The notes under the pieces are model-generated. The model made no database searches. It was not told the origin of the DNA and saw nothing but the letters and a program-made list of their open reading frames with translations. 64,000 nt of DNA, taken from an uncultured Pelagibacteraceae bacterium (GTDB lineage: Bacteria > Pseudomonadota > Alphaproteobacteria > Pelagibacterales > Pelagibacteraceae). Shown here piece after piece: positions 1 to 64,000 of the stretch. The number at the start of each line of letters is the position of its first letter. The stretch's first letter is position 1. The position numbers and the translations under genes are program-made. The DNA lies in contig CACLYO010000002.1 of NCBI GenBank assembly GCA_902611145.1, positions 62,001 through 126,000 on the forward strand, given 5' to 3'.

Positions 1-224
1 GTTATTTAATTTTTATTGTTGTTTTAATTTATTTAGGAATTCTAATGAATTTTAATAAAATTTATTTTGGAGGTTTAATATTAATTGCAATGCATTTATT
101 TTTTTTTCAAGTAAAGAATTTAGATATTAACTTAAATTCAAATTGTTTAAAAATTTTTAAATCAAATAATTTCTTAGGATTATTAATTTTCCTAAACTTA
201 TTAATTGGAAAAATTATAGCATAA
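1..224 (+). CDS. ubiA: 4-hydroxybenzoate polyprenyltransferase (UbiA-like), C-terminal fragment truncated by window start
   Basis: Open frame from position 3 to TAA 222-224, translating ...LIAMHLFFFQVKNLDINLNSNCLKIFKSNNFLGLLIFLNLLIGKIIA*, which resembles the UbiA C-terminus; stop overlaps the next ATG (TAATG). Confidence 0.6.
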   Translation, partial: YLIFIVVLIYLGILMNFNKIYFGGLILIAMHLFFFQVKNLDINLNSNCLKIFKSNNFLGLLIFLNLLIGKIIA

Positions 225-1963
225 TGAATAATACTGATATTTTAAAAAGACTATATAATGATTATACAAAAATCTTTTTAGGTAAAATAGTATTATCAAT
301 TTTTTTCTCATTAATTGTTGCAGCCTCAACATCGTCAATTGCATGGTTGCTCGATCCAGCAATAAAAAAAATATTTGTTCTAAAAGATCAATCTTTAATT
401 TTTTTAATTCCTGGATTAATTATTGTTGCTTTCGCTGCTAAAGGAATTTCTCTTTATTTAGCAAAAATAATAATGATAGGAGTAGCTGAAGATGTAAGAA
501 AAAATATTCAAGGTGATATGCTTAAATCTTTAATAAAAGCTGACACGAGCATAATTGATAATAAACATTCAGGAAAATTTGTTTCACATTTAACTTTCGA
601 TACAGGTTTAATTACTAATTTACTTAGTACTGCTATATTAAATCTCTTTAAAGATTCTCTTACTCTTATTGGATTGATGTCTGTTATGTTCTACCAGAAC
701 TGGAAATTATCGTTGATTGCAATTATTATGATACCATTAGCTACATTAGCCGCAAGAACACTTGGAAAAAGGATAGGAAAAGTCTCTTCAGAAGCTCAGG
801 CAAAATCTGGTGAACTTACAGCCTACTTAATGGAAATTTTTAAAAATCATAAATTAATAAAAATATTTCAAAAAGAAGATTATGAAACAAGTAGATCTGA
901 AAAATTTATTAATAATCTTAAAGAAAGAACAAAAAAAATTGCAATAGTTTTTGTTAGAGCTTCACCGATAATGGAAACTCTTACGGGTATTATGATTGCA
1001 GCATTAATTTTTTTCGCTGGAAAAATGATAATTAATAATGAACTAGATATAAATAATTTTTTTTCTTTTTTAGCAGCAATGATGCTTGCTTACCAGCCAG
1101 TTAGATCCCTTGCCACTCTAAATATGAGCGTAAGTCAAGGCTTATCAGCTGCAAAAAGAATATTACCAATAATAGATATAGAAAATGAGATAATGGATAA
1201 AAAAGAAACGGCCGATTTAAACTTAAGTGATTGTGAAATTAAATTTATTGATTGTAATTTTAAATATAATAAATCAGAAAATTTAATTTTAAAAAATCTT
1301 AATATGAAAATCTCAGGAGGAAAAATGACTGCTTTAGTAGGTCATAGTGGTGCTGGAAAATCATCTATTTTAAATTTAATTCCAAGATTTTACGATTGTA
1401 ATTCAGGAGATATAATTATTGATGGTAAATCAATATATTCAGTAAAATTAAAAGAACTAAGAAACAATATTTCAATTGTAACTCAAGATACAACACTTTT
1501 TGATGATACTATAAAAAATAATATTTTATACGCAAATATGAGCGCAACAGAAGATGAAATTAAAGAGGCATCCAAAAAATCTTTTGCTGACGAATTTATA
1601 AAAAAACTTCCAAAGAAATATGAAACTTTAATTGGTGAAAATGGCATTCGATTATCAGGTGGTGAAAAACAAAGGATATCTATAGCTAGAGCAATGTTAA
1701 AAAAAGCACCAATAATTCTTCTAGATGAAGCAACATCTTCTCTAGATGCAGAAACGGAAGATAAAATACAGGAAGCAATAAGTTTATTAACAAAAAATAA
1801 AACTACAATAGTAATTGCCCACAGATTGTCTACAATTTTAAATTCAAATAAAATTTTTGTAGTCGATGGTGGTGAGATATCTGATGAAGGAACGCATGAA
1901 GAGCTTTTAAAAAAATCTTCTACCTATAAAAATTTTTACGAAAAACAAATCAGAAAAGATTAA
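224..1963 (+). CDS. msbA: Lipid A export ABC transporter, fused permease/ATPase (MsbA-like)
   Basis: TM domain plus Walker A GHSGAGKS, LSGGEKQR signature, Walker B IILLDEATSSLD; next to waaA/lpxK/lpxL. Confidence 0.88.
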   Translation: MNNTDILKRLYNDYTKIFLGKIVLSIFFSLIVAASTSSIAWLLDPAIKKIFVLKDQSLIFLIPGLIIVAFAAKGISLYLAKIIMIGVAEDVRKNIQGDMLKSLIKADTSIIDNKHSGKFVSHLTFDTGLITNLLSTAILNLFKDSLTLIGLMSVMFYQNWKLSLIAIIMIPLATLAARTLGKRIGKVSSEAQAKSGELTAYLMEIFKNHKLIKIFQKEDYETSRSEKFINNLKERTKKIAIVFVRASPIMETLTGIMIAALIFFAGKMIINNELDINNFFSFLAAMMLAYQPVRSLATLNMSVSQGLSAAKRILPIIDIENEIMDKKETADLNLSDCEIKFIDCNFKYNKSENLILKNLNMKISGGKMTALVGHSGAGKSSILNLIPRFYDCNSGDIIIDGKSIYSVKLKELRNNISIVTQDTTLFDDTIKNNILYANMSATEDEIKEASKKSFADEFIKKLPKKYETLIGENGIRLSGGEKQRISIARAMLKKAPIILLDEATSSLDAETEDKIQEAISLLTKNKTTIVIAHRLSTILNSNKIFVVDGGEISDEGTHEELLKKSSTYKNFYEKQIRKD

Positions 1964-3225
1964 TGTTAATATATTTATATAGATTTTTAATAAATATAGT
2001 TTTCATTCTTTCTCCAATAATAATTATTTTAAGATTAATAAAAAAAAAGGAAAATTTTAAAAGATTTAAAGAAAAATTTTGTTTTTTTTCTCATAAAAAA
2101 AAGGTGGGGAAATTAATTTGGTTTCATGGGGCAAGTGTTGGTGAACTACTTAGTGTAATACCATTAATTAAGCAACTTGAAAAAGATAAAAAGGTGGATC
2201 AAATTTTAGTTACTACAACAACTTTGAGTTCTTCTAAAGTTTTTAATAATTTTAAATTTAAAAAAACATTTCATCAATTTTTTCCTATTGATACTAATTT
2301 TCTTTCGAAAAAATTTTTAAACTATTGGAGGCCTTCTTTGGTAGTATTTATTGACTCTGAAATATGGCCTAATATGCTTTTAAATATTAAAGAAAAGTCA
2401 ATTCCAACAATATTACTTAATGCAAGAATCACAAAAAAATCTTTTAAGCGATGGAAATTATTTAAAAATTTTTCTAATAAATTATTTCAATGTTTTACAA
2501 AAACTTTTCCATGCAATATGGAAACTTGGAAATATCTAAATTATTTTGGAGTAAAAAAAATAAAATTTATAGGTAATATAAAATTTTCACAAAATAATTT
2601 AAAAAATTTAGTTATACCAAAAAAACTTAAAAAATTTTTATATAATAGAAAGTTTTGGTGTGCCAGCAGTACTCATGACACGGAAGAGATTTTGTGTTCA
2701 CAAGTACATAAAAATTTAAAAAGAAAATATAAAAAATTTTTGACTATCATAATTCCAAGACATGTTAATAGGTGTGAAAATTTACTTAATTCTTTTCAAA
2801 ATTTAGGTTTTAAAGTTCATTGTCATAGTTGGTCAAAAAATATAAACAATCAAACTGATATTTATCTAGTTGATACTTATGGCGAAACAAATTTATTTTT
2901 TAGTTTTAATAAAATTGTTTTTGTTGGAGGATCTATAATCAAACATGGAGGTCAAAATCCACTTGAACCAGCCAGATATGGTAACTCAGTGCTACATGGG
3001 CCAAATGTAAGTAATTTTAAAGAAATATATGAATTACTAAAAAAATTTGGAATATCAAAAAAAGTTAATTCCATAAAAAGTTTGACAAATAACGTGCATA
3101 AATTAATAAAACACAAACCCAATTCAAACTTATTAACAAAGAAAATTGAACAAACTGGAACTCAAATACTTAATGCAACTTTAAAAGAAATAAGGCTTAT
3201 AATAAGAAATAATGAAATTAAATAA
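1963..3225 (+). CDS. waaA: 3-deoxy-D-manno-octulosonic acid transferase
   Basis: WFHGASVGELLSVIPLI and GGSIIKHGGQNPLEPARYG motifs typical of KdtA/WaaA. Confidence 0.92.
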   Translation: MLIYLYRFLINIVFILSPIIIILRLIKKKENFKRFKEKFCFFSHKKKVGKLIWFHGASVGELLSVIPLIKQLEKDKKVDQILVTTTTLSSSKVFNNFKFKKTFHQFFPIDTNFLSKKFLNYWRPSLVVFIDSEIWPNMLLNIKEKSIPTILLNARITKKSFKRWKLFKNFSNKLFQCFTKTFPCNMETWKYLNYFGVKKIKFIGNIKFSQNNLKNLVIPKKLKKFLYNRKFWCASSTHDTEEILCSQVHKNLKRKYKKFLTIIIPRHVNRCENLLNSFQNLGFKVHCHSWSKNINNQTDIYLVDTYGETNLFFSFNKIVFVGGSIIKHGGQNPLEPARYGNSVLHGPNVSNFKEIYELLKKFGISKKVNSIKSLTNNVHKLIKHKPNSNLLTKKIEQTGTQILNATLKEIRLIIRNNEIK

Positions 3226-4150
3226 ACCAAATTTTTGGGATTATAAAAAACCTAATTTTCTTACATATATTTTATTACCATTAACATTTCCAATTTTAAT
3301 AAGAAATTTTTTTACTAAAAGCTTTTCAAAAGAAAAATTTCATAAAATTAAAACTATTTGTGTTGGTAATATTTATGTTGGAGGGACTGGAAAAACTCCA
3401 TTATCCATCGAAATAATTAAAATTTTAAATAATTTAAATTACAAAACTTGTTTTATAAAAAAAAAATATCCCAATCAACTTGATGAACAAAAATTATTAA
3501 AATCTAGTGGAAAACTTTTTTGTGAAAAAGATAGGAAAAATGCAGTAAATAAGGCAATAAACGAAAATTTTAATGTGGCAATTTTTGATGATGGTCTCCA
3601 AGATAAAAAAATAAAATATGATATTAGCATTGTGTGCTTTAATGAAAAAATTGGATTTGGAAATGGTTTTTTACTGCCATCTGGACCATTAAGAGAAAAT
3701 GCAAAAAGTTTAAAAGAATATGATGTGGTTTTTTTGAATGGAAATAATTTAAATAATGAAGATCTTGAAAATAAAATTAAAAAAGAATTTGCACATTTAA
3801 AAGTTTTTAAATCAGTCTACTCTCTCACAAATTTAAATGAACTTGATATTAATGAAAGATATTTAGCTTTTGCAGGTATAGGAAATTTTGATAATTTTTG
3901 CGATATGCTTAAAAGAAATAATTTAAATATTGTTAATGCTATTCTTTATCCTGATCATTATAATTACAAAGATACAGATATAAAAAAAATTAGAGATTTA
4001 GCAAAATTTAGTAAAGCGAAAATTATTACTACCGAAAAAGACTACTTAAGATTAAATGATGAAAATAAAAAAAATATCAACGTTGCCAAGATTAAATTAA
4101 ATATTAAAAATAAAGATAATTTTATAAATTTACTTAAAGATTATTTATGA
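3212..4150 (+). CDS. lpxK: Tetraacyldisaccharide 4'-kinase
   Basis: VGNIYVGGTGKTPL P-loop, DDGLQDKKI motif, PDHYNY and TTEKDYLRL; operon context. Confidence 0.92.
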   Translation: MKLNKPNFWDYKKPNFLTYILLPLTFPILIRNFFTKSFSKEKFHKIKTICVGNIYVGGTGKTPLSIEIIKILNNLNYKTCFIKKKYPNQLDEQKLLKSSGKLFCEKDRKNAVNKAINENFNVAIFDDGLQDKKIKYDISIVCFNEKIGFGNGFLLPSGPLRENAKSLKEYDVVFLNGNNLNNEDLENKIKKEFAHLKVFKSVYSLTNLNELDINERYLAFAGIGNFDNFCDMLKRNNLNIVNAILYPDHYNYKDTDIKKIRDLAKFSKAKIITTEKDYLRLNDENKKNINVAKIKLNIKNKDNFINLLKDYL

Positions 4151-5010
4151 AAATAATAAAATATTTTTTTCAATTTATTTCAATAAAATTATTTTTTTTT
4201 ATATTTAAATTAGTTGGTTATAAAAATGCTTCAAATATAGGTGGATTAATTGGTTCTAAAATTGGACCACTTTTTAAATCAAAGAAAATTACAGAAAACA
4301 ATTTAAAAAATTATTCTCCAAATATAGATAGCCAATCAGTTAAAAATATTATGAATAAGATGTGGAAAAATTATGGAAGAATTTTTGCAGAATATATTTT
4401 CATAAAAGACTTTAGGTCAGGTAAACTCGAAAAAAACTTGAAAGTTAATGGTTTAGAATACTTAGATCAAATAAAGAAAAGTAAAAAACCCGTTATATTT
4501 GTTTCTGGTCATTTTAACAATTTTGAGCTTATGGCTATGCAAATTGAAAAATACGGGATTAATTTGGCAGCAGTGTATAGGCCCCTAAATAATATATTTT
4601 TAAACAAAACTATGGAAAAAATAAGAAAAAATTTTATTTGTAAAAACCAAATTAAAAAAGGAATTTCTGGTCTAAGAGAAATTTTAATTTTTTTTAAAAA
4701 AAACACATCTATAGCTATGATGATAGACCAAAGAGTGACGGAAGGTATCAAATGTAATTTGTTTAATAAGCCCGCATATACAACAACTATTCCTGCTCAA
4801 ATTATTAAAAAATTTAATTGCCCCGTCGTTACTGTATACATAGAAAGAAAAAATGAAGTAAACTTTGAAATGACAGTCGATAAACCTATTTATTTTGAAG
4901 AAAATGATAATTTAGAAAAAATAACCAAAAATCTAAATTTATGGCTAGAAAAAATGATATCAAAAAATCCGGAACAATGGATTTGGACTCATAATAGATG
5001 GAAATTATAA
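4147..5010 (+). CDS. lpxL: Lipid A biosynthesis lauroyl acyltransferase (LpxL/HtrB family)
   Basis: SGHFNNFELM (HX4D/E-type) motif, MMIDQRVTEG, PEQWIWTHNRWK C-terminus. Confidence 0.88.
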   Translation: MKIIKYFFQFISIKLFFFIFKLVGYKNASNIGGLIGSKIGPLFKSKKITENNLKNYSPNIDSQSVKNIMNKMWKNYGRIFAEYIFIKDFRSGKLEKNLKVNGLEYLDQIKKSKKPVIFVSGHFNNFELMAMQIEKYGINLAAVYRPLNNIFLNKTMEKIRKNFICKNQIKKGISGLREILIFFKKNTSIAMMIDQRVTEGIKCNLFNKPAYTTTIPAQIIKKFNCPVVTVYIERKNEVNFEMTVDKPIYFEENDNLEKITKNLNLWLEKMISKNPEQWIWTHNRWKL

Positions 5011-5011
5011 A

Positions 5012-5206
5012 TTACTTATTTTCTTCCTCTTTTTTTATAGCTGCTTCTAAATAAGAGTAATAAGGCTCTTGAAGTTTAACATTCCAATAATTCAATTTTT
5101 CAAGAGTTATTTTTTTACCAGATATTGCGCATATTACATGGTCTCCATTTTCAATTATTTGAAAATTATTGGGTAAATATTTTAATTTAGCTAATTTATT
5201 TTTCAT
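5012..5206 (-). CDS. Small conserved protein (DUF2093-like)
   Basis: MKNKLAKLKYLPNNFQIIENGDHVICAISGKKITLEKLNYWNVKLQEPY; the in-frame ATG at 5206 avoids overlap with purD, so the ORF-track start at 5236 is probably over-extended. Confidence 0.7.
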   Translation of the reverse strand: MKNKLAKLKYLPNNFQIIENGDHVICAISGKKITLEKLNYWNVKLQEPYYSYLEAAIKKEEENK

Positions 5207-5228
5207 TATTAGGATATATAAAATATAT

Positions 5229-6494
5229 ATGAACATTGGAATTATTGGAAGTGGTGGTCGAGAACACGCTTTGTGCTTTAAGCTTAGGCAATCTAAAATA
5301 GTTGATAAAATTTACTGTATTCCTGGAAATGCCGGTACAAATTTAATTGCAGAAAATATCGATATTAAAATAGATGATTTTGAAAAAATAAAGAAATTCT
5401 CGATTAAGAAAAAAATTGAACTTCTTGTAATTGGTCCAGAAAAACCTTTGGTTGACGGTATTTCAGATTATTTTAAAAATAGTAATATTAAAATATTTGG
5501 ACCTAATAAAATAGCATCCAAATTAGAAGGGTCTAAAACTTTTACAAAAAAAATATGTAAAAAATATAATATTCCAACTTCAAAATTTGATATTTTTGAA
5601 AATAAAGATAATGCAAAAAAATTTTTAACTAATTCAATTTTTCCATTAGTAATAAAAGCTGATGGGTTGGCCGCAGGAAAAGGAGTTTACATCTGCAATA
5701 CTATCTCTGAAGCCTTAACTGCTGTAGAGGAGATTTTTGACGGTCGTTTTGGAAAAGCTGATTGTATTTTAGTTGAAGAATTTCTGAAGGGAGAAGAAAT
5801 GAGTTATTTTATAGTTACTGATGGAAAAACTTTTAAACCATTTCAAACTGCTCAAGATCATAAAAGAGTCGGCGAAGGCGATGTTGGAAAGAATACAGGT
5901 GGCATGGGTGCGTACTCACCATCAAGATTAATTAATAATGAACTACAAAAAAAAATTGATGAAAAAATTATTAAACCAACATTAAAAGGTTTAAAAGATC
6001 TAAATTGTGATTATGTTGGTTTTTTATATGTTGGATTAATGATAATTAAAAATGAGCCGTTTTTAATTGAATTTAATGTTAGAATGGGAGACCCTGAATG
6101 TCAGACCATTCTACCTTTGTTAAATTCTGATTTAGGAGAAATAATTGATGCGTGCTGTATAAAAAAATTATCATCAACAGAAATTAACTGGTTAAACAAG
6201 AAAAGCCTTTGTATTGTACTTTGTTCTAATGGATATCCAGACAATTATAATAAAGATATTAAAATAAAAAATTTAAATAAAATAAAGTTGGATGAAAGTA
6301 GTTTAATTTTTCATGCAGGAACAAAATTAGTTAATGAAGATATTTTTGCAATAGGTGGTAGAGTATTAAATATTGTTAACGTATCAAATAATTTTAGTGA
6401 AAGTAAAAAACAAGCTTTAAATATACTTAAAGATATAAATTGGACCAAGGGTTTTTACCGTAAAGATATAGGCTATAAAGTTATTTCCAAATGA
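5229..6494 (+). CDS. purD: Phosphoribosylamine--glycine ligase
   Basis: Starts MNIGIIGSGGREHAL; NTGGMGAYSP and EFNVRMGDPECQ motifs; start moved from 5169 to 5229. Confidence 0.95.
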   Translation: MNIGIIGSGGREHALCFKLRQSKIVDKIYCIPGNAGTNLIAENIDIKIDDFEKIKKFSIKKKIELLVIGPEKPLVDGISDYFKNSNIKIFGPNKIASKLEGSKTFTKKICKKYNIPTSKFDIFENKDNAKKFLTNSIFPLVIKADGLAAGKGVYICNTISEALTAVEEIFDGRFGKADCILVEEFLKGEEMSYFIVTDGKTFKPFQTAQDHKRVGEGDVGKNTGGMGAYSPSRLINNELQKKIDEKIIKPTLKGLKDLNCDYVGFLYVGLMIIKNEPFLIEFNVRMGDPECQTILPLLNSDLGEIIDACCIKKLSSTEINWLNKKSLCIVLCSNGYPDNYNKDIKIKNLNKIKLDESSLIFHAGTKLVNEDIFAIGGRVLNIVNVSNNFSESKKQALNILKDINWTKGFYRKDIGYKVISK

Positions 6495-7054
6495 GAATAA
6501 TATCTGGCAATTTTAAAAATAAAAAATTATTTCAACCTAATGATAATTGCACAAGGCCATTAAAAGATTTAGTAAAAGAATCTATTTTTAATATTATAGA
6601 ACATTCCAAATTAATAAAATTTAAAATTGAAAACTGTGAAGTTTTAGACTTATTTTCTGGTTCAGGATCTTTTGGACTTGAATGCATTTCAAGAGAAGCC
6701 AAAAAAGTTTTATTTTGTGAAAACTATATTCCTGCAACAAAAATTTTGAGTAAAAATATAGCTAATTTAAAATGCAAAAAAAATACAAATGTATACATTG
6801 AGGATGTTTTCAAACTTTTGAATAATAAATTATTTTTAAAAAATAAATTTCAAATCATTTTTCTAGATCCTCCTTTTAAAGAAAAAAAAATTAAAAAGCT
6901 TTTAGAAGATTTAAATAAATCAAATATTTTAGATAAAGAAGGAATAGTTATTTTACATAGAAATAAAAAATATAAAGATGCCCTACCAGAAAAATTTAAA
7001 GTTGTGATAGAAAAAACTTACGGATTATCAAAGATAATATTTGGATCTTTTTAA
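6491..7054 (+). CDS. rsmD: 16S rRNA (guanine966-N2)-methyltransferase
   Basis: MRIISGNFKNKKL..TRPLKDLVKESIFNII, DLFSGSGSFGLE, FLDPPF motifs. Confidence 0.9.
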   Translation: MRIISGNFKNKKLFQPNDNCTRPLKDLVKESIFNIIEHSKLIKFKIENCEVLDLFSGSGSFGLECISREAKKVLFCENYIPATKILSKNIANLKCKKNTNVYIEDVFKLLNNKLFLKNKFQIIFLDPPFKEKKIKKLLEDLNKSNILDKEGIVILHRNKKYKDALPEKFKVVIEKTYGLSKIIFGSF

Positions 7055-8217
7055 TTTTTTTTTAAAATTTTATTTGTTTCAGTTTTTATCAGCTCAACTG
7101 ATGGCTGATCGAAAGGGTTAACTTTTAAAGCATGGCCTAATAAAATAGTTTCAAGCATAAAAAAAGTAAATATTTCTCCTAAAGAATTTTCAGATCTATT
7201 AAGCACATTAAAAGATCTAAAAGGTATTTTTTTATTTTTAAAAACATTCTGAGTAGCTTTTTTTTGAGCAGTTTTTATATCTAACAAATTTTTATTTTTT
7301 AGGTAATTATGAGAGTTTAAAATTAATGAATTATTAATTTTTGGAGATTTTTTTTCAATAACATCAAAAAAAGTATAAAAACTATTTTTTGGTCCATCTA
7401 AATATAATTGCATTAAACTGTGATTATCTTTGGGCATAGTTGAGACCATTGGCAACAACCCCTTTGATTTTTTACCTAAACTTTCTGCAATTAATTGTTG
7501 ATACCATTTAAATAATTCTTCAGATCGTTCATCATAATTTAGTATTATAGAGTTAAATTTTTTATTTTTTATGTAAAAAATAGTTGATGAAACACTATCA
7601 ATTAATCCATCTATAAATTTTGCATTTTTTATTAAATTATCAAAATTTTTAAATTTTTCTTCTTTCAAGCCCATCAAAATAGAAGGCAACATTCCAACTT
7701 CAGATAGCACTGAATATCTTCCACCAATATAATTTCTGTGCTCTAAAATTTCACATTTAAGATTATTTGCTAATTTTTTTAAATAATTATTAGATTTTTC
7801 AGAAATAAATAAGTTATTTTTTTTATTATTTAAAATATTAAAATTAGAAATTGTTTCTAAAGTATTACCAGATTTTGAAATTATAATATTTAGTGTTTTA
7901 ATTTTTTTTTTTTCTAAAAATTTATTTGAGTCAATATTATTATAAAAATAAAATTTTTTTTTAATCTTAAAACTTAAAAAATTATAAATTGCTTCAATAC
8001 CCAATGAAGACCCACCCATTCCAATAATATTAAAATTATTAAATTTTTTATATTTTAAAATTTTTTTTTTAGAAAAACTATAAATGTACTTATTTGATAA
8101 ACTTTGAAAAAATTTATCCTTTGAATATTTTTTTAAATTTTTTTTTACAAATATTTTTGTTTTAAAATAATTTTTTTTTATACCATATTTGGAAAAACTT
8201 ATATTTTGAGTTAGCAT
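7051..8217 (-). CDS. pgi: Glucose-6-phosphate isomerase (short form)
   Basis: GMGGSSLGIEAIYNF, ISKSGNTLET, DQPSVELIK C-terminus; SIS-type sugar isomerase. Confidence 0.85.
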   Translation of the reverse strand: MLTQNISFSKYGIKKNYFKTKIFVKKNLKKYSKDKFFQSLSNKYIYSFSKKKILKYKKFNNFNIIGMGGSSLGIEAIYNFLSFKIKKKFYFYNNIDSNKFLEKKKIKTLNIIISKSGNTLETISNFNILNNKKNNLFISEKSNNYLKKLANNLKCEILEHRNYIGGRYSVLSEVGMLPSILMGLKEEKFKNFDNLIKNAKFIDGLIDSVSSTIFYIKNKKFNSIILNYDERSEELFKWYQQLIAESLGKKSKGLLPMVSTMPKDNHSLMQLYLDGPKNSFYTFFDVIEKKSPKINNSLILNSHNYLKNKNLLDIKTAQKKATQNVFKNKKIPFRSFNVLNRSENSLGEIFTFFMLETILLGHALKVNPFDQPSVELIKTETNKILKKN

Positions 8218-8543
8218 TAATTATTATTAATTTTTTTCAATACAAAATCTTCGGCAGATTGGTTGGAATCAGTTGCATCATCTGATGAGTTAGTTTCATC
8301 AGAATTTTTAAATAAATTTTCTATTTCTTCATCAATTTCTTCTGATTGATTAGTATTTTCTTTATCTTTTTTTGGAACTGGCAATTCATTAAAGTCAGGA
8401 GGTAGCTCTAATGGATTTTTTTTTTTAACTAGGAATTCGTCACTGTTGTCATTTTTTTTTCCAGTTAAACCATCTTTTATTGTCTGGCATGAAGTAATTA
8501 GCACTAAAAGTAATAGAAGTAATTTAATTTTTATTTTCATCAT
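8217..8543 (-). CDS. Predicted lipoprotein (DUF3035-like)
   Basis: Signal peptide with lipobox LITSC; LELPPDFNELPVP segment; downstream of lspA. Confidence 0.65.
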   Translation of the reverse strand: MMKIKIKLLLLLLVLITSCQTIKDGLTGKKNDNSDEFLVKKKNPLELPPDFNELPVPKKDKENTNQSEEIDEEIENLFKNSDETNSSDDATDSNQSAEDFVLKKINNN

Positions 8544-9021
8544 TTAGTTCATCTTTATTAAAAAATAATTCAACCAAAATAAGGCATATTATACCTGTCG
8601 TAATAAATATATCAGCAACATTAAAAACAAACCAATGAAAATTATTATAATTTAAATCAATAAAGTCGGGAACTGCAGAATAATAAATTCTATCAAATAA
8701 ATTTCCTAATGATCCTCCTAAAATTATAATAAACAAATAACCTTTTAAGTTATTAGATTTTAAAGCTAAATATAAAATTACTATATTAATCAAAACTATT
8801 AACATAGTTACAAAATTATATATTACGCTACTATCAAAAGAAAGTAGCCCAAAACCAATTCCACTATTCCAGATTAAGATAATATTCAAAAAATTATTTA
8901 CGTAAATATCTACAACATTTTCTTTTTCAAAAATATTTAAAATATATAATTTAGAGACTCTATCTAAAAAAAAAATTGTAACTAATATTGAAAAATAGAT
9001 GATTATTTTTTTAATGGGCAT
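8524..9021 (-). CDS. lspA: Signal peptidase II (lipoprotein)
   Basis: NSGIGFGLLS, GGSLGNLFDRIYYSAVPDFIDL, FNVADIFIT motifs. Confidence 0.93.
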   Translation of the reverse strand: MPIKKIIIYFSILVTIFFLDRVSKLYILNIFEKENVVDIYVNNFLNIILIWNSGIGFGLLSFDSSVIYNFVTMLIVLINIVILYLALKSNNLKGYLFIIILGGSLGNLFDRIYYSAVPDFIDLNYNNFHWFVFNVADIFITTGIICLILVELFFNKDELNDENKN

Positions 9022-11741
9022 CTTTGTCTTTCACATTTGTCTTTTCTTATTTTCCAACAAACATTACACTTTTCCCCTTCTGCCTTAAATGTTTCCACTG
9101 ATATTTCTTCTTTAGATGTTTTATCCAAAAGTATATTGGCACCTGATGTTATACAAATTTCTGAAAAATCATATTTATTTGCTAAATTATAATAGTCATT
9201 ATCTAGTTTAACTTTAATTACTGCCTCAAGGCTGGAGCCGATTAATTTTTCTGCTCTTTTTGTTTCTATGCTTGCATTAACTGCATTTCTTATTTTAATT
9301 AATTTATCCCAATTTTTTTCGATAATTTCATTGTTCCAATTATTGGGAATCTTTGGAAATTTCTTAAGATGAATACTGCTCACTTGGTTTTCATTTAATA
9401 ATTTAAAAATTTCTTCAGTTGTAAAAGATAAAATTGGGGCAAACCATTTTAATAAGCAATCAAGAATAATATTTAGAACGATAATACAGTCTTTTCTTTT
9501 TTTTGTTTCTTTGCTATCGCAATAAAGAGAGTCTTTTCTGATATCAAAATAAAAAGAAGATAAATCAACCGTACAAAAAATTAATAACTCCTTATATAAA
9601 GTATGAAAATTGTAAGATTTAAAGTTCTTTTGAAATTTATTGTTTAAAGCAGAAACCTTATGCAGCATATACTGTTCTAATTCTGGAAGTTTAGCTATAT
9701 CTACATTTTTAAAATCAATTTCTGAAAATTTATCATTTAGATTGCCCATCAAATATCTAAATGTATTTCTTATCTTTCTATAAGCTTCAGCATGCTGTTC
9801 TAGTATAGAATAATCAATTCTTAAATCCTCAGCATAATCAGAAGAAGATACCCAAATTCTTAAAATATCTGCACCATATTTTTTTAAAATATCATCTGGA
9901 GAAATTACATTTCCTGTAGACTTTGACATTTTAAGACCCTTACCATCAACTACAAATCCATGAGATAAAATTGATTCAAATGGTGCTTTTCCTCTAGTCC
10001 CACATGATTCCAAAAGAGAAGAATGAAACCATCCTCTATGTTGATCTGAACCTTCAAGATACATAGAGGCAGGCCATTTTAAATCTTTTCTTTTTTCAAG
10101 TACGTAGGCATGGGTTGAACCACTATCAAACCAAACTTCTACAATATCAGTCATTTTTTTATAATCTTCACTTTTATATTTTTTTCCTAAAAATTTTTGT
10201 GTATCTCCTTCAAACCAACAATCAGCTCCTTCTTTTTCAAATATATTTGCAATATTATTTGTAACTTCATCATCAATTAAAACTTCGTTTGTTTTTTTAG
10301 ATAGAAAAACAGGAATAGGCACGCCCCATACTCTTTGCCTTGAAACACACCAGTCAGGTCTAAGTTCAATCATTGATCTTAGCCTTTCTTTTCCTTTATT
10401 TGGGTAAAAATTAGTATCATCAATTGCTTTTAAAGCTTTTTTTCTCAAACTATGGCTTTCCATGGATATAAACCATTGGGGTGTCGCTCTATGAACTAAA
10501 GGAGCTTTTGAGCGCCAAGAATGAGGATAAGAATGAATTAACTCTCCATTAGATAATAATTTATTTTGCTCTTTTAATTTTTCTATAACCATTTTATTCG
10601 CTTTAAAAATATGTATTCCTTCAAACATTGGAACGTGCTTTGTGTATTTTCCATCATCATCAACTGTTTCTTCCGCTTTAATATTATTTTTTAAACATAA
10701 GTTAAAATCATCAGGTCCATGGCTAGGCGCACAATGAACAATACCAGAGCCTTGTTCTATAGTTACAAAATTTGCATCTAGCATAGGTATATCATAATCA
10801 AAACCAATTTTTGATAATGGATGACTACATATAGTTCCTTTAAAATCTTTTCCTGAAAAAGTTAAAACTTTACTGAACTTCTTAATATTACAATCCTCTA
10901 ATAAAGGCTTAAGCAAATCCTCTGCTACTATTATCTTTTTATCTTTAAAATCTGTTTGATCTTCTATTTTAATAATTACATATTTTAAGTTTTCATTATA
11001 AGCTAAAGCTCTATTAGCTGGTATTGTCCAAGGAGTTGTTGTCCAAATTATAACTTCACTATTTAAAAGTTTTTCATTTTTTGATTTTTTGATACTAAAT
11101 GCTGCATAAATTGTATCAGATTTATGATCCTTATATTCAACTTCTGCATCTGCTAAAGCTGTTTTTTCTACTGTTGACCAAAGTACAGGTTTATAACCTC
11201 TATAAAGACTGCCTTCTTTTAAAAATTTTCCTAACTCTCTAACTATTTGAGCTTCCGCATCAAAGGTCATTGTAGAATAATAATTTTCCCAATCTCCTAT
11301 TACTCCAAGTCTTTTAAACTGTTTTTTATGCACCTCTATCCATTTAGTTGCAAATTCTCTACATTCTTTTCTAAATTCATTTACAGGAACTTCATTTTTA
11401 TTTTTTTTATTTTTTTTATATTGTTCTTCAATCTTCCACTCAATTGGTAAACCATGGCAGTCCCAACCTGGAACATATGCAGAATCTTCTCCATTCATTT
11501 GATGAAATTTTGTAACTATATCTTTTAAAATTTTATTTAAAGCAGTGCCCATATGAATGTTTCCATTTGCATATGGTGGACCATCATGAAGAACGAATTT
11601 TTTATTTCCTTTATTTTCTTCTCTCAGTTTTTTATATAAATTAATTTTATCCCAATAATCAACTAAACTAGGCTCTTTAGTTGGGAGGTTAGCCTTCATT
11701 GAAAAAGCAGTTTTTGGAAGATTTATATGTTCCTTGCTCAT
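9003..11741 (-). CDS. ileS: Isoleucyl-tRNA synthetase
   Basis: HDGPPYANGNIHMGTALNKILKD, KMSKSTGNV, C-terminal CNVCWK zinc motif. Confidence 0.97.
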   Translation of the reverse strand: MSKEHINLPKTAFSMKANLPTKEPSLVDYWDKINLYKKLREENKGNKKFVLHDGPPYANGNIHMGTALNKILKDIVTKFHQMNGEDSAYVPGWDCHGLPIEWKIEEQYKKNKKNKNEVPVNEFRKECREFATKWIEVHKKQFKRLGVIGDWENYYSTMTFDAEAQIVRELGKFLKEGSLYRGYKPVLWSTVEKTALADAEVEYKDHKSDTIYAAFSIKKSKNEKLLNSEVIIWTTTPWTIPANRALAYNENLKYVIIKIEDQTDFKDKKIIVAEDLLKPLLEDCNIKKFSKVLTFSGKDFKGTICSHPLSKIGFDYDIPMLDANFVTIEQGSGIVHCAPSHGPDDFNLCLKNNIKAEETVDDDGKYTKHVPMFEGIHIFKANKMVIEKLKEQNKLLSNGELIHSYPHSWRSKAPLVHRATPQWFISMESHSLRKKALKAIDDTNFYPNKGKERLRSMIELRPDWCVSRQRVWGVPIPVFLSKKTNEVLIDDEVTNNIANIFEKEGADCWFEGDTQKFLGKKYKSEDYKKMTDIVEVWFDSGSTHAYVLEKRKDLKWPASMYLEGSDQHRGWFHSSLLESCGTRGKAPFESILSHGFVVDGKGLKMSKSTGNVISPDDILKKYGADILRIWVSSSDYAEDLRIDYSILEQHAEAYRKIRNTFRYLMGNLNDKFSEIDFKNVDIAKLPELEQYMLHKVSALNNKFQKNFKSYNFHTLYKELLIFCTVDLSSFYFDIRKDSLYCDSKETKKRKDCIIVLNIILDCLLKWFAPILSFTTEEIFKLLNENQVSSIHLKKFPKIPNNWNNEIIEKNWDKLIKIRNAVNASIETKRAEKLIGSSLEAVIKVKLDNDYYNLANKYDFSEICITSGANILLDKTSKEEISVETFKAEGEKCNVCWKIRKDKCERQRCPLKK

Positions 11742-11747
11742 AAAATA

Positions 11748-12677
11748 TTATGTTCTTTTTGCACTTTTTATATCCAATTTAATTTGTTTTTTTAACTGAT
11801 CCATTCCTTTAAATTTTTTTTCACCTCTAATAAATTTTATAAATTCTACTGTCAATTTCTTATTATAAAGATTTCTAGAAAAATTAAATATATTTACTTC
11901 TAAAAGAATTTTTTTTTGTTTAAAAGTTGGCCTGTAACCCAAATTAGCAATACCTTTTAAGATTTTGTTGTTATTTGGAATATTCACTTTGACAGCATAT
12001 ACACCTGGTCTTGCAATAATATAATTTTTAATATCAATATTACACGTTGGGAAACCAATTTTTTTTCCCATATTTCTACCTTTCTCAACAACTCCTTCTA
12101 TAGACCAGCTTCTATTTAAATAATTATTCGCTAAATTTAATTTTCCGACTGCCAAAAGTTTTCTTATTAAAGTTGATGATATTGTTTTATTTTTTTTCTT
12201 TAATGTGGGTGGATTAATTATTTTATAGTTATATTTTTTTTCTAATAATTTTAATAATTTCACATCTCCTTCTCTTTTATTGCCGAATTTGAAATTATTG
12301 CTAACAAAAATAATTTTAGGATTTAACTTTTTATAAATTATTTCACTAACAAACTTATTACATTTAATTTTAGAAAATTTTTTATCAAATTTCTTATTTA
12401 TTACAAAATCTACTTTGAATTTCTTAAATATATTTAGCTTTTGATTTAAATTTGAAATTCTATAATTTTTAAGTTTTTTATTAAAAAACATTTTTGGAAT
12501 TGGATCAAAGGTAACTACACCAATTTTTAATTTTTTTTTTTTTTTATATTTTTTTGCTTTATCAAATAATTTTTGATGCCCTAGGTGAACACCATCAAAA
12601 TTTCCTATAAGTATTATAGATTTCTGATGTTTTTTTTTTATATTAAAATTTTTATAATAAGTTAATTTTTTTACCAT
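11748..12677 (-). CDS. ribF: Bifunctional riboflavin kinase/FAD synthetase
   Basis: IGNFDGVHLGHQKL, SSTLIRKLL, GRNMGKKIGFPTCNI, ANLGYRPTF motifs. Confidence 0.93.
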   Translation of the reverse strand: MVKKLTYYKNFNIKKKHQKSIILIGNFDGVHLGHQKLFDKAKKYKKKKKLKIGVVTFDPIPKMFFNKKLKNYRISNLNQKLNIFKKFKVDFVINKKFDKKFSKIKCNKFVSEIIYKKLNPKIIFVSNNFKFGNKREGDVKLLKLLEKKYNYKIINPPTLKKKNKTISSTLIRKLLAVGKLNLANNYLNRSWSIEGVVEKGRNMGKKIGFPTCNIDIKNYIIARPGVYAVKVNIPNNNKILKGIANLGYRPTFKQKKILLEVNIFNFSRNLYNKKLTVEFIKFIRGEKKFKGMDQLKKQIKLDIKSAKRT

Positions 12678-13513
12678 TTTAATTTTGACTGAATATAATC
12701 AACCTTCACATTATAACTTTCAAATAAATTATTTAAATTATTCTTTGCTTCATTTTTATGAATTCCACTGGATATAAACAAGGAATTAAAATTTTGAATA
12801 TTTGCCCCTTTTATATCTGTATTTAAATTATCACCTACACATAAAATTTTTTTATTTTTAATTGTCCTTGCTTGCGTGTAGACTAAGGGATAAGGTTTAC
12901 CAAAATAATCAACCTTCCCACCTAATTCCTCAAATATTTTAGCGATAGAGCCAGCGCAAAATTCTGTTTCATTACCTCTATCAACTATTAAATCTGGATT
13001 TGTACAAACCATTTTTTTGGATATTTTATTTTCAAATAATTTTTTATAATAATCTAATTGATCTTCATGATCATCAAATAATCCTGTACACAACAAAAAA
13101 TCTGAGTCTTCTATTTTTTCAACTTTGTTTTTTTCAAATAATTTAAACAAATCAAAATCTCTAGGTGGTCCAATGTGAAAAAATTTTAAATCTTTACAAT
13201 TGTTATGCAAATAATTTAGTGCAGCCTCTCCAGAAGTATAAACATTTTTACATTTCTCATTATCAAGTCCCATTTTTTTTAAAAATTTTACAACAGTACT
13301 ATTGGGTCTTGGTGCATTAGTTAATAAAACATATTCCTTATTTATTTCCTTAAGCTCATCTAGAGCTTGAATTGAATCTTCAAATAATCTAATTCCGTTA
13401 TGAACTACCCCCCATATATCTATAAAAAAAAGATCAAATTTGTAAGCTATAGATTTAAGTCCTTTATCATCTAAATTAGTGGTCATCATGAACATATAAC
13501 TTAAAAATATCAA
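12671..13513 (-). CDS. HAD-superfamily hydrolase (NagD/TIGR01459-like)
   Basis: FFIDIWGVVHNG, VLLTNAPRP, GKPYPLVYT, CVGDNLNTDIKGA motifs. Confidence 0.85.
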   Translation of the reverse strand: MIFLSYMFMMTTNLDDKGLKSIAYKFDLFFIDIWGVVHNGIRLFEDSIQALDELKEINKEYVLLTNAPRPNSTVVKFLKKMGLDNEKCKNVYTSGEAALNYLHNNCKDLKFFHIGPPRDFDLFKLFEKNKVEKIEDSDFLLCTGLFDDHEDQLDYYKKLFENKISKKMVCTNPDLIVDRGNETEFCAGSIAKIFEELGGKVDYFGKPYPLVYTQARTIKNKKILCVGDNLNTDIKGANIQNFNSLFISSGIHKNEAKNNLNNLFESYNVKVDYIQSKLKW

Positions 13514-13555
13514 TATTTCTTAGTTTTTTTGCACCTTATAAATTTTATTAAGTAC

Positions 13556-13584
13556 CTTGAAATAATACATTTCTGTCTTTATAT
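13556..13584 (+). promoter_or_regulatory. Candidate RpoH (sigma-32)-type promoter of groESL
   Basis: CTTGAAA at 13556 followed at 17-18 nt by CTTTATAT, resembling alphaproteobacterial CTTG-N17/18-CYTATNT; upstream of groES. Confidence 0.5.
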
Positions 13585-13610
13585 GATCACCATATTTATA
13601 GGAGTTTTAT

Positions 13611-13904
13611 ATGAAATTTAAACCGCTACACGATAGAGTTTTAATAGAAGTTTTAGACAGCAGTGAAAAAACTGCTGGAGGAATCATAATTCCAGATACA
13701 GCACAAGAAAAACCTCAAGAAGGAAAAGTAGTTGCTGTTGGAGGTGGAGCAAAAACTGAAGATGGTAAAATTATTCCAATGGATGTTAAAGTAGGTGACA
13801 AAGTTCTTTTTGGAAAATGGTCTGGTACAGAAATCAAAATTGATGGCAAAGAATACAGCATAATGAAAGAATCTGACATTATGGGTATTTCAACTAAAAA
13901 ATAA
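13611..13904 (+). CDS. groES: Co-chaperonin GroES
   Basis: [46 protein letters not shown]. Confidence 0.98.
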
Positions 13905-13917
13905 CAATTAAAAATAA

Positions 13918-15585
<1,668 letters not shown>

Positions 15586-15610
15586 TACCTCTCATATAAT
15601 CAAAATTCAA

Positions 15611-15640
15611 AAGCCCCCAATTAATGGGGGCTTTTTTTTT
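15611..15640 (+). terminator. Rho-independent terminator after groEL
   Basis: AAGCCCCCA-attaa-TGGGGGCTT followed by a T run. Confidence 0.93.
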
Positions 15641-15838
15641 ACTTTTAAAATATAACAATTTAAGGAGAATAATATTAAATTAATTAATTATTTTTTTTTC
15701 AAGGTGGATGAAAGGTTAATCTTACAAATTTGTGCAATCTTTTTCTTAGAAACCACATATGATTCTTTGTATCAATTTAAATAAGTTGTAAAAATCACTT
15801 AATTGTTGAAATACAATTGAATTATTTTTAATAACAAT

Positions 15839-16486
15839 TTAACTAAATATTCTTGCAACTAAAAATAAACCAAGGGCAACTGATGGACCAATGCCAAATG
15901 CAAATAATAATGTGCCCACACCTACTGTTCCGCCCAAATACCAACCGATAGAAACTACTGTAATTTCTAAAAATGCCCTTACTAATGCAATTGGCAAGTT
16001 AGTTTTTTCTTGAAGTCCTGTCATTAAGCCGTCTCTTGGTCCCGGTCCTAGATTGGCAATTAAGTAAAAACCACTTCCAAGTCCTACTAACAAAACTGCA
16101 ACTATAGCTAGTAAAATTTTTGATAAGAAAGCTTCTGGCGTTTCCACATAGGTTAAACAAGTATCTATCATTAAGGCAATTATTACTGCATTTAAAATGG
16201 TTCCAATTCCTGGTTTTTGACTTAAAAAAATCCAAAGAAAAATAACAAATAAACTTATAAAAAAAGTTATTAAACCAATTGAAAAATCTACTTTAAGAGA
16301 TATTCCCTGAGCTAAAACACTCCATGGAGAGGCACCCATATAAGATACGAGTAACAAACCCTCGCCTATTCCAAATAAAGTCAATCCAAAACATAAAAAT
16401 AAAAAAGTTAATAATTTGGGTTTAAAGTTCAGTGGCTTATTTGAACTCCAAGATGTTCTAGGGATATTTTTAATAGTTAAAAACAT
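15839..16486 (-). CDS. YczE/YitT-like integral membrane protein
   Basis: Multiple TM segments; GASPWSVLAQGIS, NLGPGPRDGLMTGL motifs typical of YczE-like proteins. Confidence 0.7.
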   Translation of the reverse strand: MFLTIKNIPRTSWSSNKPLNFKPKLLTFLFLCFGLTLFGIGEGLLLVSYMGASPWSVLAQGISLKVDFSIGLITFFISLFVIFLWIFLSQKPGIGTILNAVIIALMIDTCLTYVETPEAFLSKILLAIVAVLLVGLGSGFYLIANLGPGPRDGLMTGLQEKTNLPIALVRAFLEITVVSIGWYLGGTVGVGTLLFAFGIGPSVALGLFLVARIFS

Positions 16487-16537
16487 TATTTAATAATAAT
16501 ACTTTCCCATTTCAATTAAGTCTAATAGTTTAAAAAA

Positions 16538-17218
16538 ATGAGAAAATTTTCTATTTTTTTGATCCTATTAATATTTCCTTTTAAAACATTATCTCATAAC
16601 GATCATTACAAAAATATCAACAAAATTGAAATGGAAATAGTAAAAGATGGAAAAGTAATTGGTTATTGTAATTATGAATTTTTTCATAAAGATAAATCTT
16701 TAGAAGTTAAAAATATTACCGAATTCGAAGTAAAAATATTTGGGGTAAAAGTTTTTTCAATTTCTAGCCATGCCGTAGAGAAATATGAAAATGATCAATT
16801 AATATATTTTAAATCCAAAACTATGCAGAATGATAAAAAAAAATTTGTTGATTTGAAATATGAAAAAAATAAAAATAATTTTTTAATACATGGTTCTTCA
16901 TACAAAGGGAATGCTAGCTTAAATAATGTAATTGGAAGTTGGTGGAATCATAAAATTCTAGAAAGTGACAGTCAGATTAGCCCATTATCTGGAAGTATAA
17001 AAACACAAACAGTTACATTTATAGCTAAAGAAAAAATAGATCTTTATGGAAAAGAATATTTAGCTCATAGATTTAAACTAAAATCTAAAGATTTAGATAT
17101 ATCTGAAGACAAGAAATTAGATTTTGACATATGGTTTGAGCCAAAAAGCAATTTAATTTTAAAAGTTGGGTATAACAAAATGGGTTATTGGGAATATAAA
17201 CTAAAAAATTTGAAATAA
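16538..17218 (+). CDS. Secreted/periplasmic DUF6134-like protein
   Basis: N-terminal signal peptide; GSWWNHKIL and LDFDIWFEPKSNLILKVGY segments. Confidence 0.55.
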   Translation: MRKFSIFLILLIFPFKTLSHNDHYKNINKIEMEIVKDGKVIGYCNYEFFHKDKSLEVKNITEFEVKIFGVKVFSISSHAVEKYENDQLIYFKSKTMQNDKKKFVDLKYEKNKNNFLIHGSSYKGNASLNNVIGSWWNHKILESDSQISPLSGSIKTQTVTFIAKEKIDLYGKEYLAHRFKLKSKDLDISEDKKLDFDIWFEPKSNLILKVGYNKMGYWEYKLKNLK

Positions 17219-17227
17219 TAATTATTT

Positions 17228-18376
17228 CTAATCTTCTTTTTTCTTTCTTATTTTTGCTATTAATTGAGTTAATGAGTCGACCATTAAATCCGATGCTTTA
17301 AAAATTTCTGTTGATTTAAATTCATGAGATAAATTTTTTTCTAGATTTGTTTTATCTTCAATTACAATTCCTTCATCAGGTGAATTATTTTTTATATAAA
17401 TTAATAATAACCATTTATCATCATCACTCTCGTCCCATTTAACAAAAATCTCTCCAGTTTCAAATCTTCGATCTATACATCTCAAAATTGACATGTGTCT
17501 CGTAATGTAACGTTTATTTAATTGAAAAACTAAACTACTTGAACTTCTATAAAAACTTTCAAGTGCAAACTCAATTTTTTGTCTTGAAATTGTATAATCT
17601 CTTTCTTTTTGAAGGAGGGTTTCTCTATCTTCATCACCTTGAATTTTTACTCCTAATGCCTCTACTCTCTCTCTAATTTTCTGGTCTCTTATTATTCGAT
17701 ATTTTTCTTTTAATTTATCTATTCTTTCTTGTAAGCTTGAATAATCTTCTCTCTGTTCTCGTAATGAAACTTTTTCTAGTTGCTCGAGCTCTTTAATTTC
17801 TCTAATTCTAAATTTCTCAATTTGTTTTTCAATTTTTAATTGCTCAAGAAATTTTCTTTGTTTTTCAGCTTGTTCTTGACGAATGATAGCTTGTTCTTTT
17901 CTTAAAAATATTTTTATATCTTTGGTTCTTTCTTTTTCCAACCTTATTTCATCTTTAAGCATTTGTTCTTTAAGCTTTATTTTTAATTCCTTTTCAGTTT
18001 TTATTTTATTTTGTCTTTCTATTTTTTCATTTTCAATTCTCTCTAGCTCATTCAGCTTTCTTATTCTTTTTTGTTCATCTTTTAAAACCTCATATTTACT
18101 GATTGTATCGGATACTTTTTGAAAAAATTTTTGTAAAAAATTGTCAATAGCTACAAAAGGATTAAACTTAATTTTAAATTCTGGCTTTAATGAGTTTTGC
18201 AATTCAATGATTTTTAGTAAAAATTTATCGCTTTTTTTTGCTATTTTTATTGGCTTTTTTTTCTTTGTTTTTATTTTTTTTTGTTTTTTTATAGATTTTT
18301 TTTTTCTTATTATTCTATTTTTTTTATACTTTCTTTTTCTTATTTTTTTCTGAACTTTTTTTTTCTTTTTTTTCAT
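17228..18376 (-). CDS. Uncharacterised protein: lysine/arginine-rich N-terminal tail, long charged coiled coil, distinct C-terminal domain
   Basis: 382-aa ORF beginning MKKKKKKVQKKIRKRKYKKNRIIRKKK; heptad-like E/K/Q/L-rich middle; non-repetitive C-terminus. Confidence 0.7.
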   Translation of the reverse strand: MKKKKKKVQKKIRKRKYKKNRIIRKKKSIKKQKKIKTKKKKPIKIAKKSDKFLLKIIELQNSLKPEFKIKFNPFVAIDNFLQKFFQKVSDTISKYEVLKDEQKRIRKLNELERIENEKIERQNKIKTEKELKIKLKEQMLKDEIRLEKERTKDIKIFLRKEQAIIRQEQAEKQRKFLEQLKIEKQIEKFRIREIKELEQLEKVSLREQREDYSSLQERIDKLKEKYRIIRDQKIRERVEALGVKIQGDEDRETLLQKERDYTISRQKIEFALESFYRSSSSLVFQLNKRYITRHMSILRCIDRRFETGEIFVKWDESDDDKWLLLIYIKNNSPDEGIVIEDKTNLEKNLSHEFKSTEIFKASDLMVDSLTQLIAKIRKKKED

Positions 18377-18403
18377 ATCGCTGGAAACTCAAGATTTATC
18401 AAT

Positions 18404-19600
18404 TTATTTTTGATAAATATAGTCTCTTGTGCTAGATACAGTTGTAAATTTTTTACTTAATTGAAATTGAAATACAACCTGGTCTCCCCATTTAAAAGCC
18501 ATTTCACAGCCAGTTAAATAAAATTCCCACATTCTAAAAAATTTTTCATCAAACATTTGTAAAACCTCCGTCTTTTTACTAAAAAATCTTTCTTTCCAAT
18601 GTCTTAACGTATGAGAATAATGCATTCTTAAAACTTCCATATCAGAAATTATTAGTCCAGACTTTTCAATGGGATTCGCTACTTCACTCAAGCTAGGTGT
18701 GTAACCTCCAGGGAAAATATATTTTGTAACCCATGGATGTGGATTTCTAGGAGGATGAACCGAACCAATTGTATGAATAAGTGCAACTCCATCTTCATTA
18801 AGTAGTTTTGAAACAGTATTAAAATAGGTTTTATAAAATTTTCTTCCTACATGCTCTAACATCCCAACACTCACTATTCTGTCAAACTTTTCATTAAGCT
18901 CCCTATAATCCATCAATCTAAATTGAACTTGATTTTCTAAATTTAGTTCTTTTGCTTTTTGTCTGCTGTATTGTAATTGATTTTCAGAAAGTGTAATTCC
19001 AATGACTTCGCATTTAGTTTTTTGTGCAATATCGATTGCAAGAGTTCCCCAGCCACTTCCGATGTCTAAAACTTTTTGGTTAGATTTTAAATTAAGTTTT
19101 TTAATAATATGATCTATTTTATTATTTTGAGCATCTTCTAATGTATCATTTTCACTTTTAAAATATGCGCAAGAGTACTGTCTTTTTTTATCTAAAAATA
19201 AATCATATAATTTTTCAGAAATATCATAATGATGAGCTACATTTTTTTTCGATTTTTCTGCTAAATTAAAACTAGTTAAAAACCTATAAGTTCCTCTAAC
19301 TTTATTTAGAATTTTACTAAATTTATTTATTTCCCCTCTTCTGCCAAGATTTTCCATAGTCAAATCTAAAAAGTCAGTCAAAGTTCCATTTTCAATTACC
19401 AAAGATCCATTTGTGTATGCTTCACCGAAATGTAAATCTGGATGAAGTAGTAATTTATAATGTAATTTTTTATCTAATAGTTTTAATGTAATTGGATTTT
19501 CTTTTTTTGGTTCACCAATATTGTATTTATTTTTATTTGCATCTATTAGTACAAAGCCATTTTTTTTAATTAAACTATCTAAGAATTTTGCAAGATACAT
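18404..19600 (-). CDS. cfa: Cyclopropane-fatty-acyl-phospholipid synthase family methyltransferase
   Basis: HHYDISEKLYDLFLD, VLDIGSGWGTLAI, SVGMLEHVGRKFY motifs. Confidence 0.92.
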   Translation of the reverse strand: MYLAKFLDSLIKKNGFVLIDANKNKYNIGEPKKENPITLKLLDKKLHYKLLLHPDLHFGEAYTNGSLVIENGTLTDFLDLTMENLGRRGEINKFSKILNKVRGTYRFLTSFNLAEKSKKNVAHHYDISEKLYDLFLDKKRQYSCAYFKSENDTLEDAQNNKIDHIIKKLNLKSNQKVLDIGSGWGTLAIDIAQKTKCEVIGITLSENQLQYSRQKAKELNLENQVQFRLMDYRELNEKFDRIVSVGMLEHVGRKFYKTYFNTVSKLLNEDGVALIHTIGSVHPPRNPHPWVTKYIFPGGYTPSLSEVANPIEKSGLIISDMEVLRMHYSHTLRHWKERFFSKKTEVLQMFDEKFFRMWEFYLTGCEMAFKWGDQVVFQFQLSKKFTTVSSTRDYIYQK

Positions 19601-19602
19601 TG

Positions 19603-20487
19603 TTATGCTACTTTTAAAAATTTTGAGTTAAAATCTAATTTATTTAGTTCTTCAAATAATTTTTCTTTCTCTCCTAAATCTAATAATGATAGAGGAGGCA
19701 AGATATTTTTAAAACAATTATCAGAATCTGATAAAAAAGAATGCATTCCAGAAATTAAATTGTATTTGTCAAATGCCGCTCTAACATTACAAAGTTTTTC
19801 ATTATATTTTTGGTCTTTTTTGTTTTTGTAATCATCATAAACTCTTCGAGACAAATTAGCAGTAACATTGCAAGTTGCAGTTATAATTCCTGAACAACCA
19901 AGCTCAAGCCCTTTTAATAGTTTTAATTCCGAACCAGGTAAAATTGAAAAATTATCTATATTCAAATTTTCATATAAATTATATGTACTATCTTTTACTC
20001 CAATAATCTGTTCAGGATATTTTTTTACTAAAGTTTCAACACATTCTATACTAAATTTGTATCCACATAATTTTTCAAAATTATATAAAATTATTTTACA
20101 GTCTGATATATTTTCAATAAGTTTATTATAAAAATTTATAACGTCTTTATCTTTATAAAAATAATATGCTGGAGGCATAATTAGAAATTTTTTCATATCC
20201 AATAATTGGCTAGTCTTCATTAAAAGAATTGTGTCATTTAAAGAGTTAAAACCAGTTCCAACAATAAAATTTTCTTTATATTTACTTTTTGATAATTGTT
20301 CGATTAATTTAATTTTTTCCTCTAAAGAAATTAGTTGTGCCTGGCCAGTGCTGCCTAGTATAGCCACACCATGACATCCTTGATCAATCAAATTTTCTGC
20401 ATGCTTTATAGTTTTGCTTATATCTAATCTTAAATTTTTATCTAGAATAGATACTGAAGCCGCATAAATGCCATTAATTTCGCTCAT
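19603..20487 (-). CDS. Dihydrodipicolinate synthase / N-acetylneuraminate lyase family protein
   Basis: GCHGVAILGSTGQAQLISLEEK, PPAYYFY, ILYNFEKL, IGVKDST; (beta/alpha)8 Schiff-base aldolase family; substrate not assignable. Confidence 0.8.
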   Translation of the reverse strand: MSEINGIYAASVSILDKNLRLDISKTIKHAENLIDQGCHGVAILGSTGQAQLISLEEKIKLIEQLSKSKYKENFIVGTGFNSLNDTILLMKTSQLLDMKKFLIMPPAYYFYKDKDVINFYNKLIENISDCKIILYNFEKLCGYKFSIECVETLVKKYPEQIIGVKDSTYNLYENLNIDNFSILPGSELKLLKGLELGCSGIITATCNVTANLSRRVYDDYKNKKDQKYNEKLCNVRAAFDKYNLISGMHSFLSDSDNCFKNILPPLSLLDLGEKEKLFEELNKLDFNSKFLKVA

Positions 20488-20538
20488 AAATAAAACTTAT
20501 ATAAAAAAAAAAATTTAGTAAAGATTATAAGATATTTT

Positions 20539-21501
20539 ATGAAAATATTAACTATCCAAAATAGAATAGGAATCGGCGATATGGTAATTTTTTTACCTTT
20601 TATAGAAGCAATAGCGAAAAAATTTGCAACTCCTGTTTATCTTCTTATTAAAGAAAGTTCTAAAGCTTCACAAATTTTAAAATCAAATAAAAATATAAAA
20701 GAAATTATAATTCTTGATCGAACTAATAATAAAAATGGGTACCACGATGGATTACTGGGTTCATTAAATTTAATCAAACAACTAAAGACCTATAATTTTG
20801 ATAAAGTATTCGTTTTTAATTCATCATTAAGATATAATTTAATTACAAGACTTGCATTGATAAAAAATATTTATCAATATCCATTATTTAAAAAAAAAAA
20901 TCAGCATATAATTTTTGCAGCACAAAATTTTTTACAATCAAATCTTGGAATAAAAGTAGATAGCAATCCTAATATTTTAGTCGATGAAAAAGAATCTAAA
21001 TTGGTTCAATCCAGATATAATATTCTAAGCAATCAAAAAAATATACTTTTAGGAATTGGAGGATCTGGTCCCACAAAAAGAATTTCTCCTGAAACTTTTT
21101 TGAAATTTATGGAGGATTGTTCAAATAAATATAGTTGTAAATTTTTTTTAGCTACTGGAAAAAATGAAGAGGAACAAAAAATACTTAAAAAAATTTTAGA
21201 TTCTAAATTTAAAGTTCAATGCATTGCGCTTGATGAACTAAAACTATCTGAAACTTTGCCTGTTATAAAAAATTGTACTATTGCAATTTGCAACGACTCT
21301 AGTTTTAGCCACTTATCAGCTGCAGTTGGAATTCCAACTATTGTGTTGATGGCGGATACACCACTACTATATGGTAGCTATAGTCCACAAATGTATCCAA
21401 TACTTCCTGATGGAGAGGAAACAGTTACACATGATACTTTAGGAAAAGATAAGATTAATCCAAAAAAAATTTTTGAAAAATTTCAGGATATTTTAAATTA
21501 A
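20539..21501 (+). CDS. Glycosyltransferase family 9 (ADP-heptose:LPS heptosyltransferase-like)
   Basis: IGIGDMVIFLPFIEAIAK, ICNDSSFSHLSAAVGIPTIVLM. Confidence 0.78.
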   Translation: MKILTIQNRIGIGDMVIFLPFIEAIAKKFATPVYLLIKESSKASQILKSNKNIKEIIILDRTNNKNGYHDGLLGSLNLIKQLKTYNFDKVFVFNSSLRYNLITRLALIKNIYQYPLFKKKNQHIIFAAQNFLQSNLGIKVDSNPNILVDEKESKLVQSRYNILSNQKNILLGIGGSGPTKRISPETFLKFMEDCSNKYSCKFFLATGKNEEEQKILKKILDSKFKVQCIALDELKLSETLPVIKNCTIAICNDSSFSHLSAAVGIPTIVLMADTPLLYGSYSPQMYPILPDGEETVTHDTLGKDKINPKKIFEKFQDILN

Positions 21502-22007
21502 ACTGAATCTTTTAAAACAATTTCTTTAGCTTCATTAACAATTGATGCGAGTCGTGCTAACTCAGGACTTATATCTGGATGAATTTTTTTCATAATTTTT
21601 TTATATGAACTTAACACCTGGTCTTTATTATATTTTTTTTTAGGATTTAAATTTAAAATTCTATATGCCTCATCAATTGACATACTTTGTGTATTCAAAC
21701 TACTATTGATGTTATTAAAATTAAATCTACCTGAATTTTTCAATATTTTAAGTAAACCCCAAATTCTAAATATTTGCATTAAAGTTAATCCTGCTTTTGT
21801 TTTAATTAAAGGAAGAATCATTAATACAAAAGGTAAAGAAAATATAAATCTACCTGCATATACCATCACAATTGCCAGAATTATAGATAAAATTATTGTA
21901 AAAGTTCTTATACTCTTTGAAATTTTTGCACTAGAGGTTTTTACAAACCAATTAAGAATTAAATAAAGTATGACAAAAATAACTAGTGTTAACAAAAAAA
22001 TATTCAT
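21498..22007 (-). CDS. Membrane-anchored J-domain (DnaJ-like) protein
   Basis: N-terminal TM helices, C-terminal AYRILNLNPKKKYNKDQVLSSYKKIMKKIHPDIS (HPD motif); start placed at MNIFLL. Confidence 0.78.
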   Translation of the reverse strand: MNIFLLTLVIFVILYLILNWFVKTSSAKISKSIRTFTIILSIILAIVMVYAGRFIFSLPFVLMILPLIKTKAGLTLMQIFRIWGLLKILKNSGRFNFNNINSSLNTQSMSIDEAYRILNLNPKKKYNKDQVLSSYKKIMKKIHPDISPELARLASIVNEAKEIVLKDSV

Positions 22008-22025
22008 GTAATAGATATCCTTTAT

Positions 22026-24101
22026 ATGAAAATACCACAATTAACTAAAAAACCTGAGAAAAAAACTTGTCATAATGTAACATGGGAAGATGATTATAGC
22101 TGGATACATCAAAAAAATATTTTAGAAGTGTTAAAAGATAGTTCAAAGCTTCTTCCTGAAGTTAAAAATTATTTAGTTGAAGAAAATACATATACTGAAC
22201 ACCATCTTAAAAATACTAAAAATTTACAAAAAAAATTATTTAATGAAATAAAAGGAAGAATCAAATTAGATGATGAATCTTTGCACTACATAGATAAAGA
22301 ATATGAGTATTGGACAAAAACTACTTCACACGGAAATTACTCTATCAAATTAAGAAAAAAAATTGGAACTAATGATGTGGAAGAAATATGGAATGGAGAT
22401 CTTGAAAAAGAAAAAATAAAAACAGAATATTTTGGTGTTGGTGATCTTGAGGTTAGTTTTAATGATAAGTACCTAGCTTACTCATTAGACCTTAAAGGTT
22501 CTGAGTATTATACAATCTATGTAAGAGATATAAAAACCAATAATTTAATAACTGAAAAAATCGAAGATACTTCTGGTGGAATAACATTTAGCCTGGATGA
22601 TAAATATATTTTTTATTCTAAATTAGATAAACATCATAGACCAAGGAAAATATATAGACACAAAATAGGAACATCAACTAAAAATGATATTTTAATATTT
22701 GAGGAAAAAACTGAGGCTTTTACAGTTGGAATAAGCCTAAGCTCAGATGAAAAATATTTTTTTATTAATACATCCGACCACAATACATCTGAAAAATATT
22801 ATTTTTCTGTAAACGAAGAAACCCCAAAACCAAAGCTTATAAGATCAAGAGAAAAAGGTATTATTTATAGTATAAATTCTTGGGATAATTATTTTTACAT
22901 GCATACAAATAAAGATGCCGAAGATTTTAAAATAGAAAGATGTAAGGATATCAATGCACAGAAATGGGAAACATTTATTGCTCCTAAAGAAGAAACATTA
23001 ATTGGTAGTTTGTTATTTTTAAATAAGTGGATTGTTCGTTCTGAAGTAACAAATGCTCTTGATAAAATATTTGTTAAAAATATTGAAACCAATAAAGAAG
23101 AAGAGCTCATCTTTACAGATGAAAGTGTTTACGAAGCTGCTGTATCTCATATTCAAAAAGATAAAAATACAGATCTAATTTACATCGCTTACTCAACCCC
23201 TAAAACTCAATCTCGCGCTTATTTATACAATTTAAAAACTAAAGAAAAAAAGTTAGTAAAAGAACAAATAATACCTTCGGGTCATGATTCAAAAAATTAT
23301 ATTGTTGAAAGACTTGAATGTAAATCCCATGATGGAAGAAAAGTTCCTATTACAATAACAAGACACAAGGATACACCTGTTGATGGATCAGCACATCTTC
23401 TTTTGTATGGATATGGTTCATATGGAGCTTCTATGGCAGCATCTTTTTCTTCAACAAGATTAAGTTTAATAAACAGAAATATTATTTGGGCTACCGCACA
23501 TATTCGAGGTGGTATGGAAAGAGGAATGAAATGGTGGAAAGAAGGAAAATTATTACACAAAAAAAATACATTTAAAGATTATATTTATTCTGCAAATTTT
23601 TTAATTAATGAGAAATATACTTCAAAAGGAAAAATTATTGGAATGGGTGGGTCTGCTGGTGGGCTTCTTATGGGCGCTGTTGTAAATGAAGTACCAGATA
23701 TATTTCTTGGAATGGTAATGGCCGTTCCATTTGTTGACTGCTTAACAACAAATCTAGATCATTCATTGCCATTAACAGTTGGGGAATTTGATGAGTTTGG
23801 AAATGCAAAAAATAACAAAGAACATTTTGATTATATATATTCTTATGCACCTTATAATAATATTAAAAAAATAGATTATCCTCATATTTTAATAACAACA
23901 AGTTTAAGCGATAATAGAGTTTTATTTGATGAGCCAGCAAAGTTTACTGCCAAGTTAAGAGAATACAAAACTGATAATAATCTTCTTTTGCTTAAAACAG
24001 AAATGAATGCTGGTCATGGAGGAAAATCTGGAAGAGATGGTGCTATAGAAGAAATTGCTTTTGACTATGCATTTATTTTAAAAATTTCTGAAAAAAATTA
24101 A
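22026..24101 (+). CDS. ptrB: Oligopeptidase B (S9 prolyl oligopeptidase family)
   Basis: YGSYGASM, HIRGGMERGMKWW, GGSAGGLLMG nucleophile elbow, MNAGHGGKSGR. Confidence 0.92.
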   Translation: MKIPQLTKKPEKKTCHNVTWEDDYSWIHQKNILEVLKDSSKLLPEVKNYLVEENTYTEHHLKNTKNLQKKLFNEIKGRIKLDDESLHYIDKEYEYWTKTTSHGNYSIKLRKKIGTNDVEEIWNGDLEKEKIKTEYFGVGDLEVSFNDKYLAYSLDLKGSEYYTIYVRDIKTNNLITEKIEDTSGGITFSLDDKYIFYSKLDKHHRPRKIYRHKIGTSTKNDILIFEEKTEAFTVGISLSSDEKYFFINTSDHNTSEKYYFSVNEETPKPKLIRSREKGIIYSINSWDNYFYMHTNKDAEDFKIERCKDINAQKWETFIAPKEETLIGSLLFLNKWIVRSEVTNALDKIFVKNIETNKEEELIFTDESVYEAAVSHIQKDKNTDLIYIAYSTPKTQSRAYLYNLKTKEKKLVKEQIIPSGHDSKNYIVERLECKSHDGRKVPITITRHKDTPVDGSAHLLLYGYGSYGASMAASFSSTRLSLINRNIIWATAHIRGGMERGMKWWKEGKLLHKKNTFKDYIYSANFLINEKYTSKGKIIGMGGSAGGLLMGAVVNEVPDIFLGMVMAVPFVDCLTTNLDHSLPLTVGEFDEFGNAKNNKEHFDYIYSYAPYNNIKKIDYPHILITTSLSDNRVLFDEPAKFTAKLREYKTDNNLLLLKTEMNAGHGGKSGRDGAIEEIAFDYAFILKISEKN

Positions 24102-24110
24102 TTTCTAGTT

Positions 24111-24140
24111 CTTGAAAACAAATAAATAATTATTACATAA
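24111..24140 (+). promoter_or_regulatory. Possible heat-shock promoter upstream of hsp20
   Basis: CTTGAAA at 24111, the same -35-like motif as groESL; the -10 match is weak. Confidence 0.3.
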
Positions 24141-24196
24141 CTTATGAAAGTTGCCTAATGGGGCTTTCAATAAACCTTGCTAACAAAGGAGGATAT

Positions 24197-24643
24197 ATGA
24201 CAAGTAAGGATCTATCTATATTTAACTCACTAAGGCCTTTTTCGGTTGGTTTTGACGATATGTTTGACCAATTTGAAAGTATGTTGGGAAATGGAGGTTT
24301 GAGCACACAATCAAACTATCCACCATACAACATAAGAAAAACTGGAAAAGACAACTACTCAATTGAAGTTGCTCTTGCTGGTTTTAGTAAAAAAGATGTT
24401 GAAGTTGAGTTTGAAGATAATTTATTAACTATAAGAACAAAACAAGTTAATAAATCTGAAAATAAAAATGAGGATGGTGAAATTATTCATAAGGGTATTT
24501 CTCAAAGACAATTTGCTAGATCATTTACGATTGCAGATGATGTAAAAGTAGGTGGTGCAGAGCTAAAAGATGGTCTTTTGACAATAGCTTGTGAAAGAGT
24601 CGTACCAGAACAAAAGAAAAAGAAACTTATTGAAATTAAATAA
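24197..24643 (+). CDS. Small heat shock protein Hsp20/alpha-crystallin family (IbpA-like)
   Basis: FDQFESMLG..YPPYNIRKTGKDNYSIEVALAGFSKKDVEVE, RQFARSFTIADDV; start moved to the ATG after AAAGGAGGA. Confidence 0.92.
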   Translation: MTSKDLSIFNSLRPFSVGFDDMFDQFESMLGNGGLSTQSNYPPYNIRKTGKDNYSIEVALAGFSKKDVEVEFEDNLLTIRTKQVNKSENKNEDGEIIHKGISQRQFARSFTIADDVKVGGAELKDGLLTIACERVVPEQKKKKLIEIK

Positions 24644-24655
24644 GTTCTAACCTTG

Positions 24656-24679
24656 CTTGTGGGGATTTTTCCCCACAAG
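24656..24679 (+). terminator. Terminator-like hairpin after hsp20
   Basis: CTTGTGGGGA-tttt-TCCCCACAAG, 10-bp stem, short following T run. Confidence 0.65.
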
Positions 24680-24699
24680 TTTCAAAAACCATTTTGAAT

Positions 24700-25002
24700 T
24701 TAAAAACATCCTTTAGAAACAAATCCAATTACCATTTCATTATTATCAATTTCAAATTTTCTCACACAAGAAATTCCGTATTTCTTTGTTTCATAAATTA
24801 AGAGTTTTGAACCTGTCTCACTTTTTCCTTCATCATCAGGTAAACCCATTACAATCTTTAGTTCTGAAACTGGTTGGCCAATAAATTTACTTAGTTTTGC
24901 ATTCTCTTTTTTTACAATTTCATCAGATTTTTTTTTTACCGTTTCACAACTTGATGTGAAAATAAGTAAAAAAATAAATTTTATTAGTAAGATTTTTTTC
25001 AT
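24700..25002 (-). CDS. Small predicted lipoprotein (SmpA/OmlA-like fold possible)
   Basis: Lipobox TSSC; KFIGQPVSELKIVMGLPDDEGKSETGSKLLIYETK. Confidence 0.6.
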   Translation of the reverse strand: MKKILLIKFIFLLIFTSSCETVKKKSDEIVKKENAKLSKFIGQPVSELKIVMGLPDDEGKSETGSKLLIYETKKYGISCVRKFEIDNNEMVIGFVSKGCF

Positions 25003-25020
25003 TGTTAAAATTAGATAGTA

Positions 25021-25068
25021 TCACTTAAATAATATGCAAAATATTAACTTTAAAGTTGTATTAAGTGA
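25021..25068. promoter_or_regulatory. Nested palindromes upstream of the purine permease (candidate operator)
   Basis: TCACTTAA (25021-25028) / TTAAGTGA (25061-25068) inverted repeat enclosing the perfect palindrome AACTTTAAAGTT (25046-25057). Confidence 0.4.
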
Positions 25069-25139
25069 ATAACATCGTTTTTTCATCAAATAAATGAAGA
25101 TTTTATTTATCGAATCAAATAAATTGCCAGTTAACTAGA

Positions 25140-26441
25140 TTGGAGGTCAAAATGATGGATAAATATTTTGATTATAAAAAACATAAGACAAATTTTGAGA
25201 CAGAGGTAATTGCTGGGGTATCGACATTTCTTACCATGGCATACATCATGTTCTTAAATCCCGTGATACTCGCAGATGGCGGGTTTGATTTTGGCGGAGT
25301 TTTCACAGCAACAGCTCTTGCAGCAGCATTAGCTTGTTTTATAGCTGCGTTTTACGCTAAAACTTGGCCGGTAGGTCTTGCGCCAGGTATGGGAATAAAT
25401 GCATTTATAGCATATGGAGTTTGTCTGGGTATGAAGTATACACCTGCTGAAGCATTAGGTGCCGTATTGGTTGCCGGGGTAGTCTTCTTAATAATTTCAT
25501 TAACACCGATAAGAGCTTGGTTAATAAACTCAATTCCGAAAAGTTTAAAGCTTGGAATTGGAGCAGGTATAGGTTTATTTTTAGGAGTAATTGGTTTCGA
25601 AATTATGGGACTAACTGCTGACCATCCTGTCACTCTTGTTACATTAGGTGACCTAAGCAATCCTTTACTTCTTTTAGGTGCTGGAGCTTTTATATCAATG
25701 ATCGTAATGGAGAAAATGAAAATTAAAGGAAACATAATTATAGGAATTGTTGCCTTTAGTGCAATCGCTTGGATAACTGGACTGGGCAAATTTAATGGAG
25801 TTGTTTCTGCTCCACCACCAATGACACACCTGATGACGTTTGACTTGGGTGCCGCATTATCAGCTTCGATGGTAACAGTAATTTTTACTCTGTTCTTCAT
25901 TGACTTTTTTGATACTGCAGGAACTTTAACAAGTGTTGCAAACGTTTCTGGTAAAATTGGTAAGGATGGAAAAATCCAAGACGTTGATAAAGCAATGCTT
26001 TCAGATAGTGTTTCTACTGTAGCAGGTGCCGTTATGGGTACTTCAACAGTAACAACTTATGTTGAAAGTGCTGCTGGTGTTAAAGCTGGTGGACGAACAG
26101 GAATGACTTCGCTTGTTATAGGAATTCTATTCTTGTTATGTCTATTCTTTTCACCATTAGCAACAAGTCTTCCAAAAGAAATAGATGGGGCTGCTTTAAT
26201 TTATATTGCAACTCTATTTGTTCGTAACATAGTAGATATTGAATGGGATGATATTGCAGAATCAGGACCAGCTGTTTTGGCCATGATTGCGATGCCTTTT
26301 ACTTACTCTATATCACATGGAATTGCATTAGCATTTATTTCTTATGCAGCTATTAAAATCTGTACAGGAAAATTCGATAGTACTAGCCCTGCGATTTGGG
26401 TAATAGCGATAGCGAGTGTAGTGAGTTTTTGGGTAGCTTAA
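25140..26441 (+). CDS. NCS2 family purine permease (AzgA-like, hypoxanthine/guanine type)
   Basis: EVIAGVSTFLTMAYIMFLNPVIL, GLAPGMGINAF, DFFDTAGTL, GTSTVTTYVESAAGVKAGGRTG. Confidence 0.9.
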   Translation: MEVKMMDKYFDYKKHKTNFETEVIAGVSTFLTMAYIMFLNPVILADGGFDFGGVFTATALAAALACFIAAFYAKTWPVGLAPGMGINAFIAYGVCLGMKYTPAEALGAVLVAGVVFLIISLTPIRAWLINSIPKSLKLGIGAGIGLFLGVIGFEIMGLTADHPVTLVTLGDLSNPLLLLGAGAFISMIVMEKMKIKGNIIIGIVAFSAIAWITGLGKFNGVVSAPPPMTHLMTFDLGAALSASMVTVIFTLFFIDFFDTAGTLTSVANVSGKIGKDGKIQDVDKAMLSDSVSTVAGAVMGTSTVTTYVESAAGVKAGGRTGMTSLVIGILFLLCLFFSPLATSLPKEIDGAALIYIATLFVRNIVDIEWDDIAESGPAVLAMIAMPFTYSISHGIALAFISYAAIKICTGKFDSTSPAIWVIAIASVVSFWVA

Positions 26442-26460
26442 AAATTTAAATTTTTTACTA

Positions 26461-26490
26461 AAAGGGCCAGATTTGTTCTGGCCCTTTTTT
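26461..26490 (+). terminator. Rho-independent terminator after NCS2 permease
   Basis: AAGGGCCAGA-tttgt-TCTGGCCCTT followed by a T run. Confidence 0.92.
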
Positions 26491-27014
26491 TATTTACTAT
26501 GTTTTTTTTTTATTTCTTCTATTCTAATTTCTTCGTAAATCTCAAAAGGCTGAACAATCCAAGGATTTGAATCTAATTTGACTGCACAAAAGTCAGGCTC
26601 AAAAGTTGATTTTTTTTTCTTCCAAAGTGTTGCTGTCTTAATTTCTTCAATTTTCCCTTTTATAGGTCCATATTTATTGAGCCAATCAATACTTTTATTA
26701 AATGTAATTCCAGTATCAGATAGATCATCACATAACAAAATTCTACCTCCCATATTTGGTGCTATAGAACTCATTTCCCTAGAAAAAACTATATCCCCTT
26801 GTTCATCTTCTATTCCTTTTCCACTATAAGATTCAACAGCAAGATATGCACATTTTAACTTAAATACTCTACTCAAGACATCTATCATTGGGGCTGCACC
26901 TCTCATTATTCCAACTAATATAGTTGGTTTATAACCACTCTGGTCTATTTGGATTGCTAATTTTTCAACAGTTCTATTATATTCTTCCCAGCTAACAATT
27001 AATTTTTCAGACAT
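26490..27014 (-). CDS. Purine phosphoribosyltransferase (xanthine/guanine Gpt-like)
   Basis: VGIMRGAAPMIDVLS, ILLCDDLSDTGITF PRPP-binding motif; genomic context. Confidence 0.8.
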   Translation of the reverse strand: MSEKLIVSWEEYNRTVEKLAIQIDQSGYKPTILVGIMRGAAPMIDVLSRVFKLKCAYLAVESYSGKGIEDEQGDIVFSREMSSIAPNMGGRILLCDDLSDTGITFNKSIDWLNKYGPIKGKIEEIKTATLWKKKKSTFEPDFCAVKLDSNPWIVQPFEIYEEIRIEEIKKKHSK

Positions 27015-27027
27015 TTTATTTATTAGA

Positions 27028-27939
27028 TTAATTTTTGAATATAAAAATTATAGCTGCTAGAATTATCAAAGCAACTATTGAAGTAAATAAAATATTCAAC
27101 CTATGAATGTTTCTACCCCTTAAGTTAAAGTAATGTCTTGCTATTCCTGAAATTATTCCAATCATTACTAGAATTAACCAATTATATTTGTGGTAGACTA
27201 AAAAACTATAGTGACCTGAAAGCATTATAAATAAAACTAAAAATGTAGAATAGTTATTATGAATTGATCTTTGTTTTGCTGCTAATGATAAACTCATATC
27301 AAACTTTTTTGATTTTTTACTACTATTTATAATATTCATTTGGTTTGGAATTATTACTGTAAATACATTAGCAAACATATTTGTACCAATTATTAATCCA
27401 ACACTTAAAATGGCAAATTTTGGACCAAATATTTTTGTTAGTCCAAAAGATAATATAGTTAATAAAATAATTATGGTTGAAACAAATAAGAAATCATTTT
27501 TAATAAGATCAGACTTACATAGAAAATCGTAAATTAACCAAGCTATTAATAATGATAAAACTGAATATACAATTGCTACAGATGGAGATAATAAAAGTAC
27601 TCTTTTATCTACCATTAAAACACCAGCGTTATAATAATAAATCACAAATAAAAGTAAAACTCCTGTAATAAATGTTAAGTAGCTTTGCCATTTAAATATA
27701 ACTAATTGCTTAAGATACATTTTTTCAGGAGATTTCTTTAGTCTGGTTAATTTATAAAAAAAACCTGAATGCATCAAATAACCTTCACCATCTATGTCTC
27801 TACTTGTAATTCTTTTATTAAGTTTGTTGTCTAAATAGTTGAATAGGAAGCTATTACCAACCCACAGAATTGCGAATAGCACATGTCCCCATCTTAAAAT
27901 TACTTCTGACCATTTTAATGTGTAAGCTAGTATATCCAT
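27028..27939 (-). CDS. puuD: Urate hydroxylase PuuD, membrane domain only (no C-terminal cytochrome c domain)
   Basis: RWGHVLFAILWVGNSFLFNYLDN, GYLMHSGFFYKL; 303 aa ending in a TM helix; located in purine cluster. Confidence 0.85.
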   Translation of the reverse strand: MDILAYTLKWSEVILRWGHVLFAILWVGNSFLFNYLDNKLNKRITSRDIDGEGYLMHSGFFYKLTRLKKSPEKMYLKQLVIFKWQSYLTFITGVLLLFVIYYYNAGVLMVDKRVLLLSPSVAIVYSVLSLLIAWLIYDFLCKSDLIKNDFLFVSTIIILLTILSFGLTKIFGPKFAILSVGLIIGTNMFANVFTVIIPNQMNIINSSKKSKKFDMSLSLAAKQRSIHNNYSTFLVLFIMLSGHYSFLVYHKYNWLILVMIGIISGIARHYFNLRGRNIHRLNILFTSIVALIILAAIIFIFKN

Positions 27940-28410
27940 TTAATATTTAATTTTATCTTCTTTATCTTCCCAAATTTTAAATGCTTTTAAAGCTTCATCT
28001 CGATGCATTTGATGCATTTTTATCTTTCTATTTTCAATATCTTTGTTTATTTCAGAATAAATAAATGAATCATCAAAGTCTATGTTCTTAGCATCCAACC
28101 TGGTGTTAGCATAAAAAATATTATCTATACGTGACCAATAGATTGCTGATAAACACATAGGGCATGGCTCACAAGAAGTATATAGTTCACAACCTTTTAG
28201 AAAAAAATTATTTTGATTTTTGCATGCTTTTCTAATAGCAACTATTTCTGCATGTGCTGTCGGATCATTGTTTGCAGTAACCTGGTTAAAACCTTCTGCA
28301 ATAATTTTATTATCTTTTACAATTACACAGCCAAAAGGTCCGCCTTTTGATTTTGCACTTTGAATCGATAATTCAATCGCTCTTAACATAAATTTTGATT
28401 TTTCTGCCAT
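27940..28410 (-). CDS. guaD: Guanine deaminase (CDA fold)
   Basis: GGPFGCVIVKDNKIIAEGFNQVTANNDPTAHAEIVAIRKAC, CEPCPMCLSAIYWSRI; closely resembles Bacillus GuaD. Confidence 0.88.
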   Translation of the reverse strand: MAEKSKFMLRAIELSIQSAKSKGGPFGCVIVKDNKIIAEGFNQVTANNDPTAHAEIVAIRKACKNQNNFFLKGCELYTSCEPCPMCLSAIYWSRIDNIFYANTRLDAKNIDFDDSFIYSEINKDIENRKIKMHQMHRDEALKAFKIWEDKEDKIKY

Positions 28411-28414
28411 AATA

Positions 28415-30718
28415 TTAAGTTGTATTTTTTAATTTGTTTATACTCATTAATATTTTTTCAGGTGTTGCAGGAGCGTCTAATTTGGGGGTTTTCTCATATT
28501 TTGAAACAGATGCTATCGCATCTTTAATTGCAAAAAATACACTCATCGCAAGCATTAACGGAGGTTCGCCGGTAGTTTTTTGTTTATTCACAACATTTTC
28601 AACGTTAGATCCTTTTTTAAAAATCTCTACATTAAATTTTTTTGGTGTATCGCTAATTGCTGGAATTTTATAAGTTGATGGAGAGAAAGTTTTTAACTTT
28701 CCAAATTTATCCCAAACTAACTCCTCCATTGTGAGCCATCCTTGACCTTGTACAAAACCTCCTTCAATCTGTCCAAACTCTAAAGCTGGGTTAATAGCAT
28801 TTCCTGCATCATGAACTATATCAACTCTATCCACTATATTTTCCCCTGTAAGTATATCAATTGTAACTTCTGTCACAGCTGCTCCATAACAAAAATAATA
28901 GAAAGGTCTACCTTTAAATTTCTTTTTATCAAAATTAATTTTTGGAGTTGAATAAAATCCTGAAGAAGATAATGAAATTCTATTTAAATAAGCTTCTTGT
29001 ATTATTTTTTTAAAGTTAAAAGATCTATTGCCAAAATAAATATTTTCATTTTTATAAATAGGCTCAATTTTGGAAAAAATATTATATTTTTTTTTAATAA
29101 AATTATTTAAATTTGACTTTATTTTTATAGCTGCATTTAATGTAGCTGCGCCATTTAAATCAGTTGTAGAAGATGCAGCGCTAGCAGATGTATTAGGAAC
29201 TTTAGAAGTATTTGTAGATGAAATTTGTACTTTTTCAAAAGGCAGTCCAAACGAATTCGCTACAATTTGAGCAATTTTGGTATGTGTACCTTGTCCCATT
29301 TCTATACCCCCATGATTTAGATGTACGCTTCCGTCAGTATATATATGAACTAAAGCACCAGCTTGATTTAAATGAATTGTAGTAAAAGATATACCAAATT
29401 TGACTGGTGTTAATGCTATTCCTTTTTTTTTAAATTTATTTTTTAAATTAAACTTTCTAATTTCTTTAAATCTTTTTTTATAATTAGATTTACTTAATAA
29501 ACTTTTAAAAATATCTTGAATTACATTATCATTAATTTTCATTCCATAATGAGTAATATTCCTTTTATTTTTCCCATAAAAATTTATTTTTCTTACTTCG
29601 CTTGGATCTTTTTTCAGAAACCTTGCAACGTTATCAATAATATTTTCAATAGCCATCATTCCTTGATTGCCACCAAAACCTCTAAATGCTGTTGATGATG
29701 AAGTATTTGTTTTACAAAGATAATTTTTGACTTCTAAATCTGATAAATAATAGGCGTTGTCTATATGTAGCAAAGCTCTCTCATTAATCGCATATGATAG
29801 ATCTGGCGACATTCCACATCTTGAAGCTAACTTTAGTTTTAAACCATTTATTTTTCCTTCATCATTAAATCCAACCTCATACTCAGAATAAAAATCATGT
29901 CTCTTTCCAGTTATTATAATATCGTCATCTCTATCTAGTCTTAGCTTAATAGGTTGTTTTGTTTTGTGAGATAACAGTGCACAAATAGCTGATGTCATAA
30001 AATTTGTTTCTTTACCGCCAAATCCACCACCAATTCTTCTAACCATAACTGTAATTGAATTACTTTTTTGTTTAAGAATCTTAGCAATAATCTGCTGAGT
30101 TTCTGAAGGATGTTGAGTTGAGCTGTATACTAATAAACTATTATCCTCTTTAGGAACAACTAAACAAACCTGTCCTTCTAAATAAAAATGTTCTTGGCTT
30201 CCAGTATTAAAGCTACCTTTTAATTTATTTTTTGATTTATTTATTTTATTTTGTGGCTCCCCCTTTTTAATTATTCTTGGGTCAAAAAGAAGATTATTTT
30301 TTTTTAATGCCTCTTCGATAGTTATAATTGGTGTTAAATCTTGATAAGTTACTTTTGCTTTTAAAACTGCCTTTCTCGCAAATTCAGTTGAAGTTGCTGC
30401 TACTGCAAATAGTGGCTGTCCAAAATATTCAACTTTTGTTTTTGGAAATATTGGATCTCCATCAAATACAGGTCCTACATCATTGCGGCCAGGAATGTCA
30501 TTATAAGTTATAACTGATATTACCCCTTCACTTTTTTTTACATCTTTGAGATCAATTTTTTTTATCTTTGCATGAGCCTTTTTGCTCCATCCGATTGCTC
30601 CATATAAAGTATTTACTGGTTCACTGATATCATCTGTATACTGAGCAAATCCAGATACATGTTTGCTTGCACTATCATGTGGTATACTTTGTCCTTTTAT
30701 TAATTGTTCATTTCTCAT
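28415..30718 (-). CDS. xdhB: Xanthine dehydrogenase, molybdopterin-binding subunit
   Basis: RRIGGGFGGKETN, RGFGGNQGMMAIE, EMGQGTHTKIAQI, GEPPLMLA motifs. Confidence 0.94.
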   Translation of the reverse strand: MRNEQLIKGQSIPHDSASKHVSGFAQYTDDISEPVNTLYGAIGWSKKAHAKIKKIDLKDVKKSEGVISVITYNDIPGRNDVGPVFDGDPIFPKTKVEYFGQPLFAVAATSTEFARKAVLKAKVTYQDLTPIITIEEALKKNNLLFDPRIIKKGEPQNKINKSKNKLKGSFNTGSQEHFYLEGQVCLVVPKEDNSLLVYSSTQHPSETQQIIAKILKQKSNSITVMVRRIGGGFGGKETNFMTSAICALLSHKTKQPIKLRLDRDDDIIITGKRHDFYSEYEVGFNDEGKINGLKLKLASRCGMSPDLSYAINERALLHIDNAYYLSDLEVKNYLCKTNTSSSTAFRGFGGNQGMMAIENIIDNVARFLKKDPSEVRKINFYGKNKRNITHYGMKINDNVIQDIFKSLLSKSNYKKRFKEIRKFNLKNKFKKKGIALTPVKFGISFTTIHLNQAGALVHIYTDGSVHLNHGGIEMGQGTHTKIAQIVANSFGLPFEKVQISSTNTSKVPNTSASAASSTTDLNGAATLNAAIKIKSNLNNFIKKKYNIFSKIEPIYKNENIYFGNRSFNFKKIIQEAYLNRISLSSSGFYSTPKINFDKKKFKGRPFYYFCYGAAVTEVTIDILTGENIVDRVDIVHDAGNAINPALEFGQIEGGFVQGQGWLTMEELVWDKFGKLKTFSPSTYKIPAISDTPKKFNVEIFKKGSNVENVVNKQKTTGEPPLMLAMSVFFAIKDAIASVSKYEKTPKLDAPATPEKILMSINKLKNTT

Positions 30719-32154
30719 CAGATTATTCTAATTATTTTTTTATTATTTATTTCGTGAAAAGCTTTAAGTAATAAGTTTTTCGCAATACTTAATCTATAAT
30801 TTCTACTAGCCCTCATGTCGTCTATAGGAGAAAAATCTTTATTTATAAGATTCACTGCTTTGCTAAATGTATTTTCCGAAAAATCAGAATTTATTAATTT
30901 TTTTTCGATTATTGATGCTCTTTTAGGAATTTCAGACATTCCACCATAAGCAATTGTAGCTTTTTTAATTTTATTTTTTTTAATTAAAAAACTAAATGAA
31001 CCACAAACTGAGGAAATATCATCATCAAATCTTTTTGAAATTTTATATGCTTTAAAAATATTTTCTTTATTTATAGGTATTTTAATTGAATATATAAATT
31101 CACCTTTTTTTAACTTTGTTTTTCTATAAGAAATAAAAAAATCATTTAAAGGAAAAATTTTTTTTTTATTTATTCCTTGAACAATAACCTTTGCATCTAA
31201 TGTTAATAATATTGGGAGCGTATCTCCAATTGGAGAGGCTGTTGCAATATTTCCAGCAATTGTACCTACATTTCTTATTTGAAGTGATCCATATCTTTTT
31301 AAAATATTATAAAAATCTACGAAATATTTTTTAATAAAGTTTTGAAAATCAAAAAGTGAAGTAATAGCTCCAATTTCTATAGTACTTTTAGTTTTTTTAA
31401 TAAAATTTAGTTTTTCAATAGAATTAAGAGAAATAATTGTTTTAAGTTGTTTTCTTAATTTTATTACTTCAAGAGAAAGATCTGTTCCACCACTTAAAAT
31501 TTTTGCATTAGGATATTTTTTTAATATTTTTTTCAAATTAACAATTGTTTTTGGTGCAAAATATATTTTTCCTCTATTATTTATCTCAACATCAACATTT
31601 TTAATCTTTTTTAATAAATTGATAGTTTTGTTTTGATTTTTTTTAAATTTGTCTTCATCTTTTTTATTATTTAAACTTTTTGCAGCATCAATTATTGGTC
31701 TATAACCAGTACATCTGCATAAATTGCCTGACAACGCCTCTTCAACAACCTCATTATTAATTGTTGAATAATTTTTGTACATTGAAAATAAAGACATTGC
31801 GAAACCTGGAGTACAAAATCCACATTGTGAACCATGAAATTTAACCATAGCTTCTTGTACTGGGTGAAGTTTATTATCTTTCTCAATTAAATCTTCGACT
31901 AAAATTAATTGTTTACCATTTAAATTTGGTAAAAAACTTATGCAGGCATTTATAGATTTATAAACTAGTTTATTTTTATTTAACTCACCTAAAACTATTG
32001 TACATGCTCCGCAACCTCCTTCTGCACAGCCTTCTTTTGTTCCAGTTTTTTTTAAATCATCACGAACATAATCTAAAATTGTTTTATTAGGATCAGGATT
32101 TTTTATTTTGCAAACTTTATTTTCAAAAACAAATTGGATTGTATTGGAAACCAT
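30718..32154 (-). CDS. xdhA: Xanthine dehydrogenase, Fe-S/FAD subunit
   Basis: GTKEGCAEGGCGACTIV, CGFCTPGFAMS, GNLCRCTGYRPI [2Fe-2S] motifs; FAD domain ILSGGTDLSLEV, IRNVGTIAGNIATASPIGD. Confidence 0.95.
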   Translation of the reverse strand: MVSNTIQFVFENKVCKIKNPDPNKTILDYVRDDLKKTGTKEGCAEGGCGACTIVLGELNKNKLVYKSINACISFLPNLNGKQLILVEDLIEKDNKLHPVQEAMVKFHGSQCGFCTPGFAMSLFSMYKNYSTINNEVVEEALSGNLCRCTGYRPIIDAAKSLNNKKDEDKFKKNQNKTINLLKKIKNVDVEINNRGKIYFAPKTIVNLKKILKKYPNAKILSGGTDLSLEVIKLRKQLKTIISLNSIEKLNFIKKTKSTIEIGAITSLFDFQNFIKKYFVDFYNILKRYGSLQIRNVGTIAGNIATASPIGDTLPILLTLDAKVIVQGINKKKIFPLNDFFISYRKTKLKKGEFIYSIKIPINKENIFKAYKISKRFDDDISSVCGSFSFLIKKNKIKKATIAYGGMSEIPKRASIIEKKLINSDFSENTFSKAVNLINKDFSPIDDMRASRNYRLSIAKNLLLKAFHEINNKKIIRII

Positions 32155-32504
32155 CAGCTTCCTCTATATGTTGAATAACTCCAAGGCGATACTAATAATG
32201 GAACATGGTAATGTTCGTTATTTTTTGAAATTCCAAATCTAATAACTACATCATCTAAAAATGGAGAAGTTTCTGATTTAAGAATATTTTTAAAATAGTC
32301 ACCTATATAAAAAACTAATTCATACTTACCATTTTTAAATTTATCTTTTTCAACAAGTGGTCCATCTGATCTTCCATCAGAATTTAAGACTATAGAATTC
32401 AATTTTAATCTCTCTTGACCATTTATATAAAATAATTCGACTTTTATTCCTTTTCCAGGCTTGCCAGAATATATATCTAAAACATGTGTAGTTAATTTAG
32501 TCAT
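32154..32504 (-). CDS. uraH: 5-hydroxyisourate hydrolase (transthyretin-like)
   Basis: LTTHVLDIYSGKPGKGIKVEL start and C-terminal HYHVPLLVSPWSYSTYRGS signature. Confidence 0.96.
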   Translation of the reverse strand: MTKLTTHVLDIYSGKPGKGIKVELFYINGQERLKLNSIVLNSDGRSDGPLVEKDKFKNGKYELVFYIGDYFKNILKSETSPFLDDVVIRFGISKNNEHYHVPLLVSPWSYSTYRGS

Positions 32505-32510
32505 ATTGGT

Positions 32511-32527
32511 TGTTGTATATTACACAA
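32511..32527. promoter_or_regulatory. Candidate operator in divergent uraH/uraD promoter
   Basis: TGTTGTATATTACACAA containing TGTA-tat-TACA dyad in the 64-nt divergent intergenic region. Confidence 0.3.
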
Positions 32528-32568
32528 AAACGAATAATTAATATATTAAAACTTAAAAAACGTCCACT

Positions 32569-33066
32569 ATGAGGCTAGAAAACAATTTAAATAATTTAAA
32601 TCGAGATCAATTTGTATCTTTGTTTAGAGTTATTTTTGAAAAAACACTATGGATAGCTGAAAAACTTTTCGAATTAAAACCATTTAAGGATAAAAATGAT
32701 CTAATTTATAAAATGATTCAAATATATGATTCATCATCTAATAATGAAGTTTTAAATATTTTAAGAGCTCATCCAAAATTAGCCGTAGATAAAAATTTAA
32801 CCGAACATTCTAGTAAAGAACAATCTAAGGCAAATCTTAAAAATTGTACTAAAGAACAATTTGACGAATTTATAAATTTAAATAATGAATATGAAAAAAA
32901 ATTTGGTTTTCCATTTATTATAGCTGTAAAAGGTAAAGACAAACTTGAGATATTAAATAATTTTAGACAAAGAATTAATAATGATGTAGAATTTGAATTC
33001 GAAGAGTCAAAAAGGCAGGTTAAAAAAATTGCATTATTCCGACTGAACGAATTATTTACAAAATGA
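32569..33066 (+). CDS. uraD: OHCU decarboxylase
   Basis: LRAHPKLAV, SSKEQSKANL, FGFPFIIAVKG, RINNDVEFEFEES. Confidence 0.93.
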   Translation: MRLENNLNNLNRDQFVSLFRVIFEKTLWIAEKLFELKPFKDKNDLIYKMIQIYDSSSNNEVLNILRAHPKLAVDKNLTEHSSKEQSKANLKNCTKEQFDEFINLNNEYEKKFGFPFIIAVKGKDKLEILNNFRQRINNDVEFEFEESKRQVKKIALFRLNELFTK

Positions 33067-34049
33067 AAAAAATAAAATTTAGAAATACTGTAAATTTAGC
33101 TGAACCAAAATTTGGTTCTAGAGTTATATACAAAACTGATCAATTTTTTGGAGCAGCAAATAAAATATTGAATTCCCAAAAGCCAATTTTTAAAGAAGGT
33201 GTTTATGATAATCATGGAAAATGGATGGATGGATGGGAAACAAAAAGAAAAAGAAAAAATGGTCATGATTTTTTAATCATCAAATTAGGTAGACCAGGAA
33301 AAATTTATAATGTAGATATTGACACATCTTTTTTCTCTGGAAACCAACCTGCACAAGCTTCATTACAAGCATGTTTTTTAAAAAAAAATCCTACAAAAAA
33401 CACAAATTGGAAAACTATATTGAAAAAAAAAAGATTAGGTCCAGATCAAAACCATAATTTTAAAATTAAAAATCACTCAACATTCAATTTTGTAAAATTA
33501 AATATTTTTCCTGATGGTGGGGTTGCAAGATTAAGACTTAATGGAAAAGTGGATCTGGAAAAAATTAATCTTAAAGGAAAAAACGTAAATTTAAGCTCTA
33601 TATTAAACGGATCTACAATTGTTGGTTGTAATAACGAGCATTTTGGTAAAGCTGAAAATGTTCTTAGTCCTGGAGTTGGTGTTAATATGGGTGATGGATG
33701 GGAAACAAGAAGAAGTAGAGGAAAAAATTTTGATTGGATTATTATTAAATTTGGTATGCCAGGAATAATTAAGAAATTAGAGATTGATACTCATCATTTT
33801 AAAGGAAATTATCCAGACTCTCTTACAGTCCAATCAGCTCTAATACCAAATAAAGTAAAATCAAAAAAAATTTTAGGTAGTTCAAAAAAATGGAAGCTTC
33901 TTCTAGGAAAAACTAAATTAAAACCACATAAAAAGCACTCATTTAAAAATAAAACATCTAATAAAAATAAAGTAAATTGCTTAAGGATAAATATTTTTCC
34001 TGACGGCGGTATTTCTAGAATAAGGGCATTTGGTAAAGTAGTTAAATGA
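33063..34049 (+). CDS. alc: Allantoicase
   Basis: Two tandem allantoicase repeats: DGWETKRKR..FLIIKLGRPG and DGWETRRSRG..WIIIKFGMPG; FPDGGVARLRLNG / FPDGGISRIRAFG. Confidence 0.95.
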   Translation: MKKIKFRNTVNLAEPKFGSRVIYKTDQFFGAANKILNSQKPIFKEGVYDNHGKWMDGWETKRKRKNGHDFLIIKLGRPGKIYNVDIDTSFFSGNQPAQASLQACFLKKNPTKNTNWKTILKKKRLGPDQNHNFKIKNHSTFNFVKLNIFPDGGVARLRLNGKVDLEKINLKGKNVNLSSILNGSTIVGCNNEHFGKAENVLSPGVGVNMGDGWETRRSRGKNFDWIIIKFGMPGIIKKLEIDTHHFKGNYPDSLTVQSALIPNKVKSKKILGSSKKWKLLLGKTKLKPHKKHSFKNKTSNKNKVNCLRINIFPDGGISRIRAFGKVVK

Positions 34050-34540
34050 AAATAAAAATAAAACCGAAGAAAATTAATAAGAAAAATTTTAATAAATTTG
34101 GACAAATCATAGACACTAGTAAGAAAAAATATTTTAGAATTAATAATGGTTATGCAAAAAGATATGATAATCTAGGGAAAATAGCCACTTCTATAAAGAA
34201 GGGAAAAACTATAATTAGTATTTTCTCTGCAAAAACAAGAAAGTTTCCTATGAAAATTGATATGATGGAAAAACACCCCTTAGGAAGTCAAGCATTTATA
34301 CCTATGAAAGAAACTTCTTTTTTAGTTTTTGTAGCCCCTAGAGGAAGTAAACCAAATTTAAAAAAAATAGAATCATTTAAAATTCCAAAACAAACAGGAA
34401 TAAATTTAAATCCAGGAATTTGGCATTTTCCATTAATATCTACTAAAAATATGAATTTTTTAGTTGTGGATAGAAAAGGTAAAGGAAAAAATTTAGTTAT
34501 TCACAAATTTAAAAAAGAAAAAATTTATCTTTCAAGATGA
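34046..34540 (+). CDS. allA: Ureidoglycolate lyase
   Basis: FGQIIDT, MMEKHPLGSQAFIPM, NPGIWHFPL motifs. Confidence 0.92.
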   Translation: MKIKIKPKKINKKNFNKFGQIIDTSKKKYFRINNGYAKRYDNLGKIATSIKKGKTIISIFSAKTRKFPMKIDMMEKHPLGSQAFIPMKETSFLVFVAPRGSKPNLKKIESFKIPKQTGINLNPGIWHFPLISTKNMNFLVVDRKGKGKNLVIHKFKKEKIYLSR

Positions 34541-35439
34541 AAAAAAAATATCCACGAAATATGCTGGGGTATGGATCAAAGCCACCAGAAGTTAAATGGC
34601 CAAATAATTCAAAAATAGCAGTTCAGTTTGTATTAAATTATGAAGAAGGTGGAGAAAATTGTGTTTTACATGGAGATAAATATTCTGAAACCTTTTTATC
34701 TGAAATAATTGGAGCTAAGCTGATAAAAGGAAGAAATCTCAACATAGAATCACTTTATGAGTATGGATCAAGAGTAGGATTTTGGAGAGTACACAATTTG
34801 TTTAAAAAATATAAAATACCTTTAACAATTTTTGGCGTTGGGATGGCTTTAGAAAGAAATTTAGAAATTTGCAAGGAAATAAAAAAATCTAATTATGAAA
34901 TTGCTTCACACGGCTGGCGATGGATAGATTATCAAAATATTTCTAAATCAATCGAAAAAAAACATATGCAAAAAGCAATAACTACTATAAAAAAAAAATT
35001 TGGCAAAAGACCTGTTGGTTGGTACACGGGCAGATGTAGCCCTAATACTTTAGATCTAGTAATTGATGAAGGTGGTTTTTTATATTGTAGTGATACTTAT
35101 AACGATGATCTACCGTATTGGAAAAAAAAAGGAAAGAAAAAGCAATTAATGATTCCATATAGTTTAGATAATAATGATATGAGATTTCTAACAAATCAGG
35201 GTTTTAATTCTGGTGATCAATTTTTTAATTATTTGAAAGATAGTTTTGATACTTTGTATGAAGAAGGTAAAGAGAAACCTAAAATGATGTCAATTGGTTT
35301 ACATTGCAGAATAATTGGAAAACCTGGAAGAATTCAATCTCTCAAAAAATTCTTAAACTATGTAACTGGTTTTGATAGAGTATGGATTTGTAAAAGAGAG
35401 GATATTGCAAGATACTGGATTAAAAACCATAATATATAA
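34537..35439 (+). CDS. puuE: Allantoinase PuuE (polysaccharide-deacetylase-like)
   Basis: YPRNMLGYGSKPPEVKWPNNSKIAVQFVLNYEEGGENCVLHGD, SHGWRWIDYQ, GWYTGRCSPNT, MMSIGLHCRIIGKPGR. Confidence 0.95.
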   Translation: MKKKYPRNMLGYGSKPPEVKWPNNSKIAVQFVLNYEEGGENCVLHGDKYSETFLSEIIGAKLIKGRNLNIESLYEYGSRVGFWRVHNLFKKYKIPLTIFGVGMALERNLEICKEIKKSNYEIASHGWRWIDYQNISKSIEKKHMQKAITTIKKKFGKRPVGWYTGRCSPNTLDLVIDEGGFLYCSDTYNDDLPYWKKKGKKKQLMIPYSLDNNDMRFLTNQGFNSGDQFFNYLKDSFDTLYEEGKEKPKMMSIGLHCRIIGKPGRIQSLKKFLNYVTGFDRVWICKREDIARYWIKNHNI

Positions 35440-35440
35440 T

Positions 35441-35752
35441 TTAATTTTTTGAACTTTCAGAAACGTAATAAGCAACAGCATTTATCTCTTCCTTGGAAAG
35501 TATTTGAATAAATGATGGCATTACGCCAATACCATTAGTAACTGAATTAACAACTCTTCCTAAATCTGGTTTTATTTCATTTAAATTTGGTCCGATATTA
35601 CCAACTGCATTTGCGTCTTTAAGAGAGTGACATGCGCCACAATTTCCAGCATTTAAAAAAATATCCTTTCCTAAATCAAATTTTTCATCAGAAAATGTTT
35701 TATTAAACAATAATAAATTGAATATTAATAAAAAAATAAGTTTTATTTTCAT
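35441..35752 (-). CDS. Small periplasmic c-type cytochrome
   Basis: Signal peptide; CGACH haem motif, VMPSFIQILSKEEINAVAYYV with distal Met; resembles the PuuD C-terminal cytochrome domain. Confidence 0.85.
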   Translation of the reverse strand: MKIKLIFLLIFNLLLFNKTFSDEKFDLGKDIFLNAGNCGACHSLKDANAVGNIGPNLNEIKPDLGRVVNSVTNGIGVMPSFIQILSKEEINAVAYYVSESSKN

Positions 35753-35820
35753 AAATCTAAAATACTATTTTATTTATTCTTCGATTTATTTCAAAAATTA
35801 TATTAAAACAATCTTTTATT

Positions 35821-36711
35821 ATGAAAATATTTGATTGTTTTTTGTATTTTGATGAAGAAATAGTCCTGGATACAAGGCTAAATTACCTAAATCCATACGT
35901 GGATTATTTCATAATAATTGAGTCTTGTTTCACTCACCGTGGAGATAGAAGAGAATTAAATTTTGATATTAATAGATATAATAAATTCAAAGATAAAATT
36001 ATTTATAAAGTCTATGACCAAATTCCAAATAAAATTGATAAGATTTTTGAAAATGATGATGAAATTACAAAATCTACTAAATATATTATGAATGCTCTTT
36101 ATAGAGAAAATGGTCAAAGAAATTTCATAAGTGAAGGAATTAAAGAAGCTAATAATCAAGATTTGATATTAATTTCAGATGTAGACGAAATACCTAATTT
36201 ATCAAATATTGATCTTAAAACAGTTAGTCAAAAAATAATCTGCTTTAAACAAGATATGTTTTATTACAAATTTAATTTAAAAATTCCAAATTTTAAATGG
36301 ACTGGAACAAAAGCATGTAGAAAAAAAGATTTGATAAATCCACAATGGTTAAGAAATATTAAAGATCGTAAATACCCTTTCTATAGACTTGATATTTTTT
36401 TTTCCAAAACGAAATATATGGATATAAAGTTCGTAGAAAAAGGAGGATGGCACTTTTCAAATATTAAGACAGCTGAAGAAATAGAACATAAATTAAAATC
36501 TTACCTTCATCACAGAGAATTCGATATTAAATCATTAACAACTGAAGAAATAAAAAAAATAATGAAAAATAAACAAGCTATTTATGATTTAACTGTTGAT
36601 AAAAGGCAAAATAAAATAGGAACCGGAAGTAAATTAGTCAAACTTGGATTTGATGATTTGCCAGAGTACATTAAAAATAATAGAGAAAATTATAAAAATT
36701 GGTTAGATTAA
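35821..36711 (+). CDS. Glycosyltransferase family 17-like protein
   Basis: MKIFDCFLYFDEEIVLDTRLNYLNPYVDYFIIIESCFTHRG, DLILISDVDEIPN, GGWHFSNI. Confidence 0.8.
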   Translation: MKIFDCFLYFDEEIVLDTRLNYLNPYVDYFIIIESCFTHRGDRRELNFDINRYNKFKDKIIYKVYDQIPNKIDKIFENDDEITKSTKYIMNALYRENGQRNFISEGIKEANNQDLILISDVDEIPNLSNIDLKTVSQKIICFKQDMFYYKFNLKIPNFKWTGTKACRKKDLINPQWLRNIKDRKYPFYRLDIFFSKTKYMDIKFVEKGGWHFSNIKTAEEIEHKLKSYLHHREFDIKSLTTEEIKKIMKNKQAIYDLTVDKRQNKIGTGSKLVKLGFDDLPEYIKNNRENYKNWLD

Positions 36712-36719
36712 AAAAGTAT

Positions 36720-37346
36720 CTAATACTGTATCGGCTTATCATCAATAGATCTCCATAGGTACCATGTAGCAACTGAACAATATGGGGAAAATCTTTTATA
36801 TAATTTATTTACAAAAGTTTTTGGTGGAAAATATTTTTTTTTATAGTTTTTAGATATAGCTCTTAATAAACCTATATCCTGAATGGGCCATATATTTTCT
36901 CTATTAAAAGTAAAAAGCAATATCATCTCTGCAGACCATCTACCAATTTGTCTTAAACTCGAAAGATAAATAATTGCTTCTTCATCAGTCATATTTTTTA
37001 TTAATTTTGGATTAAATGATTTGTTAGCAAATTTAATTGAAAGTTCTTTTATTCCTTTTACTTTTTGTCTGCTCAACCCACACATTTTAAGTTTTTGAGT
37101 AGTAATTTTTCTTACAATTTTAGGATTAATTTTTCCATTACAAGTCTTATAAAATTTTTTAAATACTGAGCTAGCAGCAGAAATACTAATTTGCTGACCT
37201 ATAATACTTTTGCATAAAGAAAAGAAAATATCTTTTCTGGTAGTTAAAGTCTTATCTCTATATTTTTTTATTAAAATTTTCATTCTATTATCTTTTTTTG
37301 ATAGATAATTCTTTGCCTTATTCCAATACTTAGGAGAATTAGTCAT
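36720..37346 (-). CDS. DNA-3-methyladenine glycosylase II (AlkA-like, HhH-GPD)
   Basis: FFSLCKSIIGQQISISAASSVFKKF, LRQIGRWSAEMILLF, WPIQDIGLLRAI. Confidence 0.87.
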   Translation of the reverse strand: MTNSPKYWNKAKNYLSKKDNRMKILIKKYRDKTLTTRKDIFFSLCKSIIGQQISISAASSVFKKFYKTCNGKINPKIVRKITTQKLKMCGLSRQKVKGIKELSIKFANKSFNPKLIKNMTDEEAIIYLSSLRQIGRWSAEMILLFTFNRENIWPIQDIGLLRAISKNYKKKYFPPKTFVNKLYKRFSPYCSVATWYLWRSIDDKPIQY

Positions 37347-38220
37347 GCCTAGGAATTGAAACTTGTTTTTTCAAAATAATTTCCCTTCTAAAGATAATTA
37401 TTGAGGATATAATAACTAATAAGGCACCTGATAAAGTTTTAATTGTAGGTACTTCATTCCAAATAAAATAACCAAAAATTATTGCAAAAACTAATGCTAA
37501 ATATTTTAAAGGTGTCACAAGAGAAACTTCAGAAAATTTATAAGATTGACTTAACCATAAGTTTGCGACACCTCCAAAAACTCCTATTAAAGATAGTAAA
37601 AAAAAATCTTGTACAGTAGGCATTATCCATCCAAAAGGTATTGTGAATAAACTTGCAATTATTATTGCACCTGAAAAATTAAGAGAAATAAGCCATACAG
37701 GTTCAGTTGTTGAAAGTTGTCTAATTGCTATAGCCACATACGACAATCCTAGACAAAAAATTATTGGATAAATATAATATATGTTCAGAGAACTAAATCC
37801 TGGCTCTGTAATAATTATAATACCAAAAAAACCAACAAACACTGCAAGCCATCTATAAAAACCAACTCTCTCGCTTAAAAAAAATATTGAAAAAATTGTA
37901 GTAAAAATAGGTGCTGCAAATGAAATACTAACAACAGTAGCTAATGGCAAATTTCTCAATGCAATAAAAATAGCTATAAGGGCTATCAATCCAAATAAAC
38001 ACCTTAAAAAATGTAAACCAGCTCTTTTCGTATAATAAAAATTTTTAACTCTTTGTTTTGGAATTATAAAAAAATAAAATAATACTCCAAAAAAACCTCT
38101 AAAAAATAATACTTCACCTAAAGGATAGGTATGAGACCATTTAACAATTAAATCCATTATAGAAAACGCACAAACAGATAGAAACATGTATAAAAAGCCC
38201 AATTGATTTTTGGAAAGCAT
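37339..38220 (-). CDS. DMT-superfamily (EamA) transporter
   Basis: About 10 TM segments; LRNLPLATVVSISFAAPIFTTIFSIFFLSERV EamA repeat. Confidence 0.87.
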   Translation of the reverse strand: MLSKNQLGFLYMFLSVCAFSIMDLIVKWSHTYPLGEVLFFRGFFGVLFYFFIIPKQRVKNFYYTKRAGLHFLRCLFGLIALIAIFIALRNLPLATVVSISFAAPIFTTIFSIFFLSERVGFYRWLAVFVGFFGIIIITEPGFSSLNIYYIYPIIFCLGLSYVAIAIRQLSTTEPVWLISLNFSGAIIIASLFTIPFGWIMPTVQDFFLLSLIGVFGGVANLWLSQSYKFSEVSLVTPLKYLALVFAIIFGYFIWNEVPTIKTLSGALLVIISSIIIFRREIILKKQVSIPRHD

Positions 38221-38254
38221 AAGAATAACTTTAGTTTAATTAAAACAATAATCA

Positions 38255-38698
38255 ATGGAAATAGCAATTTTAGCATTAGGATGTTTTTGGGGGCCAGAAA
38301 TAAAATTTAGTAAACTTAAAGGTATAATAAAAACTGAAGTAGGTTATTGTGGTGGAAATAACAAAATCACTACTTATGAAGAAGTATGTTTAGGTAATAC
38401 AAATCATGCTGAAGTTGTTAAATTAGACTTTGATTCTAATTTAATTTCTTACGAAATAATTTTAGATTATTTTTTTGAAATTCATGATCCAACAACATTA
38501 AATTCTCAAGGTCCCGATTTTGGAACTCAATACAGAAGTGAAATATTTTATTTAAATAATAATCAAAAAAATATTGCCGAAAAGGTTTTAGAAAGAAATA
38601 ATAAAAAATTGCTAGGTAAAATTGTTACACAATTATCATTGGCCAAAAATTACTGTCGAGCTGAAGAATATCACCAAAAATATTTAGAAAAAAAATAA
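38255..38698 (+). CDS. msrA: Peptide-methionine (S)-S-oxide reductase
   Basis: LALGCFWGPEIKF, VGYCGG, HDPTTLNSQGPDFGTQYRSEIFY, RAEEYHQKYL. Confidence 0.94.
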   Translation: MEIAILALGCFWGPEIKFSKLKGIIKTEVGYCGGNNKITTYEEVCLGNTNHAEVVKLDFDSNLISYEIILDYFFEIHDPTTLNSQGPDFGTQYRSEIFYLNNNQKNIAEKVLERNNKKLLGKIVTQLSLAKNYCRAEEYHQKYLEKK

Positions 38699-38699
38699 T

Positions 38700-39515
38700 A
38701 TGTCTTTAGTTTCAACTGATTGGTTAGAAAAAAATTTAAAAAAAATTAAATTAATTGATTGTTCTTGGCATTTGCCAAGTTCCAAAAGGGATCCTTATAA
38801 AGAGTATATTTATGAACATATACCTAATGCAATATTTTTTGATTTAGATAAAAATTCAGATCAAAACTCTGATTTACCTCATATGTTGCCAAACAAAAAT
38901 TCTTGGGAAAAAATTTTATCTTCAATGGGAATTTCCAATGAAGATAACCTAATCATTTATGACAATTCCGATCTTATTAGTTCTTGCAGGTGTTGGTATA
39001 GTTTTATTTATTTTGGACATAACCCAAAACTTGTTAGCATATTAAATGGAGGTTTAAAAAAATGGAAACTAGAAAATAGATCAATTAGTAATAATAAAAT
39101 AAGAACTAATAAATCAAATTATATTGCGAAAGAGAATAAAGAATTAGTTAAGGATAAAAAACAAATAGATGAAAATATTTTAAAAAAAAAATTTAAAGTT
39201 ATAGATGCTAGAAGTAAAGCAAGGTTTGAAGGCAAAGAAAAAGAGCCTAGAGAAGGTGTACGTAGCGGATCAATACCAAATTCTTATTGTTTGCCCTTTA
39301 AAGAATTAATAAATAAAAATTATACATTTAAAGAAAAAAACGAAATCTCAAAAAAATTTAAAAACATTTTAAAATCTGAAATTTCTAGTAATGTCGTTTT
39401 TTCGTGTGGTTCTGGTGTAACGGCGGCAGTTTTAGCTCTTGCATATTCTTTAATTGATAATACATATAGACCAGTTATTTATGATGGATCATGGGCGGAG
39501 TACGGAAAAGATTAA
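38700..39515 (+). CDS. sseA: 3-mercaptopyruvate/thiosulfate sulfurtransferase
   Basis: Two rhodanese domains; EPREGVRSGSIPNSYCLPF, FSCGSGVTAAVLALA active site. Confidence 0.92.
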   Translation: MSLVSTDWLEKNLKKIKLIDCSWHLPSSKRDPYKEYIYEHIPNAIFFDLDKNSDQNSDLPHMLPNKNSWEKILSSMGISNEDNLIIYDNSDLISSCRCWYSFIYFGHNPKLVSILNGGLKKWKLENRSISNNKIRTNKSNYIAKENKELVKDKKQIDENILKKKFKVIDARSKARFEGKEKEPREGVRSGSIPNSYCLPFKELINKNYTFKEKNEISKKFKNILKSEISSNVVFSCGSGVTAAVLALAYSLIDNTYRPVIYDGSWAEYGKD

Positions 39516-39518
39516 TAT

Positions 39519-40388
39519 ATGAAAGCGTCAAAAAAAATTTTATCTTTAATCATTGTTTTTTTCTTAATTATTGCAATCGTAATTATTGCAAGAACAATGA
39601 TTGGAAATCATTTTAAAAAGAAATTTAGTAAAAAACCACCTCCAGGAATTATAGTTTTTAAAGTTGCTGAAAAATATTTTTCAGAAAATATTGAAAGTTT
39701 TGGTACTGCTATTCCAAAAAAAACAGAATCTTTTAGAATTCAAAAAAATAACTTAGCATCTGAATTGAAATTACAAAACTATGTTGATAAGGGTGCTGTG
39801 ATTGTTAAACTTAAAGATAAAAATATAATAGCCCCTTTTAGCGGTATATTAGGTTATAGAGGTCTTACAGAAGATGTATTGGGATCAGATAATTCAATAA
39901 TCATCACTTTAGACGATAGTTCAATAATATACGCTGACCTTAAAATTCCTGAAGCTTTTGCTTCAGTTATTAAAAAAGGTTTACCCATAGACGCAAAGTT
40001 TTCTGGATATAAAAATAAAATTTATAAAGGTGAAGTAGATGGTTTTTCAAGTAGAATTAATGCAGATACTAGGAGCCTTTTAACTCGAATTAAGATTGAT
40101 AATGAAAAATTTGAATTAATTCCAGGTTCACTATTGGAAGTTACAGTAAAATATAATGAACGCAGTTCTTTGGGAATTCCAGATACTAGTGTTATGCTAG
40201 AGGGAGATAATGCCTACGTTTACAAAGTAATTGAAAATAATAATGTAAATAAAACTAAAATTGAAACTGGAATCAGAAATAAAGGATCAGTTGAAGTTAT
40301 ATCTGGACTAAATGAAGGAGATATAATTGTTGCTGAAGGTTTAAAAAAAATAAATCCTAAAGGCAAAATCAAACCAATAAATAAATAA
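39519..40388 (+). CDS. RND efflux periplasmic adaptor subunit
   Basis: Membrane-fusion-protein architecture; IVKLKDKNIIAPFSGILGYRGL; upstream of RND permease. Confidence 0.87.
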   Translation: MKASKKILSLIIVFFLIIAIVIIARTMIGNHFKKKFSKKPPPGIIVFKVAEKYFSENIESFGTAIPKKTESFRIQKNNLASELKLQNYVDKGAVIVKLKDKNIIAPFSGILGYRGLTEDVLGSDNSIIITLDDSSIIYADLKIPEAFASVIKKGLPIDAKFSGYKNKIYKGEVDGFSSRINADTRSLLTRIKIDNEKFELIPGSLLEVTVKYNERSSLGIPDTSVMLEGDNAYVYKVIENNNVNKTKIETGIRNKGSVEVISGLNEGDIIVAEGLKKINPKGKIKPINK

Positions 40389-43300
40389 TGTTTATAACTG
40401 ATATAAGTATAAGAAGACCAGTAGTTGCATGGGTTATGTCTCTTATATTGATCGTATTTGGAATTTTTGTTTTTTGGAAATTACCTGTTAGAGAGTTACC
40501 ATCTGGAATACAGCCGCCAGTAGTACAAATAAAAGTTGACTATAAATCTGCATCTGCTCCAATAATAAATCAGGAAGTAACACAAGTTATCGAAGATGTT
40601 ATAGGTGGCGCAGAAGGTATTAAAAATATTGATTCTGTATCTGAAAATGGAAGAAGTACAATTAGTATTGAATTTGATACAGATATCAATTTAGATAATG
40701 CAGCCAATGATATAAGGGAAAGAGTGGCAAGAGTTGTAGATAATTTACCAGACGAAGCTAATGCTCCACAAATACTAAAACAAGCTGCTGGTTTTACAAC
40801 AACAATGTGGCTAGCTTTATCATCATCAACTTGGACTGACTTAGAGCTTGGAGATTATGCTGAAAGATACTTAGTTGATGATTTTTCAAGTGTTAAAAAT
40901 GTTGGAAGAATTTTAGTTGGAGGTTTGAGAGAATTAAGTGTCAGAGTTTGGATTGATCCAATAAAATTAGCTGCTAATAATTTAACTGTTCAGGAAGTTG
41001 AGTTAGCTTTAAGAAATGAAAATGTAAGTTTACCAGCAGGAACTTTAGAAGCAAACAATATAGATTTAACTTTAAATCTTGATAAATCTTATACCAATAT
41101 AAATCAATTAAAGAATCTTCCTGTAAAAAAAAATAAAAATAACATAGTTAGATTATCTGATGTCGCAAATATTGAGCTTGGTCCAGTATCTGAAAAGACT
41201 CTTTTTAAAGCTCAAAAAAAAAATAAACTTGATTTAAAAACTGTTGGTATTGGAATATATGCTAGAAGTGGTGCATCAACAGTAGAACTATCAAAAGATA
41301 TTAAAAAAAAAATTACCGAAGTAAAAAAAAAATTACCAGAAGGATTAAACTTAGAAATTGCTTTTAATAGAGCAACTTATGTTGGTGAGGCTATTGAAGA
41401 AGTTTATAAAACTTTATTTATAGCTTTTATTTTAGTTGTAATAATTATTTATTTATTTTTAGGAAATTTAAAAGCTGTAATTGTACCAGCAATTGCTTTA
41501 CCTGTAAGTCTTATTGCTTCTTTTCTTGGAATTTATCTATTTGGTTTATCAATAAATATATTTGTTTTACTAAGTTTTATTTTAGCAATTGGTATTATAA
41601 CCGACGACTCCGTCATAATGACTGATGCAATTTATAGAAGAATTGAAAATGGAGATAAGCCCCTTGTAGCTGCACATAAAGGTTCAAGGCAGATTACTTT
41701 TGCAATTATAGCAACCACTTTAATACTTATTGCAGTATTTATTCCATTAATTTTTATTGAAGGTATTGCAGGAACTTTATTTAGAGAGACTGCAATTGCT
41801 TTGTCTTTTTCGATTGTTGTATCATCTTTTGTCGCACTAACTTTGTCCCCAATGTTAGGCAGTAAATTCTTAAACATTAAAACTAAAAAAACAAAAGTTG
41901 CAGAAAAATTTTATAATTTTTTTAAATCATTTTCAAAATTTTATAATCAAACACTGCTTTATTGGCTACCTAAACAAAAAATGATAATTTCTTTTATTTT
42001 AATAATTATAATTTCATCAGTATTTCTATTTAATTTTTCTAAAAAAGAACTTCTACCCATGGAAGATAGAGGTGCTTATCTTATCATAGGATTTACAGAT
42101 GAAGGTAGCTCTTTTGAATATACTCAAGAAAGAGCTCAAGATATCGAAAAAAAATTAATACCTTTATTACAAGAAGATAATAGTCCTTACAGAAGATTTA
42201 TAATGAGAGTGCCAGGATTTGGTCGATCAAGCAATTCCTTCAACAGTTTTATAATTATAGCTTTATTAAATCATTGGGAAGATAGAGATAAAAATTCTCA
42301 AACAATTATGCGAGAGGCTATTGGAAAAATAGTAACTAATCCACAGGCTATTGCCTTTCCAATTTCTCCACAATCAATTAGAGTTTCAAATTATAATAAA
42401 CCAGTACAAATGGTTATTTTAGGAAGTACATATGAAGAATTACAAAAAGTACAAAATGAAGTAATTGCTAAACTAAGACGAAACAAAAACTTATCTAGAA
42501 TAGAATCTGATTATTCAAAAAATAAACCTGAAGTTAAATTAATTATTAATAAAAATAAAGCTAAAGATCTTGGTATATCTACTGAGCAAATAGGAAAAAC
42601 TCTTGAAATACTTTATGGAGGAAAAACTGTTACGACATTTAACAAATTAGGTAGAGAATATCCAATAATTTTACAACAGTATCTAGATGATAGAAGAAAT
42701 AAAGAAAGTTTAGCTAAAATTTTTGTCAGATCTGAAAATAATTCTAAATTAATCTCTTTAGCAAATTTAGTTGATTTTAAGGAAGAAGGATCAGCAAAAG
42801 TTCTTTCTAGATATAATAGACAAAATGCGGTTACTATTTCTGCAAATATTAATGAAAACTATTCTCTTGCAGAAGCAATTAAGTTTTTAGAAAAAACTAT
42901 GCAAGAAGTAGCACCTGAAAAACAAATTACCTGGAAAGGAAAGTCGGAAGAATTAAAAGAAACTACAAATGAATTGTATATTATATTTGCACTAGCTTTA
43001 TTGACGGCATATTTGGTTATGGCTGCAACCTTTAATTCATTTATACACCCATTTATAATAATAATGACTGTGCCACTTGCTGTATTTGGAGGTTTAGTAT
43101 TTATTTTATTCTTAAATAGTTCAATAAATATTTTTTCCCAAATAGCACTAGTAATTCTAATAGGAATATCAACAAAGAATAGCATCTTAATAGTAGATTA
43201 TGCTAATCAACTAAGAGCAACCGGGAAGAATATTGAAAATGCTATTAAAGAATCTTGTGAATTAAGATTTAGACCAATTATGATGACTTCATTAAGTACA

Positions 43301-43510
43301 ATGATTGCAATGCTACCATTAGTTATTGGAAATCTAGGACCTGGAGCTGGTGAAGGATCAAGACTAGCTGTTGGATCAACTATATTAGGAGGAATGATAA
43401 TTTCTACATTTTTTACCTTATATATAACACCAACAATGTACTTGCTGCTTGCAAAAAATACAAAAAGAATTGACTCAATAGATATTGAGCTAAAAAAACA
43501 ATTAAATTAA
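40388..43510 (+). CDS. RND efflux inner-membrane permease (AcrB/MexF family)
   Basis: ISIRRPVVAWVMSLILIVFG, LSFILAIGIITDDSVIMTDAI, ILIGISTKNSILIVDYANQLR. Confidence 0.94.
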   Translation: MFITDISIRRPVVAWVMSLILIVFGIFVFWKLPVRELPSGIQPPVVQIKVDYKSASAPIINQEVTQVIEDVIGGAEGIKNIDSVSENGRSTISIEFDTDINLDNAANDIRERVARVVDNLPDEANAPQILKQAAGFTTTMWLALSSSTWTDLELGDYAERYLVDDFSSVKNVGRILVGGLRELSVRVWIDPIKLAANNLTVQEVELALRNENVSLPAGTLEANNIDLTLNLDKSYTNINQLKNLPVKKNKNNIVRLSDVANIELGPVSEKTLFKAQKKNKLDLKTVGIGIYARSGASTVELSKDIKKKITEVKKKLPEGLNLEIAFNRATYVGEAIEEVYKTLFIAFILVVIIIYLFLGNLKAVIVPAIALPVSLIASFLGIYLFGLSINIFVLLSFILAIGIITDDSVIMTDAIYRRIENGDKPLVAAHKGSRQITFAIIATTLILIAVFIPLIFIEGIAGTLFRETAIALSFSIVVSSFVALTLSPMLGSKFLNIKTKKTKVAEKFYNFFKSFSKFYNQTLLYWLPKQKMIISFILIIIISSVFLFNFSKKELLPMEDRGAYLIIGFTDEGSSFEYTQERAQDIEKKLIPLLQEDNSPYRRFIMRVPGFGRSSNSFNSFIIIALLNHWEDRDKNSQTIMREAIGKIVTNPQAIAFPISPQSIRVSNYNKPVQMVILGSTYEELQKVQNEVIAKLRRNKNLSRIESDYSKNKPEVKLIINKNKAKDLGISTEQIGKTLEILYGGKTVTTFNKLGREYPIILQQYLDDRRNKESLAKIFVRSENNSKLISLANLVDFKEEGSAKVLSRYNRQNAVTISANINENYSLAEAIKFLEKTMQEVAPEKQITWKGKSEELKETTNELYIIFALALLTAYLVMAATFNSFIHPFIIIMTVPLAVFGGLVFILFLNSSINIFSQIALVILIGISTKNSILIVDYANQLRATGKNIENAIKESCELRFRPIMMTSLSTMIAMLPLVIGNLGPGAGEGSRLAVGSTILGGMIISTFFTLYITPTMYLLLAKNTKRIDSIDIELKKQLN

Positions 43511-44106
43511 AAAATAATATATTTTCTAGTAGTTAAATATTTTCCACATTTTGAAAGTTGTCTCTTGTATTTATCTGACTGATTTTTAACTTTTTTTGCT
43601 AGTAAAATCACCTTTTGATTTTTTTTATAATTTTTATAATTACCCCACCCTTCATGATAAGCAATATACTGCCTGAAAGAGTCTTCTTTAGATATTTTTA
43701 ATATTTTCTCAGTTTTATCTGTATACCAGCCTATAAAATCAACACTATCCTTAAATCTAGATCTGGTGGCCAGAGGTTTGTTTGTTTCTTTTTTATATTG
43801 CTTCCAAGTTCCTTTAACTGCTTGAGAATATCCAAATGAGCTTGAAGGTCTTTTATAGGGAATTACTTTAAATATTTTTTGTCTATTAGGTTTTGCAAGC
43901 CAATCAAAATCTGACTCCATTTTAATTATAGCGAGCTGTAAGTGTATTGGAGTTCCCCATTTTTTTTCAGCTTTCTTTGCATGTTTATACCAAAGGTATC
44001 TTTCTGAAAAAATTGAGCACCCATCAGCTGTATTTTTAGGGATAGATGAACACGATACAAGGGTAAAGAATATTAAAATTAAAAAAATATTTTTATTTTT
44101 TGGCAT
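43507..44106 (-). CDS. Lipoprotein with lytic-transglycosylase (SLT)-like domain
   Basis: Lipobox LVSC after MPKNKN start; AIIKMESDFDW, SSSFGYSQAVKGTWKQY, YIAYHEGWGNY. Confidence 0.7.
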   Translation of the reverse strand: MPKNKNIFLILIFFTLVSCSSIPKNTADGCSIFSERYLWYKHAKKAEKKWGTPIHLQLAIIKMESDFDWLAKPNRQKIFKVIPYKRPSSSFGYSQAVKGTWKQYKKETNKPLATRSRFKDSVDFIGWYTDKTEKILKISKEDSFRQYIAYHEGWGNYKNYKKNQKVILLAKKVKNQSDKYKRQLSKCGKYLTTRKYIIF

Positions 44107-44599
44107 TCTTTCTCCAATCCCATGGCATTTCAAATTCTCCTTGCCATATTCCTTTTTTATCTTTTTTTGCTTCAATCTCTTCACTTAAATATTTTTTAGA
44201 ATATTTTTGATATGATACAGCATATCCATTTCTCACCAGCCATGAATTAATATTTAATTTATCCCTAAAACAAATGGCTAATTTTCTTTGATATCTATCT
44301 TTTCCCTCAACATGGCATTTGATAATATTTTTATTTATAAGTTTTTTTAATTTTTCTGTTGAAATTTCTCCACACGGATATTTTTTTTTAAATGAAAAAA
44401 ATGAAATAGTAAAAAAATTTTTCTCACACATTTGTTTTTTTTCAGGTGCATCAATTCCGAAAAGTCTAATTTTATTATTATTAATTTTAATAGTATCTCC
44501 GTCTGTAACAACTGCTGATCCTGAAATTATTTCACTTTGAGAATTTTGTAAAAAAAAAAAAATAAAAAATACAGTACTAAAAAAATATTTTTTTTGCAT
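44093..44599 (-). CDS. Secreted staphylococcal-nuclease-like (SNase) protein
   Basis: VVTDGDTIKINNNKIRLFGIDAPEKKQ, DRYQRKLAIC, WLVRNGYAVSYQKYS, KKGIWQGEFEMPWDWR. Confidence 0.9.
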   Translation of the reverse strand: MQKKYFFSTVFFIFFFLQNSQSEIISGSAVVTDGDTIKINNNKIRLFGIDAPEKKQMCEKNFFTISFFSFKKKYPCGEISTEKLKKLINKNIIKCHVEGKDRYQRKLAICFRDKLNINSWLVRNGYAVSYQKYSKKYLSEEIEAKKDKKGIWQGEFEMPWDWRKNAKK

Positions 44600-44966
44600 A
44601 ATATATAATATACGTAATTAATAACGATATAAAGACACCAATAATATTCCCGTATAAATCTGAAATCTGAAAACTCCTTTCAGGAATTATTATATGTAAT
44701 AATTCCAAAAATATTGAAATCGAAAATAAATAAAAAATTATTAAATTTCTTTTATTTTTAAAATAACAAAAAAAACCCAATAAAGATAAAAATATAAAAG
44801 CGTAAATATGATTTGATGAAATTTCTGAAAAACTAAAAATAAAATCTTTTGTTAACTGAGGTTGTTTACTAACATTTCCATATAATAGCAAACCTAATAT
44901 GCTACCTGGATATAAGTAAATAATAAAAAATAATATATTTAATATGTGAAAAAATAATTTTGCCAT
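44577..44966 (-). CDS. VanZ-like small membrane protein
   Basis: Four predicted TM helices; FLELLHIIIPERSFQISDLYGNIIGVFI motif. Confidence 0.72.
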   Translation of the reverse strand: MAKLFFHILNILFFIIYLYPGSILGLLLYGNVSKQPQLTKDFIFSFSEISSNHIYAFIFLSLLGFFCYFKNKRNLIIFYLFSISIFLELLHIIIPERSFQISDLYGNIIGVFISLLITYIIYYAKKIFF

Positions 44967-44998
44967 ATACTAAATAATCTTATAAATAAAATTTAGTA

Positions 44999-45715
44999 AT
45001 GAGTCATTTAATTTTAGTAAGGCATGGACAAAGTGAGTGGAATTTACAAAAAAAATTCACTGGTTGGGTGGATGTTGATCTAACTCCACAGGGTAAATTA
45101 GAAGCATGTAAATCGGGTGAAGTTATAAAAGATCAAAATATAAAAATAGATTATTTTTTTTCATCATTTCAACTCAGAGCTATAAATACATTAAAGCTTA
45201 TACAGAACACTTTAAGAAATAATGATCAATCAATTAAGGCATGGCAGCTCAATGAAAGACATTATGGAGCACTCACAGGTTTAAATAAAGATGAAATGAA
45301 AAAAAAATTTGGAGAAAAAAAGATACTTGAATTTCGAAGATCCTGGAATATAAAACCTGATCCATTGAATAAAAACAGCCCATATCATCCAAGTAACATT
45401 GAGGTATACAAAAATTTGCCAAAAGAAAATATTCCTGACACAGAGTCCTTGGAAGATACTTATAATCGAGTAGTTAATTATTTTATAAAAAATATACAAA
45501 AAAAATTACATGAGAAAAATAATATTTTAATTTCAGCTCATGGAAATTCTCTTAGAGCATTATGTAAATTTTTATTTAAACTTGATGAAATTCAAATAAC
45601 AAAACTTGAAATTCCAACTGGCAATCCTCTTATGATTACATTTGTTGAAAAAAATAAAATTTCAAAATGTAGATATTTGGATCAAGAAAGAGCTCAAGAT
45701 TTATTAGTTTTTTAG
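44999..45715 (+). CDS. gpmA: 2,3-bisphosphoglycerate-dependent phosphoglycerate mutase
   Basis: LVRHGQSEWNLQKKFTGWVDVDLTPQG, NERHYGALTGLNK, ISAHGNSLRAL. Confidence 0.95.
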   Translation: MSHLILVRHGQSEWNLQKKFTGWVDVDLTPQGKLEACKSGEVIKDQNIKIDYFFSSFQLRAINTLKLIQNTLRNNDQSIKAWQLNERHYGALTGLNKDEMKKKFGEKKILEFRRSWNIKPDPLNKNSPYHPSNIEVYKNLPKENIPDTESLEDTYNRVVNYFIKNIQKKLHEKNNILISAHGNSLRALCKFLFKLDEIQITKLEIPTGNPLMITFVEKNKISKCRYLDQERAQDLLVF

Positions 45716-46393
45716 CAATTCTTTATAAATTCTTAAATCAGTTACATGGTAAAATTTATTCTTACTTTCATGACCAAATAGTTTATTTTGTAGAAGTAAA
45801 TTATTCCATATATCTAAGATTGAAAAACTCTGATTACTTAATTTTAAAAATAAATTTTTGTTTACCATTTGGCAACCTGTATAGATAAAATTATTATTAT
45901 TCTCCTTTTTTAAAATATTATTATTCAAATTAAAATCTCCTCTAAGTTTTTGATCAAAACTTAAAACTTTATTTACAACAAGTAAGATATTTTCTAATTT
46001 TTCTTTAAAGTAAAATTTTTCCATATCTTTTATAAAAGGTACATATTCATTACTCCATATAGTATCAGGATTAAAAACTATAAAATTCTCTTCATTAGAT
46101 TTTTTTATCATATTTAAAATACCTCCTCCTGTATTAAGAATTTGATTACCATCTTCAATTATTTCAATATCAAGATCTAAGTTTAAATCATTTACAAAAT
46201 TTTTAATTTTTTCCTTTAAATAAAAAGTATTTAGCTTTACTTTTTTAATTCCTAAACTTTTAATTAAATTCAAAGTTTTTTCTAATAAAGTAATATTATT
46301 TAATTTTAGAAGTGGCTTTGGTAATTCTAATGTTAAAGGATTAAGTCTTTTGCCATATCCTGCGCATAATACTAATGCTGTTTTAATTTCCAT
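45704..46393 (-). CDS. Nucleotidyltransferase, MurU-like
   Basis: ALVLCAGYGKRLNPLTLELPKPLLKLNN; NTGGGILNMI; adjacent to AmgK-like kinase and tsaE. Confidence 0.8.
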   Translation of the reverse strand: MEIKTALVLCAGYGKRLNPLTLELPKPLLKLNNITLLEKTLNLIKSLGIKKVKLNTFYLKEKIKNFVNDLNLDLDIEIIEDGNQILNTGGGILNMIKKSNEENFIVFNPDTIWSNEYVPFIKDMEKFYFKEKLENILLVVNKVLSFDQKLRGDFNLNNNILKKENNNNFIYTGCQMVNKNLFLKLSNQSFSILDIWNNLLLQNKLFGHESKNKFYHVTDLRIYKELLKN

Positions 46394-47354
46394 TTTTATT
46401 CCTAATTTTTCTTGAAAAATTTTTATCTAAAAAATTTTTTAAATCTCCTAATAAAAAATTATCACTAATTCTTAATTCTATTAATTTCCAGGTATAAGGT
46501 ATAAATTTGAGATAATTATATTTTTTATCTCTTTTTGCCAATCTTATAAAAATTCCTATAATTTTAAGATTTCTAAGAACTGACAAAATATCAAAATCAT
46601 TTTTAAATTTTCTCAAATTTAATTCTCCTTTATTTACATTTACATAAAATTCAAAAACTTTTTTTTTTAATTTCGTGGGTGTTTTGAATCTTACATCATC
46701 TATTAATGATGCTAAATCATATGACCTATTACCTACTACAGCATCTTGGTTATCTATGACACCATATCGATTTTTAAATATCATTAAATTAGATACATGA
46801 AAATCTCTATGAACAAAGGTATCATTTTTTTGTTTTAATTTAGATAGTAAAAATTTAATTTTTTTTATTAATTCCCTATTTATTAATTTAGTTTTTTTTT
46901 TTGACATAATTGATGGAACATACCAATCACAAAAAAGTTTGGCTTCTTTAAGTAGCAAATTATTAGTGTAATTAGGGATTTTATAATTTTTTTTTTTAAA
47001 GTTTTTTACTCTTATTTTTTTAATTTTTTGAATTTTTCTTAATAATAAAATTATTTCTTTAAAAATTTTAAAATTATTTTTTTTTCTATTATTAAGAATA
47101 TCAAAAACTGTATTTTCACCTAAATCTGTAACTTCAATATAATTTTTACTAAAATTTTCTTTATATAATTTTGGAGCCAGAATTTTATTTTTTATAAGTA
47201 ATTTATTTACAGCGTCATATATTAATAGATTTTTTACTTTTTCTTTATTTGCATAAACTATGATTGAACTTTTAGAATTTAATTTTTTTCTATAAAATTG
47301 TCTGAATGAAGCATCGCCCGTTATTTTAGTTAATTTTTTTTTTTCTAAAATCAT
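46383..47354 (-). CDS. Aminoglycoside-phosphotransferase-fold sugar kinase, AmgK-like
   Basis: GDASFRQFYRK, VHRDFHVSNLMIF, GVIDNQDAVVGNRSYDLASLIDDVR. Confidence 0.82.
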   Translation of the reverse strand: MILEKKKLTKITGDASFRQFYRKKLNSKSSIIVYANKEKVKNLLIYDAVNKLLIKNKILAPKLYKENFSKNYIEVTDLGENTVFDILNNRKKNNFKIFKEIILLLRKIQKIKKIRVKNFKKKNYKIPNYTNNLLLKEAKLFCDWYVPSIMSKKKTKLINRELIKKIKFLLSKLKQKNDTFVHRDFHVSNLMIFKNRYGVIDNQDAVVGNRSYDLASLIDDVRFKTPTKLKKKVFEFYVNVNKGELNLRKFKNDFDILSVLRNLKIIGIFIRLAKRDKKYNYLKFIPYTWKLIELRISDNFLLGDLKNFLDKNFSRKIRNKNGN

Positions 47355-47362
47355 ATAACTTG

Positions 47363-47851
47363 CTAAACTTCATTAAATTTTAATCTATTTTTATATATAG
47401 ATATAAATCTTTTTTCAGACCTATGGTTATAATTAAAATAAAGTTCATATATTTTTTTTGGTTTATTAATTATTTTCTCAGGCCACTCAATTAATGTCAA
47501 AATATCTTTATAATTTTCAAATAAACCTATATTTTCAGTCTCATTTACATCTTTAATTCTAAACAAATCGAAATGATGAATAGTTAAATTTTTTATTTTA
47601 TATTCATTTAAAAGACTAAAAGTAGGACTTGTTACTTCTGTTAAAGATATTTTTTTTTGCTTCTGAAGATTATTTATAAGATATTTTACAAAAGTAGTTT
47701 TTCCTACTCCTATTTCTCCATAAAGAAATATTATATCTCCTTTTTTAAAAATTTTTGAAAATTTTTTTGCTAAACTTGCTGTTAAGCTTTCTTTTGAAAT
47801 GTCAAATTTGCTACTTTTAGTAGCGATAGGCATCTGGTTTGTAAGGTCCAT
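47363..47851 (-). CDS. tsaE: tRNA threonylcarbamoyladenosine biosynthesis ATPase TsaE
   Basis: [44 protein letters not shown]; an internal ATG at 47833 is also possible. Confidence 0.9.
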
Positions 47852-49103
47852 CAGGAGTTACACTAATATAATCTGCCTGATCTTTGGACATTTTTGTTAG
47901 TTTTGCACCTACTTTTTCCAAGTGTAATCTTGCTACTTTTTCATCAAGATGTTTAGGTAAAACATAAACTTTCTTTTCATACTTGTCTGAATTATTCCAT
48001 AGTTCTATCTGAGCAGTAACCTGGTTAGTAAATGAAGCACTCATTACAAAACTTGGATGCCCAGTAGCACAACCTAAGTTAACCAGTCTTCCTTCTGCTA
48101 ATAATATAATTCTCTTGTTGCTTGGCAAAGTTATTTCATGAACTTGTGGCTTAATTTCATCCCATTTATAATTTTTTAATGCTTCGACTTGAATTTCGTT
48201 ATCAAAATGTCCAATGTTGCAAAGTATTGCTCTATCTTTCATTTCTCTCATATGGTCTGCTGTAACTATATCTTTATTACCTGTAGCTGTTACTACAATA
48301 TCAGCTTCTTTTATCATATCGTCCATCAAAACTACTTCATAACCTTCCATTGCAGCTTGTAGCGCACATATTGGATCTGTTTCAGTTACCATTACTCTTG
48401 CACCACTCTGCCTTAATGAGGCGGCACTACCTTTTCCAACATCACCAAATCCTGCTACAATTGCAACTTTGCCTGACATCATTACATCTGTCGCTCTTTT
48501 TATTCCATCAACTAAACTTTCTCTACAGCCATATAAATTATCAAACTTAGATTTTGTAACTGAGTCATTTACATTGATTGCTGGAACTAATAATGTTCCC
48601 TGAGCTTCCATCTTCTTAAGTGCTAATACACCAGTTGTTGTTTCTTCGGATAATCCTTTAATGTTTTTTAATAAATCTTTGTAATCTTTGTGCATTAGCG
48701 CAGTTAAATCGCCACCATCATCAAGTATCATATTTGGTTTCCAATCTTTTTTTCCCTCGATTGTTTGTTTAACACACCACCAATATTCCTCTTCCGTCTC
48801 ACCTTTCCATGCAAATACCGGTATCCCTACTTTTGCAATAGCTGCTGCTGCATGATCCTGAGTTGAAAAAATATTACACGAAGACCATCTTACCTCTGCA
48901 CCTAAATCCACAAGAGTTTCAATAAGAACCGCAGTTTGAATTGTCATATGCAGACATCCTAAAATTCTTGCACCTTTTAAAGGATTTTTACCTTTATACT
49001 CTTTTCTTAGTGCCATAAGACCAGGCATTTCCGTTTCGGCTAATGAGATTTCTTTTCTTCCAAATTCTGCTAGTGAAATATCTTTTACTTTAAAATCTTC
49101 CAT
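47817..49103 (-). CDS. ahcY: Adenosylhomocysteinase
   Basis: [58 protein letters not shown]-terminus. Confidence 0.98.
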
Positions 49104-49148
49104 AATCGGGAGTACTTAACAGTATAAATCTAAATAATCAACCTAACA

Positions 49149-50681
49149 TTAAGTTCCAGGGAAAATAATTTCTATTTTTGCACCTTTTCCGCTTGGGTTA
49201 TTAGTCGCATTAATAATGCCTCCATGTAAATCTATCAAATTTTTTACAATATTAAGTCCAAGTCCTGAGTGTTCACCAAATTTTTCTGGTCTATTACTAT
49301 AAAATCTTTTAAAAATTTTATTAGTTTCTTTTTCTTTAAATCCAGAGCCTTCATCAATAACATTAAGTATCACTTGATTATTTTTGTTTTTGTCTAATTT
49401 TACTATAATTTTTTTATTGTCCTCACTAAATGAAATAGAGTTTTCTAAAAGATTAGCTAAAACTTGCTCTATTCGATTTTCTATACCAATAATTTCATAT
49501 TTATTATATTTTTTATCAACATCTAATAATATTTGGATCCCTCTTTTAGATAAATATATACTATTAAAATCATCCACAACAGAATTTGTTATTAAATTTA
49601 AATCAATTTTTTTCATTTGTTCTTTTGTCAAAGCTAATTCGTCTTTTAGCATTTGAGAATAATCTGTAATTAATCTTTCAATTCTTTCAACATCATGACT
49701 TAAAATTTTAACAAGTTTATCTCGCTGGTTTTTATCTTCAGTTTCAGAAATAATCTCTGATGCACTCTTCAAAGAAGCTAACGGATTTCTTATTTCGTGC
49801 ACAAGATCAGTTGAAAAATTTTCAGCAGTATTTGCTCTATTCTGAAGTTCACTTGTCATGTCATCTAAAGAGCTAGATAAAATACCAAGTTCATCACGAC
49901 GTTTTTTTAAATTTTGAATATTGGTCTTCTTATCACTTTTATCTTTTATGATTTTTGTATAATCAACTAAATTCCTTATTGGTTTTAAAAAATATCTATT
50001 CAAAACAAAAGAAAATACTAGAATTACTATCGTTACTAATATTGCTGTTCTAATTATAAAATTTTTTCTTTCATCAATTGCAGTTTTTATTTCATTAGCA
50101 TTTTCAGCTACCACTAAAAAACCTACATTCTTATCGTCAATAATTATATTTTTAATAGTATTTAAAAAAAATTGATCATAAAATTCTTGAGTAAATGTAA
50201 AAGGACGTCCAAAATCTTTTGATTTTGAATAATCAATAGTAATGTCTTTTAAACTTAAAATTTTTTTGCTTTCTTCTTTCTTATCTTTTTTAGTATCATT
50301 ATTATCTTCGTTCAAATTATCAAATTGAATAATATCAATTCTTTGAGAAAAAGATCTAGGGTCTAAATCAAGAGTGTCCGTGTCTGCTATAATATTAAAT
50401 TTATCATCTAATAAAATTACTCTATCCAAGTTTTGAAATAAAAATCTTGTAGAAAATAAAAATTTTCTTATATCATCTTCATTAAATTCAATTTTCAGTC
50501 TTTTTATATGATTAATTGTGTTGTCAATAACCTTAATATGATTAGATGTTTTTTTTTTAATTAAGTTTGGTTGAATACTTTTTAAATAAACAATTGTAAG
50601 TATTCCAATTATAATAAATACGATAAAATTGATAAATAAAAACTTTTTTAATATGGATAAATCTTTTAATAAAGATCCCAT
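49149..50681 (-). CDS. Sensor histidine kinase (ChvG-like)
   Basis: Two TM segments, HAMP, LVHEIRNPLASLKSASE H-box, HSGLGLNIVKNLIDLHGG G-box; pairs with adjacent regulator. Confidence 0.87.
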   Translation of the reverse strand: MGSLLKDLSILKKFLFINFIVFIIIGILTIVYLKSIQPNLIKKKTSNHIKVIDNTINHIKRLKIEFNEDDIRKFLFSTRFLFQNLDRVILLDDKFNIIADTDTLDLDPRSFSQRIDIIQFDNLNEDNNDTKKDKKEESKKILSLKDITIDYSKSKDFGRPFTFTQEFYDQFFLNTIKNIIIDDKNVGFLVVAENANEIKTAIDERKNFIIRTAILVTIVILVFSFVLNRYFLKPIRNLVDYTKIIKDKSDKKTNIQNLKKRRDELGILSSSLDDMTSELQNRANTAENFSTDLVHEIRNPLASLKSASEIISETEDKNQRDKLVKILSHDVERIERLITDYSQMLKDELALTKEQMKKIDLNLITNSVVDDFNSIYLSKRGIQILLDVDKKYNKYEIIGIENRIEQVLANLLENSISFSEDNKKIIVKLDKNKNNQVILNVIDEGSGFKEKETNKIFKRFYSNRPEKFGEHSGLGLNIVKNLIDLHGGIINATNNPSGKGAKIEIIFPGT

Positions 50682-50683
50682 AA

Positions 50684-51385
50684 TTAACTAACATTCCATC
50701 TATAACCACTGCCATAACGAGTCTCTATTGCAGAAAAATTTTGATCTACTTTTTTAAATTTTTTTCTTATCCTTTTAACATGACTATCGATTGTTCTATC
50801 TTCTATATCAGTATCCTCCCTGTAAGCTATATCCATTAGTTGAGATCTTTCTTTAATAATTCCTGGTCTTTTTGCAAGTTCTTGTACAATTAAAAATTCT
50901 GTAGTTGTAAGTTTATCGGGCAACTGTTTTCCACCCCATTCACATTCTAATTGTGAAGGATCAAGCCTAAGCTTACCATGGTTAATAACATTTTTAGTTT
51001 CTTCAATATTGTTTGCGTTTTTCTTCCTTAACTGAACTCTTATTCTTTCAATTAAAACTTTTATAGAAAATCCACCAGATTTTTTTACAAAATCATCTGC
51101 ACCAAGTTTTAAACCCAATAGTTCATCAATTTCATCATCCTTTGATGTTAAAAAAATAACTGGTAAAGTAGTTTTCTTTCTAAGTTTCTTAAGTAATTCT
51201 TCTCCATCCATTTTTGGCATTTTAATATCTATAACGGCTAGATCAGGTGGTTGACGTGTCAAACCAATTAATGCGCTTTCACCATCCAAGTAAGTTTGAA
51301 CATTAAAACCTTCTTTCTCTAAAGCTATACTTATGCTTGTAAGTATATTTCTATCATCATCTATCAATGCTATCGTTTCTTTCAT
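50684..51385 (-). CDS. OmpR-family response regulator (ChvI-like)
   Basis: IALIDDDRNI, AVIDIKMPKMDGEEL, LTSKDDEIDELLGLKLGADDFVKK, winged-helix C-terminus. Confidence 0.9.
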   Translation of the reverse strand: MKETIALIDDDRNILTSISIALEKEGFNVQTYLDGESALIGLTRQPPDLAVIDIKMPKMDGEELLKKLRKKTTLPVIFLTSKDDEIDELLGLKLGADDFVKKSGGFSIKVLIERIRVQLRKKNANNIEETKNVINHGKLRLDPSQLECEWGGKQLPDKLTTTEFLIVQELAKRPGIIKERSQLMDIAYREDTDIEDRTIDSHVKRIRKKFKKVDQNFSAIETRYGSGYRWNVS

Positions 51386-51439
51386 ATATTAATATTATTA
51401 AAAATACTAAATTGTTCTAATTTGGGCAAGAATTCTAAA

Positions 51440-54211
51440 TTAATGAAGTAAGCCCCAATTGTCTCCAATATTTAAATCTACTGTTAAAGGAGTCGAAAAT
51501 GAATGCAAATCACTATCTTTAACACTTGTCATTTCATCTTTAATAATTTTGGCTACTTTCTTTTCTTCAGACCTTGAAACTTCAAAAATTAATTCGTCAT
51601 GAATTTGAAGTAACATTTTACATTTATCATGTTCTACATCTTCCAATTTTTTATTTAATCTTATCATTGCTAATCTCATGATTTCTGATGCAGAGCCTTG
51701 AATCGGTGCATTTATCGCAGCTCTTTCTTGAAAATTTCTAACATTAAAATTTTTATCATTAATCCCAGTAATATGACTTCTTCTACCAAAAATATTACTG
51801 ACATATCCACTTTTTCTACAAAATTTAATTGTTGAGTCCATATAACTTTTTATTTCAGGAAACTTAAGAAAATACGATTTTAAAAATTCTTCTGCTTCTT
51901 GATTTGAAACCATTATTTGTTTTGCAAGACCATATTGCGAAATTCCATAAATTATTCCAAAATTTATTGCTTTTGCCTTTCTTCTCATATCAGAACTAAC
52001 TTTTTTAATATCAATATTAAAAACCTGACTAGCTGTGAGTGAATGAATATCCTGATTATTATTAAACGCTTTCTTTAATTCTTTAACATCTGCTAAGTCA
52101 GCTAAAATTCTCATTTCAATTTGATTATAATCAGCTGAGATCAATACATTGCCTTTTTCTGCAATAAATGATTTTCTTATGTCTCTTCCATCTTCAGTTT
52201 TGATTGGAATATTTTGTAAATTTGGATCGCTAGATGCTAATCTACCTGTTGTTGTTGCTGCTAATAAAAAAGATGTATGAACTCTTTTTGTATTAGAGTT
52301 TATATGTTCTTGAAGAGAGTCGGAATATGTATTTTTTAACTTAGAAATTTGTCTCCAATCTAATACTAACTTTGGCAATTCATTTCCCTTAAAAGCTAAA
52401 TCTTCAAGAACTGTTGCACTTGTTGCAAAACTTCCTTTTTTAGTTTTTTTTAAAGATGAAATTTTTAGCTCATTATACATTATTTCACCTAATTGTTTTG
52501 TTGAAGCAATATTAAATTCTTTTTTTGAAATCTTAAATATTTTTTTTTCAAGTTCCTGAATTTTTTTTTCAAATTTTTTTGATAAAATTTTTAAAAATTT
52601 GTAATCAACTTTTATTCCATTAATCTCCATTTTAGCTAATATTTTAATCAATGGTTTTTCAAAAAGTTCATAAATATTTTCTAATTTCTCAGAAAGTAAA
52701 TTATTTTTTAAAACTCTATAAAGTCTTAGTGTTATATCTGCATCTTCAGATGCATATTCAGCAGCTTTTTTTATCTCAACGTCTCTAAAATTTATTTGTT
52801 TTTTTCCTGTGCCAACTAGTTCTTTATAAGAAATTGTTTTATGTCCCAAATGTAACTGGGATAAAGTATCCATATTATGTCTATTTTTTCCTGCATCCAA
52901 TACATAAGAAATTAGCATTGTGTCTTCCATTGACGACATATTAATACCTAAATGATAAAAAATTATGTAATCAAATTTAATGTTTTGGCCAATTTTTTTT
53001 ACTGATTTATCTTCAAGTAATGGCTTGATTTTATTAATAACTTCATCTTTTTTAAGACAATTGCCTGTATTATGATTTATAGGAATGTAACAAGCTTTAC
53101 CAATTTCAGTAGATAAAGATATTCCTACCAAATCAGCTTGATGAGGATCCAATGAAGTTGTTTCAGTATCAACCGCAAATTCTCCTTTTTCTTCAGCTTC
53201 CTTAATCCATAAATCAAGTTCTTTAATATTGTTTATTAATTTATATTTTTTTGTATCTATTTTTATTTTATCTTTATCTTCTAAATTATTTTTTTCTTCA
53301 GAATAATTTGGTTCACCATATATTGAAATTACACTACTTAATAATCTATTAAATTCCATTTCTCTTAAAAAATTGAATAACTTATCTTTATCAATATTCT
53401 TCAAAATAAAGTCTTCCAAATTATCTTTTACTGGAACGTCTTTCTTCAAAGTAACTAACTTTTTACTAACTATAGCTTTATCTTTATTTTCTATAATAGT
53501 TTCTCTTCTTTTGTTTTGTTTTATTTCTTCTGCTTTCTCTAATAGTTTTTCTAATGTGCCATATTTGTTTATCAACTCTGCTGCTGTTTTAACTCCTATA
53601 CCTGGTACGCCAGGAACATTGTCACTGCTATCACCAGCAAGTGATTGAACGTCAATAACTTTATTCGGTTTAACTCCAAATTTATTCTTTACATCATCTT
53701 CTGAAATAAATTTATTTTTCATAGGATCATAAATTCGAACATTTTTTTTATATAGTTGCATTAGATCTTTATCAGAAGAAACAATTGTTACCTTTGCTCC
53801 AGCTAATAATATTTGTTCAACATAAGTAGCTATAAGATCGTCAGCTTCATAATTTAATAATTCTATTGATGGTAAATTAAATGCTAAAACAGATTTTCTT
53901 ATAAAATCGAATTGAGGTATAAGGTCTTCGGGTGCATCTGAACGATTTGCTTTGTAATCACTATAAATTTCATTTCGAAAATTTTTTCTAGCTGAGTCAA
54001 ATATTACTGCAAAATGTGTTGGCTTTTGCAAATTTTCACTTGATTTAGAATCTTCCAATAATTTAAACAACATATTACAAAAACCACTTACAGCACCCGT
54101 TGGCATGCCATCACTTTTTCTAGTTAATGGAGGAAGTGCATAATATGCTCTAAATATATATCCAGAACCATCTATTAAGTAAAAATGATCAGTTTTTTTT
54201 ATTTTGTTCAT
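51440..54211 (-). CDS. polA: DNA polymerase I
   Basis: 5' nuclease (SSDKDLMQLY, GDSSDNVPGVPGIGVKTA), 3'-5' exonuclease (VDTETTSLDP) and polymerase motifs (SADYNQIEMRILA, LLQIHDELIFE). Confidence 0.97.
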   Translation of the reverse strand: MNKIKKTDHFYLIDGSGYIFRAYYALPPLTRKSDGMPTGAVSGFCNMLFKLLEDSKSSENLQKPTHFAVIFDSARKNFRNEIYSDYKANRSDAPEDLIPQFDFIRKSVLAFNLPSIELLNYEADDLIATYVEQILLAGAKVTIVSSDKDLMQLYKKNVRIYDPMKNKFISEDDVKNKFGVKPNKVIDVQSLAGDSSDNVPGVPGIGVKTAAELINKYGTLEKLLEKAEEIKQNKRRETIIENKDKAIVSKKLVTLKKDVPVKDNLEDFILKNIDKDKLFNFLREMEFNRLLSSVISIYGEPNYSEEKNNLEDKDKIKIDTKKYKLINNIKELDLWIKEAEEKGEFAVDTETTSLDPHQADLVGISLSTEIGKACYIPINHNTGNCLKKDEVINKIKPLLEDKSVKKIGQNIKFDYIIFYHLGINMSSMEDTMLISYVLDAGKNRHNMDTLSQLHLGHKTISYKELVGTGKKQINFRDVEIKKAAEYASEDADITLRLYRVLKNNLLSEKLENIYELFEKPLIKILAKMEINGIKVDYKFLKILSKKFEKKIQELEKKIFKISKKEFNIASTKQLGEIMYNELKISSLKKTKKGSFATSATVLEDLAFKGNELPKLVLDWRQISKLKNTYSDSLQEHINSNTKRVHTSFLLAATTTGRLASSDPNLQNIPIKTEDGRDIRKSFIAEKGNVLISADYNQIEMRILADLADVKELKKAFNNNQDIHSLTASQVFNIDIKKVSSDMRRKAKAINFGIIYGISQYGLAKQIMVSNQEAEEFLKSYFLKFPEIKSYMDSTIKFCRKSGYVSNIFGRRSHITGINDKNFNVRNFQERAAINAPIQGSASEIMRLAMIRLNKKLEDVEHDKCKMLLQIHDELIFEVSRSEEKKVAKIIKDEMTSVKDSDLHSFSTPLTVDLNIGDNWGLLH

Positions 54212-54259
54212 TAAAATGTTAACTTAATTTATACGAATGTTATAAATGTATAAATCATT

Positions 54260-55189
54260 ATGGGAAAAAAAAACGTTTTATCGGTAAAAAACCTAAATAA
54301 AATTTATTCTAAAAATAAATCACAACCTATTAATGCACTTAATAATTTAAACTTAGAGGTGAAAGAGGGTGAAATATTTGGTCTTTTAGGTCCTAACGGA
54401 GCTGGAAAATCTACATTCATTAATATATTAGCTGGCACTGCTGTGAAAACATCAGGTGAAGTTAATGTTTGGGGTTTCGATTTAGACAAAAACCCAAGAC
54501 AAGTAAGAGCTTCGATAGGAATAGTTCCACAAGAGGTTAATTTAGATCCTTTTTTTAATCCTAGAAAACTTCTTGAATTACATGCAGGAATGTATGGTGT
54601 TAAAAAAAAAGACAGAATTACTGACAGTATCCTTGAATTAGTATCGCTAGAAAAAAATGCTGATAGTTATGCAAGAAGTTTATCCGGAGGAATGAAAAGA
54701 AGACTACTTATTGCAAAAGCATTAGTACATCAACCACCTATTCTTATATTGGATGAGCCCACAGCAGGTGTAGATATAGAATTAAGACAGAATCTCTGGG
54801 AAAATGTTAAACTCTTAAACAAACAAGGAGTTACAATTATTTTAACAACGCATTATCTTATTGAAGCTGAAGAAATGTGTCATAGAATTGGAATTATTAG
54901 CAAGGGTAATTTGATTGCCTTAGATAGTACAAAAAATTTAATAGATAAAGTTCAAACTAAAAAAGTTACATTTTTAACTGATAAAGAAATTAATGTTGAA
55001 AAAATAAGTATGCCTTCATTAAAAATTATTTCAAATGTAAACCGTAAACTTACTATTTCCTACGAGAAAAGTAAGTTAAAAATAGATGAAATAATTTCTT
55101 GCCTATCAAAACAAGGGACAAAAATTTTAGATATTTCTACAGATGACGCAGATATTGAGGATGTTTATATAGAATTAATAAAAAACTAG
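54260..55189 (+). CDS. ABC transporter ATP-binding protein (YadG/DrrA-like)
   Basis: LLGPNGAGKSTFINIL, SLSGGMKRRLLIAKALV, LILDEPTAGVDIELR. Confidence 0.9.
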   Translation: MGKKNVLSVKNLNKIYSKNKSQPINALNNLNLEVKEGEIFGLLGPNGAGKSTFINILAGTAVKTSGEVNVWGFDLDKNPRQVRASIGIVPQEVNLDPFFNPRKLLELHAGMYGVKKKDRITDSILELVSLEKNADSYARSLSGGMKRRLLIAKALVHQPPILILDEPTAGVDIELRQNLWENVKLLNKQGVTIILTTHYLIEAEEMCHRIGIISKGNLIALDSTKNLIDKVQTKKVTFLTDKEINVEKISMPSLKIISNVNRKLTISYEKSKLKIDEIISCLSKQGTKILDISTDDADIEDVYIELIKN

Positions 55190-55221
55190 ATTAATTTAAT
55201 TTAAAATAGTAAAATACGTTA

Positions 55222-55773
55222 ATGGAAAACATTAAAGTTTTACAAAGTCAAAAAGTAATTAAATCTTTAATAATAGTAATTCTAAGCTCTATAATTCTTA
55301 CAATTTCTGCAAAAATAAAAATACCTTTTTACCCAGTACCAATGACAATGCAAACTTTTGTAGTATTATTATTAGGAATCAGTTTTGGTTATAGAATTGC
55401 AATAGCTTCAGTTGGGCTATACCTTTTAGAGGGAATTTTAGGACTACCAGTATTTTCTAATTCACCTGAAAAAGGAATTGGAATAGTTTATTTTACAGGG
55501 CCAACGATGGGTTATTTAATAGGTTTTTTATTTGCATCTTTTTTTTCAGGTTATTTAAATTTTAGAACAAATATTTTTTTAATCTTTTTAAAACTTATTT
55601 TTTCAGTTTCATTTATTTATATTTTTGGAATAATTTGGCTAGGAACTCTGATAGGTTGGGATAAACCTATTATTCAATTAGGTGTTACACCTTTCTTATT
55701 AGCAGAATTATTTAAAATTCTTCTATTAACTTTTTTAGCAAAAAAAATTTTAAGTTTTAGAAAATTTATTTAG
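55222..55773 (+). CDS. bioY: Biotin transporter BioY
   Basis: KIPFYPVPMTMQTFVVLLLG, GLPVFS, GPTMGYLIGFLFA. Confidence 0.92.
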   Translation: MENIKVLQSQKVIKSLIIVILSSIILTISAKIKIPFYPVPMTMQTFVVLLLGISFGYRIAIASVGLYLLEGILGLPVFSNSPEKGIGIVYFTGPTMGYLIGFLFASFFSGYLNFRTNIFLIFLKLIFSVSFIYIFGIIWLGTLIGWDKPIIQLGVTPFLLAELFKILLLTFLAKKILSFRKFI

Positions 55774-56323
55774 GTGACCTTTTAGACAAAATTCTTTGCA
55801 AAGTTCTTCTGTGCATTTTTAATCTTCTTGCAGTTTCAGAAACATTTCTATTACAAAGTTCAAAAACTCTGTGTATATGCTCCCACTTAATTCTATCTGC
55901 TGACATTGGATTTTCAGGTGGTTTAGCTTTTTCATTAGGATCGGCAAGTAATGCTTTTTCAATGTCCTCAGCATCGGCTGGTTTTGCAAGATAGTCTATT
56001 GCTCCTTGCTTAATTGCTTCAACTGCAGTTGGAATATTTCCATATCCAGTTAACATTATTATTTTGCAATCTGGATTAACAGATTGAAGCTCTTTAACAA
56101 ATTCAAGGCCATTTCCATCATTCAACCTTAAGTCTACTACTGCAAAATCTGGTTTCTTTGTCTTAATTTGTACGATTGCTTTTTTTACACCCTCAGCTTG
56201 TGAAACTAAAAACCCTTTTTTTTCCATTGCTCTTGCGAGCCTATCCCTAAAAGGATTATCATCATCCACAATTAAAAGTGATTTATCCTTAAAATCACTT
56301 ATTTTTTGCAAGCTATTATTCAT
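55766..56323 (-). CDS. regA: RegA/ActR/PrrA-type response regulator with Fis-like HTH
   Basis: LLIVDDDNPFRDRLARAME, KPDFAVVDLRLNDGNGLE, NVSETARRLKMHRRTLQRILSKRSP. Confidence 0.92.
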   Translation of the reverse strand: MNNSLQKISDFKDKSLLIVDDDNPFRDRLARAMEKKGFLVSQAEGVKKAIVQIKTKKPDFAVVDLRLNDGNGLEFVKELQSVNPDCKIIMLTGYGNIPTAVEAIKQGAIDYLAKPADAEDIEKALLADPNEKAKPPENPMSADRIKWEHIHRVFELCNRNVSETARRLKMHRRTLQRILSKRSPK

Positions 56324-56376
56324 AAATTCTATATGGGGTTGCTTAATAAGAATTTCAACAGGCCATGTGAAAAATT

Positions 56377-56382
56377 TATAAT
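56377..56382 (+). promoter_or_regulatory. Candidate -10 element (TATAAT) of the ODC leader
   Basis: TATAAT at 56377 with TTCAAC at 56354-56359, 17-nt spacing. Confidence 0.4.
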
Positions 56383-56426
56383 AAATACTTTACATTGCCG
56401 TTCATTTCTCATAATCAGGGGGTTAA

Positions 56427-56468
56427 TTAACAAATTTGCATATTAGATATGCAAATTTTTTTTGTTAA
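56427..56468 (+). terminator. Terminator-like hairpin inside the ODC 5' leader (putative attenuator)
   Basis: AAATTTGCATAT-tag-ATATGCAAATTT (12-bp perfect stem) followed by T run; flanking TTAAC/GTTAA can extend the stem; located between predicted promoter and RBS. Confidence 0.7.
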
Positions 56469-56490
56469 ATTTTTTTTGAGGGGCTAAAAA

Positions 56491-57669
56491 ATGAAAAAAT
56501 TTAAAAGTGTTGATGAGCTTGTAAATCAACTTAAGCCTTCTAATCCAGTTTACTGTATTAGAAAGCACACACTGGAAAAAGCATCTAAGTTCTTTCAAAA
56601 GAACTTTAAAGGGAAAATTCTTTACGCTGTAAAAACTAATCCAAATGAATTTATTTTAAAAACTCTGTTTAATTCAGGTATTAATAATTTTGATATAGCT
56701 TCAATAAAAGAAATAGAAATAATTAAAAAAATTGTACCAAAAGCTACTTGTCATTACATGAATACAGTTAAAAGTAGAGAAAATATAAGTGAAGCTTACT
56801 TTAAATATGGAATAAAATCTTTTTCACTAGATACAAAAGATGAACTAGTTAAAATTATTGATGCAACCAAGAATGCAAAAGATTTAGAATTGTTTGTAAG
56901 AATTTCTATATCTAATGAACATGCAGAAATTGACTTATCTAAAAAATTTGGTTCACTACCAAATGAAGCAGTTGGCCTATTAAGGCTTACTAAGCAATAT
57001 GCAAAAAAAATTGGATTAAGTTTTCATGTTGGCTCTCAATGTATGCATCCAATTTCTTATGAAAAAGGAATTGCAGAAATTGGAACTATAATTAAAAAAA
57101 CTAAAATTTCTCCTGATTACATAAATATTGGAGGTGGTTTTCCATCAATTTATCCAGATCTAATTCCACAATCCTTAAAAAAGTATTTTGAAAAAATTAA
57201 AAAAAGTCTTGCAAATTTAAGGCTTGAAAAAAAACCTGAAATTATTTGTGAACCAGGAAGAGCTTTAGTGGCGGAAAGTGGTTCTACAGTTGTGAAAGTA
57301 ATTTTAAGAAAAAAACAAAAACTTTATATAAATGATGGAACTTATGGATCTTTATTTGATGGTGGCGTTCCTAATTTAGTTTACCCTTCAAAAATTATTA
57401 CTAATGGAAGAATAATATCAAAAAAAATGACAGCTTATGATTTTTATGGTCCAACTTGCGATAGCATGGATTATATGAAAGGTCCTTTTGTTCTTCCAAA
57501 TAATGTTAAAGAAGGTGATTATATTGAGCTAGGACAACTAGGTGGTTATGGTTTAACATTTAGAACTCAATTTAACGGATTCTACTCTAATGATATTTAT
57601 GAGGTCGAAGATAAACCTATAATGTCTATGTATGATAATGACATAAGCAGTGAGTTCCTTGTTGCCTAA
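56491..57669 (+). CDS. Ornithine (or lysine/ornithine) decarboxylase, fold type III PLP
   Basis: ILYAVKTNPNEFIL PLP-lysine motif, SFHVGSQC, INIGGGFPS, CEPGRALVA, GPTCDSMD. Confidence 0.92.
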   Translation: MKKFKSVDELVNQLKPSNPVYCIRKHTLEKASKFFQKNFKGKILYAVKTNPNEFILKTLFNSGINNFDIASIKEIEIIKKIVPKATCHYMNTVKSRENISEAYFKYGIKSFSLDTKDELVKIIDATKNAKDLELFVRISISNEHAEIDLSKKFGSLPNEAVGLLRLTKQYAKKIGLSFHVGSQCMHPISYEKGIAEIGTIIKKTKISPDYINIGGGFPSIYPDLIPQSLKKYFEKIKKSLANLRLEKKPEIICEPGRALVAESGSTVVKVILRKKQKLYINDGTYGSLFDGGVPNLVYPSKIITNGRIISKKMTAYDFYGPTCDSMDYMKGPFVLPNNVKEGDYIELGQLGGYGLTFRTQFNGFYSNDIYEVEDKPIMSMYDNDISSEFLVA

Positions 57670-58713
57670 ATGTCAGATAAAAAAAATCTAGGACATAATC
57701 GCAAAAAAGATTTTCTAAAAAAACCTGTCGAACATATTGATATCACTTCGTTTGATTCAAGAAATATTATTTCATCAATGGAAAAAATGTCATTTGTTGC
57801 TAGAGAAACAGCAAATGCGGCAAATATATTTAATGAAATGATAAAAGACAAAGATTGTACGGTTTTTTTAACTTTAGCAGGTTCCACATCTGCAGCAGGA
57901 TGCATGGACGTATATAGAGATATGGTCAAATATAACATGGTTGATGCAATAGTTGCTACTGGAGCATCAATTATTGATATGGATTTCTTTGAGGCACTTG
58001 GCTTTAAACACTATCAAGGTTCTCAATTTCAAGATGATACTGAATTAAGAAAGAATTATATTGATAGAATTTATGACACTTATATTGATGAAGATGAATT
58101 ACAAATGTGTGATAAAACCATATGTGATATTGCAGATAATTTAGAGCCCAAAAGTTACACGTCAAGAGAATTTATTAAAGAAATTGGGAAATATTTAAAA
58201 TTAAATTCTAAAAAAAAAGGTTCGTTAATTGAGACTGCCTATGAAAATAATGTCCCTATCTTCTGTCCTGCTTTTACTGACTCAAGCGCTGGATTTGGCT
58301 TGGTTATACATCAAGAAAAAAATCCAAAAAAACATATTACGATAGACTCAATTAGAGAGTTTCGTGAACTAACTGAAATTAAAATTAAATCAAATGGTTC
58401 TGGTCTTCTAATGATTGGAGGAGGTGTTCCAAAAAACTTTATTCAAGATACTGTAATTTGTGCTGAACTTTTAGGAAAAGATGTAGAAATGCACAAATAT
58501 GCTATTCAGATAACAGTTGCAGATTCAAGAGATGGTGCCTGTAGTAGTTCAACTTTAAAAGAGGCAAGCTCATGGGGTAAAGTTGATGTAACTAAGGAAC
58601 AAATGGTTTTTGCAGAAGCAACAAGTGTATTACCTTTAATAGCTAGTGACGCGTATCATAGAGGTGAGTGGAAAAAAAGAAGTAGAAAAAATTTTTCAAA
58701 AATATTTGGATAA
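57670..58713 (+). CDS. Deoxyhypusine synthase family protein (probable homospermidine-synthase-like)
   Basis: TLAGSTSAAGCMDVYRDMV, VATGASIIDMDF, PIFCPAFTDSSAGFGL, SSWGKVDV with the catalytic-lysine context of DHS. Confidence 0.85.
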   Translation: MSDKKNLGHNRKKDFLKKPVEHIDITSFDSRNIISSMEKMSFVARETANAANIFNEMIKDKDCTVFLTLAGSTSAAGCMDVYRDMVKYNMVDAIVATGASIIDMDFFEALGFKHYQGSQFQDDTELRKNYIDRIYDTYIDEDELQMCDKTICDIADNLEPKSYTSREFIKEIGKYLKLNSKKKGSLIETAYENNVPIFCPAFTDSSAGFGLVIHQEKNPKKHITIDSIREFRELTEIKIKSNGSGLLMIGGGVPKNFIQDTVICAELLGKDVEMHKYAIQITVADSRDGACSSSTLKEASSWGKVDVTKEQMVFAEATSVLPLIASDAYHRGEWKKRSRKNFSKIFG

Positions 58714-58716
58714 AAA

Positions 58717-59601
58717 TTGAATTACTTATCAAATAAATCAGGATTTTTAGGGATTGATAATAAGTTCAGCTTTAAAGAAAAGGCTGTTGTAATCCCATTT
58801 GGCCTAGAAAAAACAGTTAGTTATGGTGGTGGTACTAAAAATGGACCCAAAGAAATTATTAAAGCATCTCACCAAGTAGAATTATACGATGAAGAATTAA
58901 ATTGTGAACCATATAAAAAAATTGGAATCAAAACCTTAAAACCATTCAAAATTGATAAAAATATAAAATTAGCACTTAAAAAAATTTCAGATATTAATTC
59001 AAAAATCTTAGATAAAAAATTATTTCCTATAACTTTTGGAGGAGAGCACTCAATAACCCCAGGATGCATTGTTCCATTTGCTAAGAAATTTAAAAAAATT
59101 TGTTTATTGCACTTTGATGCACATGCAGATTTAAGAGAAAGTTATAATGGTGAAAAATTTTCACATGCATCTGCAATTAAAAGATGCTTGGATCATAAAA
59201 ATGTTTCTGTAATATCCTTCGGCATTAGAAATATTTCTAGTAGTGAAATTCCATTTTTAAAAAAAAATTCTAAAAGAATTAATATTTTTTGGGCAAAAGA
59301 TAAGGCTAAATGGAATTTAATAAAATTCAAAAAATTAATTAAAAATAAAACTGTATATTTAACTTTTGATGTAGATGGTTTCGATTCAAGCGTAATGCCA
59401 GCAACTGGTACTCCAGAACCAGGTGGGTTATTATGGGATGAAACCCTAGATATAATTAAAATAGCAGCTAAAAACTCAAATATAGTTGGAGCTGATATTA
59501 ATGAACTTGCTCCTATAAAGGGTTTTAATTCTTACAATTTTTTAGTAGCTAAATTAGCTTACAAAATATTAACTTATAAATTTTTGTTTAAGCAGCTTTA
59601 A
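58717..59601 (+). CDS. speB: Agmatinase/ureohydrolase family protein (TTG start)
   Basis: FGGEHSITPG, HFDAHADLRESY, TFDVDGFDSSVMPATGTPEPGGL metal-binding motifs. Confidence 0.88.
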   Translation: MNYLSNKSGFLGIDNKFSFKEKAVVIPFGLEKTVSYGGGTKNGPKEIIKASHQVELYDEELNCEPYKKIGIKTLKPFKIDKNIKLALKKISDINSKILDKKLFPITFGGEHSITPGCIVPFAKKFKKICLLHFDAHADLRESYNGEKFSHASAIKRCLDHKNVSVISFGIRNISSSEIPFLKKNSKRINIFWAKDKAKWNLIKFKKLIKNKTVYLTFDVDGFDSSVMPATGTPEPGGLLWDETLDIIKIAAKNSNIVGADINELAPIKGFNSYNFLVAKLAYKILTYKFLFKQL

Positions 59602-60136
59602 AAGTTCCTAATAATAATCTAAAAGGTATTAACATAAATAAGGCTACTAAAATTTTAACACTTAAATCCCCTAGGGACAATGAAATCCACGGCACTCCTG
59701 TTCCATAAAAAGAAATCGAAAAAAATATAAATGTATCAAAAGTCGAACCAACAAAAGATGATATTAATGGAGCAACATACCATTTTTTTTGTCTTAATTT
59801 ATCAAATATTTGTACATCTAATAGTTGGGCAACAATAAATGCTGTGCCTGATCCAATAGCAATTCTTATTGAAATTAAATCTGAAAAATTTGTTGAAAAA
59901 AAAAATGTAAATAAAATTCCTATCGCAAAACCAAAATATACTATTTTTTTAGCTGCAACTTTACCATAAGATCTATTTGCCAAATCAGTTATTAGAAATG
60001 CTATAGGATAACTAAAGGCGCCATAAGTTAATATTTCTTCAAAACCATAATATTTAATTGGAAATTGAACTAGATAATTTGAAACTAAAACAATTACTCC
60101 CATTAAAAATGAGAGCAAAAGAAATAAACGATTCAT
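59588..60136 (-). CDS. VUT family queuosine-precursor transporter (YhhQ-like)
   Basis: GAFSYPIAFLITDLANRSYGK, RIAIGSGTAFIVAQLLDVQIFDKLR. Confidence 0.87.
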   Translation of the reverse strand: MNRLFLLLSFLMGVIVLVSNYLVQFPIKYYGFEEILTYGAFSYPIAFLITDLANRSYGKVAAKKIVYFGFAIGILFTFFFSTNFSDLISIRIAIGSGTAFIVAQLLDVQIFDKLRQKKWYVAPLISSFVGSTFDTFIFFSISFYGTGVPWISLSLGDLSVKILVALFMLIPFRLLLGTFKAA

Positions 60137-60417
60137 TATGCAGATTTACTAAGTAATACCTTTTTAATTTTTTTTAGTCTTATAGATAAGTTTTTTGCTT
60201 TTGATGATTTAATAAACTGATCAAAACTTCCCTTCTTATCTACAGATCTTACTCCTGCGTTTGATACAGTTAATTTTAAATTTTTTTTCAAAATATCACT
60301 TTTAAATTTTACTTTTTTAAGATTTGGTAGAAATCTTCTTTTGGTTTTGTTGTTAGCATGACTAACTTTATGACCTTTAAGAGGTATTTTTCCAGTTAAT
60401 TCACATTTTTTTGACAT
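60136..60417 (-). CDS. rpmB: 50S ribosomal protein L28
   Basis: MSKKCELTGKIPLKGHKVSHANNKTKRRFLPNLKKVKF. Confidence 0.97.
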   Translation of the reverse strand: MSKKCELTGKIPLKGHKVSHANNKTKRRFLPNLKKVKFKSDILKKNLKLTVSNAGVRSVDKKGSFDQFIKSSKAKNLSIRLKKIKKVLLSKSA

Positions 60418-60460
60418 AAAAAATATGATTGTATAAGCGCTCTAAAGTTACCAGTCAAGA

Positions 60461-61501
60461 TCATTTTTTAATACCCACAAGTTCTGAAATGTTCTTAACA
60501 CTATGATTTTTCGTAATTTCAATTAGTTCTTTACTAATTTTATATGCAATATTTGGACCTTGATAAACCATCCCAGTATATAATTGAACTAGGCTAGCGC
60601 CATTAATTATTTTCTCATATGCACTTTTTCCTGAGTCAACTCCACCAACTCCAATTATTTTTATTTTACTTCCCAAAATTTTATAAAATTTATTAATTAA
60701 AAAGTTAGATTTAACTTCTAAAGGCTTACCTGATAAACCACCTTTCTCTAATTTATTTATATTTTTTAAATTTTCTCTATTACTATCTGTAGAATTTGAA
60801 ATTATTACAGATGAAATATTATATTTTAAAAGTAATTCAGAAATTTTTTCTACATCATTATCATCAATATCAGGAGAAATTTTAACAATGATAGGTATAT
60901 TTGATTTTAAAATTTTTTTCTGATTTTCAATTTCACTTAAAAGTTCACTAAGTTCATTTGAATTATGAAAACTCCTTAAATTTTCTGTATTAGGAGATGA
61001 AATATTTACTGTTAAGTAATCAGCTAAATTATAAAATTTTCGCAAATTAATTAAATAATCTTCAACTCTATTTTTTGTAGCTTTATTAGGTCCAATATTA
61101 ATTCCCAATACTCCATTGGGTGGAGTAGATCTTATTCTAGAACTAACTACATCTGCCCCTGAGCTATTAAAGCCCAATCTATTTATTAAGGCTTCATCCT
61201 CTTCTAAACGGAAAACTCTTGGTTTTGGATTCCCGTACTGTTTTAAAGGTGTAATAGTCCCTACCTCAACAAAACCAAAACCAAGTTTGTACAAAGAATT
61301 ATAAACTTCTGCATCTTTATCAAAACCCGCAGCAAGACCTATTGGGTTAGAAATTTTTTTTCCAAATATTTCTGTTTCTATCAAGCTATTTGCTGGAATT
61401 TTATTATTTGGAATATAATTATATTTTAAAGCTTTAATAGCCAAGTTATGAGCTAATTCAGGGTCGAGCTTAAATATTATCGATCTTAACTTATTAAACA
61501 T
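60461..61501 (-). CDS. pyrD: Dihydroorotate dehydrogenase (quinone), class 2
   Basis: NPIGLAAGFDKDAEVYNSL, NRLGFNSSGADVV, VNISSPNTENLR, GLSGKPLEVKS. Confidence 0.96.
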   Translation of the reverse strand: MFNKLRSIIFKLDPELAHNLAIKALKYNYIPNNKIPANSLIETEIFGKKISNPIGLAAGFDKDAEVYNSLYKLGFGFVEVGTITPLKQYGNPKPRVFRLEEDEALINRLGFNSSGADVVSSRIRSTPPNGVLGINIGPNKATKNRVEDYLINLRKFYNLADYLTVNISSPNTENLRSFHNSNELSELLSEIENQKKILKSNIPIIVKISPDIDDNDVEKISELLLKYNISSVIISNSTDSNRENLKNINKLEKGGLSGKPLEVKSNFLINKFYKILGSKIKIIGVGGVDSGKSAYEKIINGASLVQLYTGMVYQGPNIAYKISKELIEITKNHSVKNISELVGIKK

Positions 61502-63063
61502 TACTTGATTTTATTTTTAATCAATTCTTTTGTTTCACTTGTTCCAAAGAAACTTATAAAAAAACCCATCCTTGGGCCATTTTCATCTCCAAAAACTACT
61601 TCATAAATTAGTTTAAACCAGTCTCTTAAATTTTCTTTATAACCATTATCTTTACCAACTGCATATATTTTTGTTTGAATGTCTTCAGGTTTCATTTTAT
61701 CAGTACACTCATCAAGAGTTTTAACTAATGCTTGAAGCGCTAATTTTTCCCCTTTATTTGGTTTTTTATATTTTTTGTTTGGTTTAATAACATCAATATA
61801 ATACTTAATTGCATAACTTATTAAACTATCAAATATAGGTTGATCTTTTTCAGAAATATCTGCTTTATATTTTTTTACAAATTTCCATAAAAGATCTTTA
61901 CTATCTGAATTGCTAGCTTCTACTAAATTAAGTAACATTGAAAAACTCATTATATTATTTTCTTTTGGAATCTTTCCATTATGTACATGCCAAACAGGGT
62001 TCATTAGTATTTGTAAATCATCTTGTGTTTTAGCTTTTTCTATAAAATCTAAATACTCATCAACTGCTTTTGGTACAATTTCTTTATAAAGTTTTTTAGC
62101 TCTCTTTGGATTTTGATACATAAATAAAGATAAACTTTCTGGAGAAGCATATTTAAGCCACTGATCAATAGTAATACCATTACCTTTTGATTTAGATATT
62201 TTTTCTCCTTTTTCATCTAAAAAAAGTTCGTAAGAAAATCCTGATGGATTAGCTTTACCAAGTAACTTTATAATTTTTGTTGATAAAATTGCACTTTCAA
62301 TTAAATCTTTACCATACATCTCAAAATCAACATCAATAGCATACCACCTCATAGCCCAATCAACTTTCCATTGAAGTTTACAATTTCCATCTAAAATACT
62401 TTTTTCAAGTTTTTTTCCATTATTATCAAAAATTATTTTTGAATTTTTCTCATCAATTTCAAGTACTGGTATTTCTAATACTTTACCACTTTCTGGGCAA
62501 ATCGGTAAAAAAGGTGAATATGTTTTTTGTCTTTCTTTTCCTATAGTTGGAATAATTATATTCATTATATTTTTATAATTTTTTAGAATTAATTTTAAAG
62601 TCTCATTAAAATAACCAGATTTATAAAGTTGAGTAGAACTTTTAAATGAATATATAAAGTTAAATTCATCTAAAAATTTTTTTAGCATCTCATTATTATG
62701 TTCGCCAAAACTACTATATTTATCAAATGGATCTGGTACTGATGTTAAAGGTTTATGAAGATTTTCTTCTAGTTTTTTAGAATTTGGAATATTATCAGGA
62801 ATTTTTCTTAGTCCATCCATATCATCAGAAAAAGTAATTATTTCTTTTGGAATATCTGTCATTTTGTTTAGTGCATTAACAATCATTGAAGTCCTCGCTA
62901 CTTCACCAAAAGTTCCAATATGAGGTAGCCCACTTGGACCATATCCTGTTTGCAGAACAATTTTTCCCTTCTTTTCTATAAAAGATTTTCTATCTCTTAG
63001 AAGCTTTTTTGCTTCTACAAAAGGCCAAGCATTAGTTTTATCCAAAATTACTTTATCAATCAC
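61501..63063 (-). CDS. lysK: Lysyl-tRNA synthetase, class I
   Basis: TGYGPSGLPHIGTFGEVART (HIGH-like), KISKSKGNGIT (KMSKS-like). Confidence 0.95.
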   Translation of the reverse strand: MIDKVILDKTNAWPFVEAKKLLRDRKSFIEKKGKIVLQTGYGPSGLPHIGTFGEVARTSMIVNALNKMTDIPKEIITFSDDMDGLRKIPDNIPNSKKLEENLHKPLTSVPDPFDKYSSFGEHNNEMLKKFLDEFNFIYSFKSSTQLYKSGYFNETLKLILKNYKNIMNIIIPTIGKERQKTYSPFLPICPESGKVLEIPVLEIDEKNSKIIFDNNGKKLEKSILDGNCKLQWKVDWAMRWYAIDVDFEMYGKDLIESAILSTKIIKLLGKANPSGFSYELFLDEKGEKISKSKGNGITIDQWLKYASPESLSLFMYQNPKRAKKLYKEIVPKAVDEYLDFIEKAKTQDDLQILMNPVWHVHNGKIPKENNIMSFSMLLNLVEASNSDSKDLLWKFVKKYKADISEKDQPIFDSLISYAIKYYIDVIKPNKKYKKPNKGEKLALQALVKTLDECTDKMKPEDIQTKIYAVGKDNGYKENLRDWFKLIYEVVFGDENGPRMGFFISFFGTSETKELIKNKIK

Positions 63064-63151
63064 AAACTTTTTAAAAAATTCATATATTTGGTTGTTTTAT
63101 CAATTCTTATAGTGTTGAAATTTATTTACCATAAAATAATGTTCAAACAAA

Positions 63152-64000
63152 ATGCCCAATTATAAAACAGTTTTTTTCACACTGGGAATGTTGCAAATAA
63201 TACTTGGAATATTCATGATAATTCCAATTATTATTCAATACGTTTATGGTGAATTTGATTCTTCTTTTATTATTGCTTCAATAATAACGCTTATTTTTGG
63301 AATTTTATTTGTAATATCAAATTTAGATTATGATAAAAAAATAAATCTTCATCAAGCATTTTTACTTACATCTTTATCTTGGATTACTATTGCAATTTTT
63401 GGAGCTCTCCCAATTTTTTTCTCTAAACTAAATTTATCTTTTACCGATGCATTTTTTGAAAGCATATCGGGTATAACGACAACTGGATCAACTATTATTA
63501 TAAATTTAGAAAATGCACCTAAGAGCATTTTACTTTGGAGAGCATTACTTCAGTGGTTAGGAGGAATTGGAATTATTGTAATGGCCATAACTTTAATGCC
63601 AATTATGAACGTGGGTGGTATGTTATTGTTTAAAGTTTTAAACACAGACTCCACGAATGAAATATTACCCTCATCAAAAGAAATTTCTATAAAATTGATT
63701 ATTATATATGTAATTTTGACTTTGATTTGTGGCTTTTCATATAAAATTTTTGGAATGAATATTTTTGATAGTCTAACTCATTCTATGACAACTATTGCTA
63801 CTGGTGGTTTTTCTAATTACAACGAATCAATAGGATATTTTGACAATTTTAAAATAGAGTCAGTCGCTATTTTCTTCATAATATTAGGAAGTATACCTTT
63901 CATAGCTTATATAAAATTTATGAGTGGTAATAAAAAAATATTTCTATCAGATTCTCAAATTAAAACTTTTATAAAGTTAATAATATTATCAATAGTAATT
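63152..64000 (+). CDS. trkH: TrkH-family potassium uptake protein, truncated by window end
   Basis: Translated from ATG 63152: MPNYKTVFFTLGMLQIILGIFMIIP...; FFESISGITTTGSTII and SMTTIATGGFSNY selectivity-filter-like segments. Confidence 0.88.
   Translation, partial: MPNYKTVFFTLGMLQIILGIFMIIPIIIQYVYGEFDSSFIIASIITLIFGILFVISNLDYDKKINLHQAFLLTSLSWITIAIFGALPIFFSKLNLSFTDAFFESISGITTTGSTIIINLENAPKSILLWRALLQWLGGIGIIVMAITLMPIMNVGGMLLFKVLNTDSTNEILPSSKEISIKLIIIYVILTLICGFSYKIFGMNIFDSLTHSMTTIATGGFSNYNESIGYFDNFKIESVAIFFIILGSIPFIAYIKFMSGNKKIFLSDSQIKTFIKLIILSIVI

Follow-up and report, generated by a model that had tools for sequence, protein, structure and literature searches.

The gene for an ornithine-decarboxylase-type enzyme (ODC) of the ocean bacterium Pelagibacter (SAR11; Pelagibacteraceae) is very probably preceded by a conserved leader RNA that is specific to this gene, and the previously uncatalogued hairpin at its centre, P1, probably acts as a built-in brake on ODC. 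We tentatively regard this leader as a new cis-regulatory element, namely a leaky transcription attenuator with an added translational layer, a reading to which we give somewhat less than even confidence. Few kinds of cell on Earth are as abundant as SAR11, and their regulators are few in number. A leader attached to the gene with which polyamine synthesis begins, present in nearly all Pelagibacter genomes sampled, would offer a tangible site of control over polyamine supply that lends itself to testing. According to work on polyamine use in SAR11, transcriptional regulation of carbon oxidation functions is often missing in these bacteria, and nitrogen limitation does not upregulate their polyamine enzymes (PMC8437039).

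The window (the whole stretch of 64,000 nucleotides that was analysed) belongs to contig 2 of its genome. It carries ODC on the + strand (56491–57669; Pfam PF02784 and PF00278, ornithine being the presumed specific substrate). The ODC stop codon lies immediately 5' of the ATG of an abutting deoxyhypusine-synthase-like gene (57670–58713, + strand; PF01916), which is followed by an arginase/agmatinase-family gene (58717–59601, + strand; PF00491; TTG start as listed). These two genes likely share the transcript of ODC. The region downstream of ODC (57670–59601) is a polyamine gene cluster. A second decarboxylase-family protein, possibly LysA-like and 32% identical to ODC, is encoded on contig 4 of the same genome (30822–31889). 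Upstream, regA, which encodes a RegA-type response regulator (55766–56323, − strand), is divergent from ODC, as it is in 131 of 131 loci of the genus and in all 76 other loci that include enough upstream DNA. Since regA is divergent in every locus, no + strand transcript comes from upstream for P1 to end, and the view of the earlier note that no + strand gene is there to be terminated therefore holds in all genus loci examined. The conservation of the regA–ODC pair in 207 of 207 family loci makes it an unusually stable neighbourhood and hints at shared control.

The leader is compact. Downstream of a GGGGG motif (56418–56422), P1 (56432–56458, + strand) consists of a 12-bp perfect stem with arms AAATTTGCATAT (56432–56443) and ATATGCAAATTT (56447–56458) that enclose a 3-nt loop. 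It runs into U tract 1 (56456–56463, + strand), a terminator-like tail of eight T, the first three of which pair with AAA at the base of P1. A linker GTTAAA and U tract 2 (eight T, 56470–56477) together occupy 56464–56477 of the + strand. They are followed by the Shine-Dalgarno sequence GAGGGG (56478–56483, + strand), which appears as a G-rich motif in the alignment, and by the ODC ATG at 56491. The perfect stem, T run, GGGGG, GAGGGG and ATG all lie where the earlier note had placed them. This layout is common to almost all ODC leaders inspected in the genus of the window: P1 directly abuts U tract 1 in nearly all of them, and in 97 distinct leaders of the genus each U tract measures 7–10, most often 8.

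ODC loci were drawn from about 200 family genomes and from 80 named genome records. The alignment comprised 66 distinct leaders, two of which (L007 and L027) come from the near genera g14 and g11. The stem is kept in these 66 leaders, and 9 of the 12 P1 pairs display compensatory double changes, so that the covariation and the conservation in relatives on which the earlier note had made its proposal depend were both found. Double changes occur in 150 cells of the alignment, versus 56±9 after shuffling and no more than 53 after sliding the partners; as the sequences are related, the counts from shuffling cannot be read as probabilities. Folding of the leader is more favourable than that of shuffled versions (z −3.1), and the stem regions have a median of −5.4 kcal/mol, versus −0.7 for letter-shuffles. 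Among non-Watson-Crick cells of P1, G·U (70) vastly outnumbers A·C (1), which indicates that the + strand RNA is what folds and argues against a DNA palindrome. Such a palindrome, bound by a transcription regulator such as the adjacent RegA, would agree with the presence of a regulator gene next door and with the recurrence of TTGCATA...TATGCAA in part of the genus. However, the stem sequence turns over completely between subclades (TTGCATA...TATGCAA in some, AAAGTTTTT...AAAAACTTT in others) while pairing, position and U tract are kept. Only a + strand RNA explains both this persistence of pairing through sequence change and the G·U/A·C asymmetry; a DNA operator is thus largely refuted and very improbable. 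These comparisons show P1 to be a conserved structure of the + strand RNA that is linked to ODC.

A conserved promoter on the + strand (56389–56415) precedes P1, with TTTACA (56389–56394) as −35 and CATAAT (56410–56415) as −10. In 165 distinct upstream sequences of the family, an invariant TT[T/G]ACA box and an A/T-rich −10 are found at a fixed spacing; as the alignment was anchored on TT[T/G]AC, four letters of the box (T, T, A and C) are constant by design of the search. The TATAAT-like −10 previously proposed (56377–56382), which a consensus scan also picks out, has to give way to CATAAT. Transcription would start near 56421, in which case P1 begins about 10 nt downstream and the leader measures only about 70 nt. 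In L106, L107 and their relatives, a perfect inverted repeat, CATAAATGC-T-GCATTTATG, spans the predicted −10 and start site of ODC; it was found in one subclade and could be an operator.

The leader is almost exclusively associated with ODC. Among 197 genomes, the block T8-RTTAAA-T8-GG (at most 2 mismatches) is essentially confined, within the genus, to the 5' side of this gene, whereas a reversed control pattern stays at background. A covariance model made from the 66 aligned leaders (R1) was run on 247 genomes of the order. It gives one strong match in the window's own genome (79.5 bits, the next best reaching 31) and matches 148 of the 159 sampled genomes of the genus, once in each except for one genome that has a second, weak match. 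Outside the genus, weak matches occur in 3 genomes of one sister genus. Wherever a genus genome was covered by both searches and has a full-length ODC, the R1 match lies at the ODC start (48/48). Of the eleven genus genomes that lack a match, three were checked for ODC (G154, G192 and G194), and these have no full-length copy.

P1 and U tract 1 have the arrangement of an intrinsic terminator, a hairpin followed by a U tract. In the window they reach 24 on the d'Aubenton Carafa rule; scores in the genus run from −34 to 31, with a median of 14.5. On the same rule, two hairpins at operon ends in the window reach 63–65. These reference terminators (15609–15635 and 26461–26487) lie at gene ends and have 11 bp, including 6 G-C pairs each. 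With only 2 G-C pairs, P1 falls short of the strength of the terminators of this organism, and having fewer than 3 explains why the consensus terminator scan missed it. As eight U easily satisfy the Carafa rule, a positive score is weak evidence of termination. The leader nevertheless has the organization of an attenuator: a terminator-like hairpin in the leader of its own gene, a conserved promoter 5' of it and no transcript entering from upstream. The most natural use of P1 would be as a weak, leaky terminator or as a pause that lowers ODC transcription.

No conserved or otherwise supported candidate for a mutually exclusive antiterminator was found in the 66 aligned leaders. The extended pairing TTAACAAA/TTTGTTAA, put forward earlier as an alternative structure, keeps at least 4 of its 5 pairs in only 9 of the 66 rows and was rejected as not conserved. 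Control of the terminator by translation of a leader peptide, as in attenuators of the enteric speF or trp type, would find some basis in leaders that hold a short ORF over the U tracts, such as MQVFFV. However, these ORFs lie in various frames, begin at different places and are of unequal length; many leaders lack one altogether and no ORF is conserved, which makes this mechanism hardly credible. Sister genera have no terminator at the corresponding place, and the terminator form therefore appears to be limited to Pelagibacter and the genera closest to it. The attenuator proposed by the earlier note thus stands as to the kind of element, a regulatory leader with a conserved hairpin, a U tract and no upstream gene; as a terminator it is weak by the rule applied and restricted to the genus.

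Leaky attenuation is favoured by the covariation of P1, its abutment on U tract 1, the single match per genome at ODC, the absence of an upstream gene, the conserved promoter and the positive score. It is opposed by the gap between 24 and 63–65, by the absence of a terminator in sister genera and by the lack of a conserved antiterminator or leader peptide. The following course of events can be proposed. RNA polymerase would start around 56421 and would have made P1 and U tract 1 within about 40 nt. Acting as a weak intrinsic terminator or pause, they would abort a share of the transcripts. This partial abortion would hold down ODC and probably also the deoxyhypusine-synthase-like and arginase-like genes. 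In the RNA that is read through, U tract 2 could pair with codons 2–5 of ODC, leaving the Shine-Dalgarno sequence and AUG in a loop and thereby adding a second, translational brake. Termination by P1, formation of this second helix and a response of either step to a signal such as the polyamine level are what we infer; a possible sensing of polyamines or ornithine is suggested by the function of the ODC gene.

The leader resembles several known RNAs without belonging to any family searched. In the window and in the loci of 20 relatives, Rfam models gave only chance-level matches at gathering and loose thresholds, and no family of known riboswitch aptamers matches the ODC leader. The speF RNA (RF00518) lies upstream of ODC in other Alphaproteobacteria, its sequence conservation starts near the putative start site and none of the metabolites tested bound it (PMC1273637). 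Kinship with this RNA, a question raised in the earlier note, is not supported: its covariance model gave no match above cut-off in the window, in 41 genomes of the order or in the loci of the 20 relatives. RF00518 also differs in having 153 model positions, with a large bulged stem-loop element and about 80 conserved nucleotides, whereas the whole SAR11 leader measures about 70 nt. The speF leader of Salmonella (orf34), another ODC 5' leader, combines premature termination with a hidden ribosome-binding site; unlike that of SAR11, which has no conserved ORF and a terminator of intrinsic type, it is several hundred nucleotides long, carries a 34-codon ORF and relies on Rho-dependent termination (PMC6386406). 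The spermidine riboswitch, a SAM-I variant, also governs polyamine synthesis genes through premature transcription termination, but it carries a full SAM-I-type aptamer (PMC10853860), and the SAR11 leader is too short to accommodate a separate aptamer. Like intrinsic-terminator attenuators in general, the ODC leader has, between its promoter and its gene, a hairpin set directly against a U tract; it differs from them by a very A+U-rich stem about 10 nt past the start site and by the lack of a conserved antiterminator. The rhtB-associated element of Candidatus Pelagibacter ubique is likewise a single conserved SAR11 hairpin, often followed by 6–9 U and considered a possible terminator or regulator (PMC2704228), but both its gene and its sequence differ. 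The survey of structured RNAs in P. ubique that described it mentions no ornithine, polyamine or ODC leader (PMC2704228). The ODC leader was also unreported in our literature searches, most subscription journals being outside their coverage.

The translational layer would rest on a candidate helix, P2, whose 5' arm UUAAAUUUUUU (56465–56475, + strand) is an exact 11-nt complement of ODC codons 2–5 (AAAAAAUUUAA, 56494–56504, + strand). This leader-codon complement is the longest among the 62 genes of the window, the next being 8 nt. The mean complementarity is 9.8 nt in the genus versus 5.9 after shuffling, and 7.2 versus 5.6 in other genera. Codon choice is constrained as well. Codon 3 is AAA and codon 4 is TTT in all 50 non-redundant ODC genes (50/0 each); F4 is the sole column without TTC among 17 conserved Phe columns and K3 is one of 3 columns without AAG among 26 Lys columns, while codon 5, the third base of which is unpaired in P2, is AAA in 28 genes and AAG in 20. 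The exceptional and above-shuffle complementarity, together with the lack of synonymous variation at codons 3 and 4, supports a translational layer and makes P2 formation plausible. On the other side, the P2 pairs are invariant, so that covariation neither supports nor refutes them, and folds that enclose the start are common in this genome, ODC ranking 16th of the 62 window genes. Start-codon enclosure as measured by folding was accordingly discarded as non-discriminating; synonymous changes of codons 3 and 4 do not lower it either. A pairing of the Shine-Dalgarno sequence with a TGCTC/TATGCC stretch, spotted by eye in several leaders, was also rejected: the stretch overlaps or abuts the predicted −10 and is therefore probably absent from the transcript. 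Together with P1, the two U tracts and the A tract within codons 2–5 might even form a compact and possibly triple-stranded (U·A-U) fold, which would define a new, minimal class of polyamine-responsive RNA. This reading is improbable; if true, polyamines would stabilise the fold directly and switch ODC off, and sister genera would carry a rearranged form.

Structured ODC leaders look like a trait of the family. In genera g2 and g4 the promoter is retained, and the hairpin near the transcription start is of a different design: AAGGUUU...AAACCUU or AAGCUU...AAGCUU, with a U-RUUAAA-U block in the loop. The pairing of this hairpin reaches 15.1, versus 13.1±0.4 for permuted partners (0/300 as good), and includes covarying pairs. 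In g2–g4, UGUGU...ACACA or variants flank the Shine-Dalgarno sequence, with some compensations in g3; permutations were as good in 7 of 300 cases in g3 and g8 and in 0 of 300 when pooled. The retention of a covarying hairpin near the start in sister genera, and the position of P1 about 10 nt past the predicted start, would also suit a 5' stem that shields the mRNA from 5'-end-dependent decay, as in ompA, with no sensing involved. This role is unlikely, as it requires neither U8 right behind the stem nor a conserved second U tract, and the A+U-rich stem is weak at 37 °C (median −5.4 kcal/mol).

A translational component is favoured above all by structured leaders looking like a family-wide trait while the terminator is absent from sister genera. 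A serious rival, though a less probable one, is a reading in which translation alone is controlled. P1 and the U tracts would then give the start region its structure or serve as a binding site for a U-preferring protein, such as Hfq or ribosomal protein S1, pairing around the Shine-Dalgarno sequence and AUG would set the level of ODC translation and the resemblance to a terminator would be incidental. Consistent with it, sister genera retain promoter, near-start hairpin and U-RUUAAA-U block without a terminator and pair UGUGU with ACACA around the Shine-Dalgarno sequence; within the genus, U tract 2, which has no part in termination, is as well conserved as U tract 1; and ODC combines leader-codon complementarity with biased codons. 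However, P1 is consistently placed right against U tract 1 in the genus, which translation alone does not need. P2 lacks covariation and, as judged by folding, an enclosed start is nothing exceptional in the genome. UGUGU/ACACA is nearly invariant in g2 and g4 and may be kept as sequence. A leaky attenuator with an added translational layer remains the preferred reading. In L208–L266 and L053–L068 (g2, g3 and g4), the region from about −75 to +1 of ODC comprises the near-start hairpin, whose loop contains U-RUUAAA-U, and a pair UGUGUAA...ACACA that is strongly conserved around the Shine-Dalgarno sequence; the leaders of these sister genera possibly constitute a distinct leader RNA family of their own.
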